Part shown: positions 1 to 64,000 of the stretch, one piece after another | How the letters are laid out: each line of letters starts with the position of its first letter | Position numbering within the stretch: position 1 is the first letter of the stretch | DNA from: Sclerodactyla briareus | Lineage: Eukaryota; Echinodermata; Holothuroidea; Dendrochirotida; Sclerodactylidae | Assembly: GCA_026419785.1 (NCBI GenBank) | Contig: JAODTK010002654.1 | Coordinates: 1-64,000, forward strand | Length of the DNA: 64,000 nt | Direction of reading: 5' to 3' | Position numbers and translations under genes: made by a program | Notes under the pieces: generated by a model | Databases searched by the model: none | What the model saw: only the letters and a program-made list of their open reading frames with translations | Told to the model about the DNA's origin: nothing

Positions 1-355
1 TTATAACACTAATGCCAGCCGCGATACAAAGATCAAATCGAGAGCTGCACAAATATACACTAACGCACTCCAGGTGATGGCATTCGACTCAAGGATGTGT
101 TGTTGAGGGCCTCTACAGATCTTGACCTTTACTAGGCATAGTGCAGTGACAGTATATGAGAACTGAAACACTCATCTAACTTTTAATATTTGTACAGTGG
201 TGCTCTTTAGGAATCTGTAATCTTCTTATCAGGCTTGAAGACCAGTTCTCAAAGATGCATCAGTGGGTGTGTGGAGGGGTGTGGAGGGTTGGTGGGGCAA
301 TGTTGTTAGGGATGTTTCCTTAGAGGCGCTGAAGCAACTTCATGAGGTTCCGTGC
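1..355. other. No gene recognised
   Basis: Unique-looking sequence with a short G-rich stretch around 265-300. I see no coding signal, RNA gene or clear repeat. Confidence 0.4.
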
Positions 356-359
356 TAGC

Positions 360-780
360 CCTCTCTATGTTTCCGACGTCTCTTTGTTTTGACTCCCCAT
401 ATCCGAGGTCTCGATGTCAGACTTCCCTGTTGACTACATCTCTATGTTTCACAACTCCATGTTCCGACTGACTCTATGTTCCAACATAGTGTACGTTGGT
501 ACTGATACAAATGTATTTGATGCCAATACAATGTACTTTGGCGCCATTCATATAATAATGTACTTGTTTGTGGAACAAATGTACTTTGTTGGCGCTGACA
601 AAATGTACTTTAGCCATAAAAATGTTTTTTTTGTTTGGGCGTCATAGAGGATATAGAGGTGTCAAGATATGTAAATGAGTAATGAGTCTCTAATGTTCCT
701 GTGACATCTCTATATTCCAACAAAAACATACTTTGGTGCCCATTGTCGGAACATAGAGATTCGGAACATAGAATTTAGCC
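360..780. repeat. Short inverted-ended element, copy 1
   Basis: The left part repeats a 15-18 base unit resembling CTCTATGTTCCGACGT (about 361-490). The same unit appears reverse-complemented at the right end (GTCGGAACATAGAG, about 744-772). The centre repeats AATGTACTTTGGCGC-like words about every 27 bases. Together these suggest a small non-autonomous element with inverted, internally repeated ends. A second copy lies at about 1130-1505. The short open frames inside follow the repeat and are not taken as genes. Confidence 0.6.
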
Positions 781-1129
781 CAGCACCAAGCATGGATACA
801 AAAGATCACCTGGTGAGTGGATGTGCTCTTCATCTCAACAGAGATAAGCAGTATTGTAGCTCTAACTTCAATTTAAGTTAACACCCACACAACCACTGGA
901 GCTCTGGAGCTCTACCAGGTTTTTGAAACATCCAACGCCCAAAGGTAATGATGACCAAAGCAGTTCACTATATGTGGAAGCCTCATCAGTAACTTAACTG
1001 TCTATGCAGTGATTGAGTGTCCATGTTAATGATCCATTAGTCAAAGTGATAATTTTTGAAAAATGGAAATGCTGTCTTCTTCCAGGTTAATGTATGGAAC
1101 CGAACAAGAGGCTGTGGCCAAGGGGCATC

Positions 1130-1505
1130 TATAGTGTTCCAACATATTATATTTCGACGTCCCCATATTCTGACGTCTCTATTTTCGCGAGGAATCTCTA
1201 TGTTCGCGACAAGAGTGTACTGTTGACGCTGACACAATGTAATTTGGCGCCTTCATATAATGTACTTGGTACCGCCAAGATGTACTTTGGCACCGATAGA
1301 ATTTTTCGCGTCAAAAGTCATTGTCGGAACATACAGATTTTCTGATCGTGGAGAAAACCAATATATAGTTTGTCAGGACTAGAGGTGTCGAAAATGGAGA
1401 TATATTAATAAAGTATCTATATTCTGACGTTTCTATATTCTGAAAAAAATGTCTTTGGTGCAAGTTTCGAACAGGAGATTTTCAAAACATAGAACTAAGC
1501 CACCA
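1130..1505. repeat. Short inverted-ended element, copy 2
   Basis: Same organisation as the element at 360-780 and in direct orientation. It has CGACGTCCCCATATTCTGAC-like words on the left, AATGTACTTGGTACC/ATGTACTTTGGCACC in the middle, and GTCGGAACATACAG on the right. The copies are diverged, with many indels. Confidence 0.55.
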
Positions 1506-2224
1506 GTAGAATTAATTCTCCCACAAAGAACCAGATAAAGCAACAGTTGCCCTACATCAGATAAAGACAGAAGGGATGAACTCTGGTAATAAGGTCAACA
1601 GTTGTCAAATAGCCCACCACTGACCCTCAGAATACCTCTGGTGGTATTCCAGTGTTGCAGAACATTACTCAATAGTACTTCCATAAATGAAAAAAAGAAC
1701 CTTTACCTTTAGCAATGTTTCCAAAGAACACTGAAGAAAAGATAATTTCCAACAACTTCAAAACATAATCGCTTTCCCTCATTCCCAGTACGGCAAATAC
1801 GCCCGAATTTTCAAAATGCAACGATGCTTTGAAGAGGCGGAACTCATTGACTTAATCTTTCGTATCGGAATACTTTTTTTTATGTCTGTTCCAAGTATTG
1901 ATGCCATTCGTCATAACAGAAATTTCAAAATACAACATTTGGCGAGTGGAAGCACTGTGAAAATATTGCCAGCTGATATAGTGCACTAACTCTTCATTAT
2001 TGGGTGGTTGTTATTTATTTGACCTAAGCCTGAAGCTGCACAGTTGGTACAGTAGCCCCATGCACTGCCTTCAGTGGGAAAAGACCCGGATACCCAAACC
2101 AGGGATTTTCCTGAGGGAGACACAGGGTAGTCGTCACTCCATGCCCAAACAAGGCCATCTGCATATATAAGGCTGTCTTGTGAACGGCCAATATGAATAG
2201 TTGAACATATTTCAAGACTTGCAT
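1506..2224. other. No gene recognised
   Basis: AT-rich sequence. Two overlapping minus-strand open frames at about 1986-2240 show no recognisable domain and are most likely chance. Confidence 0.35.
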
Positions 2225-3540
2225 TTACACTTGTATGCACCTCACCAATTTGTATGACACACCCTCTAATCCCCCACCCAAGAGGTGAGTCATTTTCAAA
2301 GGTGGGGTCATATGATCATTTACACTACGCACCGCCAAGTCAGTTTGAATGACTCTAGTAATCATTCTTGGGAAGTGACCCACCAGTGACCAGCTTTTTT
2401 TTTCTATTATTGTCTGCAAGAATCCCAGTAAAATGACCACCCAGGGTCCGCTTGTGACTGACCAATCAGGGGAAGGGACACACATGTGTGTCACTTTAGA
2501 TTTTGACATGACCCACACTTGACCGACCCTGCCCAGGGTATTGGGGGTACCCCATGCAATTGAGGTTTTCTAATCAAATCAAGCCTACTACGACAGCTGG
2601 GAAGACCATAGGCCTATTCCATCACTCCAGCATACAGGGGAGAAACTGGTCAAACTGGTTCACCTTTTTTCCCGATCTGCTTTTCCACACCATTTATTCA
2701 TTAATGCATTTGTCACATTGTAAGACACCCCCTATCCCCGGATTCAGTTTCGTCAAAGGTGGTCATACAATTCTTTTACATTGAACGCACCCCCTCAGTC
2801 ACTAGATGCTTAAAATCCTTGAAACTGACCCCTGGTAGTCCGGTTTTATGTCATTTGCTACAATATTTCAAGTAAAATGACACACTCTGAGTCGGCTTTG
2901 TGACGTACCTCAGGGCAAGTGATGCCCATGGCCTACCCTTTGTATTTGCAATGAACCCCCTTTGACCTGCCATGCCCAGGGTATTGGGAGTAAGTCATAC
3001 AATTGACAAAAGTGCAAAATGAATTTCCCTGTTCTTCAAATCCGAGGAATGACCCACCCATTGCCAAGAAAAGACTTATGTACAACTGCAGGAATGTGAC
3101 CACCAAAACTTAGTCACCTTTTGCACAGTGAGGTCTCCGTGGCCGCAAGAGAAGGTCTCTCATGGGCCTTAAACAACCAATTTGTAGGCATACCCATTTG
3201 TCTCACAATAGCCTTCAGACTCTCCCACCATAGGATCAAAGCTGAATCCAGGTGGATAGTAATTTGAATCAGTCATTCCAAGTTGCCCTTGTTTTATAGG
3301 CAATTTCCCAAACATATTGTGATCCTCATACACAAGAAACCCTTTCCCACGCATAGCCATTTCTTTCTGTAGCCCCCTAGTGGTTTAGGGCATGACAACC
3401 TGACCACATCCTTATCAACATGTCCAATGACCAAAATGACCCTTCCCAGTAAAGGTGTATTCCCTTTAATTGTACACTTTATGGGATAATGGTCAATTCC
3501 TTTCAACGGAAAACAGGTGACCCAGGATAATGGGGGAGGA
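2225..3540. repeat. C-rich tandem repeat, about 442-bp period
   Basis: The word GCCCAGGGTATTGGG followed by a CAATTGA-like tail occurs near 2532 and again near 2974, 442 bases apart. Surrounding words (AGTAAAATGACC/CACxCTGxGTC, TGACCCxCCxxTGxCCA) are shared. A weaker third unit with GGTGACCCAGGATAATGGGG lies near 3520. A diverged relative lies at 28060-28520, so this is a dispersed family with local tandem duplication. Overlapping short open frames are not conserved between units. Confidence 0.55.
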
Positions 3541-3707
3541 GAGCTATACTTACCAATAATTCTTTTGGGGTGGGAGGTCAGTTGACAAAATCATCAAGGA
3601 ATTATGAACCTGCAGTGAGATTTATGTAGTTTTTCAGGCAGTTTACATAAAAGTGTAGGATGGAGTATTATGTTGAAAAATTTTCTGGTAGAAAAATGTG
3701 GAAGGTA

Positions 3708-3720
3708 GGGGGGGGGGGGG
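3708..3720 (+). repeat. G homopolymer
   Basis: Thirteen consecutive G, one of more than twenty long G or C runs in the window. Confidence 0.9.
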
Positions 3721-3779
3721 TGAGGAGCCGGCCAACCTCATACCAGCATATGATATTTCGGGCAGTCAATTTGCCGATG

Positions 3780-3955
3780 GAAGAGATTCTCAGACATTTG
3801 CTGGCAAAATGAGAAGGACGATGGGCGCCAGACCAGTATGCTGTGAAATTGCCCGATGCTGGATATATATGGCATAAATGGGATGCGGGGTCGATAAGCG
3901 GTAAGCAAGAGGCAGTGAAATTAGTTGGACCAATTGTGTCAGTTCCCCATGTGGG
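3780..3955 (+). repeat. Dispersed repeat, partner of 14245-14410
   Basis: Shares ordered words with 14245-14410 in the same orientation: GCAAAATGAGAAGGAxGATGGG, GCTGTGAAAT, GATGCTGxATATATATGGxAT, GGGATGCGGGGT and ATAAGCGGTAAG. No coding content is recognised. Confidence 0.5.
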
Positions 3956-3964
3956 GAGGGGGGG

Positions 3965-4395
3965 GGGACAGGAGGCCCAGGGCCGGTAGCGAGCGGGGGG
4001 TGTGGGGGTGGGTCACACCCTCCCCAATATTTAGATGCCGTGGGCAAAGGCGAGGTCGTCGGGCAGAAAGGAGGAAAGAGGAAAGAAAAACAAGAGGAAG
4101 AAGAGAGGGAGGACAAAAGAAGAGGGAAAGAGGAGAAGAGGAAAAGGGGAAGGAAGAAAGAGGAGAAGGGAAAGGAAAAAGGGAAAGGAAAGAAAGAAGA
4201 AGAGGAGAAGAAGAAAGGGAAAAGGCAAGTAAGAGAGGGAATGGGGAAGAGAGGGGAATGGGAAGACAGGAATGGAAAGCGGAATAGAAACAAACGGTAG
4301 CCCGACTCTATTATCGGCTATTTCGACTTTTGGCTCTTCATCTAATGGCCCATTCAGCGTCGGCAAAGAATGGCACGCCGCGCAAAACAATATTG
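3965..4395 (+). repeat. Purine-tract element, copy A
   Basis: Begins with a GCCGGTAGCGAGCGGGGGG-type segment. A nearly pure purine (G/A) tract of about 230 bases follows at 4063-4290, then a conserved 3' flank with TTATCGGCTATTTCGA, TGGCTCTTCATCTAAT and CATTCAGCGTCGGCAAAG. All three parts recur in reverse complement at 6845-7185. Long Lys/Arg/Glu- or Phe/Ser-rich open frames on both strands are by-products of the tract. Confidence 0.7.
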
Positions 4396-5085
4396 ATTGA
4401 GGGTTGTCGCTGACGGTTGTTAATGGACGAGTGAACCGAGTCTGTCGGCATCGGCAACAAAAGGGGGAGGAATAAGGCGTTAGCGTTTTGACATTTTATT
4501 TCCATGAGTACGAAGCACTTTGAAAAGTTTTGTTCTTGTCCTATATTTCAGAGATACATAAAAAAAAAAATTCAAGCCACTTTTGCTTTGAAAAACAATT
4601 AGAAGAATTTCACAGAGAATCAATGAAACAGTCGGTTTTTAGGCGAGGAATACATGCAAGCGGCTAGCTAGAGTACAAGGGAGAGATAGAAGCACCCCCC
4701 CCAGTTTGTTAGATCACAAAATTTGGGCAGGAAACTGAATACCCAACTTTGGGCACAAAAGTAAATATTCTGGTTAGAGATACCTAATGCATCACTGGAA
4801 AGAAGATGTACTATGCTGGAATCTTTGATCAATAGCACCATTGAAGTGCATTTTTTTTTGCGTTGCTTTGCGCGCGTGTACTTAATGGCCTGCTTCATAT
4901 AGACTCACAGCTGCAAAAATCGCGTATTGTTTAGGATTCGGCTGGCAAAATGTCAACTTCCAAATTTAAAGTGTCCCGCGTACGTGGTGAGCTGGATCAA
5001 TAATTTCTGAACGCCCAATTTACTGAAATTTACTGAAAAGATTGCACCAAATGCAATCTGAGGAGTTTCAATTATCCAACATTTT
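4396..5085. other. No gene recognised
   Basis: AT-rich sequence with a short poly(A) run near 4560 and a C-run near 4695. No domain or RNA gene seen. Confidence 0.35.
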
Positions 5086-5088
5086 CCC

Positions 5089-5108
5089 GAGGGGGGGTAC
5101 CCCCCCTC
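5089..5108. repeat. G7-TA-C7 perfect palindrome
   Basis: Seven G, then TA, then seven C, extended by two matched bases on each side, giving a 20-bp perfect palindrome. It begins a C-rich stretch reaching about 5190. Confidence 0.85.
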
Positions 5109-5189
5109 CCCTTAACCCCTCCCCCATATCAGTCCTCATTGCCAGATCCCCAGCAAAACCTAATCTCTACAACCCCCCCCCCCAATCCT

Positions 5190-6844
5190 CAGCCCTTCGC
5201 TACGCCCCCTGGACAGGAGGACTAAGTGGGATGACTTACACTCACACTGATCCAAGTACACCTGAATGTGGGAAAACTGGCATGGGGCCCTGGTATCTCT
5301 GACAACGAGGGCTTCCTGTTTACATACAAATCAATTTCTGACACCATTTCACAAACAAAGATTCAATCTTATCTACATCCCCCGATACCTGAGACTCAGG
5401 CAACTACAAAGTGAAACTAATTGGTGGGGTGAGAGAGATAATCATCAAACCTATCTTAAACTTAGTCCCCTTCATGCATACATGCCCATTGGTCAAATTC
5501 CTATTCTGAACTTAGGCCAACTAATCCCTCATTGGCAAGCTCTATCGTATTTGACATGAGGAAAAACCTGTAGTAGGCACTGAATTCAATCATTCTGAAC
5601 CCTGTGGAACCGAGTCTTCTATAGGCAACATACCACAACATCCGTGTCTACAAGGGGCCGGCGCCAGAGTTTTACGATAGAGGGGGCAAATTTGGCATTG
5701 ATGTCTGACATGGGGAGAGGTCTAAAAGGGAGGGGTGGTCCCCACGTCTCCCTTTGCGATTTTTTGATTCATTGATACTGCTAAGATGGCAAAATGGGTG
5801 CCACATTTGATCACTTTGAAGTGTATCTTACGTCACAGTTTGTTGACGCAAAATCCATAAATTTGCAGGAAAAAATTGAAATGCATGACAATTTTTCCAT
5901 GCAGGTTATATGATTCATTTTATACATCTGGCAAAAAATAAACCCTCATGAAACCGTACACAGTCTGTACAGGTAGGCATGCTTACTTTGCAAAAACTTT
6001 TGTTACTAATGCAATTCAAGATATCTAATGGCGTAATCGGCATGTGTCCGGATGATTCACGCATGCCCCTTGGGGTCCCCACATAAGGCCTGGAAGGTGC
6101 TGCGAATTTGGCAGTTAACAAACATTGAGTCCTTTAAACTAATATTAACAAACGGTGGCTCATATGGCTCAAAACAAACAGTAACTCGGGGCGTAGGCGA
6201 AGGGTTGGTTATTTTGGTGGGGGTGGTGTAGAGAATATGTTTTGCCGATGGATCCTACAATTGTGACTGATAACGGGAGGAGGGTTTAAGGGGAGGGACA
6301 CCCCCCTCCCCTTTGAAATTGTGAATATTGAAACGGCCTCAGGTGCAATCTGGTGCAATATTTTTTTATTAAAATTGGGGGCGTTTCAGTAATTACTACG
6401 CGACCTGCTCACCACGTACACTGGACCCTTTCAATTTGGAACGACCGAAAAAATTCTGCCCGAATCCTAATCATTGCCCGATTTTTCATTGCAGCTCGTG
6501 GGTATGTAGCAGACCATCGATACACACGGCGCGCAAAGCGCTCAAAAATTTGAGACTACAATGGGCAACTGTTCACATTTTCAGCCATTTAGTACAAATT
6601 TAGACATCTTGTCCACTTTTTGCCACGCAGCATGATGCCCCCTAAACCCAACTGTTTCATTGTTAAGTTCTGGGAATTCTTTTTAATTGTTTTCAGAAAA
6701 AATGCTTCCCGATAATGTTTCTTCTGGAATACAGAACCAAATAGGAAACAAAAACTGTTAAGAACTGACACCTCATAAAACATAGATGTCAACGCTAACG
6801 TACGCCTCTATTTTCCCTTTTGGCCGAAATGCGACAGACTCGGG
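5190..6844. other. No gene recognised; minor repeat traces
   Basis: Holds a GGCCGGCGCCAGAG-like GC-rich stretch near 5655, G/C blocks near 5730 and 6290, and otherwise AT-rich sequence. Open frames are short and match nothing I recognise. Confidence 0.35.
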
Positions 6845-7185
6845 TCACTGGTCAATTACCCCCACTGCAGCGGGCCGTCCCATTACTATTTTGCGACGTG
6901 CCATTCTCTTTGCCGACGCTGAATGGGTCCAATTAGATGAAGAGCCAAAATCGAAATAGCCGATAATAAAGTTCTTCTTTTCTATTCCACTTTCCATTAC
7001 CTGCCTTCCCCTCACTCCCTTACTTACCTTTTCCTTTCCCTTCCCCTTTTCTTCTTTTCCCTCCCCTCCTCTTTTCCTCTTCTCTTCCTTCCGTCCTCTT
7101 TTCCTCTTCTTTTCCTTCCTCTTCTCCTTTTTCCGACGCATGAAATTATTGGTAAATGGGGTGAACACCCTCCCGCTCGCTATAC
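6845..7185 (-). repeat. Purine-tract element, copy B (inverted)
   Basis: Reverse complement of the element at 3965-4395. Here the pyrimidine tract (about 6990-7130) is on the plus strand. It is flanked by CTTTGCCGACGCTGAATGGG and ATTAGATGAAGAGCC on one side and CCTCCCGCTCGCTATACGG on the other. With copy A it forms a widely spaced inverted pair, about 2.45 kb apart. Confidence 0.7.
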
Positions 7186-10059
7186 GGCCTGGTAAAACTC
7201 GCTAACGTTTGCAACGCTATATTTACAGCAACAGTTTGAGTCTCGATTTGAGTCCATGAAACGAATAGAAAATAAGTTTGGATACGTATTTTGACACTTC
7301 AACCCCACCCGCCGACGAAAACGTGTGCATTAAACATCATTCTGTCGTATCTTATCTTTCGGTCACCCAAACCCATAGGGGTGCAGCCTCCCTCCTGGCC
7401 CCCCCCCCCCGTGGCGCTCGCCCCTGATGTATATCAACCTTCCATTCTTACCAAGTCTCATTTCCGCGTTCATTTATTCACGCAAGAGCATAAACACATG
7501 CTCTACCACCCCAACCACCCTATACCCGCCTCCCGGCCTCCGCCCAGATTAAGCCCCTCGGCCCTCGCCAGACTCTCCCATCCCGGCAGCCAATCGGCTG
7601 GAGTGCAATGGAAAATCTTGGGGAGGGAAGGGACAGGAAACTGAAAAAGGCTTGGAGCAGTCAGCTGTGGCCTAATGACAACATCATCTGCAAATGAAGT
7701 CATCCAAAAAACCCGTTGAATATCTTGTTTGATTAGAGCCAAAAGGGGGACTATTCAGGTTGGAATATTTGATCGGACTCTTGTGGACCTATTCTGCATA
7801 GCTTGTGTGGAGCTCCAGAAAGTGAGTGATTTTCATCCCATTGCCCATTTCCCTACGTTCGCAATGGCGTACTGGGTCGCCTGTTGTCATCTCGCCAATT
7901 TTGGCACTGTTTCCCTTTCAACCTCCACAAAAAAACTACATGAATTTTTGCTCTGACTACATGTACCAATGAGAAACGATTTTGGCATGCCAGTGCAAGG
8001 GAGCAGATCTACTGAATGTACATGAAAAGTTTTCAAGGTAACATTTACTTCTACCCACTTTGTGCTGCATTGCACTCCAGTAGGTAGCGCCTGAATAGAG
8101 TCCCTAAAACCTTTTTGGAACAAATTTTTCTGTCACCTGCATATCTGATATATGGCTTTGCCTGCACTTAAGGGCTGTCATGGACCAATATCTAATTAGA
8201 TCAAACACCAATAACGTAACTCAGATGAAAAGGGGGACCCCCTTGTAAGTCAAAGTCCACAGGTCATATAAGGGATTACACTAGCCACTAACACTGAATG
8301 CTTTATTGACTCAAATATATATCACAATGGTCATGATTAGCGTTGGCCAAATACGAACGTTAAAATATTTCGCAATCGAACCTTCTTCTTTTTGGAATTA
8401 AGGCCAACTTCCTCACGCCTACCAGAAAGTCATTCTACTGATATGTTATAATGTTGAATTATTGACCTCAGCCAAATTTTGAATAATGAAAAATAATTCA
8501 TTTCTCTTATTTCCACTTTTAGGCGCATCTCGCCTTTTTTCGAACATTCGCGGTGCTTGCTGTTACTCACAAGACCTCGCAACAGCGGCGCTGCGATTTG
8601 TGCAGTTCAGGCGTTAGCTATCATCATTTAATTCATCATCTTGAAAATCAACCTGCGTCCAGTATTTTAGTACCCGGTTGTTACGGTACACACCGCGCAA
8701 GATTTCTCAACCAATTATACAGCAGAATGTTCGGGATCTTTCTCCAATATTGATAGACCAATCATCAAAAGATCCAGAAATTGGGGGCAATATTGGCATC
8801 CGTGCTCAAGTACAATAACAAATAACAACTTACGCAGTCAGCTGAGCTGATTGAAAACCAGGATACCAAATTTGTGCAGATATTGATCCATAACAGCCTT
8901 TGGAGGGAGATATTCGAAAGTACAAATGATGTGTGTCCTCTCTAGGCCAGAATGCTGACGATAGTAGTCACATTTTTTGGCAGAGATGAAGGAGAAGAGG
9001 AGAGAAGTAGACTTGGCACATTCTTACAGGTGACTGGGAGCGGAATCGGTAGTCGCCAAACCCCATACCCTCAACCGCTGAGGGAACGGTCGTTCGCTAA
9101 CTTCAAGCTTCTCTAGCCAGAAAAGTAACCAGTGCTCTTGTTGCTAACACTTCTCTGCTTCCAAATAATTGGTGGCTTGGACAACAGAGGCAGTAATAGT
9201 GTGCAACATCTACATGTCATTGACTTTCCAAGATCACTACTTGCACTGCAAAAAGGCGAGATATTTTGCTGTTGTAAGGTCTGTCACAGCACTATGAACG
9301 ATTCTGGTCACATTCGTGAAAATACCAATTGTCTGAGAAACTCCCATGACCTTCCCATGTTTTCTATACTGCAGAGGAATCCTGTAATTCAGTAGGTACT
9401 TGTCATACAATTCTGCAGAAGTACAATTCCATAGATGGATCACTCATTTTGAACCATCTATTGATGAAGGTATGTATAATTCCATTTGCACAAAGGTAGC
9501 TGACCGTTGCTAAAGGGTACAAGTACAAACCCAACTCCTGTCTCCCACTTCATTAGCACCGATTCAACAAATCTGGGCGAAAAGGCATCAAAAACTTACC
9601 CGTCGAGGAAAGGAAAGAATGACGTTCAGATGGCTAAATTAAATTTCAGTTAATCAGCAAATATTAAACGCTTGTAGAAACTGGGTTAATTATCGCTATG
9701 TAAAGTGCCAATGCAGGGAGAGCAAACAGTCTGATTTTGTCCAGATTTAATCATTACACAAGAAGTTATTGCTGGGAGTTGAGAGCAAAACTCATGAAAT
9801 GGCGCTTGTAGGAGTTGCCAGTTTATTAACCGTGAAAACTTCTCAAACTCAAGTGAATTGAAGGCCACAATTGGGTTCATAGAACAGTCAAATTGGCAGA
9901 TCAAATCATAATGATACAGTGCTTCTGTTTTGTACCTTTGGGCGTGCATTCCATCAACAGTATTTTAATGATATTTTCCATGTTTCTGTATTAGTGTAGT
10001 AATTTTTTGCCTAGAAGAAGCACTACATAATACTTTTCCCCTAGCAAACAGTAACTAGG
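7186..10059. other. Gene-free stretch
   Basis: No domain, splice-compatible exon or RNA gene is recognised. A C-run sits near 7400. Short open frames near 7291-7644, 8553-8753 and 9132-9395 resemble no family I know. Confidence 0.35.
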
Positions 10060-10755
10060 AATCATGCTGTACATTTCTAAAACTAGACATCGCCTGGCGG
10101 GTGAACCGCCAACGGTACTCCCCACTTCGATTCAATTTCATGAGGCTGGTGACATTGTTCGCCTGCTTTTTATCAGGAGGGGATTTATGACCCAGGAAGT
10201 GGGGGATTGGTTCCATGCACACACCACCATGCTCCGACATATGCAAATTTGTCAAATCTGCAAGAAAAACATTTTTGCTAAAATTCAAAATGGCCGCCGG
10301 TGGAGTCGTATGGGGCGAAAAACAAAAGTTGGTCTCAAAATGATTGCCATGCTTCAAAATGCGGCAAATGAGCGAAAAAAAACAAACTCGAATTCACAAA
10401 AAAAAATCAAAATGGCCACCGTCAGAGAGTTGGTTAGGTGACGCCCAATTTTCAACCCATTCAACATTTCCATTAGAAGATCACGCGTACAAAGGTTTCG
10501 ACAAGGCACTAGGGAGTTATTGTACGAACACCATCAGTTTCGTTGAAAATCCAAGATGGTCGCCGCCAGAGTGGTCCCCCGATGCCCAAATTCGAATTCA
10601 TCGAGATTTTGTAAGGGCGAACATGTGTGCAGAGTTTCGTGTCATTCGGGACATTGTGTTAGAGAGTTATAGCTTTAACACCAAAATCGGCTGGCGGCGG
10701 CAGCGTCGGAGACGACGCTGCCAAAACCATAATAATCCCAAAGTGGGGATATAAT
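10060..10755 (+). repeat. Diffuse 'hairpin + CAAAATGGCC' repeat, copy 1
   Basis: Opens with CCTGGCGGGTGAACCGCC, which folds as GGCGG/CCGCC. It continues with spaced words such as CAAAATGGCCGCCGGTGGAG, CAAAATGGCCACCGTC and CAAGATGGTCGCCGCCAGAG, and ends with a GC-rich GGCGGCGGCAGCGTCGGAGA block followed by CCATAATAATCCC. Related copies lie at 13020-13560, 22195-22880 and 56740-57170. A 136-codon open frame (10344-10754) crosses it, but its sequence follows the repeat and ends in an arginine-rich run from the GC block, so I do not call it a gene. Confidence 0.6.
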
Positions 10756-13019
10756 TATATATACCAAATAGGCTTGTTGACAACAAAATATGTACTATAA
10801 ATATGGTGTTGTGGTGGGGTAAAGAATTGTTTTTTTTTCGGGAGCTGGCAAAAACTAAATACCATTAACCTGAAAATGTTTCTTAGAGGAATTGGGGCTG
10901 GAATAATACCAACCACCGCCCCAGCCTCATGCTCCCTTCTTCTCCAAGGCCCCAATAACTCTCCCCCATGGCTGTGTCACTGGCCCATATAACCAAGTGA
11001 AATACAGTTACAATTTAATCAGCCTTTACTGTAGCTACAGTAGCTCTATATTGTACTGAACATGAGTGAAAGCGGACTTGTCTAACATTGCTGAAATTGA
11101 GTAGTATATACCCATTCCATTAGCCCATACACTTAAGGCTCAATCTGAGAGAAGCTAGTTGACCCCCAGGCCCCAGCCTACACTACCTACCCCACCCCCT
11201 AAGGCAATCCAATTACACTATGACTGTGCAGGAGACTCAAGCTCCCTATATCAGATTACGTCTTATCTGACAATCTGTGCTCTCTGAATTTCATCAGGCT
11301 AATAGTCCTGATCACATAGTGCTCAGCTAATGAGCCACAACCAAACCACTGCCAAGTGCTGTAAGGGGGGGGGGGGGACTTACCCCAGGGATTCGAAATA
11401 AGGGATCAGAGTCCAGGGGTTACTTTCCAAAAGAAAGAGCCTCTGGTTTGTGGAATCTAGATGTGGAAGAACTGGCATCTATTGTTTATTTTAATTAATT
11501 TTTTTATATGGAAAATGTGACCAATGAAGACCCAGGGGCTTTGCCCCCCCAAAATAGCCCCTGGTTTATACAATTCCATTAGGACCTGGGTATTGGTATT
11601 TTAGGGGGCAACGGCCCCTGGCCCCCCACTCATCGTGAACACTGCTCTAACCACTTTTATACAGGACCACTAGCTTATCCGAACAGGAGCCATCTCTACC
11701 AGAAGGATAACTTGAAAATAAAGAGGTAAAATTGCCACTTTGCAAATGGAGGGGGGTCCTCTCAGATGGAGTACCCCTCCCCCCCCCCCCCCCCCTCCTG
11801 ATAAACCCAAATACACCATCAATGCAGGCTCAGGCTGGTATAAAGCAGTATTTGGGCAGGTCTTCCAGTATGAATGGGTTAGAAGGTGCGTGGGTAGTTT
11901 AAGGACATGTATGAAATTCTATGCTTAATTGCAATCACATTTTCCAATGCCGTTACACTCATAGTGTTGTACCGTATTTTCGGACTGACAACGACTTATC
12001 GGACTGGTGACTCGTTTTTTCGTTACCCTATACTGTTAGTACGTACTGTATTTTCGGACTGACGATGTGTGTCCCCCCTCTCCCCGCAGTGTTGGTCCCT
12101 GACAAACACTGGTTGATAATGATAATGAATCATTATCATACAAAATGTGCAATCATTTTGGACATAGTCAGTTTGTGCCCTCTCCTGTGCAACTGCTATT
12201 TTACACTGAAAATACGTGGGAGTGCGAGCCTGGGAGATAATGTTCCAAGTGCATGTGAACAACTGTCCCACTGAATAGCACACTCTATATAGAATGACAA
12301 GTTGACGCCACCAACCCATGTCAACAACTTCATTGGTCCTAGAGTGAGGTTACCCTTTTCACAGACTTTCTTAAAAATAATTAGTGTTTACTTTGCTCTA
12401 CTCCCATAAACCACACTTATCCATAGATCACACTTTTCACCTACGATGAATAGAAGAGGTTGTATAGCATTATTATCAACGGGTACTGGGACTCTACTTA
12501 GGAGTTGAGTCTGGGGTGCAGTAAAGGGGCTGGATCACAACTTTGCTGACAATAAGGGTCAGTGTCTAAAACCAATTCATAAAGTCAAGCTTGTAAGTCA
12601 CCTGAGAAATTAATCCTCAATTATTTCCCTATTAAGAGCAGAAAGGGACTGTATATGGGGCATAGCACTTTGACATAATAAAATTAACAGAATAAAAAAA
12701 ATAGCCATCAGTACATTCCAATTGAGTGGGGGCAGGTAGAGAATGTGCTTCATCCTAATAGAAGCTCATACCCCCCTCCCCCCCCCAAAAAAAAAAAAAA
12801 GTGATGGAAGAAATGCACATATTCAAACAAAACTTGAGACATGTGGACTACAAGTTGTCCTGAATATAGTAGGTCATTTCAACGTCACCAGAGAACATAC
12901 AAATGGGTATACTAATTGATTTCCTCTGGTTTATACAGGCCTAAATTGTGGGTTTACCTGCCTTCCCATGTCTAGATTTTAATATATTTACATACAGTTG
13001 TTTTCTTTGACTTTGGTCA
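10756..13019. other. Gene-free stretch with G/C runs
   Basis: Contains a G-run near 11367, a C-run near 11779-11795, C-then-A runs near 12775-12800, and local CCAGGGGC/GCCCCTGG inverted words (11540-11625). The word CCGTATTTTCGGACTGAC occurs twice about 75 bases apart (about 11972 and 12047). No gene recognised. Confidence 0.35.
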
Positions 13020-13560
13020 TCCAACTTTTAACTCGACATCCCTTGCGGTTGAACAGGCAGAACCGCCAACGTGTATAGAGTTCCCCACATTTGAGGCAAT
13101 CAGTCCCCCCCCCAAAACGAAAATGCTATCCAACTCATTCTAGATATTCAAAAAGAGTACCATGTCCCGTCCAAATAAACATTCATGTGTCCCCTGGCAT
13201 GAAAGTTGAGTTGATAAAAAAGTTTTGTAATTCTGAAGAAAAATGATATGGCCCACCAGGTCTCAAAATGATTGCTCTGTTTTGAAACACTATCAGTCAA
13301 GCAATAGAAAATTGCGAAGAAAATTCAAAAAATGGCCCACCTTTCAAATCCGGCTGGGACAAACCTAAAAGTCCCAAAACAATGCCACGTTCTGAAACGT
13401 GTGAATCTCTGATGAAAAAGCGGAGATGGCCTCACACATTGGTTTGGGCGATGCCCACTTATCTCATAATTCTATAGAGTCTATGATGGTGTGGCAAAGG
13501 TTGAAAACAATCGGGACAAGTCTGTGAAGTTAATTGTTTCTAACAGAAAACTATTCTGAG
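13020..13560 (+). repeat. Diffuse 'hairpin + ATGGCC' repeat, copy 2
   Basis: Contains a GCGGTT...AACCGC hairpin and CCGCCAACGTGTATAGAGTT. It also shares GTCTCAAAATGATTGCxxTG and AAAATGGCCxAC words with 10060-10755. Non-coding, diverged copy. Confidence 0.5.
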
Positions 13561-14244
13561 GTCAGACAGTCAAACACCGAACGCATGTATTCCATAGTGG
13601 TTTGGATAATTTTTCCAGACAGAAAGGCTTGAAAAAATCCACTCAAAACATTATGTTTTGGTTTCAATGCACATTTGCACTGTATATGGCCCACACGTGC
13701 TATTGTGTACTGTATGCACAACTTTCCTAGACTGGCTCTAAACACGGGAGTTAGTCATTGACTCACTCACCAGTTTTCAATGCATGGCCGCTTTACTGAA
13801 ACCTATTTTTGTCACCAATCAAAGGCCTTGCTATGACTCCTTCATATAATGTAGATTTACTGCCCTTGAAATTGGCCAAAGCCTTTACTGTGTATACATG
13901 TGGACGTTCTTCTAGACTATACCTGCTTTCAGCCCTCATCCTCATCTCTGGACTGCCGGTTCCTTCACTGGGGCATGTCCATCTTTCCATATAATGCTAG
14001 TGTGCCACATGGGTTTGTTTTTTTTCCCGCTACATTCTTTATCATTCCTAATTTAATGACCTTCTTAGCTCAGAGTTGCTGGCTATAGTATTCAGTCCTT
14101 TGTAGATGACTCTACCCTTCATGGCATTACACCCACTTTGCGCACCTTTTAACTATAGTTGCTAAGTAATCAGTTGAATGATTCGACTGTACAAACTGAA
14201 AGTTGTTTGTGAACAATATTGCCGAAAAGCTCATTGAGAACTTG
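13561..14244. other. No gene recognised
   Basis: Short overlapping open frames on both strands (13793-14088) lack recognisable domains. Nothing else stands out. Confidence 0.3.
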
Positions 14245-14410
14245 ACACTCTGACTGGCAGAATGAGAAGAGTGATTGGGGTTGCCAGTCTCCACCTGCTT
14301 TGTGAAATACCAGAGTGCTCTGTAGATGTTATATGTGATTGGGGTGCGGGGTTATAAGGGGTAGTGGAGTTGGTGAGATAGACTAATTTGGGGTCTCGAC
14401 ACTGTTAACC
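14245..14410 (+). repeat. Dispersed repeat, partner of 3780-3955
   Basis: Direct-orientation diverged copy of the segment at 3780-3955, sharing GGCAGAATGAGAAG, TTGTGAAATACC, GATGTTATATGTGATTGGGG and TGCGGGGTTATAAGGGGTA. Confidence 0.5.
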
Positions 14411-16030
14411 AGTTACCTTTAACCCAATTTTAAAGTCAAGAGTCTATTTCTTTCTGGTCTGATGATCCATGTTCGTCTCATGTGCTGCACCCAACAACCT
14501 ACTCTTATTGCTTTTCTTTTTCCCCCTCCCATCCGTGTCCCGAACATGCTTTCCCAGGATGTGTTCCCTTCTACTTTTAATTTCAACTATTTAAAAGTAG
14601 AATAAAAAGCTGGCCTCTCTTCTTTTTCACTAATCCTCGTGCATGAGAGTTGCCTTACATTATGGTGCTCATCCTTCTTGGTGTCCCTTGCGTCACCCAC
14701 TTCTGGCTTCGTTAAAAAAAATGTTGGTTCATTTTGGCAATTCCTTCATTTTAGCGGGTATTATTATTGTGCGATCAGCGAACAAGAAAAAACTGCCTTC
14801 AAAGAAGTTGTTACATAATGGGGAAGTCAATCACATTCTACAACATATCTGAAATATTGTGAATGAAATTCTGAAAATGATGAAATTCAAAAACATACCT
14901 GAAAAAAATTGAGTGGACGATACCATGCTGGAAAATTCATGACATTCTGGAGCACATTATTCCAGGTCTAAATTTGAGCTGTAAAATGGGGGGGGGGGTG
15001 GTGTTTCTTGTAAATTCAGGACATTCCTAGTTTGAATTGAACGGACGCATAAACGCTGCGGCAAAATAATAAAGTAACCTCTAAAGTTGATTTTTGCCGT
15101 TATTTTTCATCATCACAGTGAAATATTCAGCTTTTCCAACAACGTGGTCGTCCTCGGGCCAAACAGAGGACTACGGGCATGATTGCTTATATCACAACCA
15201 TGCACTGCGAGCCTGACCGAAACAGTGCTCGATTTTTTGTTTATAGAAATTTCGCAAGTGGTTGACTTTCGGTAGCCCGGAAGGGCCGTCTGGGTGTCCA
15301 TGATTTACACGTGTTTAAAATGTTACTTTTATGCAAATACTAATGCTCCGATGAAATTGAGGCAATTTGGTGATAGTCAGCTGTTTATGCTAGGTTTCAA
15401 AATGTGGGGGGGATTCCCCCCTCTCAGGTTTTCAAAGAGGGATTTTGAAATCAGGGTGGGGGGTTCTCAGAAAATAGGTCAGTGAATTTTTCAGTACCAT
15501 GCATGCTGCCGAACATTGCCAGTTTTTAACAATAGGAAGAATGTGTTTGCTACCTCCCTGTCATTGGCCCAATTGTCTCCTGACTCCCTCTCTTCTCCAC
15601 AATGGCAACATTGCAAACTTATTGTCTACACAGAGTTTACCACTGTTATCATAGGCAGTGGGAACATGGCCATAATGCCACCCATGCCATCACCTTCCTG
15701 CTAACCTGCTTCCAGCCCATAGCTACATGACGTCGCGGAGAGGGCAAATCCTTCAACGGCAACCTTTTCCTGGCCCATAGTAAATGTTCTTTCCAGGCAA
15801 AATTGTTTTTTGTGTGAATAAATGAGAAAACAAAAATGATAATTTTCAATGGCATTACTAATTCCCCAAGGTAGCGAGCATTAGCCTAAGCTACTGAACT
15901 TGGCTATGATTTTGTTAGCAGGGACCACATTTATCCTAGATCAGAAAAGTGACTACCTGGAAACACTTTGCCAATAACATGACTCTCTTTTGTGAAATGT
16001 GTTGTATCAACCCATCACATATGCCTGTTT
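14411..16030. other. No gene recognised
   Basis: AT-rich sequence with a G-run near 14990 and a C/T-rich block near 15410. Short open frames show no known domain. Confidence 0.3.
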
Positions 16031-16032
16031 CA

Positions 16033-16497
16033 TTATTTGATGATTTTTAAATGTTTCCAGATTGCAGATTTCAACGTTATTTTACAGTGAATTTGGTCCC
16101 ATTCCGCATAGTTACATAGCATGTGTGCATGCATCAGTTCTACACAATCACGAAAGTTATCGATGCACGATAAAAATGAGGTTTTGCTCTCATGCCTGGC
16201 AGTGTTACGATGTTTGAAACACAATGATATTAGTATGCATACATTTGCCGAAGTACCCAGATCGTGACTGGTTTGAACAGTGCAAAATTTTCTATTCCTG
16301 TTGTGGAAACCAGTGAGAAAGTGTAAAATAGCTGACACTTTTATATTTGTATCGCAATTTTGGGCGACCCGAAATATTGTATTGGTGATTTTGCTGATTG
16401 GTTCAACTGTTGTTGGCTCTATAATATGGGCTCCGTAATACTGTCTGTTTAAAATACAGATTACAGATTGCAGTAGCCCGACGGGCAACTTTCGCAT
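16033..16497 (-). CDS. Unrecognised open frame, 154 codons, probably chance
   Basis: One of the longest frames without obvious low-complexity sequence. The protein is mixed in composition, with about eight cysteines and no signal peptide, membrane segment or familiar motif. Its only candidate ATG lies directly in the poly(A) tail of the neighbouring SINE (16497-16890), so the start would be supplied by the transposon. A single frame of this length in 64 kb is compatible with chance. No splice sites are convincing. Confidence 0.12.
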   Translation of the reverse strand: MRKLPVGLLQSVICILNRQYYGAHIIEPTTVEPISKITNTIFRVAQNCDTNIKVSAILHFLTGFHNRNRKFCTVQTSHDLGTSANVCILISLCFKHRNTARHESKTSFLSCIDNFRDCVELMHAHMLCNYAEWDQIHCKITLKSAIWKHLKIIK

Positions 16498-16890
16498 TTT
16501 TTTTTTTTTTTTTTTTTACTCTCACTTGCCGGAAAAAAGACCCTACCTATACGAGGCCGGAAAGGGTGCGGACCTGGATATATCCGGAACGAATTGTCCG
16601 CGGCGAAACCTTCACCAGGTACACGGAACAAGGCGATTCCGCTTTGCGGTACTTAATGTGAAGAGGGGGTACTAACACGCCGACGGCAACTACTTCACAG
16701 ATTGCCTACCCCACATTTTTGCCCTGTTCCTATCCCTCATGCTGAGCGCCAAGCAGAAGGCAACAGTCCATTTTTTAAAGAAAAGTCTTTGGTATGACCC
16801 GACCGGGATTCGACCCCGGCCTACCGGTGCAAGCGACGCTCTGCCAACTGTGCTAACCAATCGGTAATCAGTAGGACACGAGGGCACGAG
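16497..16890 (-). mobile_element. tRNA-derived SINE with poly(A) tail
   Basis: Read on the minus strand, the head (about 16865-16790) has an A-box-like TTAGCACAGTTGGCAGAGCG and a B-box/T-arm GGGGTCGAATCCCGG with a proper five-pair T stem. A roughly 250-base unrelated body follows, ending in 20 or more A (poly-T at 16497-16519 on the plus strand). The segment where the 5' acceptor strand should be does not pair with the 3' side, and no mature-length clover leaf closes, so this is a retroposed tRNA-like head and not a functional tRNA gene. I could not find a convincing target-site duplication. The tRNA species is not assigned. Confidence 0.8.
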
Positions 16891-16997
16891 ATGGAAAGCC
16901 CCCGGCTACCGGCGCATAGGATTGTTCGAGCACGACCAAAGGTGCTTCTCATCAACGTTCACCCCAGCGACAGAAACCTAGGCATTAGGACAAGGCC

Positions 16998-17225
16998 CAG
17001 GCTAGACGCTGACTCGCGACTGTGTGTATTCCGGTACCCCCCTACAATACACATATGATATTGTCGGAACGGAACATCTCAGCTCCCGCGAGTTAGCGCC
17101 TAGCCCGGCTGGCCTAGTCGTCTAACATCGCGACTGAGTATTTCCGTTTTCCTACACCATATCTATGGGATGTAGGGTTACGGTGAATACCCACAGTCGC
17201 GAGTCAGCGACTAGACGAGCCTAAC
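16998..17225. mobile_element. Palindromic MITE-like element
   Basis: The left arm (about 16998-17036) contains CTAGACGCTGACTCGCGACT. The right arm (about 17175-17223) contains its reverse complement, AGTCGCGAGTCAGCG then CTAG, and pairing extends over roughly 40 bases. The spacer (about 138 bases) carries related CGCGAGTTAGCGCCTAG and CTAGTCGTC words. It has no coding capacity. It is consistent with a miniature inverted-repeat element or a large hairpin. Confidence 0.7.
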
Positions 17226-17239
17226 TTTTGTACTCAGTT

Positions 17240-17480
17240 AAGGTAGCGAACCTAGACTAGCCGAGATAAATTGTTAGCGCACTCAGTTCAGGCCTGGGCC
17301 TAGGCTCATTTCTGAGGGTCATACTTACCTAGCTTCGAGTGTCTGCGTGCATGTTTTGTAAACTGTCTGTGCTGTGTGTAAACATTGTATAATCAGTTAG
17401 GGAGCGACTAGGGATAGCTAGCCTAACTGTTACTCATTTAGGCCTGGGCTAGGCATACTTCTGAGCCTGGCTATTCTGGA
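17240..17480 (+). repeat. Local direct repeat next to MITE
   Basis: GTTAGCGCACTCAGTTCAGG plus CCTGGGCCTAGGC and CATTTCTGAGGG (about 17273-17318) is repeated as GTTACTCATTTAGGCCTGGG and CTAGGCATACTTCTGAGCC (about 17428-17466). Flanking words CGAACCTAGACTAGCC and CGACTAGGGATAGCTAGCC also correspond. The period is about 150 bases. Confidence 0.5.
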
Positions 17481-18290
17481 GATCCTATATCAACGGCCTG
17501 AAGCTTGATAGAGACTAGAAAACGCTGTTCAAATTAACTTTTGGCTATTTTCCCTTCGCAAAGAATACAATTCAGCTGGCAGAGCTCGCCTCAACAACAT
17601 TTGCGTGTAGGTGCGCTAGGCTGAGCGTATTGTGTACTGCACTAACTTATTTTATGTATGTGACTTTTGTGGTTTGTATTCGTAAACGTAACATGGCAAA
17701 TAAAGTGTTCGGATTGCGCAATCATAAATTGATGGCGCTATTGCACAAACTTGGGTAAAATATTTCTGAGGTTGGGTACAAGTCCCATCTGCCAATGATC
17801 CAGAACATTTTTTGAGAGTCTGATTTTCAACTACTACGCAATTCTTCAAAAATAGCGCACTCTCAAAGTTTGAACGCCTATCTTGGCAGCCGCGGTCATC
17901 AAATTGGTTCCGGACTGACTTCAGAAATAATGTTGACCTAATACCTACCGTCTGTTTCGAGAACGCAATTATAAAGGATCGAGATCGCCACACCTGAAGT
18001 TTTTACGTACCGGTCTCGGCTTATTCGGTCCGGACTAGTCTCTCATAGGCAGTGCTAGTGGTGTTTCTTGTAGAGGCGAAGGATGGGATTTCTAGACTGA
18101 TGGAGGGGTTCCTCTGGGGTGAGAGGCGTCAAGTACCGGAGTTCCTTGGAACATGCCGTATGCATGGTATGCAGACTCGGAATTTCTTTTCTTCGATTGA
18201 CCGTAATTGGAAACAATTTGCGCAATCATGAAACCATAATAATATACGTAGGCCTGTGGCACACTCTCCAAGTTCTAAATCGGGTGGGGC
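17481..18290. other. No gene recognised
   Basis: A 113-codon minus-strand frame (17652-17993) has no recognisable motif, and nothing supports transcription. Confidence 0.3.
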
Positions 18291-18294
18291 AAAG

Positions 18295-18760
18295 CACCTG
18301 GCACGGGGGTTACAGCCCTCTCCCCTCCCCCCTGACTCCCCCCCCCCCCTCTCTCTCTCTCCTCACTCTCCTGCTCCTTCCCAGCTTAGCAGCCCCCCCC
18401 CCCAGCGGTCCGTCAGCGGCATTTTGGCAGGGAGCAGGTCCGACCCCCCCCTCCGGCGAACAGCATTTCTAGGGGGGCCGCTGGTGAACCGCCAGCGAAT
18501 TAATCAGGAGAGCATGTTAAATTGTGGAAAATGTTGCCACCGAGCCACCGGCCAAATCTGCGCTGGTCCGTTGGCAGGTTCCGCCGGTGGCCCGCAGAAG
18601 GCGCCGCCAGCGGGCTGCAGGAGGTCCACCGGTGTCTTACTATCTGGTTTCCCTCTTTCTCTCTCCTCACAGGCTCTCCCGCTCTTCCCCTTTCTCTCTG
18701 ACAGGTTGCTTCTCCACTGACGTGACTGACAGTTTTTTCGTTCTCCAGCAGAGCTGCTAA
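18295..18760. repeat. C/T-rich and CCGCCAGCG-hairpin repeat
   Basis: A pyrimidine-rich stretch with two C-runs (about 18340 and 18392) leads into CCGCTGGTGAACCGCCAGCG, a short perfect hairpin whose AACCGCC word resembles the heads of the 10060/13020/22195 family. It then continues as GC-rich sequence with CCGCCGGTGGCCCGC and GCGCCGCCAGCGGGC, followed by a second pyrimidine tract. Overlapping Pro/Arg-rich frames on both strands are by-products of composition. Confidence 0.45.
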
Positions 18761-20929
18761 CATCGCTCTTCGTCACTGGGGGCGGACAGCACACCCGGAC
18801 AACCCCCGCCCGTCCCATGGCCAACAAAAATGTGAGATCTTGTCGAGGCCTACTAGATCATCTACCTACTTTACATAACGTGATTGACCATTAACGAGGG
18901 ACATCCATGATATCAGGTCGGAACTTGATAGGATGCATTACCGTGAGCAGAGGTGTATAGACACGAATTTCCGCGTGCTGGTGAGGGGTGGCTGAATTCT
19001 TGATTGATTTGATTTGACAGTTCATGAACACTGGTCCCATTTTCTTCCCGACTGGTGATCAGATGATATCGAAGCAGAGGTGAAACCACTCCACTCTCAA
19101 CCTGCTCTTTGACCCCCCCCCCCCCCTGTGAACTCCAGTGTCTGACCACTTTCTCGAAACCCAGAGAAGCGGAAAATTCATGCCAACCGCAGCAACTTAA
19201 GAGCCGGCTAAGGCCGACGATATGAACTATATGAGGAAGCCGTTCCTAAAAATAGAGGGGGATCTCGCTCTTCTTCGGTATACATATCCCGTAACATATT
19301 TGTTGGTTCGCAGGTCAAATCAACCGATTGGTTAATACGTCATCCTGCACAGGAGTGAATGAGGCTGATAGAGGTGAACAAGTCAAACGCCTGATTCAAC
19401 CGGCTAACTGCACTGCCGACAGCCGACCGACGAGACTCATTGCAATATCCCGAACTAACCCCAGAAACCCACGATGAGAATTATACCAAGAAATCGCCCA
19501 CTGGCAACGCAAGAACACTTCCAGTGAAAACGTCCAGTGACTACTGGAATGCGTCACTGATGCCACTCTGCCATTTTTCCGGCGTACATCGTCACGACGA
19601 AGGGCACCACACACAACCTGTATTTACGCTCCTGCCCCTGCACACGTCCTCCACTAAACTGAATTTTCAGCATGCTTTATGCTGATCAGATTAAACATAT
19701 TTTCAACATGGTATTATGGGAACCCATACATCAGGCGCGGTGCTACTGAGACCCTGTTGGGTCTGCTCGACGAATGTACTGTATACACTATATGAATGCC
19801 TTATGTCCTATATTTGCCTTGGCTGACAGAGGCTGAAGGACGGACAGATCAGGGACGGACGAATTTGCTGGCGACCGTGTGATGTTGAGCTCAACGTTCA
19901 TGTCAGAATGTAATAATGGCTGAAAAGCCCTTGCAAGGGCTGAGTGCTACTGAGCCCCAAACAAAAACAAAAACTTTATACCATGCGCGCCAGCTGAAGA
20001 TGCCGCTCCTCTCAGATGGTCACGTCATAAGAAACCCCCCATCCAAAAGAAAAAAAAAAGTAATAACACTGCCTCTACAAACGCACCTGCCATCAATGTA
20101 TAGGCGCAAAAGGTTCATATAATCGGAATTTACATTATCACGTTTTGCTTTATTTGAATTCAATTTTTCTGTTGACGGCACGAACTCCCATGATGGTACA
20201 AAGATCTTCGTCTTCATCGATGTACTCTTTTTGATAGAGTGTGACGATGTGCTCAACTCCAACGAGTTCCTTGTCTGGTCGTGGCATTACACATGCTTTC
20301 ATGCTTTACATTTTAGCCCTAGCTGGTACACCGCATGCTTGCTATTCGGTAAACTTTTAACACAACCTTGGAAAATCTTATTAAAAAAAGGTAAACATTT
20401 TCCTGAAATTGAGTCAAAGTTCCTGCCCAGCATAGTCAGACGGTACAGTCAAGTACGAAACCAAGTCAGGGCAAACCCAGTCACCACAGGCAGGCTGACA
20501 GGCATCCGAGGCAGCGCATAATCGAAAGATCGAGAATTCGAGTAGCGCAAGTGATCATAATGTGGGCGAAGAATGGTGAAAATTTCTGCAATCTGAGTGA
20601 CCTATTTCTCTGAAAATTCTGTCAACGATTCGTGTCAAAGCTATGGTGGCGCTCCGTTTAGATATTTGGCAAAATCACCTTCACATTTCACAGCAAATAA
20701 CAACAAATTATTCACATTATAGTCACTGCCGCTCAGATAATAATGGCCAAAATGCGCGGGTTGTGCGTTCCTATAGCTCCACCTGTTACGTGAATTGTTA
20801 ATTTGTAATGGGGCTTAGTATTTATGTTTATTTGGTTTGAAATCACCTCAGCTGGCTTATTCTTCCACTGCAAAAAAGATACATTGGGCCGTACGGATGT
20901 TGTGTTGCTAATTGATCGCGTGTATCCTG
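18761..20929. other. Gene-free stretch
   Basis: C-run near 19112. Several 60-100 codon frames (for example 19440-19685 and 20231-20521) show no familiar domain. Confidence 0.3.
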
Positions 20930-21480
20930 CAGAGTGACAACTTCTCAAGAACTAAAATTGCACTTACAGATGTTTGCAATTGAGCCCGGCAAGGTCATCT
21001 CCGGCGATCTTTTTTTTTTTTTCCTTATGGTATACTTGCCAAGCACACGGGATCTGATTAGATTTCGGTCATGGAAAGTCAAAAAATTTGCAGGGCAATC
21101 AGTCTATTTTATGCAAATTCAAGTTCGTTAGCGTCAGCCCGTATTTTTTTAACAAAGATTTTAGGTCACTGAAGGTCATTCAATGTGTCTAATTTGCATA
21201 ATTTCTGCGAAATTACGGAATTTGTCAAACTTCCATTAAAGTTGTTAGCTATGTGTACCTTTGGTGCTGATTTTTTTTAAACATAGTATTGATGTCACTG
21301 GAGGTCATTCAATGTGTCTGATTTGCATAAATAATAATAGTTTGTTCGATTTTAATGAAACTTGGTGGGTATGGTTTAGTTTATTGATTAGTGCCATTTA
21401 TATGTATCGCACTTAGGGGTTGGCAAACTATCTACTTCAAATGCTCTTAGATTTTGCTGTTATAATTCAATGATATTCCG
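20930..21480 (+). repeat. Diffuse 'GGTCATTCAATGTGTCT' repeat
   Basis: GTCACTGAAGGTCATTCAAT and GTCACTGGAGGTCATTCAAT, each followed by GTGTCTxATTTGCATAA, are about 130 bases apart. They are followed by GATTTTAATGAAACTTGGTG. Related words recur at 55640-55990. This is a dispersed non-coding family with internal short-period structure. Confidence 0.55.
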
Positions 21481-21664
21481 TAAGTTGTCGCTTATGACAT
21501 ACGAGGACTAGCCGCGACATAAATTCTAGCTCAACGGCTCGATTGCCGCATTTCGGGAAATTTAAGTGTTGATTCGGCTACAACCGCAACACAATAAACA
21601 TAATTTAAACAGCGCTATTCTTCAAGGCGGTTTAGATTGTGAGTTAAGTGTCACGAATCAATTA

Positions 21665-22027
21665 TTAAGTAGCGCCATCAGTTTTCCAAGTTTGTGTGAC
21701 GTTTTCCCAGCCGAATGCTGGTATAAAGCGGGGGGGGGGGGGGGAGGGGACCTGCAGTGAGGAACTTTTGAACACTTGTATAGATGAATATTCCAGTAGA
21801 TCCGAAAGAGAAGAGATGTGGATTGCATCCAGTAAGACCTGAATATAATCACACTTGTCTTCTATTTTGTCCACATTTAGGAGAACATAACAAATTGAGT
21901 GGATGACGAGCGCCCGCAGAATGATCCTGTCCTGGAAGCGCACCGCGAGCCCCACGTGGTCGACTGAAGCAATGAGAACGCGGGACGAGCCGCGGGAATC
22001 GGCCGCTGCCCTAACGAGGATTTCCAC
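21665..22027 (-). CDS. Hypothetical open frame, possible exon
   Basis: About 120 codons on the minus strand. The first 55 or so (21860-22027) lie in a locally GC- and CpG-rich island unlike the AT-rich surroundings. They give a non-repetitive, mixed-composition peptide beginning MEILVRAAADSRGSS and including HVGLAVRF and YVLLNVDKI. The C-terminal part becomes Ser/Pro-rich where the frame runs through a C-run. I recognise no family. It could be one exon of a longer gene or a chance frame, and no strong splice site decides this. Confidence 0.2.
   Translation of the reverse strand: MEILVRAAADSRGSSRVLIASVDHVGLAVRFQDRIILRALVIHSICYVLLNVDKIEDKCDYIQVLLDAIHISSLSDLLEYSSIQVFKSSSLQVPSPPPPRFIPAFGWENVTQTWKTDGAT
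21731..21745 (+). repeat. G homopolymer
   Basis: A G-run of about 14 with a following G-rich stretch. It lies within the hypothetical frame on the opposite strand. Confidence 0.85.
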
Positions 22028-22194
22028 GTAGCCTATGCAATAAGGTTGTGCTGGTCAATGTTAGAGATCGAATTATACATTATATATAATTATTTATAAG
22101 AGGGTGGGGTCCCATTCGAGAGATTCATTCTTGCATCACACTAGATAGGCCTATAAATTCTTATTAAAATACGAATGTGTCACTCCGTACATAT

Positions 22195-22880
22195 TTGAGA
22201 ACTATGGACATGTGCAGGCGGGTAAACCGACGACGTGTATATTCCCGCAGAAATTACCTTTGTGGACCTCATTAATTTTCGACAGCAACTTCCAAGGTAG
22301 TCTGCCTAAGTCTACCAAGTTTCACTAAACCTGTCAAAATGAGAAGAAACACATCGAATTTTCGTTTATTTGGCCTCCGGTGACTTCGAAATGACCTACC
22401 TGGTTTTCAGGACCACCTGTAGTTCACATTCTCCAAGTTCGTTTAAATATAGTTAGTTAGAAAAAATGCATAATTTATGCAAATTGAACCTCCTACGCCC
22501 TCGGAATGACATTCATGTTGTTGAGGACTAACAAAAGCCCACATCCACGCAGTTTTTTTTTCTTCAAATCAGACAAAGTTGGAAAAATCGGAAAAAAAAG
22601 ATTTTGATATCACCGTCATGTTTTTACGGGACCAACGCCTGGTTCCACCCACCAAGTTTTGTTCAAATCCGACGAAGTTAGAAAAATTCGAGTGAATCTA
22701 CTTTCACATTGAAACCTGCAAAATAGAGGGCAGCAGACATGCAGTGATGCCACTTTCGAACCCGCCCGGACATATGTACCAAATTTCAGATCATAGGTTA
22801 TTGCATTACGCCTGGAGTCTCGTCATTGGGGCGTCGTTGTGTAACCTGAGGTCAAATCTACATCCGGTGGCTTTTTTGTC
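22195..22880 (+). repeat. Diffuse 'hairpin + AAGTTT' repeat, copy 3
   Basis: Starts with GGCGGGTAAACCGACGACGT, matching the heads at 10088 and 13038. It then carries ACCAAGTTTxxxTxAAATCxGA-type words several times (about 22315, 22430, 22565, 22655) and CATTACGCCTGGAGTCTCGT near its end. Non-coding. The same general pattern is seen at 56740-57170. Confidence 0.55.
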
Positions 22881-23284
22881 AGGTTTTCGCGGTACAAAAT
22901 CTCTTTAGGTGTAAACCTAACCTACATAAATAGCTATTTTCATCATTATCCCATTCAGGAACGATTAGCCATGCGGGCACTCACTTGTTCACGCACGTGT
23001 TATGTTGCGAACGCAGATGACATCGATACTGCACGTGCTATATCCTCCTTATAAAACATCGTATTTTTTCCGCGCCACTTGGAATAACGGACCGGGTGTG
23101 TGCTTTGACACCTAACTATTGTAGTACGAATATTACACAAAGCATATTTTGTGTTCCTCTTTTTACATGTGTGTGCTATCGTATATGGACACACGGGAAA
23201 ATGGGGAAATCCCCCCCCTAACCTCTGAGTTGTCCCAACGTGTCTGTTGAAGAATTGTAATGTATATCAGTGACACTAATACTT
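22881..23284. other. No gene recognised
   Basis: Mixed sequence with a short C-run near 23212. Nothing identifiable. Confidence 0.3.
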
Positions 23285-23710
23285 GACCTACAGACCAACA
23301 ATATTCCGGGTTTCGAATTCAGCAGTCTTCAACAAACTTCACACCGAGACGATTTTCCCTGGGAAGCTGTACTTGCAGTTGCGATAGGGCGAGGTCTTGT
23401 CTTCGCTTAACATGGTTCCGCGTGATCAGTGGATTTCCTCGGTTAACTGAGGTTTGTTACGGGATATTTGCAATAAGTCTCGTATGTCTGGCTGTGAGCA
23501 GTCACGTTGAACTTGAGCTTTCGCTCTCCGGGTTCGAGAAAGTGGTCGGGTCCTGAAGCTCACTGATAGTCCTTTCGGATGGGGATGTAAATGGCGGTCC
23601 CGGGAGCGGCGGCTGTGATTGTTTACTGTCAACACCTCTAACTCGTTAACATCCTGAGCACTAGAACGAGAAGAGAGGAGAGTTATCTCCGGTGCTCATC
23701 CGCAATCAAT
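23285..23710 (+). mobile_element. SINE-like repeat, fullest copy
   Basis: A B-box-like CCGGGTTTCGAATTC (about 23306-23320) is followed by GCTGTACTTGCAGTTGCG, GGGCGAGGTCTTG, TTTGTTACGGGATATTTGCA, GAGCAGTCACGTTG, CACTGATAGTCCTTTCGG and GAGAGTTATCTCCGGTGCTC. The middle section recurs at 41705-41945 and the distal section at 49343-49490. A tRNA-like promoter followed by a conserved body suggests a tRNA-derived SINE different from the one at 16497-16890. The A-box is degraded here. Confidence 0.6.
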
Positions 23711-24240
23711 ACGGTCAGGTTCCTAGATGAATTGTTCAAAGGAAATGGAAAAATATCTCAACAACACTGTAAAATCTGTATACTTGCAGCCGAGTTGCCA
23801 CAGTAATGTACTGTAACGGACGTATACCGCAGAGTTCACAATGAATCACGTAAATTCACAGTGATCTACTGTGAAACTCCATTTACCTACGTAAATTACT
23901 AACGGCACTGCCATTGGCTTGCAAGTATTTTTTTTTTACAAGTGAAGGCAACATGCCAGAACCTTTAAATTGGGGGTTGCGGATTTTTGGAATACCCTCT
24001 TTTACCCTGTGCTCGTTTACCGCAAAATCTATAACGGTCATGGCCATTGGGCCTTTGACAGCAGGTTGGCTAGGCCTGAGGTCATGGAGGTGTTGGGATC
24101 ATAAGCCCCTGCAGCTAGGCGCTGTGCACAATGTGTGCCCCCAACTCCCATCAACCCTCATCCAAGCCTGTCTTGTTCCGGAATAGAGCAGCCTACAGGA
24201 TTGGTAACACCAGGCGCGTACCGAGCGCTGTGTCTTTGGA
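23711..24240. other. No gene; small palindromes
   Basis: TTCACAGT-GATCT-ACTGTGAA is an eight-pair perfect hairpin at about 23855-23875, surrounded by other short palindromic words such as TACTGTA and TACGTA. No coding sequence recognised. Confidence 0.4.
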
Positions 24241-24430
24241 TTGGGGGGGGGGGGGGAGGGGGGTGGGAGGAGGAGGGGGGGGGGGGGGGCGGGGAGGTCG
24301 GAACCCAGGGAGTGCGGCCCGTCACTAAATGGCCTCACCCTTCTTATTGGCTAATACTACAATTTGGGGCTCCCTAGACAAAGCTGCTGCAATATTTGCT
24401 GAATAACGCTGCAACATCTACTGACTGCCA
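24241..24430 (+). repeat. G-run-headed dispersed repeat, copy 1
   Basis: A G-rich block (24241-24295) is followed by GGAACCCAGGGAGTGCGxCC, AAATGGCCTCACCCTTC and GCTGCAATATTTGCTGAA. The same order occurs at 29890-30005: G-block, CAACCCATGGGAAGTGCGCC, AAATGGCCTCACCCTCC and GCAGCAATATTTGCTAA. Confidence 0.65.
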
Positions 24431-24983
24431 AAAACATCCCGTTTTTTGTTACAACAAATTATTGAATTCCACTTGGACATGGGGTCTGAACTCCCCCCCC
24501 CCCGGGTTTACGCCACTGGGTATTAAACTACTGTCTTGTTTGTTCAGGTTCTTGACGCCCTAATTTCACAGTGGCAGGCATCCGTCTTCTTGTAGAATGT
24601 TAGATTTGTGTATTTTTCTCCAACATCGATTTGCACGAATTTATTAATTCTGACACAGTTTCAAGTTCTAATAAAGGCTTTGAGTGACCTGGAATTCCCA
24701 ACGTATTCATCTAAGTATATGCTCATACTACCTATGTTTTTTGTTGGGGGTGTAATTTGTCACCTATTTTCAGAATACATTTTATACAGTTTGCGATCCG
24801 CTCCGCCTAACTAATGGCTTGCTGTAATTCCGAAACACCTGACTTATGGTTACCCAAACGTTTCTGAGAGACATCTGGAGACCCTCTTACTTATTTTGGG
24901 TCAGAAGTAATTACACCACTAATGATGGCACTACCCCATTTTTGATTCCTCTTGGCGAAGCCAAAGGAATCCATGCAGTCACG
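24431..24983. other. No gene; CAGTGGCGT-like word at C-run
   Basis: A C-run near 24490 is followed by GGGTTTACGCCACTGGG, whose reverse complement reads CCCAGTGGCGTAAACCC. This is the same type of G-run/CAGTGGCG junction seen elsewhere in the window. No gene. Confidence 0.4.
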
Positions 24984-25081
24984 CGTGTGCGTGTGTGTGT
25001 ATGTGGGTGTGTGTGGTGTGTGTGTGTGTGTGTGTGTGTGTAGTTGTGTGTGTATGTGTGTTGTGTGTGTGTGGTGTGTGT
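24984..25081 (+). repeat. (GT)n microsatellite
   Basis: Nearly pure GT/TG dinucleotide with occasional A or extra G. It produces Thr/His- or Val/Cys-rich frames that are not genes. Confidence 0.95.
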
Positions 25082-26150
25082 GACCTTCGTTTCCACGCGA
25101 TATCTACAAACGGCCAAGCATGTATTATGTTCCATAATCAGGTAGGTAGGTGTCACCCATTGAGGGATGACCCCTATTGTTTTTTGGTACCAAGTCGATG
25201 GTCGTTCAAGGTCATGAGAGGTCGAAATTCGAAAGTGTTTTCCGCATCGAATATCTAATGATCGCAAGCATGTATGAAATTCATATTTGATAGGTAGGTG
25301 TAAACCATGCGGGATGACCCCTATTGTTTTTTGGTGCCAGTTCAAGGTCTTTATGGTAGGGTCCTCATATGGCAACCTTATATTCTTGGCAACGAAACAT
25401 TTAGAGTGATGTCGTAATGGAAAGTTTTGTTCGTCTGTTGAATACATCTGGTGACCGACTTTACCTCATTTTGACCTTTGACCTTCTGACCCTCATCTGA
25501 ACCTCCGACATTATTTTGGCCTGCTTTCTCTTAATGTATAATGGCGGGAAGCGTCTGTTCAGACAAACAAAAAAGTCAATGACAACTACCATACCACGGT
25601 ACTCTTATCACAATCTATCTCAATGAATGTGGAAGGTCAAGACGACTAAAATCCGTCATATATCTCGGCAACGAACATTTTGGAGGACTGTCATAATTGG
25701 AAGTTTCGTTCTCTGGGTGCAATACATCTGGTGACCAACTTTGACCTCATTGGACCTATTGACTTTTTGACCTCATTTGACCTTTTTGACCTGGTGATTT
25801 TGCATGCTTTTTATGGGTTGGCCGGAAGCGTCTTGTTAAGACAAACAAAAAACCGTCAATGACAGCTACCATACACGATCTCTTATCACAAGTATCTCAC
25901 TGATGTGGAAGGTCAGACAGCTAAAACACTGGAATGAGGATAAATTTGGCAATTGACATCTGCTCCTGCAGCATATATCTAATGAATGCCAGTATCTTCA
26001 GGTTCAAATTAGTGTGTGGATTGTGAACACATGATGAGAATGAACCCTTTGTTTTTGGTATCAGGTCAAGGTCATTCCAGGTCACCAAGGAATCCTTATT
26101 CTCTGCAACGAATTCTTGTACAGAGTGAAACAAGCATTTAGCCAACAAAC
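25082..26150 (+). repeat. Tandem repeat rich in TGACCT words
   Basis: Two nested patterns are present. GGATGACCCCTATTGTTTTTTGG recurs about 147 bases apart (25163, 25310) and again in weaker form near 26040. A longer unit with GGCAACGAA, GGAAGTTTCGTTC, AATACATCTGGTGACC, GGAAGCGTCT and AGACAAACAAAAAA repeats at about 285 bases (25388/25670 and 25548/25822). Between the units lie clusters of TGACCT (about 25453-25505 and 25738-25795). The array directly follows the GT microsatellite. Confidence 0.65.
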
Positions 26151-26159
26151 AAATATTTC

Positions 26160-26985
26160 CCCCAGTGACGACGTTACAAATTCTGACATTGTCATTTTAA
26201 TTGTTATTCCTGATATGTCTGATTATTGGACTAGCCCCAAATAATTTCCCCTAGACAAGACACATACCAATTGTTGAATTTGTCATTTTATTATTAGCCC
26301 CAGTGACCAGCCTATCTGTACCTCCTGACCAGTATTTGTGTTGCTATGGGTGGGGGTGTCAATTTGGTCTTGCACGCACCCCCCCCCCCCCCAAGGGTTC
26401 ATAGGCGCTTATTGAACATTTAAAAATGTAGCCCTGTTTGCAGCCTGCCTCCCTGCATTTATTGACAATTCCCTAATTGCAAAGTCAGAAACGCCTCTTC
26501 TTGCGTATACCTACCTCCTCTCATTTAGTGTTACATTTTTCGACCACCAAAGTGTTTTGTTGCCTCTTTCATAAATCTGGTTGCTTCCATTCCCCCCCTC
26601 CCCTCTCTCCCCCTTCCCCAATACAAGTATTCCCCAGTGGAAGACAGTAACAATTCATTCAATTGGTACTTTTACAATTATTATCCTGATATGTCTGAAT
26701 ATTGGACTTCACCAGTTACCAGCCTATGTCTGTATGTATGTACCCTCCTGATCAGTAATGGTCAATTTTTGCTATGGTTGTCTGGGAATTGCAAGCAGAT
26801 ACGCCCTCTTGTTTAATAACATGCAACCACCCCCACCCCCCCTCCCCCAGGATTCATAGTGCAGCCCTCTGAAAATTGAAAATGTAGCTAGCCCTATTTG
26901 AAGCCTGCATCACTGCATTAATTAACAAATTCCTAATTGCAACGGCAGATAGACGTTTCGTCTTGCGTATACTTCTATACGACAT
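26160..26985 (+). repeat. Two-unit tandem duplication, about 470-bp period
   Basis: Unit 1 (about 26160-26515) and unit 2 (about 26630-26980) share ATTCCTGATATGTCTGA, CCAGCCTATxTGTA, GxCCAGTAATxG, a C-run, GGxTTCATAG, AAAATGTAGC, CCTGCATxxCTGCATT, AATTCCTAATTGCAA and GTCTTGCGTATACxTC in order. Differences are substitutions and small indels. Confidence 0.65.
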
Positions 26986-28059
26986 ATGGATCTCGATGGG
27001 AGGGGTAGACACACTGGCAATTCTCCATAGGCGTATATTAATTACTCGAGGGAGAATGCCAAGTTTTTGCTTAACTTAATTGAAAACGGTGATATTATCT
27101 CAAATTTTCCCATTTACATTATCCCAGCAGAAATATGCCACACCAGGAAATGTCCTGCTGAACTAATTTAGAACACCTATGTAGCCTAGCCATTAACCTC
27201 TTCAACCACTGTCTGCATTTGGTGTGTATACTATAATAATAAGCCTTTCAGTTTGACTGGTCAACATTCCCAATCCTCAAAGGATTTAATCTCCAACTGT
27301 GTGTGTGAGACTGCAAAGAGTGAGAATTAAACAAACCATAATAAACTTAGAACTGCCTGTCAGACATTCAGTGTGGAAATGGTACCTGGCACTGGCTATG
27401 CTCGAGGATGAGAGGGGGTAATCCAATTATTCTCTGTGTGCAACTCAGTCCTACTGCTTATCTGATTGTTTACCTTCACTCCTATTCCCTACTGGGAATG
27501 CGAAAAGCACGCTTCCAGGTTGTGAATTACTGACAGGCAGTACTGACCATTGGTATTATTAACTGTGTTCCTAGACCAGCCCTAATGTGGGGATTAACTG
27601 TGGTGTGTGTAGAAGCAGTGAGTTGGGATGGGGAATAAGAAGCAAGGGTCAAGGAACCTTCTGAAAGTAAGGAAGCGCACAACATTTTTGGCATTTTTTG
27701 CTATTGAGCAAAAAGTGAGGGCATTACCCTGTACCCGAGGCAGAAAGGGCAAGGGGTTTAAGGCTATACAGTATCTCTCTTCTTCCCATGCCTCTCTATC
27801 GGGTGTTGACTGTCACATGCTGTGACTATTTGGGAAAAGTGATTGCCCGGATAATAACAATTTAAAACATTGCCAGAAGTCATACTGGATCAACCTTAAC
27901 GAGCCCACATAATTCAGAAATTGTCTCACATGGGCTATATATACTAGAAAATACAAAGATCTTGTCAGTTCCTATTATCTATTTGTTTATTATCGTGCAA
28001 TCCAGATATATTTGTTATGGGAGGGTTCTGCATGTGGGTCATGTAGAGAGACCTTCCTC
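26986..28059. other. No gene recognised
   Basis: AT-rich sequence. A 65-codon frame at 27628-27825 is Lys/Arg-rich without a known motif. Confidence 0.3.
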
Positions 28060-28520
28060 AACCCCACCATGTAGGAGGAGAAATGTGATTTGAAAGCCTT
28101 GTGAAAAGTTTGATTGACCCTAAAAATAGCACTAGCATTTGATGGACTGGTAAAATGGCTATTGTACAAGTATTCTGAACAGTTATGCACTTGTCAATTT
28201 CTGACCCCACCCTTGTACCCCAACAAGTGTGGTCATTGCACTTCACAACATGAATGCACCCGCCCCTCGGTCACTGTCCTGAAATTAATGAAAAATTGCT
28301 CCCCCACAGTCCTTTGAAAGACCACCTACTACTCTGCTGTACAAATTGTAAGGATTGACTGGCAATGACTTTCCCCCTCAGCACATTATGGATTACACAG
28401 ATGTACCATGATCCAACAGTGAGACAACCATGCTATGCTATGACACGCTTACCTACAATGACTCGCCTTGTCCAGGGTATGGAGGGTGCAATTGATCATA
28501 TATAGGTCTGGTATGCACTT
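28060..28520 (+). repeat. C-rich repeat, relative of 2225-3540
   Basis: Shares CCCACCCTTGTxCCC, GTGTGGTCATTGCA, GCACCCGCCCCTCGGTCACT, TCCTxGAAA and GTCCAGGGTATGGAGGG with a CAATTGA tail, all characteristic of the C-rich family near 2.2-3.5 kb. Confidence 0.5.
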
Positions 28521-29425
28521 CTCTTTCCCCACACATGTACCCCTAAAAAAGATATTTTTTCACATTTGTTAATGAATGTTGGTCGTTCCGATTCAAAGAC
28601 TGCCACTTCTTCAATCATCGCTTTGACACACTAGTCATTATAGTAATGAAGTTTCTAAAGTGATCCTCATCAATTAGCCTTGCCTGCAGTCGGCTGACGT
28701 AGTGTTACGGACGCTGGGACTTCCCACACTGAATGGAACCATTGGACCTCGCTGGTTATGACTTCTGACTTTACCTTCACTCTTCAAGACATACTTACTT
28801 ACCATGTTTATTTTTCATTATTTCATTTCAATTGTGCCTCAGATGACCTTTTTTGACCTTGGTCAAAAGCAACAAGTAATCGTCAATCTCAGCTTCAGTA
28901 AAATTGCAGGTGATCGTTTTGTGTCAATTGTGGTTTGAGGTTGGGGCAAACACATCTTTCAGGTTTGATATAGCTGAGTACGGGGAACATGTCAGGAAAA
29001 AGGCCAGGAATCACTACGCAGAGTTGCGTTCTTTGTTTAACCACAGTCAAGTGAAGTTCCACACCACCATGGGATTCATATGTACACTCATACGGGAGGA
29101 GCAATTCGGTCTCCAATTGTGAATATTTTTCACACATCAGTTGGTCAACTCAATCACAACCCCGGAGTCAATTTGATACCAGTTGTGTAGGACACTATAA
29201 GGGAGCTGTAAACATTTACACCAGTTGTTCAATTGTTTTAATAAAACACATCAGGAAGTCAGTCAGTTCGAAACGTATATTCGGCCCGTTTATAGTAATC
29301 TTCATTTCATTTCTTTATTATTCATTCCTTATTAGTCATTTTTCATCAATTTTAATGAGCATCATTGTCCACCACAATCCATTAGTTGAATGGACGGGCC
29401 TTTGCCCGTTGAATATTGAACTAAC
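28521..29425. other. No gene recognised; one coding-like frame
   Basis: A plus-strand frame at 28904-29122 (72 codons) has a non-repetitive peptide with RFDIAEYGEHVRKKA and MGFICTLIREEQ, and may be an exon fragment. I recognise no family and no convincing splice sites. Confidence 0.25.
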
Positions 29426-29429
29426 ACTC

Positions 29430-29890
29430 AAGGTGGCAATATATTGCTTTGAAGCTCACATAGATGAAAGGAGCGTATTTCATAATTCTAAATCCCAACT
29501 TCGGAATTTCAAACTCATCCCGTTTTTGTGGTTTTTTTTTTACAATTGAACAGGCAATATCATGTCATAACAACTATCGAATAATGTTCCGTTTGACGAT
29601 ATTGCGGTGACACATCATATTGACGATATATTGTATTGATACCGCATTGCACTGAGGCGGTTTTCTGTCATGACGTCATCAAACACGCTGTCGTTTGTTC
29701 GCCAGCTGCTACCAGTCGACAAATGCTCCTTCAAAGAATACCTTTGCATTCTTTTATTTTTTGAGGTGACAGTAACGGTAGAGCATCCGCTTGCAATAAT
29801 GAGGGAGCTGGTTCTACCCCCCGGTGTCCTTCCACACCAGAAACTGGAACCTCTACAATTTCCGACTGAGAATTTCCGAGAGATTTGTCA
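29430..29890 (+). repeat. Dispersed repeat with CATGACGTCAT core, copy 1
   Basis: CTCACATAGATGAAAGGAGC and GTATTTCATAAxxCTAAAT (29455-29490) recur at 60805-60840. TGAGGCGG, TTTTCTGTCATGACGTCATC and TGTTCGCCAGCTxCTAxC (29651-29715) recur at 53992-54055, and more weakly at 61130-61190. CTCTACAATTTCCGACT (29850) recurs inverted at 54450-54480. Non-coding, mosaic family. Confidence 0.6.
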
Positions 29891-30005
29891 TGAGGGTGGG
29901 GGGGGGGGGTGGTCACAACCCATGGGAAGTGCGCCCTCATAAATGGCCTCACCCTCCCTATCAGCAAATAAGTACCATTTAATGCAGCAATATTTGCTAA
30001 GTTGA
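29890..30005 (+). repeat. G-run-headed dispersed repeat, copy 2
   Basis: Direct copy of 24241-24430: G-block, then GGGAAGTGCGCCCTC, AAATGGCCTCACCCTCC and GCAGCAATATTTGCTAAG. Confidence 0.65.
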
Positions 30006-30179
30006 TCATGATGCGTCCTTTCTCAATATTGATCGCTTTATCGCCACTTTGGGGGTTACAATTAATTTTCTTGAATATTTGGGCATTATTGCGGCAATTA
30101 AGAAAACATGGGGTGGTTTCTTTACCGGCCTTGATCATAAATCCGGTAATCCTCTTAATATTATTATGAATGTGCGGCT
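30006..30179. other. Short non-coding spacer
   Basis: AT-rich with TCGCTTTATCGCCAC. Possibly part of the LINE relic that follows, but no motif is recognised. Confidence 0.25.
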
Positions 30180-30790
30180 TTTGTAACGAGAGATGAAGAG
30201 AGAGATTCCGGGTATACCACATGCTGATTCAAAAGATTCTGATATTAAGACTTTAGTCAAGTGGTCTGAAATCATTGGAATTTCTGAAAATTCTTGGTCT
30301 TTGTATTGCTTAATTCCATTTAACTGCGCAGAGGATGTACAGCTGGTTTCAATACAGGCTTATTAATAGGATCATTCCCACAAACAAGTAATCTTGAGAT
30401 TATTAATATAGTGATTCTAATTTGTGTACATTTTGTGGCATTCTTCACGTTGGGCCATATACAAACATTTTGTTTCATGATTGTAATTATACTAGTTTAT
30501 TATGAAGATACCTGGATAACATTTTCCGTAGTAAGAACATCCATGTAGATTCTCGGAATGTTTGTACGGTATTCTTCGGGGGCGATTTTTGCCGTGAACT
30601 TAACTTGATAATTATTTTAGTAAAATATTCCATTTTTCGTTCTAAACTGCAGAAAAAGACCCAACCGTTTGCTTCCGTTACATGTATTAAGGAATATTTC
30701 GATCTTTATTGTTGCATTTAGGAAAATATGGAGATGAATATTGGAAGAGATATTGGCAGCCTTGGGTAAATGTACTTGGTATAAGAAATT
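30180..30790 (+). mobile_element. LINE ORF2 C-terminal relic
   Basis: Joined loosely across frame changes, the plus strand encodes a FQYRLINRIIPTNK-like segment (about 30345-30395), then SNLCTFCGI (about 30418-30446), a later CRELNLIIILVKYSIFRSKL (about 30590-30650) and KEYFDLYC. This order (W/FQYR..RIIPTN, CxxC zinc knuckle, LN-II--K--IFR-K, final KEY/E box) is typical of the C-terminal domain of L1/Tx1-like non-LTR ORF2 proteins downstream of the RT. Stops and frameshifts interrupt it. The RT core itself is not present upstream, so it is a truncated insertion or decayed copy. Confidence 0.6.
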
Positions 30791-31009
30791 GACATTGTAT
30801 TTACCTATACCGTAATGATTTTTTGGCACATTTTGCATCTCGTATGTAATTCTTACATAATTTTGTTTGTGTTGAATTATTACTGTTTTGTCAGAGATAA
30901 AAAATAATATTTTTTTTGTGGCTAAATAACAGCTACAAAACCTCTACTGAACTGCAAAAAAATAAGTTGTTGCATTAAAAAGATATTGATCACTGCCAGT
31001 CTTTGGGTG

Positions 31010-31070
31010 TGACCGGGGGGGGGCCGCACCCCCCCTCCCCCTCCCCGTGGGTAACGCCATTGGTCTGCTG
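31010..31070. repeat. G-run/C-run junction with CCATTGG end
   Basis: Nine G then CCGCACC, C-runs and GTGGGTAACGCCATTGG. Its reverse complement (CCAATGGCGTTACCC) is a variant of the CAGTGGCGTxxCCC word that borders other G-runs in the window. Confidence 0.5.
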
Positions 31071-32439
31071 AAGCACTTTCGGGTGATAGCAACAACACTA
31101 GTAGTAGTAGGTCCGAGCATACATTACGTTAATCAAATATCAACTGGGTATCCAAACCGTGAGATCATTTTTTTATTGTCCCTTTTTGGTCAGATGCCTA
31201 GCTCCTAAATGGAATCAGGCAGATAGCGGAACTAAACCTGAAACTTTGGCATGAAATACCTCTTTCGCGATTACCCAAACACTAAGTAATTCATCCCCTT
31301 CAACATTTGTACGACAGGATGATGTGTATGGGTTGGGGTGGATGTAAAGTGAGCTTCCATTTTCCCTTTATGTCTATTTCGACACATTCATAGCTGTCGA
31401 TTTGTAATGTCCGTGATGAAATTGAATAAGGAAACAGGGAAAAGTTCTATAGGAGATAGTTGCCCGCCGAGTGTAATCAAGGATATCCGATGGTGTTTTA
31501 TACCGGCTTCCAGTAAAGTGTTGACAATGATTGTAAATAGTGATTGTTATGGTATTTGGTAGTTGTATCTGGGTTAGTTATCGGGTCAATGGAAGGCACG
31601 GACATTGACTCGAGAAATTGTTATTCCGTCTGAGTATAAGAAGGCAAATCATCCCCCAACGACTTCCTGTTGAGAAACAGTATGGAATGAAAAAACAAAC
31701 TACTATTTCGCAATGTCTTCATGACTTAACAGGGTGAGGAAAAATACATCACAATGCCAAGTCAATGCAAAACTTACTTTTGTTTTTCCATCGAGTTACA
31801 CGAGCAATATGCGCTGAGTTGTAGAGGGTGGATGCACACCATCTTTAGGAGATATATAGATGCAAGGATTATGACTAGAGAAGAAAAAACAAGTGCACCC
31901 TTTCACTGATGAGTGAGTAAAACAAAACCAACAACAACTGTGTGATCACGGGCGTCAGCCATTTGGTTCCACTCGTGACGTCTCGGACTCAAGCAATATT
32001 TTGAATATCCGTTATCGAATCCACTCTTTTCACCTTTGCCGTTATAGTACTTCAGAGATGCAATCTAAAAATGTGAGTTCCCACTCCCAGACCTAAAAAA
32101 ACAAATAGTGCATCTTTATCTTCGCGTATATTTCGTTATGCGAGTAGGTGCATGACGTATTATGTTAACTATATATTTTTTTTATTTTACGACACTACCG
32201 TGACCAACTCGAGTCACTAAGGTTTAATCGTGTTGGACCAATTTCCACAAGCAATTTTATCATGTTAATTTTCAAATTTTCAAGGGAATATGAATCTGGA
32301 ATCATCGTTACGGTGGACGCAGTCATCAGTCATGTAATGGAGTCAATAGATGATAGGCAGGCGCGCTATTGCAGGAATTGTCAACCCGGGGGGGCGCGGT
32401 GGTCACTAACTAAGCGGAGCCGCCAATGGTTGGCGCGGA
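31071..32439. other. No gene; repeat hairpin unit at right end
   Basis: Mostly AT-rich without recognisable genes. At 32386-32445 a G-run is followed by AAGCGGAGCCGCCAATGGTTGG and CGCGGAGCGCCA, the first of the GCGCCA/TGGCGC hairpin units that recur in the composite repeat to the right. Confidence 0.35.
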
Positions 32440-33877
32440 GCGCCACACGAAAATTTGCGGTTTAACACCTCCAAATCGCCGGGAATGCCCGTCGGGAGCA
32501 TGAGAGGGGACCGTTTTATATACTCACACTATCGATAAAAATTAATCCTTCTTGTCGTGGAATTACAGTGAGAACAAAAAATGATCTTGCTTTGCAATCA
32601 TACTGAAATACATTGAATCTAAATGAAGGGTTGGCTTTTCCTTCTCCACATACCTACTCACACAGAATATAAACCAAACGCCATACGAGTGACAGCATTG
32701 ATTCCTCTGCCCGGAGCCCTACAGTATATGCCAGACAATAAAAACTTTATTTATGGTCATGATATGAATACAGTGCCGTATATGTTACTTCGTTTCATCT
32801 TTAAGAATCAGTCTGGAAAAAAATGAACGTGTGACAATCGGTTCATGTATGAAAACTGATGTGTAAGTGTCCATTGACATGCATTTTCTCCTTCATACAC
32901 GTAAATATTAGATCAGGATGAATTCACTGATGCACATTCAAAACAGCCTATTCGTCGGAGATGAGGCAAACTGCATCGGCTTTGGCGGCTGCAGCTGAGC
33001 TGGGAAATGCGTACCAATGCATGAAACGAGCCATCGCCTGGAACATCATGCCATGATTTCCATGCCAGGAGCAGTGACATCTTTCGCAAACCGCCCCCTC
33101 CCCATGCTTTGATATATAAGGGTTATACTTGGCAGCTTGCTGTCGCGTCCTTGTGCAGAACGTTCGAATACTGTGGTTATTAGCCCATTATCTCTGTCGT
33201 TTATTCCTCACTGGTCTCTGGATGCAAATCAGGGGCTCGTCACTCCGTTTCGAAAAGTGGGGGGGGATGGGGGCATGTGGCTTGCAATGTACTTATCGAG
33301 CGGCGCGCCACTATTAGGTTGGCGCGGAGCGCACCCAGAAATTTTGGCTCCTTATACTCCAAGATTAGCGGAAATGGCACCGCCGGCGGACCTAATGGCA
33401 AAGAATCTGGCTGTGCAATTTCAGTAAGGAAAAAAGTTTTGAAAGAGTTTTCATCTGCAGGATATAGGCGGATAATTATAGCAACACAGCAATTACGGCC
33501 TCTTTATTGTTTTTATGGAAGACTACGTCAGCAAGTGAGTTCAAAATAAATACAAAAACTACAGCAAATTTACAATTTACGTAAAAGGTTGAGCTAGGAT
33601 TGAAGCCAACCCTCTTTCATGTTAGCCATTTTAAATATCTGATCAGCAAAGTGCAATAGGTTGATTTCCCGGTGATTGTACCCACCCGTTTTATGGTGTG
33701 GAGATGATTTGGGACGCCATCAAACGGAGCCCAATATGCTTGGCACGAATCGTGAGAAAGTTTCAAGAGTAATAGATCACTCGATTACAGGAAATAGTAG
33801 ACCAATTCCCTTACTTGACTTTGGTGGCGCAGCTGGAAATTTTTTCAGTGAGAGGCGCTGGAGAAGGGGAGCTAGAG

Positions 33878-34885
33878 CAGTGGCGTCGCCAGATTTTCGT
33901 CTAGAGAGGGAGGCACAGGGGGGCGGTGGGAACGGACAATTTACTATCTGAGCGGAACGCCACCAAGTGCTGGCGCGGAGCGCCATGAATTTATTTGATT
34001 GTTGCACGCCCCAGATGGCCGGAAATGCCTTTCCCGGGCGTTTATGATCATTTGGTGATCCAATTTTTGTAATCGGTGGGAAATTTTGACATTATGCCAG
34101 ACCTCGGTCCTACCGTTGTCCCGACTTTAACTTTTCAGCCACAATGTTCAACAATTGCTGCGCCATACTACTATCCACCAGTGCGCGCGAAGCGCGGCAA
34201 TGTTACTCAAGAATTCCCAGAACAATCTGAGAAAAATCATAATCTCAGCGAAATTTAGGACATTTAGCCAACTTTACCTCTACTGTCCCAATCATGATTA
34301 AAACGTTATGCCATAGAGAAAACCTGGAGAAAACACGCGTTGAAAATTAAAGCAGTCTGATAGCCTAGGGATACGGCCAGTTCACAAATGAACGTGGATG
34401 AGGAGAGGAAGAAACGGACAAGAGAGGGTTTAGTAATCCAAAAGAGGTTGATTGTAGTGTCAAGTTCATGAGAATTTGTTATTGTATATATTTTCACCTC
34501 ACAGATATGTATAAAGGTGGGGGCCATGAGGAAGAAATTTTCCCCGGCAATAAGAGTTTGCAGAGATGTTGGGAGATGGCCGAGAGAGAGACAAACGAAT
34601 GCCAAGAATTCCACCTAGTACCCACGCGCGAAGCACAATCGTAGTAGTACACATTATTGTGCAAATCAGAGGCAAAAATTGGCCCCCATTCGGCTACTGC
34701 CTTTCTTGACATGAAAAATCAACAAATTAGCTAGGTCTTATCAAATGGTCGTCGAATACTGACTACACGAATATTCTTTCGAATTTCATTGGGGGTGGGG
34801 GGGTGGGAACACGGGGTGAGGGGCACATGGTTTTCGAGAGGGGATCGTCCCCCCCCCCTCCCCCCAGTCCATTGGCGACTCTTAC
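33878..34885. mobile_element. Nested element with CAGTGG inverted ends, copy 1
   Basis: The left end reads CAGTGGCGTCGCCAGATTTT. The right end, reverse-complemented, reads AGAGTCGCCAATGGACTGGG, a decayed version. GCTAGAG precedes the left end (33871-33877) and recurs just beyond the right end (34889-34895), possibly a target duplication. Both ends abut or approach G/C runs. CAGTG-type termini are common in hAT-superfamily non-autonomous elements, so hAT is my inference. No transposase is visible. The equivalent in copy 2 is at 51139-52128. Confidence 0.5.
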
Positions 34886-35689
34886 TAGGCTAGAGGATTA
34901 TATGGTCGTTTGATTCAATTATCTTCAGACGGAGAGACAGACTCAGTTGGTGAATAGTACTGAATTTCGGCCGATATGAGGCCTCCCAGATGTTAGAAAA
35001 GCACTTCCCAATCTCCTGGTCCTTTTCACAGCCTTGTTTTCATAGGGTGCTAGACATGAAAGGTGAGTTGTCAGATTATCCGAATTAATTACGCAAATCT
35101 CAAAAGGTTGCCTAAAAGGTCCATTTAAGTTGACGAAGAAGAAACCACCATTTTTTGTGGGCACTCCCCCCCCCGTAGTTTTTGTGTAAACATTTCACTT
35201 TTGCTTCCACCCGCTCTTAATTCTCCTATTCTTCGCCCGAGTTGCGCTATTCGATCTAAAACTTCTTGATATACTTGCACTGCCTCGGATGCCTAGACAA
35301 GGTGTTGCTCTAGCAGATTATGGTCAACTTTTCGACAAAGGATGTCAACATGAAGTCAGGTCGAATGAGTGTCACTCATGCTTATTCGGGTCTGTGGCGG
35401 ATCCACCGAACTCATTGTTAACCCCATGGAGTTTTTTCCCTGCTAGCCTGTAGTGGGTGGGGGAAAGGTGGGGGGGGGGACTCCTGGCCCGATCCGATGT
35501 TTTATCCTCCGGAACCGGATGCTGAAGATTGTACCTGATTTAAACTCGCGAGGAGGGGGGGGTGGGGGAGGCTAGTGCTACTTTGTGGGAACTTCTTCGA
35601 CACGGCTTATATGACTCACATAGCCTACTCACTTTTCATTTTTGGTTTCTCTCGTATTTTTTACCACCCATTCAGTTCTCTTATTCCGC

Positions 35690-35825
35690 TTCCCTCCCCC
35701 TTCTCTTTTCCTTCGCCCTTTCTCCTTCCCCTTTTTTATCTCTCCTCTTCTTTTTCTTTTTCTCCTCCTCCCTTTTTTCATTCTTTCCCCCTTTCCCCTT
35801 TTTTTGCCTCCTTCTCTTACCCCCG
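35690..35825 (+). repeat. Poly-pyrimidine tract
   Basis: About 135 bases of almost pure C/T, ending in CCTTCTCTTACCCC. It gives Phe/Ser/Leu-rich or Lys/Arg-rich false frames. Matching tract at 53045-53218. Confidence 0.9.
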
Positions 35826-35980
35826 CGCCCCCCCTCCCTGGCATACCGCCTGATAGGTAATGCAAGGTTATTGATGAAAATAAATTCCCGACTGAACTGT
35901 CCTCTGTCACCCTTCCTTTTTAGTGGACGAAACGTAATTCTATGATATCTAAGTTTCCTGTACTAATTCTGAAGCCTCAA

Positions 35981-36018
35981 AATACTACTACTACGACTAA
36001 CTACTACTACTTAAACGA

Positions 36019-36066
<48 letters not shown>

Positions 36067-36067
36067 G
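35981..36067 (+). repeat. (CTA)n microsatellite
   Basis: Trinucleotide CTA/TAC repeat with a brief interruption at 36010-36020. Confidence 0.95.
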
Positions 36068-36844
36068 ACTTCCTACACACCTAATATAATATAATAAATG
36101 TTCATAGAACATGACATATTGATAGCGCTAACAGAGTACCTTTTGAATTGATATTAAAACAAACACTGGCAATCTCCACGATCACACCTACAGACCTATT
36201 TTACTTCCAAAGTTCAATAGGCAGATGGGTGAGGTTCTTCGAAGGGGAGAAGGCGTCCGTTACCCCGACTTGTTGAAGTCGATCGCATAATACAAATAAC
36301 CATCATAGCCTAATACGCAAATAAACAAATGCCCTGTCTGCAGGATGCGTGTTACCCTAACACAAACAAAACGTGAAATCTTGATACTAGACGTCACTCC
36401 GATTTGATTTTGACAACCTTGATATATATGAGAGAAATACTTCCTTGCCATTTTTTAAAATTTGCATTTCTCCACGTTCCCGATACCTGGACCGTTCTTT
36501 CCTATTTACATCGGAATACTGTCAATTTAAAACGAACAATCTCTAAGAAAAATTTTCAGTCTCCACATGCGGCACAAAAATATGAGACCTTTATGACCGT
36601 TCGAAAGAGAAGCTCAACGGTTCTTAAAGGGAAATTCCAGCCAAATTAATACTCATCTTGTTGTTATAATGTTGAAGAGAATAAAAAATCATTCCAAATA
36701 TCACTTATGTTCCAGGTTTATAGCATGTTCGGTGGGGAAGATATGCTTCCTCAAATTTCATACCAATTTGCTGGATTTTGGCAATGGCAACCATTTTGTG
36801 ATGTCATATATACCAATTATACGGGAAAAGAAATTTCTTAACAT
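36068..36844. other. No gene recognised
   Basis: Two plus-strand frames (36404-36649 and 36669-36863) are Lys/Phe/His-rich and match nothing known to me. Confidence 0.3.
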
Positions 36845-38228
36845 TTTCTCTAAAAATTGGTAGACTATGACGTCCTCAAATGTTGTCAATTTGCAAAATT
36901 GCCAACTTAGCAGTGAGTATTTATTAATCTTTAAAAATTCGTAACTTTATAACCGAACATGCTATGAACATGAAACAAAGTTTGATTTGCATAAATTTTC
37001 AATGCACAATCATATGACATTTAAATATTTTGGCTGGCTTGTCCTTTGATATGCATACAGATGGGGCAAGGGGGGGGGGATCAAACAAGTAATAATGTAT
37101 AACCGTTGACTGGTATCCAGTACAGTAATCTTGTCAAACTGCGAAAAAGTTTTTAGCAGCTCTCACGGAATACCATACTGCGAGCGGTAACCGAGGATGC
37201 GGTGAAGTGAGGTATGTTTTAAAAGAGGAATCCAATCACTTTTCTCAGCCCACACGATGGCCTCGCTAGAATATGGCAAGACTGGCAGAGCACACTAAGC
37301 CAAAAACACGGAGCTTGGACTCTTTGCTCAGATAACGCGACCGGCAGACAACACTATCCAGTGATTTGCATGTCTGACGTCCAACAAATGCCCAGTTCCG
37401 GGCGTCTACTGACCTCCGACTCACATGAAGCAGAGTCACTACTGACACTGAGGTAAACAAATGACATGGTAACTTCCCGTTCTAGCCCAACACCTGGGCA
37501 GGACCCAGTAGTAGCACTGTCCAAGATTCCACCATAGGGACTTGATTTAGTCGTGGTCCGTGTCACCTGAAAGGCCCAACGGATTTGACTCCTGACTAAG
37601 TGTTCCAAGGGCATCAACCAGAGAATCCACAAACTCGCGCGAGTTATAATGCAGTATCAATTCCGCTTAGTCCAGGTCAGTGTGGTAAAGATCAATCCCT
37701 AATTAACTGAGAATAACGAATTGTGAATATTTTCATATATCAACATTGTGCAGGAATTAATCTTTAACTCACTACTCCATTCCTATAAGCCCCAGAAAAT
37801 TTCCACGAATTCGAATTAGGCTGTTAAGAACCATTATGCCGGAATCACTCCCGAGGTGGTTGATCTCATTCCCCCTAACCAAAAAAAACAACACTAATTT
37901 GGTAAGTAAAACTCCCATGACGGCGGGGTGTTTATGTTTGGCCAGTTTGTGCCATAAACATTCGACACTGTATAAAAAACCTGACTATTTAAATTAGATT
38001 CATAGGAAATCGTTATATGTATCATTGTAATTTTGATAATCTCCATAAGAGGGGCAAAAAGGATTTTTTGTGGTTTTGTTAACAGTATAATCATGTCAAA
38101 ATAAGTCAATATTGTCAATATTCTCAAAATCTTCTATTGCCAACTTACACGTACATGTTTACATTATCGTTCATAACAATAGAATAACATTTTCACGAAT
38201 AGCGCAATAATCTGCATCAAATCTTAAC
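36845..38228. repeat. Tandem array unit 1 (1.37-kb unit)
   Basis: Begins at GGTAGACTATGACGTCCTC. It includes TTGCCAACTTAG, TTTATTAATCTTTAAAAATT, CATGCTATGAACATGAAAC, the antisense LINE segment (37150-37670), a GAATTCGAATTAG word, TTTGGCCAGTTTGTGCC and CATTGTCAATTTTGATAATC-like words. The same order recurs from 38229 and 39599. Units differ mostly by single-base insertions and deletions. Confidence 0.9.
37150..37670 (-). mobile_element. LINE RT fragment in array unit 1
   Basis: The minus strand encodes, with frame changes, EFVDSLVDALGTLSQE (palm/thumb boundary), FVYL...SDSASCESEVSRR, CRSRYLSKESKLRVF and SLHRILGYRSQYGIP. These correspond to the conserved region after the ADD box of a non-LTR reverse transcriptase family that shows YLGS, RYLxxxTKxRVF and SLRRIxGYRW. 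The catalytic ADD is damaged in this unit (RIDTAL), and the N-terminal endonuclease and RT fingers are absent. It is a truncated, non-functional fragment amplified as part of the tandem unit. Confidence 0.75.
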
Positions 38229-39598
38229 ATTGTAGATATGACAGGCATCCAAATGTTGCAATTTGCCAAAAATTGCCAACTTAGAGTGATTATTTATTAA
38301 TCTTTAAAAATTCGTAAACTTATAACCGAACATGCTATGAACATGAAACAAGTTTGATTGGCATAATTTTCAATGCACAATCATATGGACATTTAATATT
38401 TTGCTGGGACTTGTCCTTTGATAGGCATTACCAGATGGGGGCAAAGGGGGGGATCTAACAATGTTCAAATGTATACCGTTTGATGGTACCCGTACAGTAA
38501 TCTTTGTATGTAAACCGAACAAAAAAAAAGTTTTAGCAGCATATCACGGGAATACCATACTGGAGCGGTTTAACGAGATGCGGTGAAGTGAGGGGTAGTA
38601 GTAGTAAAAGAGGAGGGAATCCATCACTGTTCAGCCCAACAGCGAGGCCTCACTAGAATATCAAGACTGAGGCACATAGAAGCCAAAACCACGGGGGAAA
38701 AAAAAAAAAAAAAAAACTTGGCTCTATTTGCTCAGATAACGCGACCGCGAACAAACCCTAATCCGTTGATGTCATGATCCACATGCCAGTCCCGGGCGTT
38801 TACTGACCTCGGGCTTCACAAGAAGAGAGTCAACTAATGACACTGCGGATGTAAACAAATGAACATGGTAAACTTCCACGTTCGCGCACCACCCTGGCAG
38901 ACCCGTTAGCACTGTCAAGCTTCCACCGAGGAGACTTTATCTTAGTTTTGGTCCGTGTCACCCGAAGGCCCAACGGATTTTGGCCTCCCGACTAAGTGTT
39001 TCAAAGGCATCACAGAGAATCCACAAACTCGCGCGAGTAATGCATATCATCCGCTAAGTCCATGTTCAGGTGTAAGATCAATCCCAATAACCTGAGATAA
39101 ACGATGGGACATTTTCTTCATATATCAACTATGTTTCAGGACTTACTCTTTACATTCACTACTCTTTCCTTATAATCCCATAAAATTTCCACGAATTCGA
39201 ATTAGCTGTTAATGAACCATACGCCGGTCACTCCCGAAGGTGGTTCTTATCTCATCCCCCTAAAAAACAACAACACTAATTTTGGTAATTAAACTCCCTA
39301 TGACGGCGGGGCTGTTTATGTTTGGCCAGTTTGGTCCCATAAACATCGACACTGTAAAAACCTGACTATTAAATTTTGGATTCATAGGACTCGTCTATAT
39401 TATCATTGTCAATTTTGATAATCTCATAAGAGGGGAAAGGATTTTTTTTGTAACAGTTATAAAATCATGTCAACTAATTCAATATTGTCCATATTCTCAA
39501 TCCTTATATCGCAACCTTACACAGTAACTGTTTACATTATCGGTCAGGTAACAATAGAATAACATTTTCACTTGTCCTGCAAAATCTGCATAAATCTA
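38229..39598. repeat. Tandem array unit 2
   Basis: Second 1.37-kb unit, same content and order as unit 1. It carries an extra stretch of about 19 A at 38698-38716 that is missing from units 1 and 3, and many one-base indels. Confidence 0.9.
38535..39060 (-). mobile_element. LINE RT fragment in array unit 2
   Basis: Antisense LINE segment equivalent to 37150-37670. SLHRISLN, ARER-like and REFVDSL-like words can be followed in changing frames, with the 19-A insertion in the middle. It has more frame breaks than units 1 and 3. Confidence 0.65.
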
Positions 39599-40558
39599 AA
39601 TTTGGTAGATATGACGTCATCAAATGTGTCAATTTGCAAAATTGCCAACTTAGAGTGATTATTTATTAATCTTAAAAATTCCTAACTTTATAACCGAACA
39701 TGCTATGAACATGAACAAAGTTTGATTGGCATATTTTCATGCACAATCATATGACATTTAAATATTTTGGCTGACTGTCCTTTTGTTATGCCGTACGATG
39801 TGGCAAAGGGGGATCTAAACAATGGTCATAATGTATACCGTTTGACTGTATCCAGTACATTAATCTTTGTAACTGCGAAAAAGGTTTTAGCAGCTCTCAC
39901 GGAATACCATACTGCTAGCGGTAACCGAGGATGCGGTGAAGTGAGGTAGTAAAAGAGAAGTCCAATCACTGTCTCAGCCCAACAGCGAGGGCCTCAATAG
40001 ATGATGGCAAAAGACGGAGGCACAATAGAGCCAAAAACACTGGGAGTTGGCTCTTTTGTAGGGATTAACGCGACCGCGACAAACCACTATCCAGTGATTG
40101 TCATGACTCCAAATGCAGTCCAGGGCGTCTACTGACCCGGGCCTTCACACGAAGAAGAGTCATAATGACAGGCGGAGGGTAACAAATGACATGGTAAACT
40201 CCACGTTCTCGCCCAACACCTGGGGCCAGACCCCAGTGCACTGCAAGATTCACCAGGAGAGACTTGAATCTAGTCTTGGTCCGTGTCACCCGAAGGCCCA
40301 ACGTATTTGCCTCCCGACTAAGTGTTCCAAGGGCATCAACCAGAGAGTCCACAAACTCGCGCGGTAATGCAGTATCATCCGCAATCCGGTCAGGTGGTAA
40401 AGTCAATCCCTACTAACTGAGATACCGAATTGTGGAATATTCTTCTTTCATATATGAACTAGTTGCGGAAGTAATCTTTAACATTCACTACTCTTTCCTT
40501 ATAATCCCATTAAATTTCCACGAATTCGAATTAGCTGTTAATGAACCATTACGCCGGA
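39599..40558. repeat. Tandem array unit 3, left part
   Basis: Third unit, starting GGTAGATATGACGTCATC. It runs normally to AATGAACCATTACGCCGGA (40558), where homology stops. The rest of the unit (ATCACTCCCGAAGGTGGTT onward) resumes at 42423. Confidence 0.9.
39895..40406 (-). mobile_element. LINE RT fragment in array unit 3, ADD box intact
   Basis: The best-preserved of the three. The minus strand reads RIADDTALPREFVDSLVDAL (ADD at about 40374-40382) then GTLSREANTLGLRVTRTKTR, the classic A/FADD box followed by LGL-V---KTK of non-LTR reverse transcriptases. It continues with SLHRILGYR near 39910-39935. Only the C-terminal half of the RT and the thumb are present. Confidence 0.8.
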
Positions 40559-40789
40559 CGCCACATTCACTACGGTCTCCAAACAAGATATTGCATATGC
40601 AATTCATGACATAGGCCTACTACCTTAGCAGGTTACAATATCAAAATCTATACAACTTCTCTCTCTTGTCCTCGGCATCCCATTCCAAGAAATATGGATA
40701 TCTCATTGGAACACATTCTCTTGAACGAACTTAGATGATGGTAGTGCCGAGGTGTCGTCCACCTTTCCGCACCGGTCGCCTCGTCTCGA

Positions 40790-41700
40790 TTTGCAGGCGT
40801 CGAGCTTGGCTCCTGGAACATCCTCTCACTCAAGGGAAGCTACATCGGTCTTCAAAAGGTTGGACGTGAGCCAACTGACGGATCCGAAAGTAGCCACATA
40901 CTGATGAGCCTAGGCAGTTGTTTGAAGGGCTGGAGGTGAATATGGGCCCGCGCAGGGATGAACGAGTCAAACCCTGCTTTTCTCAAGACAGGTAATGCAT
41001 CCTGAGCGTCCTAATAAGACCCACTGGGAAATTTCTAGAGAAACATTCGGATCCATCCAGTGGAGTCGCCAGGCCAGGCTCATTAATAAGACTTAGCTTT
41101 CTAGGAAGCTTCGGAGCATGGTACTGAAGGCACTGCCACGCTCGAATCATGATCCCGAAGTCCAGCGGCTCTGTGAGTCCGTGGAGAAGTACCTGGCAAC
41201 GGATGCCTCACAGCCAGCCTACAGAGCGATTCTCTGTAACACTGTGCCGAAGCGCCAAGGTAAGATGGTAATCTGGTTTGAGGGCCCGCAGGGCTGGCTC
41301 TCTTGAGAATTTGTACAAATTCGATACCCCAAGTTCGGAAATTCAGATGGACGGTGCTGCAGCTCGTGGCTAAACCGCATGTAGACGGCGGCGTGCCTAC
41401 TATCGAGGAAACTCGAGATGCATTGGAAACAGTTAAAGGGCGGGGAAAGTTCTTGGGCCTGTGGCATACATCCAGAGATGCTTTGGGCTAATGGCTAGGA
41501 TGCCCTTCAGTTATTATATGATCTCAGTTCGGAGCTCTGGTGACATCGCAGCCGACTAAAAAAGGGACTTATTGTTCCAATTTTGGGAGGGGAAGGTGAT
41601 ACTCGGGACTACAATAACTAAAGAGGGGTTACACTCCTCTCAGTTACTGGCTAAAGATCTTTGTTAGGACCATCCTGAACAGAGTCCGTTGTCAGCTGCT
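40790..41700 (+). mobile_element. LINE linker and RT N-terminal fragment
   Basis: Segments read in changing frames: RLDVSQLTDPKVAT (about 40860), RPNKTHWEISRETFRSI and SRQARLINKT (41015-41095), LCESVEKYLATDASQPAYRA (about 41170-41225), PTIEETRDALETVKG (about 41400-41445), then GLIVPIL-GEGDTRDYNN-RGVTLLSV (about 41565-41645) and SLLGPS-TESV. This is the expected order of the endonuclease-RT linker, the SRPAYRA block, the DE--EA---LK block and the first RT motif of the same LINE type whose C-terminal half lies antisense in the array. It breaks off before the ADD box. Confidence 0.75.
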
Positions 41701-41704
41701 TGCG

Positions 41705-41945
41705 CATCGGTGGTAGCGTGGTATCAGTGACACTTCGCTAGCAAACAGTCCGGATTCGAAATCCAGCTGTCACCGGACGTTTTTCTCTAGGTGCTGTACT
41801 TGCAGTTACGGTGGGCGAGGTCTTGGTTTTCACTTCTGGTTCCGCTGTAATACGTGGACTTTCTAGGATACTGGGCTTTGTTACGGGATATTTGCATTAA
41901 GTCTCGTCTGTCGTCTGTGAGCAGTCACGTTGTACTTGAACATCC
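41705..41945 (+). mobile_element. SINE-like repeat, copy 2
   Basis: TGGTAGCGTGGTATCAG (A-box-like) and CCGGATTCGAAATCC (B-box-like, 41750-41764) are followed by GCTGTACTTGCAGTTACG, GGGCGAGGTCTTGG, TTTGTTACGGGATATTTGCA and GAGCAGTCACGTTG. It corresponds to the first half of 23285-23710 and preserves the tRNA-like promoter better. Confidence 0.65.
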
Positions 41946-42422
41946 GCTCAACAGCGTCCCGATGAAATTAGTGAAAGCTTGTTGCTATAACCAAGACCTA
42001 AATTGAATCCCATGCTCCAGGTCATTAACGAAGACGATCAAGTTCCTATACCGCTTGTGTTAAATCTTGGCAAAACCAAATGCTTATTTTCCGCATATTT
42101 TATTTATGATAAACTCTATTTGCTAACAGGATCATTCCGCTTCTTCATAGAAATATTGTAATTTAGAAATTAATTTATTAATTTAACACAACCTTTGATG
42201 ACTTTGGTAACCAGTGACTTGGGAATAAGAGAGAGAATCCAAACGGAAATAAACAGCATTATTACTATTGAATTCCGAAGTCAATTGTTTAGACTGCCTT
42301 GCTCCATGTCATATATCTACCAGAATATAATGAGATACCAAACTACGACTTCCATTGTACTTCAAAATCAGTATGTCGGAACCAATTTCCTTATCAAATT
42401 CAGAATTAAATACCAGATTAAA

Positions 42423-42793
42423 ATCACTCCCGAAGGTGGTTCTATCTCATCCCCCTAAAAAAACAAACAACATTAATTTGTAAGTAAAACTCCTAGTGAC
42501 GGCGGGGCTGTTTTATGTTTGGCCAGTTTGTGCCATAAACATTCGACACTGTAAAAACCTGACTATTAAATTTAGGATTCATAGGAAATCGTCTATATGT
42601 ATCATTGTCAATTTTGATAATCTCATAAGAGGGGAAAGGATTTTTTTGTAACAGTTATATAGGTCAAATAAGTCAAATAGGGTCAAATTCTCAAATCTTA
42701 TATGCAACTTACACAGTACATGTTTACATTATCGTCATTAACACTAGAATAACATTTTTCACTGTTGCAATAATCTGCATCAAATCTTGTAAG
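42423..42793. repeat. Tandem array unit 3, right part
   Basis: Resumes the array unit after the insert: ATCACTCCCGAAGGTGGTT, GACGGCGGGGCTG, TTTGGCCAGTTTGTGCC and GATAATCTCATAAGAGGGG. It ends near GCATCAAATCTTGTAAGAT, where a fourth unit would begin. Confidence 0.85.
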
Positions 42794-43912
42794 ATTTTAC
42801 AGTTTTTTGCCTTCTTGGTAGCCCTAAACATTCCATAATAGGAAGAAGTGAATTGAAAATAATCAATACATATTCTCTCCCACATTCTTGCATAACGGAC
42901 ATCGTTTTTTGTTGTTGTAAACCAATTGCACCAATTGTTGGCTATATCTGCACTGGCCATTCTAGTATCACCGTAGTAGTGGGCTTCCACGCCAGACGAG
43001 TTACTCTATTACTTCCATTAAGCTTTGTAAATGGGAAATGATGACAACGGAATTCACCAATGAAGTCATCAAATCGCAAGGGGCCTATCAGACTCATTAA
43101 ATAAATCCCGCCCATACTGAAGGTTAGAAATATACCGGTAACACTTATAAAATAAGTAAATAAAGTAAGTAACTAGATAATCTGGTCGTTGATCTTGATG
43201 AAATGAAACCTATATGTTCTAAATAGGCTGATCACCAAAATTAGACGGTGGAGGAGTAACAAAACTGATGGAGAGATCACCCCATTTGTAAAACAGTTTA
43301 AAATAAATTAATTTCCAAAGCATTCAATTACAACTAAAAAAAATGTTTACCAAATGTAAGTTAGTTTCATGAAATCAAACATAATAATCATATTAAGTCC
43401 ACCACAATAGTGGTTGCGTTAGTATGCGTTAGTATGGGGAGAGTTATCACGTATGTAAGATGTTTATACGTGACCTCGTTGACCTTGAATGCTTTGATCC
43501 AGACCCCAAAACAATAGGAACCACATGACTGACTTTCTCAACATCATATATTTTAAACTGTTCAGACCCGTTCCGTGTATTCTTTCTTTCCAGTTGGCAA
43601 AGTAGCTGAAAAATGCAGTTCATCAATATGTTGTACATACTGTTAACGCAATCATATCGCAACACGCACAGTACAAAAAATTAGTTTAGGTTTACAGTAG
43701 TAGGGAAAGGGTCAGGAAGGAACGACCCTGAAACCACAACAACACAAGAAGAGCGTACAGAACTCAAAGAATTGTCCTGGAAAAAACGAGTTCAAGTCGT
43801 TTACCACTCTCGGGCAAACACCGTCCGCAGGGTGGCCTATTCCACTCTAACTCTTCACGAAAAGAAATACTTCCGGATGCCTAATCTGTAATGTTTACCA
43901 CGATCATTAGAA
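42794..43912. other. No gene recognised
   Basis: AT-rich. A short direct repeat GTTAGTATGCGTTAGTATG lies at about 43417-43436. Small open frames have no known domain. Confidence 0.3.
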
Positions 43913-43971
<59 letters not shown>

Positions 43972-46190
43972 CTTATTGCTACAGTAATGGAAATTATGAT
44001 ATCGCACATAAAAGTTCAGAAATACAAAAATAATGAATAGCAAAATAGACAGATCATGTATATACAATAAGACAGGAAAGAAGGATAAACAGAATCACCA
44101 ACAATTGCTGCAAAGACTAAGCGACTCAAGTTGTTATTGTACTGTTTATTGCACGTGGGATGAAAGAGTGCGATAACGGTTTGTTATACTTATGGTTGCC
44201 TTCAGTCTTCCAATCCCTATATTGATCACATTGTCGTGAAGGTGACGGTTTTAGAGGGATGAGAACATCATTCCACACTGACTCCAATTTGGTGTCCAGT
44301 ATAGATTGGTACACTTGAGTCAACAACCCCTGCGGAACTCCATGACCCTACCCGCATTCTTAATTATATGGTCAATACGATCTTTCTCGTTCTGGTCACA
44401 TTCCCTCCCCAGCATATGAGGGAAATATCCCCAACTCCGGACAATAGTGGAACTGTAGGAATACATTGCATAATTTCGTTTCGAACATTAAAAGCTGACA
44501 ACTCCCTAAGACCTAGTATTAACCTGGTATTAAGCCTTTTAACCAGGGCATCCACGTGATCATCCCAAGTGAGAGAATTGTTAAAATGTACACCGAGATA
44601 CTTTGTGGAACTAACCTCTCCTCAACGGCTTCAACTTTGATAATAACGGGAGGAGGAGGGGTTAGGTTCATCAGCGTTGCGACGGAAGTCGATGACCATT
44701 TCTTTTGTTTTGCTATATTTAATTACAAAAAAGTTATTGTCGCAATAGTCCACGAACGACTGCAGGCTGGCAGCTATATGCCTCATAATGATTGCCATGG
44801 ATGAGTCCAGCCATACCCGTATCATCAGCAAATATAATGGGACATATACTATCTGGCTCTACAGTCAGACGTGTACAACATGAATAAAAATGGTGCAAGC
44901 AATGTGCCCTTGTGGCGCTCCAGTATTGGAGGGAATAATGTCAGACCGGCACGTTGGACTTAGTTTAACAAATTGAGTACGATCTGTAAGATAATTTTTA
45001 CAATAAGGAATGAACCCATGCATGTGGTCTGTTCATGTTGATCAATTTGCTTGCAAGTTTATGTGGCTGGATGTATTAAAGGCAGAAGAAAGTCCAAAGT
45101 CAAAGAACATAACTCTATCAGAGGTACATGTGTGTTTAAGTGTGAATAAAGACGGTGGAGGAGCAGCAGGATGCATCCTCACAGCTCAGTAGACTTGTAA
45201 GCAATTGTATAGGATCTAAAAAATGGAGCAACCAAATAGATAAAACTACTTAAAAATAAAGCGCTCACACCTTTCATCGGGACTGCAGGTTAATGCTATA
45301 GGACGAAGATCTTAATGCAATGAAATGACTGGACGTTTGGCACTTGATGATGGTAGACGGCTTCCATAGTTGAGGCACCTCTCATGTTGAAATGAAGTAT
45401 TATAAATTACACTGAAATATGAGCCAACTCTATTGAACAATGCTTTAAAACCTTGGGTGATATTGTCCGTCCAGCAGCTTTTTGATGGGTTCAGCCAACA
45501 GAACTGCCGGCGACCACATCAACAGAGACTCTATATTGCAGTTTTAGAATTCCGTTAAAACAGATTGAGCTTTAGGTATTAGTTAGTAAAATATCATGAT
45601 CAAACGATGTAAACGCGGATTGAGGTTATGGCAAGTCAATGTGATTCCAGAGATATGTGGCAAGAATTAGAGGTATTGTTGTAGCCAATCATAAAACGGA
45701 TACCATCCCAGACATGTTTATTATGTTGTAAAATAAACGTCTCTAAATCTGTACCGGTTAGACAGCTTTATCCTGGGCGATCACGCGTTTCAGTACTTTC
45801 TGGACCTCCCGTAGTTGATCAGCATAGCCTCTTCCTTGAATAATCCCTTCTTCTTGTGATTACATTCTGACCCTCTTGGTGATCCACGGTTTATTGTGGG
45901 GTAGACTTTGACTTGCTTCGTCGGGATAGTATTGTCCACACAGAATGATATATAATCGGAGAGTTGGTGAGTTCATCCAGGTCATCGGCGGCCTCAATAA
46001 ACGTTCCCCGTCTGTACAGTCCAGCTCGGCTCGCGGAGGGAGAGATGAACAACGGCCGTAATTGTTCATTGCTTTGTACGGTGGTAAAGCGGGGTTCTCT
46101 CTATAAACAATGGGTCGGTAGACGAGGGCACAGATTAAAAGATTATGTCCGCCTTCCGAGTTTGGGAAGCGTGAATAGAAGGTAAGCATT
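43913..46190 (-). mobile_element. CR1/Rex1-like LINE, 5'-truncated, with (ACTT)n tail
   Basis: Read on the minus strand with frame corrections. Linker: ELDCTDxERLLRPPMTWMNSPTL and PHNKPWITKRV (46050-45865). RT core: FFDFSSAFNT, GAPQGTLLAPFLFMLYTSDC (about 44930-44870) and IIxFADDTGMAGLI (about 44840-44800). Then FVDYCDNNFFVIKYSKTKEM with VIDFRR (about 44750-44685), LRELSAFNVRNEIMQC, LICWGGNVTRT (about 44430-44380) and the C-terminal SFIPRAIN (about 44160-44135). An AT-rich 3' region leads to AATAAGTTT and then (ACTT)n. NKPWIT, SKTKEMVIDFRR and SFIP-AI-LLN are characteristic of CR1/Rex1-type LINEs. The endonuclease domain is missing or not recognisable. Several frame breaks make it inactive as read. 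Confidence 0.85.
43914..43970 (+). repeat. (GTAA)n microsatellite, LINE 3' tail
   Basis: About 14 GTAA units. On the minus strand these are (TTAC)n directly after the LINE 3' end, the usual short tandem tail of CR1/L2-type elements. Confidence 0.9.
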
Positions 46191-46329
46191 CTTTAACATG
46201 GTATAAAGAAGATCAGGGTAAGCTTCTTTACGAGAGGCACATTTCACTTGCTGATAATACTGGCCGCTGCTCTTTTTAGATACAATGATTGAAGTCTCCG
46301 TTGATTATGAGAGAACTCCCGGGGGCAAA

Positions 46330-47021
46330 ACTACGGGGCGAACAGGTCACAGTTAGATCTCCAGGTTGGGGGAGCACGAATGTCGTTTGAGATGGGCATA
46401 TGGGGTGGCACATTCTGATTGATATAGTGCCCACCCCCCCCCCCTTTTCTCTTCCCGATGGTGCGGTTCGGTCCTCTCAATAATGTGAATCCATCAATCC
46501 AGCCATGTGATGTCAATTCAAAGGAGTTAGCGAAAGAACGGCCAGACGAAGCAATGGACATCGAAACCTTGCACACTGCTTGGCAGGTTCATAGTCGATT
46601 CGAAAGACAAACCAAGATCTTCTTCTGAGTTTACCAGATTGACTTCTTAACCATTCTTATACTCAAAGACGCGTTGGCTCTATGATAGCCGAAATGCACC
46701 ACTTTGTATTATCGGCGTTGGAAAACATTTGGCAATCGGAATACCATTTGGAATTCGGTCCGAACTCTTCGACAGTCACCCTCCTGCTAAATTCAAATTC
46801 AAATTGTTCAAATGAGCGATTGCACAGAATCTTGACGTCGCGTGAAATATAACCCAAAAGAGTAAGAAAACAAGAAACGACCCTGGAAATACCACGGTAT
46901 TGCCGCCTATTTTTAACACCAAAAGGGAAGTTATTAGACAATGTGTCAAGAGCTTCTTGAAAATCCAGTAATAGATATCAACAGCTTTACCGCTGTCAAC
47001 AAAACTAGCTACATCTGTCAT
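46330..47021 (-). mobile_element. Second LINE RT fragment
   Basis: The minus strand contains FVDSGKAVDIYYxxFQEAL (47000-46940), the RT motif usually read as VDVIYLDFxKAFD. Downstream, after a gap, come QMF-NADKCKVVHFGYHRA (about 46730-46690) and a NSEEDLGLSFES-like EKDLG block (about 46640-46600). These correspond to RT motif A and the post-ADD thumb (FN--KCKV-HFG and E-DLGV) of a CR1-like LINE different from the one at 43913-46190. The central RT with its ADD box is lost or unreadable. Its position suggests that the other LINE lies next to or inside it. Confidence 0.65.
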
Positions 47022-47137
47022 AATTCCAGTAGATTAGTAAGCACGAACGATTTGAAGCCTTGCCTGTTGCGGAGTTGCCTTGCCAAGACTCACGATTCAG
47101 ATTATATTCCTTGGAATAATTCACTAATGGTCTCTAA

Positions 47138-47600
47138 TACATACATACATACATACATACGATATTTATACAGCGCTGCCATAAAGAACGTAGCGCTATA
47201 AAGCTCGCAAACAACAACAGATTAGGCGAATAAAAATGTTTTCAGATGTTTCTTGAACCTGTTCAAAGTTGGCAGCTCTCTTATTGTAGTTCGCGAATTC
47301 CAGAGTCTGGGAATTGCCCACATTTGACATTTGACAACTTGCTGACTTGAGAGCTGTTACCTACCCGCAGCTAGAAGAAGGTTCAGCAACGACATAGCAC
47401 TGTCTTTGCAGGGAATTTTAAGGTGAATATCCAGGTGTCCGTAATGAGTTATGGGCCAGCCACAGCAGCAGTCTATTAAACCAGATAACAAATCCATAAT
47501 CGTTGGGTATGCGATTCGATCTCTCAGAATCCAGGTAGGATTACGAGGTCGAAACTAACTGAAGAGTCCAGCTGAGGGAGTTGTGATAAAAACGAGAGTA
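47138..47600 (-). mobile_element. LINE 3'-end-like dispersed segment with (ACAT)n
   Basis: An (ACAT)n microsatellite (47138-47160) is followed by CGATATTTATACAGCGCTGCC, GTAGCGCTATAAAGC and TTCTTGAACCTGTTCAAAGT. On the minus strand this reads as an AGCGCTGTATAAATATCG terminus running into (ATGT)n, the arrangement seen at 3' ends of L2/CR1-type LINEs. Class assignment is inference. No RT is present. Confidence 0.45.
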
Positions 47601-49342
47601 CATATATTATATTATATGCAGTGGCGAACAAAAAATATTGGAACCCAATGGCCATTGGAAGATTTTCTTCATACTTGTACAGGTGAGACGAGATCCAGAT
47701 TTGGAGGTTATAGAGGGTTGTCCTGTTGACTAAGTTACTGCGATTTATTCGAAGATTTGAGGAATCATGACGTCACGGGGAAATGATGCAAAGAAAAGAC
47801 CTCCTAGGCTATAGACTTCAAACCGTAAATGCTTCATCTTGTGTCTAGACGATAACAGAAAGACGGAAATAGGCAATCACCTATAAATGAATGAGATTAT
47901 TCATTAAAACCAAGTTAGCAATTTTAACGTGTTTAATTGGATTCCATTCATAGTGTGTTAGTTACAGGTTTTTCTTCGAAGTTACATGTTTCACACATTC
48001 ATTTTGTTTATAAGAGACCTCACGGTTTTCCCCTCAGCGCACTCGGATCGTTGAAATTCGGTCCGGGGATTTGGAGGGGCTGCCATAATGTAACAAATAG
48101 AAAGTGCGAAAGCTCAACTCATTTAAAATGACCTTCGACCTCTAGGGCTTGATCGAACGGCACGAAGGAACGAAAGACAAACACAATTTTGAGTCTCGAT
48201 TTGAAATGTTTAAAAATGTTCACTTTCGGCGAAGCACGAATTAGAATATCAAGTTGTTCCCCGGCAGTTCGGGCAGCTACTGCCATGACTCAGCATGTGC
48301 ACAATAATTGTTTTTTTCTTTTACTGTGGGTCTAGGTTTTAAGAGTGCTTATCGAAGAGCGAAAGTTCCGAGTTGGGGTTGCCAACCCAGACTTATGTAT
48401 TGCCAGGAGCCTGATCTCGGTGCGTGCCGGTCCTTATATGGGGTGGGGTAATTAGATGAAATAGCTAATAGAATCCAGAGGTTGCACCTCATAAAAATGT
48501 TGTTAACTAACCACCTATCTATTACAAACTTGGTCACAGGAGTGAAACCAAAACAAACCGTTTTTTTTCTTTGGGGGGGGGGGGGTTGGGTTGACCCAGC
48601 TTGTGCTAAATTTTTGCTTTTTGGGTCCCAAGTTTGACCAAGATGGCCTGGGCTCCCTCAGACCTTTTTCTGTGTCAACCTTTCTAAAGAGTGTGGTTAT
48701 ACAGGAGGATGGCAAACAATTGATTACACAATTACTTGTTAATTACATATCCCCGTAATTCGGATCGTGCGTGGCGAGTACTAGAGAGTTAAACGTTATC
48801 CTTGTCCCTTCGGAATGATTGTTCCTATTTCGCGCTAAATGTTCTCAAAATGTGTGATTGATCCAACTTGACGGTACGGGCTAATTCCCCGTATACCCTG
48901 CAATGCCCCATAATAACCTGAATACGGTCGAATGAATCTCAGAGAAGGAACTCTGGGGCCTGGCTGGGGACATTCAAAGCCATACCTTATAGTGTTCGTT
49001 ACGTGGCAATCAAACACCCCGTAGTTCATTGACTACTTCGATACTTAAATAGTGCATGCAAAATAGCCTATACGATGTTTACCCGGGATCATATACCAGC
49101 GATATTTAACCTGACTTCGTCAAGCTGGTGTTTTTCTCTTTAATTTTTTTTAATATGGGGGTACTCAAGTTATTGGTATACACGTGGCTAATCTTTTCAG
49201 TTTAAGCGAAACATGGACATGAGAAACATAACTTTTCTGTCAATATCTCTTCGTCTCACAATAGCAGTGGGAAAATCGTCTATTTTTTCTTTTTTTTCAA
49301 GGTTACTGAATCTTAGATGCGCATGGCTCTATGTGTGTCACA
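47601..49342. other. No gene recognised
   Basis: Contains GCAGTGGCGAACAAAAAATA (47620), a G-run at 48577-48590 and otherwise unremarkable sequence. Short frames have no known motif. Confidence 0.3.
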
Positions 49343-49495
49343 ATGGGGAGACTGGAGTCACTGACAGTCCTTTCGATGGGGACGTTAATAGCGGTCCCGG
49401 ATAGTTGGGAGTTACCCTCTGCCTGGATATTATCCTGACACTATTCGAGAAGAGGAGGCTAGTTATCGCCGGTGTTCATTCCGAACAACTTATTA
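49343..49495 (+). mobile_element. SINE-like repeat, copy 3 (distal half)
   Basis: CACTGACAGTCCTTTCGATG, GGGACGTTAATAGCGGTCCC and GAGAAGAGGAGGCTAGTTAT followed by CGCCGGTGTTCAT match the distal half of 23285-23710 and lack the tRNA-like head. Confidence 0.6.
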
Positions 49496-49904
49496 GCCAT
49501 GGTCCCTCAAAATTGGGTTGACCACTTGGTACTGTGGAAATCACAGTATGGGGCCGGTCCGCTACCAAGAATCCCAGGCTAGGCCACCGCATATCATGGA
49601 GCGTCCGAGTTACAAATTGTAGGTCAACAGGGTCTGACTTGCATCGCATCTATTGTCCTAAACCGTAAAAAAGGGTCCTTTTTTCAAAAATAAATTAAAG
49701 TGCTGGAAAGTACTTCAACCTTGCCCTTTACCTGTTGATTCCATATTTGAGCCGAGACCTATTCTTTGAAATGTTTGAACCACCTGACCGTGACGGTTAA
49801 CGTGGAGATTCCCGTGCGTCCATATACAAACTATCACCCGAGCTAAGAGGAGGTGAGGGGTTTCCGCGACGGCAGTCACGGCACTCACTTCCCGTATTCC
49901 CTCA
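49496..49904. other. No gene recognised
   Basis: Mixed sequence between repeats. No coding or RNA signal. Confidence 0.3.
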
Positions 49905-50008
49905 GTGTAAATTTTGAAGTTTTAACACCTCCCCAGTCGCGGAAAGGCCCCTCGGGAGCCTGACGAGGGACCGTATACTTAACACTATCGGTCAAAAACA
50001 TAGTTTTT

Positions 50009-50009
<1 letters not shown>

Positions 50010-50042
<33 letters not shown>
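50010..50042 (+). repeat. Poly(T) run
   Basis: About 33 T, absent at the corresponding site of copy 1 (about 32545), so it is either a local expansion or an assembly artefact. Confidence 0.9.
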
Positions 50043-50044
<2 letters not shown>

Positions 50045-51138
50045 TGCCTTCTCGGGGTGGAAATACACTGAAAACAAAGATGATTTTTGCAATCTTACTG
50101 GAATATAGGGAATCCAAATGTGAGGGTTGAGTTTTCCTTTCCCCATAATTCAGATTAACACCATATAGGGATGAGATCAATGATGACATTCAATACGGCC
50201 CGACTCGTTAAATCGGACAGGGAAGAAGCGAACTGCATCGGGCTTTAGCGGCTGCAGCTGTGGCTGGGAAATGCGTACAATGCATGAAATGAACACGAAC
50301 ATTCGCCCTGGAACATCATGCCTGAATTTTCCATGCAGGAGAGCAGTGGCACCTTTTTTGCAAAAAGGCCCCCTCCCCCCCCCCCCCCCCCCACCACCAC
50401 CATGCAGGATATGTGCGGGTCCCATACTTGGCAGCTTCTGTGGCGATCCTTGTGTAGAAAGTTTTTTTTAATATAGTGGTTAGCCAATTCTCTATGACGG
50501 TTCTTTATCACAGGATTTTGATGCACCGATCAGAGCGTCAATCGTCAAACCATTTCGAAAATTGGGGGGGGGGGGGCGATGTGGACGCAATTTACTATCT
50601 GAGGGGAGCGCCACTATTAGTTGCTCGTAGCGCAGCCAGAAAAGTTTGTTTTTTATACCGAAAATGGCACTTGTCGGGCCCATGTCACATTCTGAAGCGA
50701 AATTTCAGTAAGAAAAGAATGTTGAAGAGTTCAGCTTAATTAGCGACACATCATCGACGGCCTCTTCCTATTTTTATGAAAAGGAATATGTCAGCAAGTG
50801 ATTATGGTTACCACCAAACATAAGTACCACAGAATCGCTGAAGTTTACAATTTACGTGAACAGGTGGAGATAGGATGAACCCAACCCCCTTCACTCTAAG
50901 CATTAATCTGATCAGCAAAGTGACACAGTAGGGGAATTACTGTTACACAGTAAACCCGTTGTGTGGGATATAATTTCGCCGGGTATCTAAACGGATGGCC
51001 CAAACTTTGTTGGCTCCCCCGTTGAAATATTATCACTCAGATTGAAGGGGAATAGACTTTCGGTACTTGTCTTTAGTGCGAGCTAGGATTTTCAGTGGAA
51101 GGCGCTAGAGGAGGGAGGAGGGGGAGGGGCCCCTAGAG

Positions 51139-52128
51139 CAGTGGCGTCGCCAGATTTCCGTCTCGGGGGTACAAGGCACAGACTTTACAGAAGGCACAAT
51201 AATACTATTCGACTGAGCGCCACTATCAGTTAGCGCGAGCGTACACGAGATTTTTTTTTTAATTTTGCAAGCCCCCAGATGGCCGGAATGGGCCTTTCCC
51301 GGGCGTTGCTGCACAACCAAGCTTACACCTTACCATTTTTTGAATCAAAATTGTGTATCATGCAATTTGGACATTTTCATTTTGTCGGACCTCGGTCCTA
51401 TCGTTGCCCCGACTTTCCATTTTCTACCAGAATGTTCAAAATTTTTGCGCGCCGCAATTTTTTCTCTCAAGATTTCTAGACCAACAATCTGAAGAAATCA
51501 ATCCTCCCAGCAGAAAGTAAGAGCCCACAGGTTCGAAGGCATTTTGCCGCTTCAATCTCTATCACTGTCCCAATCTGCCAACATGATGTAAAGTTATGTC
51601 AAAGAGAGCAGGGAACGAGTAGTAGTTCCCTGGAAATAAACACTCGTTGAAAATCCAAGCAGGGCTGATAACCCACGGCAAGTTCAAAATTTCGCGTGGG
51701 TTGAGAGATCATTAACGGACAGAGGCTAAGGGTTTTTGTATCCAGAAGATGTTGATTGTAGTTTTAAAGTTAAATGAGAATGTTGTTTGTACGTAATATT
51801 TTCACCCTCAACCGATATGTGTATATTAGAGAAGGGGGCCAATGAGGCAAACTTTTCCATAGAGCTTACAGAGAGCAACGGGACGAATTCCCCACTAGTA
51901 TCACGCGCGGAAGCAACGGTCCTTTGTCCCCTTTCAGTGCAACTGCCTTCTTGTCATGAAAAGCAACAAATTAGCCAGGTCTAAACCACACCTTTATCGC
52001 GAATAACTCTACAATATTCTTTTCGAAAATCACAAATCTCAGTGGGGGGGGGGGGGGGAGGCACGTTGGAGAGGGGCCCTGGTTTTCGAGGGGGAACGTT
52101 CCCCCACCCCCCATCTTGGCGACCACTA
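51139..52128. mobile_element. Nested element with CAGTGG inverted ends, copy 2
   Basis: The left end is CAGTGGCGTCGCCAGATTTC. The right end reverse-complemented is ACTAGTGGTCGCCAAGATGG, a clearer inverted match than in copy 1 (AGTGG-TCGCCA-GAT shared). CTAGAG borders the left end and recurs at 52141-52146. It has no coding capacity. hAT-like affiliation is inferred from the CAGTG terminus only. Confidence 0.5.
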
Positions 52129-53044
52129 GTCTATAGGCTACTAGAGTGAGAGACGCATCGGTTGGTGAGTAGTTACTTCGGGAAATAGGCCTCCTAGATG
52201 TTAAGAAAAAGCATTCCCAATTTCCCTGATCCTTCACAGCCTTGGATGTTTTTAGGGGCGCTCGACATTGAACTGGTGAGCTTGGCATATTATCCGAATA
52301 AATATGCAATTCTCAAAAAGTTGCCTACATTCATTGAAGTTTTACTAAGAAACCAACATTTTTTGTGGGCACTCCGTAATATTTTGGGTAAACATTTCAT
52401 TTTGCTTCAATTCACCCTCTTTTCGCCGTAGTTGCGCTACTGCGAGTTCTGCCTCAACTTGATTATGCACTGCCTCGGATGCCTGTGGACAATGTGTTGT
52501 TCTTACTTGATTTTTAATGTCCCTGAACGTACTTTCTTACCATTTAGGCGGGGGATGGGAGGGGATTTATGACGTGTCCATCTAAGCGGAGCACCATCGT
52601 CGCCTGATGCGGATCGTATTAGGGATTTTTTTAGGGCAAGGGGGCTTATAGACAACCCAACCGCGCCTGGTGAATGGGTTCCGAGTTGGGTTAAACGGTT
52701 AAACAAAAATGTATTTCGAAATTGAATTCAACCCATGCCTTGCCTTATACGGTTATCAGGTTTTAGCGGGTCAACATGTGGCGGAATCCACCGAAATCAT
52801 CACCCATGACCTTTCCCTCTGATAGCTTGTAGTGAGTGGGGGGTTCCGCCTCGATACAATATTTTATCATCCGAGATAAACCGGAAGCTGATGACGTAAC
52901 ATTGATTGGACCAGCGGAGGGTGGGGGGGGGGGGCTCGTGCTAAGATCGTGGTAACATTCCTTCTAAACTGGAATGATATGCGTATATTACCACAATAGC
53001 CTACATCACTTTTCAGTTTTGGATTTCTCTCAAAATTTTTTAAC

Positions 53045-53218
53045 CACCCCTTCCCTCTCCCCTTTTCTTCTTACCCTTTCTCTTTTTCTCCCTTCTGTTT
53101 CTTTCCTCTTTTTCTCTCTCTCCCTCTTTTTCTTTCTTCTTTTTTCTTTTTTTTTTTCTTTTTCTCCTCCTTCTCTTTTTCGTCCCCCCCCTTTTCTTCT
53201 TTTCCTCCTTCTCTTACC
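53045..53218 (+). repeat. Poly-pyrimidine tract
   Basis: About 170 bases of nearly pure C/T ending TCTCTTACCC, equivalent to 35690-35825. Confidence 0.9.
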
Positions 53219-53220
53219 CG

Positions 53221-53807
53221 GGGGTAGGCGGCGCGCCCCAAAGCCCTCCTGGATACGTGCCTGCGTAGGCCCAAAAGCTTAGTGGTTTCCTTGACGTATT
53301 TCCGCCTCGTTGGGGAGACCAAGATTTAACTACATACACACATATACATAACATTTGCTCAAATTACACCAAAAATAACACCATCTGAATCTCAAGAAAA
53401 AACAAATACAGGAGGCGTCCCTAAGGCCTATACTCGGCTCACTGTAGTATTTAATTTTTTTTCTTACAAATCTTGACCCTCTGCTGACATTAAAGACTCA
53501 TTGACCGAACCCCACAAAAGTAGGTTTTATCAATTCAACAATTGCGTATAAATGATATTGTATCGCGTATAAATGAATTGTCCAAAATATCATTTTATCA
53601 GTTTCCCATTTTCAACCTGAAATCCTGCACCGGATCTTCACACAACCATTCATCCCTCACATAGACCACAAAAGTAACCTCTACATCGCGTTTCCACCTG
53701 ATTACACCAAGTATCCGGCTTTATCGTCTTTACCGATTTTCAGATATTGGTCCTTGTGGGAACATCAGATGACTACTAGCGCTGAGCTCAAAACAGAGAG
53801 GCTTATC
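53221..53807. other. No gene recognised
   Basis: A short near-repeat ATTGCGTATAAATGATATTG / ATCGCGTATAAATGAATTGT lies near 53543-53580. No gene. Confidence 0.3.
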
Positions 53808-53915
53808 GTGTCACAGAATGTTTGACACACTAATCTAATAGTACTCCTGAGAGTGTTACCCTTACTCTGTTTTCCTTAATCCCATTGATTAGTGTGTTCT
53901 GACATTCTTGTGACA
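53808..53915. mobile_element. Short inverted-repeat element or hairpin
   Basis: The left arm GTGTCACAGAATGTTTGACA then CACTAATCTAAT (53808-53838) pairs with the right arm ATTGATTAGTGTGTTCTGAC then ATTCTTGTGACA (53884-53915). The loop is about 45 bases. Likely a small MITE or its remnant. Confidence 0.6.
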
Positions 53916-53984
53916 TAGCCGACTGCAGAAGGGGTTCGAGTAGTAGGCCTACCTTCAAAAACAAAAAATCAATGAATAATCAAA

Positions 53985-54150
53985 ATGTACTGAGGCGGTC
54001 TTCCTCATGACGTCATGTAAATGAGGCCTTTGCTTGTTCGCCAGTTACTATCGGACGACAATCTGTGTTTCAACTGGTCCATGGACTACTTGCAATTGTA
54101 TGCATTCCGCGCCAGTTACATTTGGTTACACAAATTTTTATGGCTGACTG
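53985..54150 (+). repeat. Dispersed repeat with CATGACGTCAT core, copy 2
   Basis: TGAGGCGGTCTTCCTCATGA, CGTCATGTAAATGAGGCC and TGTTCGCCAGTTACTATCGG match 29651-29715 in the same orientation. Confidence 0.6.
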
Positions 54151-54522
54151 TATAATGTTCATTACCAATTACCTAATTGCCTAGTTGTTTCCACGTCACC
54201 GGAAGTAGAATATGACCCCGTACACGGAATGCCCAGACTAATGGATGTCCAGCTGAGTATAAAACAGATAATTATCATATCTATGTTTATCAGGGTTGGC
54301 AGCGGGGCTCTCGTCTCTCCATGCCCCTAATATGGTAGACCGGGCCAAGACGCTTTATTGTTTTTTTTCTGTTCCCCTTCATTTAGCTTTACTTACATAT
54401 AAACGCACTCTTGTTTGCTTTTCCACCCGACAGTGCTTCAGCTAAGGAAATCCGTAGTCGGAAATTGTAGAGGCCTCCAGTTTTGGGTGCTCATTGCCCA
54501 TAGAGCTATATACACCAGTAGA
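54151..54522. other. No gene; inverted copy of a 29.85-kb word
   Basis: GTAGTCGGAAATTGTAGAGG with CCTCCAGTTTTGGG (54450-54485) is the reverse complement of the segment near 29840-29865. Nothing coding. Confidence 0.4.
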
Positions 54523-54684
54523 CCGGGGTAACTTTGGTACGCAGGATAATTTTGGAGGTTGGGATTTTATCGAATTGGTCGAGCGCCATCTATTCTTGAA
54601 AGCATTACAAAATTTCGTGTGATTTGAACGGATAAATGGAGGAGGGGAGTAGTTACATAGTAAATGACCTGCCAAAGTTACCCC
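54523..54684. mobile_element. Inverted-repeat element, GGGGTAACTTTGG ends
   Basis: CCGGGGTAACTTTGGTACGC (54523 onward) pairs with CCTGCCAAAGTTACCCC (54668-54684). A third related word, CCTGCCATAGTTACCCCCCC, lies at about 54878. The internal sequence is AT-rich, and an open frame there (54442-54675 minus) is not conserved-looking. Confidence 0.5.
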
Positions 54685-55034
54685 AAAATGGAATCGTTAT
54701 CGTCTTTTTGTTTATTTTACTCTTACCACGAGTCCCAGAAAGACTTCTCATTTTATAACATCAAATTCAATTTTTATAAATAGGTCAGAGTGCCAATTTT
54801 GCTTTTGGGTCCATGAAATTCATTTGTGTTTCTCATTGAAATTTCAGTTTAATCGACGAAGAAAAAAACAAAACAACCTGCCATAGTTACCCCCCCGTTC
54901 ACGGTAGCCAATTCTGTTCTGTGCCCCACTCAAAATATTGAGTGACCACCTGCATATAAATATTCCTAAGAATAGTTTTGCGAGTCGTGAACGGACAACC
55001 GTATTACCTCAAGATTACTACTATATTAGCACAG

Positions 55035-55180
55035 TACACTCTAAAAAAAGGGAAAAAAAAAGGGAAGGTGTTGAATCACACTTTCTGGGTTGTCTAAGTT
55101 ACAACTCTCCCGACACTTCGTGTGAGTTGCCCCTAGTCCACCGGAAAACTGTTGATTCAACACCTCATTTTTAGAGTGTA
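55035..55180. mobile_element. TA-flanked MITE, Tc1/mariner-like
   Basis: The left end TA-CACTCTAAAAAAAG and right end TTTTTAGAGTG-TA are perfect inverted ends flanked by TA. A second inverted block lies just inside: GGTGTTGAATCA on the left and TGATTCAACACC on the right. The core is about 75 bases. Total length is about 146 with no coding capacity. TA target duplications are characteristic of Tc1/mariner-type transposition. Confidence 0.8.
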
Positions 55181-55639
55181 TGGCGCCCCCTGGGTACTCG
55201 TGTTTCTGCTGACAAGAAAGTGTATCCAACCGACCAAAGCTAATCAAGTACTCTTTCATCAGGACGGCACCTCCTTTCCCACCATGCACAAAACTCCACT
55301 ATTCGGAGTGTTGTGTTCCGAAACCTTTGTCGGTACCTTCAAACACTTTACTCCTTACTATGACTCGCTCCCTTCCGTGCAGGTAAATGGTGCAATGGTG
55401 AATTTCACATAGTCCTATCGTAACGGCCAATTAGGACTTGGCAGTGTTGTTAGAAACAACCAGAATTGGTGACTGACTGCCGCATTAAATCCCGCGCGAC
55501 ACTGGAAGTGTAGGGGATATTAATGGGTTTTTGGTGTGTAGCCGCCGCCACCGCCTTCTCCGCCGGCCCGCGTCCCAGGCTCCTCCGCCGCCGAAATTTA
55601 AGGCGTTTAGGCACAATACACTCTTTAACGCTTTAAATC
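55181..55639. other. No gene; CCG-rich block
   Basis: A CCGCCGCCACCGCC-type GC-rich block lies at about 55542-55600. It looks like a repeat terminus similar to the GC block ending 10060-10755. Confidence 0.35.
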
Positions 55640-55990
55640 CCGATTGATCTGAACTTAGTACACATGTGGGCCCTAGTGAAAGCTCGGATTAGTTGGAAAG
55701 TAGGCATCACTACAATGCTGGGGGCCGCTAATTTGCATGATTTACGCGAACTTTCCAGTTAGTCGGATTTTAACGAAACTTGGTGGGTAGGGACTATAGT
55801 TGAATCCGAAAAGATGTGGAGGTCATTTTAGGGTCATCAGAGGTAAAATTTGCATAATTTAAGGGCCTACATTTCCCAAACTTTGTCGGACTTGAACGGA
55901 ACTTCGTGAATGGGGGCTACACATTTTTCCTGACAAGGTTAAAGTTCATTTCTGAGGTCCTTCGTGGGTCGACGACAACGACGACTTCAT
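55640..55990 (+). repeat. Diffuse 'GGTCAT...TTTGCATAA' repeat
   Basis: GATTTTAACGAAACTTGGTG with GGTAGGG, GGAGGTCATTTTAGGGTCAT, AATTTGCATAATTTAxG and GTCGGACTTGAACGGAACTT are typical of the family seen at 20930-21480. The units are roughly 100-150 bases. Confidence 0.55.
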
Positions 55991-56040
55991 TATCTAATAC
56001 TACTGAACGTTCTTATAGTCAAAAGAGGAGATAGGCAGTC

Positions 56041-56065
56041 CCCCCCCCCCCCCCCCCCCCCCCCC
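56041..56065 (+). repeat. C homopolymer
   Basis: Twenty-five C, the longest unbroken C run in the window. Confidence 0.9.
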
Positions 56066-56739
56066 GGTCTTGTGGGGGGTTTGTTTGGTTTATTCAAGAA
56101 AGTTTAGACATTCTTGATCCATCTTTTCGCTAGTGAGGGGGAGAGAGTAGGTATATAAGGGAGGAGGACATGGCCCGCGTGCCCTCACACATTGATGAGG
56201 CCACAATTCTCTGTATAGAGACGCGGGGATTGGCCAACTTGATATGCTGAGAATAGACGAGAGCTGGCCACTGGGGGTAGTTTTTAGCAAAAAAACAAAA
56301 TCACTAACTGCGTTGCCTGCTACCTGACGGTCGGTGCTCAACCTTAATAATTTAATGGTTGTTATAGGCCAGCAATTATCGGATGCCCGCTATATATAGT
56401 ATTCGGACCCCCAGAATCGTGTTTCTGGGTGAATAATCAAATGTTTCGGACCCTACCAGAATCGTTTTTTTATGGGTGGGAGAATCAGATGAGTTATTAT
56501 GTGGTTGGGTCCTATACAACTAGGGAAAGTGGCATGTCAAAAGTCGAGCTTTTCCCACTAAATCCCACATCTCTTTTCTGTCGCCAAAATAAAAAGAACC
56601 TCAGCCACAACCAGCTTCTCCCCCCACGGCTATTGTCTATTGGTTTCCCATGGTTATCTGAATACTTTTATTTGAATATCCCTTATTCCCTGGCCAGCTA
56701 AACTATGCATTTAGCCTATTGGCTTTACTTAGGGGGTAC
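56066..56739. other. No gene recognised
   Basis: A short near-direct repeat (CGGACCCCCAGAATCGTGTTT and CGGACCCTACCAGAATCGTTT, about 56405 and 56448). Frames at 56090-56341 and 56429-56701 lack motifs. Confidence 0.3.
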
Positions 56740-57170
56740 ACCACGTCTGCCCACCCTCCCAATTGTGAATGCATAAGGAACTATAACGTGTGACCAACTG
56801 TATGGTCCCCATTCCTTCAAGTTTCGTTTAAATACAAACAAATTAGAACCATCCACGAAAATATTGGACCCTTCGGTGACCCTTGAAAATCATAACCGTC
56901 ATGTTTTTCGGGATCAATCTCTGTCCTCCACCCAACCACCAATTTCGTGTAAATCGTACAACTTTGTATTTTCGTTGTGAAAACCGGCGAAATAGAGGGC
57001 GGCAATTCCTCACTTGTCGAACTCATCCGAGATATTACTACGTGTCCCAAATCTTAGAAAATCAATCGGACAAAGCGTTAGAGAACTATTGCGCTACGCC
57101 CTACAGTTTGCCGAAGGCGCGGATACGGCAAGGCACACGCACCCGAAACCATAATAGGCCTATCCCCGAA
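56740..57170 (+). repeat. Diffuse 'hairpin/AAGTTT' repeat, copy 4
   Basis: Shares CCATTCCTTCAAGTTTCGTT, TTTTTCGGGATCAA, CACCAATTTCGTGTAAATCG, GAAATAGAGGGCGGCA and CGTTAGAGAACTATTGCGCT with 22195-22880 (for example AAAATAGAGGGCAGCAGxCA). It ends in ACGCxCCCGAAACCATAATA, like 10060-10755. Confidence 0.55.
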
Positions 57171-57203
57171 CACCTCAAAAATGGTGCGGAGATATCATTA
57201 TGA

Positions 57204-57369
57204 TGTGTACGTGCGTATGCGTGTGTGTGTGTGCGGGCGCGCGCGTGTGTGTGCGTGTTTGTGCGTGTGTGTGCGTGTGTGTGCGTGTGTTGCGTTGGTG
57301 TGTGGTGTGTGTGTGTGTGTGCGTGTGTGTGTGCGTGTGGTGCGCAAGCGCGTGTAGTGTGTGTGTGTT
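57204..57369 (+). repeat. (GT)n/(GTGC)n microsatellite
   Basis: About 165 bases of GT with regular GC interruptions, alternating purine-pyrimidine throughout. Confidence 0.95.
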
Positions 57370-57431
57370 CAAGTTTTGACCCAACTGTGTTAGATTTTAT
57401 CTGATTTGGGTCAACTGCGGTTTTAGAGTGT
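57370..57431. repeat. Fragment ending in MITE-like TTTTAGAGTGT
   Basis: GTTTTGACCCAACTG and TTGGGTCAACTGCGGTTTTA then GAGTGTGG. TTTTAGAGTG is the same terminus as in the MITE at 55035-55180. GACCCAA/TTGGGTC form an internal inverted pair. Confidence 0.4.
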
Positions 57432-58739
57432 GGATGGTCCGGTAGAGTTCTTGTCGATACTCGGGATATTTTGGGGTCTCTTTGCTGCTATTGGGGGATT
57501 GGTAGACGAGTTGGTTCGCGGGATAATCTTGGGGTCTCCTGGGGGCTGTAGAGGCTGAAGAGCTCGCCTCCGAATCTTTGGAGCCATTCCATTAGGAGCT
57601 TTTCATGACGTATACCAACATCCCAAAAGAGAGACATTGTCCGTCTCCAGAAAACTGGCGAAAACGACGGGCGAACGTTTTGTTTGACGTCACGATGAAA
57701 CCGCGTCACATCACTTCAATTCGATACCGCATAAACGTTATATCTTTCATTTCAACCATGATTTCAATGTAAGAATAATCCCGATATACCACGATATGAC
57801 GATTGTTCCTCGTCATTTTATGTAAAGATCTCGTCTTTTATTGCCGGTCATTGCATGACGCAACGATAATGCCTCTTTAAAGGTCAATGTCAAGGTAACT
57901 CACTTTGTTTTTTTTTTCAATTCATATGCATCAGATTGCTTCGGACTACAAAGATGAAAAGAGCGTGTATGATAACCCACACTCCTTCCGTCTCTGTCTT
58001 ATCGCATATTGTTTTTACAATGACGTCACAGGGTATCCAAACGAGTTGCTCTTGAGTTTACACAGTAGTTGCTATTCGTTACTCCGTGCAGGTTATCTTT
58101 CTCAATGACTGTTGTACCCATGTATTCTTTCACCCCAGCTCGTGTATTGAAGAAGATTTATTAAATTTTATAATAAATAATTTTGCTGGTGTTTCATACC
58201 TCCAGGTGATGGTCATGAGGCATAATGATAGGTTTTTCAGGTTTGTCACTTTTCCACTGTCTTATCAACTGAACGTGAGTTTGGGGGGGGGGGGTGGTGG
58301 TGATTTTCTTCCTATCAGAAGAATCATAATCTTCAAAGTCGGGTTTCGCATGTGCACGTTCATGCACCCATTGGACACTTCACGCCGTCAAAGTAAGTCT
58401 AGGAGTAGAATCCGCCCTCTCACTACGGTTTGAGAGGGCATTGTCGTCTGTCGTATGGTACCCCCCAGCTTGCTGACACACCACGAAACACGGCGCGCGA
58501 GCGTCTTCCTCTTAACGTCTGACGAATCCCGCTTGGTGTATTCAGTATCACTACGTACAAGATCGTAACTATGATTCAATGCAAAGTTGCGATTATCTCA
58601 GCGATCCTTTAGCTGTGATATCATGAAAACGTAAGCGTCATATTTACTGGGTTTTTGCGGACAACGACAATTGCCTGTTTGCATGTATATAACACAAGAA
58701 CGGATATGGCGGCACCAGGATTTTCCATGGTGGGTGGAG
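57432..58739. other. No gene recognised
   Basis: A G-run near 58282 and several unsupported frames (58086-58433 is the longest plus-strand one, 115 codons with a glycine run from the G-run). No domains recognised. Confidence 0.3.
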
Positions 58740-58804
58740 GAAAAATGGAGGAGGAGGGGGGGGGGGGTTTAATGGGGGGGGGAAGGGGGGGGGGGGGGGG
58801 GGGG
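58740..58804 (+). repeat. G-rich block
   Basis: GGAGGAGG-type sequence passing into long G runs separated by single T or A, about 65 bases. High quadruplex potential. Confidence 0.9.
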
Positions 58805-60365
58805 TTGGTGCAGTACAGAAGTGTTCCTCTTCTTTTCCACTCACGATGCCCCAATATGCATCGGATATCTGTCTGATTCATTCCATCATTCATAACATAA
58901 CTAAGCAGGCATTGAACCTACTGATTCAATAGGTCTATTTGTCGAATGTGTAGTCTTCAGTAACAGGGGGAGAGCTTGTTCAATCACATTTGGGTGGGGA
59001 AAAAGCAAAACTCCTTGGCGGGGGGGTCCAGGCAGTGCGGTACAAGATTTCAAAAGGCGGAGGCACTTGGGGAAGAGAAATCGCAAGTGCTGGGGGAAGA
59101 ACAATTACCCCAATTCACATTTCAAAGACACCACAAAGCCAATGATTATCATTCTGTTGACTCATCTGGACCATATATGGTCAAGGAACAATATCTGTTA
59201 CACTTGATATATAGAACATTCTGGTAAAAGCAGGTAAAACCACTCAGCTTCCATGCGATGCCTATAAACGTATTTTCCTAAAGACAAAAACAAAAAACAA
59301 AAAAAAACAACAACAGAAAACAACAACAGAAAACAACAAAAACAAACATGCAGCAAACGAAAGCAATGCCAAGTAATCGATGTCGAAACAAACAAAATTA
59401 ATAGCCTAACCAACAAGCAAAACAAAGGATTCCCACTGGGGAAAATCCCCTCCCCCCCCCCCCCCTTCTTTCACCGCCACTGGAACGGAGTTAGTTTAGA
59501 ACTATACATTTAGGATCTAGGGTTACGGAAATTCGCTCTTCTTATCTATGTAAGTTCCCAAAACAATTTGCTGCCACCTAAGGTTAGGTTGAACTTTTCC
59601 CGCGAACAGCACCCTATGGTCCACTCCTCGGTTGTTATATGACGATATTGCTCCGTTATCTCACAGGCCGTGTACTATATTTATAAAGGTGTTCGTCAAC
59701 TATGAATTAATGGTTCCTCGATCCTCTGAGCTCAACTCGAATACTTGTGATAATATACAAATACGATTTCCGCTCAACGGTATCATTTCAACATGTAGTG
59801 GTTTTCATAAGTTTCATGTGTGATCACGTGATAAGAGGCCTGGGGAAATCCCGCGGGTTTCCTCCCTCATATAATCTACGGTACTTTTTACGTTCCGTCG
59901 TTGACCACTATTTGTTCAAATTACACATGAGTGTAGACCCGTAACGCTATGAAGAATTCGATACTGAATTACATGCGATTGGTCAATTCTGCGAACGAAT
60001 GAAAGGCATCCAAGTATGAAAAATAAGCTGAGAGAGGTACTCCAGTTTTTTTTAAAACGAATAAACAAAATACTTGCAACAAACAAACATTTGCCCAGAA
60101 CCACTAATTACAGTCCCGTGCAAAAGAACCTATTGTCTTATTGCCTTGTTACAGGAACGGGGTAAACTTCATTGCTTTGTTAGCCCTTGTAGAAGAATAA
60201 CATCTGAACAAAACGGTAGGCAATATCCTGGATGGATATCGTAAGTAAGCTTTATATATTTATACAACTGGTACCTATTTTTGTATCTTATTTTTGTCAT
60301 CAAACCGGAATTAACTTCATGCGGCCGCGTGTAATTATAGTAAGATACTCTCGTGCTACTCTCAG
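58805..60365. other. Gene-free stretch with A-rich (CAA)n
   Basis: A-rich CAA/CAAAA repeat at 59280-59348 and a C-run at 59450-59465 followed by CACCGCCACTGG (CCAGTGGCGGTG reversed), again a CAGTGGCG/C-run junction. No gene recognised. Confidence 0.35.
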
Positions 60366-60490
60366 TAACCATACGACTCAGCGATTCCAGGAAGCAAGAC
60401 TGACCCAGTTATCAGGAAGAAAAAAAAACCTCCATCGATCTGAGCATCTTGATAGAGTTACGAAAGAGGCAGCACAGAAGAATGACGATG
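60366..60490 (+). CDS. Candidate internal exon, function unknown
   Basis: A 125-base segment preceded by a pyrimidine-rich acceptor-like CGTGCTACTCTCAG and followed by a consensus donor, GATG then GTAAGC. In one frame it is open throughout and encodes a hydrophilic, charged, helix-prone peptide: NHTTQRFQEARLTQLSGRKK, then NLHRSEHLDRVTKEAAQKND. The base composition is less AT-rich than its flanks. I do not recognise the family, and no neighbouring exon with matching phase was identified. It could be chance or part of an unlisted gene running through the window. Confidence 0.25.
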
Positions 60491-60789
60491 GTAAGCCAAC
60501 TTTCAAATCCAGTTTAGTGATGTCTCTCTAGCTACTGTTTTTTTCTACCGTACCATGAGTGATTGGTACGAGTTTTAACATGGGCGGCGAGACCAGCGAG
60601 TGACTGTGTTCTGGAGATAAAGTTGTCCTCAACTAGGTTTTCATTAATCACCGAGCGACCTAATTTTCATTGCACATTACCTGAAAGGAAAATTGTTTTA
60701 AATACGCCTTTCTAACCCAAGTAGGGGAAACTCACGATGGTGATGGGTCGCGTCTTTGAAGGTCAGCGGAAGTGTTAACCTCGAGTGGA
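60491..60789. other. No gene recognised
   Basis: Non-coding sequence between the candidate exon and the next repeat. Confidence 0.3.
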
Positions 60790-61200
60790 GCATTTTGAAA
60801 CTTACATAGATGGAAAGAGCGTATTTCATAACCCCTAAATCTGAAATGAATCTGAAAAAAAACATCTCTTTTTCGTGTTATTACACCAACACCACTAGCT
60901 TAGGTCCAATGAGGTCAAAAAGGGAACCGAATGAATTCTGCTATTGAATTTGCACAGTGATTGCTGATTTCTTTAAAAATTAAAAAGGGCAAGGCATTCT
61001 CTCCCACAGTCTTAAATGTTTGCATTCATTTATTCCCAAGAATTATGTGGATTTTCATTCAAACCAGGGTCACCATTCTTGTGTGACACACTTTCTGAAA
61101 AATAAATTTTGTATTGACTTTGCTTTGAGAAGGTCTTCTTCTCCACCCATGATGTCATGAAGACATTGCCTAATAATAGTCTGCCTCATTTTCGCTATCT
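60790..61200 (+). repeat. Dispersed repeat, relative of 29430-29890
   Basis: AAACTTACATAGATGGAAAG with AGCGTATTTCATAA matches 29455-29490. GGTCTTCTTCTCCACCCATG, ATGTCATGAAGAC and ATTGCCTAATAATAGTCTGC are a diverged form of the CATGACGTCAT segment. Confidence 0.5.
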
Positions 61201-63422
61201 TCTCAACTGTGTTTTTACATTTGTTTACGTTTTAACGGGTTGGATTTTTCTTGATATACGAATCAGGAAGGAATCATAAGCTCAATAGTCATGTCCAACA
61301 TTTCCACTGACCTTCTTCAATTCTTGATTTTCATATGGCCCTCCTTGAATCGTCCCCCCTAACAAGCTGTAACTTGGATGTATCTATACCCAGCCGGTCG
61401 CTCTTCAGAGGTTCATCATCCTTACCGTTGGCATGGAAAAAGGCTCTCCATTTCCTGTATATTATTAGACATGCATTACAGACATTGGCAAGCGGCTAAG
61501 TTTTGTGGAGCAGTCAATTCGTAAAACAAGGCTCGTCGCCTCCCAACACCCTGTGAATAATTCGTTGCAATTTCTCTTATTGGAATTGGACAATCAAACT
61601 TGTCGACTGGTCAATGCTTTTCTATGATTTCCAATATTCTGGGCCATTTTGATCACCATTTTGGGGGGGGGAAAGAAATCAAATTCGTCATCCTGGTACC
61701 GGCTGCATCTTTTGTTCCGGTAAACTCATATCACCATCACCTACACAAATATTTGGCAACCGATTTTTACAATTTTTTCACAGCTGGATTAAGATATTTG
61801 GGTTATTATCTTTTGTTTGCCCTCTTGTGAAGTAATGAAAAGTGTTGATAAAGTGTTTTGATGTCAATCGCTTGGTACAAGGACGGATCTTGAAAAAGAA
61901 GAAAGAAATCTGGTGGCTTGAGTATTTCAGCCGTCATTGATGGTCTAATACAATCTTCACACAGTTATAGCAGGGAGGTTTAATTATTCCTACCGAATTT
62001 TTTCTAATCCCTTCGCCGGAGAAAATTAACGCAGGCTGTGTAATTGTGCATGCGTATGTTGTAATGTGCGTGCGTGTGTGTACTTGTTCTTACATTTGAC
62101 CTAAGCGAATGAATTTTGGGGAAGGAATTTTCATTACTATATTTCAAGTCCTGGATAAATGAATTTCAGTCAGTGTTCATAGCACAGCGATATAGAACAA
62201 AGAAGTAGCTAAAACAAATGTGTACGTTCGAGCGGGTGGGACGCGTGTGCGTTTTTTTTTGTTGTGTGTGTTTGTGTGTGTGTGTGGCGTGTTTGGGGGT
62301 GTGTCGCTCTTATACTCAGTCGGCGCGTATACACTTGAATGCACAATATTGAGCGGATTGCCCCCTTTCATTTGGTGTCATATCGTCATAAATAATATGG
62401 GCAAAATTCCTGAAATAGGTATATTCCCGTTTTTCGTATTGGTAGGTGAATCGGAAAACATTGTGTAGGCTATGTCCTTAATCGAATGTGTAATTAACAT
62501 GTTTCGTACTCCCGTTACCTTCTCTAAGTTGAGGGGAGGGGGGGGGGGGTGTCGTCGCTTTAGTAATCCATCAGTGGGCGTGTCCAGATTATTTTTTAAC
62601 TGAGTATAACTCAACCACCCCCAACTTGTCAGCGTGTGGGCAGGTTGTGTTCCCACACAACCGCTAACATTTCCTATTGTTTAGACCCTACTTTCGCTTG
62701 TCTACTGCTCGATGGCACAGTTGTATGACAACCGAGTTTACATATTGTTCTGTTATTGTTTCATGTGCTGTCGTTGTTAACCCTAGACACTGGAGCATGT
62801 GGCTGTGCTCACATTGTTTTGGTGATTGGTAGAAGTGGGACATAAATGTTGGCCAACGTTTCAGTGCAGCTAATTGATATCCGCGGAGGCGGGTCCAGAA
62901 CGAATTCAGCTGAGTTTCCTTGAAACTGATTCTATTTAGGTTAAAAAGACATCTTTTGTAGCCGGAAAGCGACTCGGCGATAATTTTTAATTCAGGTACA
63001 CACAGACAGGAACATGCCTATACCACTCGTTAGTCCTGACTCCAATTGAGTGACTGAGAACCTCAAATGTACATATTTGAGTAGTTTTTTTTTTTCAACA
63101 GTTTCTTGCAACAGGTTCTGTCAAGAAATAAGGCCCAGAATGTTTTTACTCGGTTGATTGATGTTTCATCATTAGGCCAGCGGGTTTCGCTTATGTGGTT
63201 TGTGGTTTCGAATGCCATTATTTTCGAGATGTGGTCGTGGCTTAGAGGATTTCCATTTGTCATCTGGAGCTAGCTGTTTGACGATTCTACTCGAATCCTA
63301 GCCATTTACATTAATGAGGGGCGGGGATAGATAGAATTGGGAAGACGGTATATGATAGTACGAAACAGTTACGTAATTGGATCGCATCTCATTCATGCAC
63401 TCTTCCGATTAGTGGTTTTCAG
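61201..63422. other. Upstream of IL-17 exon; no first exon found
   Basis: AT-rich sequence with GT-rich microsatellites (62245-62300) and a G-run (62530). I looked for a signal-peptide exon feeding the IL-17 segment. A frame at about 62398 starting MGKIPEIGIFPFFVLV beside GTAGGT/GTGAAT donors is possible but too weak to call. Confidence 0.3.
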
Positions 63423-64000
63423 GATCGCCAACTCATCACATAGCTGCCATGGGTCCTAAGTCTGATGTAGCTCATCGATGGAAGAGTCATCCCCACCAGC
63501 TTCCCCACCAGCTTCCCCACCGTGGGGGAGTGTACCTTCCCCGACGCCTTTGCCTACAAGCGCTACCAGGATACCAAAGCGGAATTTTACCCCTACAAAC
63601 CTCCTACGGACTCCAGCTCTTCCCAATGAGGGGCGAGAGTGATCGGGAGGACATCACCCCCCAGAAGAACCCATACAATCGGTCACAAGGAGGAGGGGTG
63701 TCCCGTTGGGCCAGAAACCCCTAGAGAACAAGCAGTTGACCCCCGAGACGGCGAGCAACCTGTTCCCTGGTCTTACACGATCAACCACGACCAGAACCGG
63801 ATTCCGACCACGGTCGGTCGCCGTGGCGGTGTTTGTCGCTGCAGGAAGGGTGTCTTGCGACCCGGTGACTGGCAACCAGCGCCTCGATGCGACGTGCCGC
63901 GAGGTTCATCTAAAAATGAAGGGCCTACGTAGTGTGGGGGTTGCGGGGAGGGGCTCTTCCATTACCGAATTGAGAATATGAGTGGACTGTGGCGGGTGCT
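63423..64000 (+). CDS. Interleukin-17-like cytokine, partial, frame-broken
   Basis: IL-17 proteins are secreted cystine-knot cytokines. The plus strand encodes, in successive frames, GECTFPDAFAYKRYQDTKAE with FYPYKP (63525-63600), an N-RS sequon region (63660-63690), EQPVPWSYTINHDQNRIPTT (63753-63812), VCRCRKG (63831-63851), SCDPVTGNQRLDATCREVHL then KMKGLRS (63853-63933), and GCGEGLFHYRIENMSGLWRV (63939-63998). PW-Y--N-D-NR-P, followed by C-C, C-DPVTG, a V----LR strand and C--GL--Y, is the IL-17 fold signature in order. At least four frame switches (near 63626, 63720, 63835-63850 and 63930) divide it, most simply one-base errors, although a pseudogene is possible. TTTTCAG at 63416-63422 could be the 3' splice site. 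The start and signal peptide are not identified. The window ends before the expected final GCxC cysteines. Confidence 0.82.

Follow-up and report, generated by a model that had tools for sequence, protein, structure and literature searches.

Families of IL-17 genes are described from cnidarians to chordates and are reported to be large in several marine invertebrates (PMC8353272). Published accounts present the IL-17s of invertebrates as cystine-knot cytokines with expanded repertoires, often in tandem arrays, whose domains, those of mussel included, contain 6-8 cysteines (PMC8353272; PMC4517768). According to the same sources, mussel IL-17 genes most often consist of 2 exons, and certain IL-17 forms react to bacteria in mussel gill or in the gut of sea urchin larvae (PMC8353272; PMC4517768). 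CPW or SPW motifs occur in the invertebrate proteins with sporadic variation of the third residue (PMC8353272), and signal peptide prediction was negative for 18 of 54 invertebrate IL-17s (PMC4517768).

The window analysed in our study, i.e. the whole stretch of 64,000 bases, corresponds to bases 1-64000 of contig C2094 (434,951 bases) in an assembly of 319.5 Mb and 3171 contigs. The sequence of C2094, which runs on beyond the window end, matches the window wherever both overlap. An initial annotation had placed an IL-17-like gene, hidden by frameshifts and pieced together from three frames, at the end of this window, and all motifs quoted for it were found there. The reading of the domain alternates between only two frames, however, in the order A-B-A-B, so that the frame changes 3 times within about 370 bases (frame A comprises the codon starts divisible by 3, frame B is the other frame used). 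On the forward strand, the first half of the IL-17 domain lies in frame A at 63645-63851 (...VPWSYTINHDQNRIPTTVGRRGGVCRCRKG), with PWSYTINHDQNRIP at 63765-63806 and VCRC at 63831-63842. The middle of the domain follows in frame B at 63853-63930 (SCDPVTGNQRLDATCREVHLKMKGLR; SCDPVTG...TCREVHLKMKGLR) and its late part again in frame A at 63942-63983 (CGEGLFHYRIENMS). The end piece VDCGGC is read in frame B at 63982-64000, where VDCGGCLASRKP begins and runs beyond 64000, the translation continuing there with LASRKP.

These pieces are located in a GC-rich and hence exon-like stretch (63481-64000, forward strand), which is probably the domain-bearing, last exon. GC amounts to 0.59 in 63501-64000, a value reached by 0.34% of the 500-base segments in 94 kb. 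It is still 0.52 at 64021-64080, beyond the window end, and ranges from 0.34 to 0.50 in the remaining 250-base segments across 60001-66000. A candidate splice acceptor CAG, proposed from reading the sequence, precedes the exon at 63420-63422 on the forward strand; it is weak, with a poor pyrimidine tract. Short of a systematic search, neither a first exon nor a signal peptide was noticed. Frame A contains a stop codon at 63627-63629, which is of relevance if the exon extends that far. The window has one other strongly GC-rich island, at 18101-18900 (500-base GC up to 0.63), whose frame 18232-18717 gave no match in a Pfam scan at E<=0.1.

In a scan against 24,736 Pfam models, the open frame 63645-63923 (frame A) taken alone matched the IL17 family PF06083 over positions 3-30 of the 81-position profile (E=4.6e-4), its 21 bits lying below the curated cut-off of 24 bits. 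When the four frame pieces were joined by X, with the bases left unaltered, the composite scored 27.1 bits (E=5.6e-6) over profile positions 3-72 and passed the cut-off that the best single frame misses, although these values are inflated because the pieces were picked by eye. The composite matched no Pfam family other than IL17. Its match includes the middle piece in frame B and ends within the late piece in frame A, 9 positions before the end of the profile; VDCGGC is outside it. In the Pfam scan, an IL17 match was absent both for the B piece alone and for the B-A-B end without frame A. A sequence search of solved structures yielded nothing significant among the 11 sequences listed, the top 3 of which were IL-17F (E=0.065-0.17) and the remaining 8 DNA methyltransferase 1 (E=1.6-4).

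A genome-wide search with PF06083 gave 3 matches above the cut-off, all on contig C1489, and the place in the window was not among them. One of the C1489 IL-17 genes is open over 145 codons. Frame-broken look-alikes are present on this contig as well, one at about 97.8 kb, recognised by motif, and one at 137.3-137.7 kb, which is 48-53% identical to the intact gene at 148 kb (E=1e-22). Altogether, about five IL-17-like genes (L001-L003, L021-L026) are clustered on C1489 in about 51 kb, from about 97.4 to 148.4 kb, and at least two members of the cluster are frame-broken.

Three of these approximately five copies (L001, L002 and L003) were used as frameshift-tolerant queries against both strands of a 94-kb part of C2094. 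The frameshift-tolerant search, suggested in the initial annotation as a check, agreed with it for two of the queries: L002 and L003 both ranked the window gene as the top place in the 94 kb (scores of 53 versus 41 for the next place and 55 versus 39, respectively), and the observed score was matched by 0 of 1000 dinucleotide shuffles for L002 and 1 of 1000 for L003. With L001, in contrast, the window place was not among the first six places in the 94 kb, and 141 of 1000 shuffles scored as high. In the reverse search, the window composite served as query for 80 kb of C1489, where its two best places were IL-17 copies, at 97.5 kb (56) and at 109.6 kb (50), just ahead of a place not known as IL-17 (49). 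Further IL-17 copies scored 48 (at 98.0 kb) and 43 (at 148 kb), and the 137-kb copy was outside the first eight places. A genome search with frame A as query found the frame itself plus one match with E=0.41 that contains a stop; the C1489 genes were not recovered at E<=1. Judged by these comparisons, the kinship of the window gene to the C1489 IL-17 genes is real but distant. The assignment to the IL-17 family made at the outset is supported by the one-frame Pfam match (below the cut-off), the X-joined composite (above it) and two of the three paralogues.

The noise level of the assembly was assessed with conserved genes, actin and tubulin, which were aligned frameshift-tolerantly using query proteins assembled from this genome's own frames. 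The 3' exon of actin, in three copies of 172 codons each, contained 4, 2 and 1 frameshifts, i.e. 7 in about 1.55 kb, with two of the 4 shifts in copy 1 being only three codons apart and thus possibly a single event. These copies were chosen from 16 matches (the C2088 matches and C2792:288580 were left unaligned), two of the three after frame breaks had been seen as adjacent pieces in different frames. For the large tubulin exon, three copies chosen from 7 matches (358-361 codons aligned) exhibited 3, 11 and 14 frameshifts, i.e. 28 in about 3.28 kb. The broken housekeeping exons are located on C1260 and C2792 for actin (L008, L012, L016) and on C2306 and C894 for tubulin (L033, L034, L036). All six copies together contain 35 shifts in about 4.8 kb, corresponding to about 1 per 140 bases, a value to which some of the copies, the more broken ones, may contribute as true pseudogenes. 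Frameshifts remain even in the copies of the two genes that are broken least (actin 1, tubulin 3), which gives 4 shifts in 1.6 kb. For about 370 bases these values predict 2.7 shifts at the mean rate and about 0.9 at the lowest rate, compared to the 3 observed. One sign that the indel noise is uneven across the assembly is the IL-17 frame on C1489 that stays open over 145 codons. Since so many dead copies of such genes are implausible, we take most of the shifts in the control genes to be assembly errors, although intact copies may exist elsewhere in the genome. The aligned actin and tubulin copies are as broken as the window gene, and its frameshifts are therefore most likely assembly or sequencing indels and not biology. 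The assembly is probably a poorly polished one of long reads. The frame switches of the proposed hidden gene are present, but as housekeeping genes are broken too, being hidden by frameshifts tells little about the biology of the gene.

The same indel density affects the reading of the conserved residues. The position of CPW/SPW, a motif that is recurrent but not universal in the family, reads VPW in frame A. We regard it as a departure and not as grounds for exclusion from the IL-17 family, and an indel near the codon is possible. From VPW through DCGGC, the composite contains 7 cysteines (VCRC and DCGGC provide two each, SCDP, TCRE and CGEG one each), with a spacing that spans the frame breaks. 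The usual end pattern of the IL-17 family is GCxC. The initial annotation had expected this end just past the window; a candidate terminal cysteine pair does exist, but it reads Cys-Gly-Gly-Cys instead of GCxC and is situated inside the window, at 63988-63999, in frame B. At such a density of indels, neither VPW nor C-G-G-C can be trusted as a real departure.

Taken together, we consider it probable (about 0.8) that an ordinary cytokine gene of the IL-17 family is represented here by its domain-bearing exon, in which the breaks are mostly indel errors of the assembly. Alternatively, it might be a genuine decayed IL-17 pseudogene in which the frame breaks are real mutations of a dead copy, a reading that we regard as unlikely. 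Three frame switches in a short exon would fit a dead copy, as would the frame A stop, provided that the exon extends to it, and VPW and C-G-G-C deviate from the usual cysteine pattern. Furthermore, the same assembly keeps another IL-17 gene open over its 145 codons, the least broken control copies predict only about one shift here, and the tandem expansion described for IL-17 families (PMC8353272) may leave dead copies behind. However, with three actin and three tubulin copies also broken, the breaks are of little diagnostic value, and between them the motifs of the window gene are well preserved. It is likewise unlikely that the gene represents a divergent subtype of IL-17 whose cystine knot is altered (VPW in place of CPW, C-G-G-C as the end) and which would stand apart from the C1489 cluster and lack a close copy in the genome.

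A collage by chance, i.e. frames assembled by eye into the likeness of an IL-17, seems very improbable. The match of frame A by itself, obtained against all of Pfam, argues against it, and so does the first rank that two paralogues gave to the window place in 94 kb. Such a collage would be consistent with a composite selected by looking, with middle and end pieces that lack an IL17 match when taken alone, with L001 scores little above those of the shuffles and with a genome-wide PF06083 search that did not report the place.

Other cellular genes may be present in the window besides the IL-17-like one. Ten of the 85 listed open frames with 90 or more codons were scanned against Pfam, and a single match (E=0.063), below the cut-off, was obtained. 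No matches in the window were obtained from Rfam at gathering thresholds or from scanning for tRNAs. A search for COX1 gave no match at E<=0.001. At 36849-42788 the window contains tandem related blocks (36849-39227 and 38222-40557 are 79% identical), of which a unit of about 380 bases recurs at 42422-42788. A dispersed repeat, about 2.3 kb long, occurs twice, at 32916-35311 and 50169-52503, in copies which match in three pieces with 67-72% identity and many gaps.

As an ordinary member of the family, the window gene would, by analogy with invertebrate IL-17s, encode a secreted, disulphide-bonded cystine-knot cytokine. Such a cytokine might act via IL-17 receptors, whereby innate defence genes would be switched on. 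The gene is presumed to be intact, expressed, secreted and functional, and a mucosal function would be expected from its relatives. For the use of this assembly our results imply that claims of absence, decay or hidden genes need a frameshift-tolerant search together with a housekeeping-gene control, given about 1 frameshift per 140 bases in the aligned conserved coding stretches.

Compared to vertebrate IL-17F (PDB 5n92, 3jvf, 1jpy), the window gene exhibits a weak local similarity over PW-YT-D-NR-P; with a best E of 0.065 this match is not significant, and orthology is not claimed. The invertebrate IL-17 family (PF06083) typically has CPW or SPW and ends in GCxC, whereas the window gene has VPW and C-G-G-C. 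It further differs from this family in its interrupted frame, for which the assembly is most likely responsible, and, as judged from the protein search with frame A as query, in having no close copy in its own genome. As in the invertebrate family, other members exist in the same genome, here clustered on another contig (C1489). The window gene likewise shares the PW...D.NR.P stretch, the CxC and a late Cys-Gly region with the invertebrate IL-17s described (PMC8353272; PMC4517768). What is new here is probably one more member of the known invertebrate IL-17 family, ordinary as a gene.
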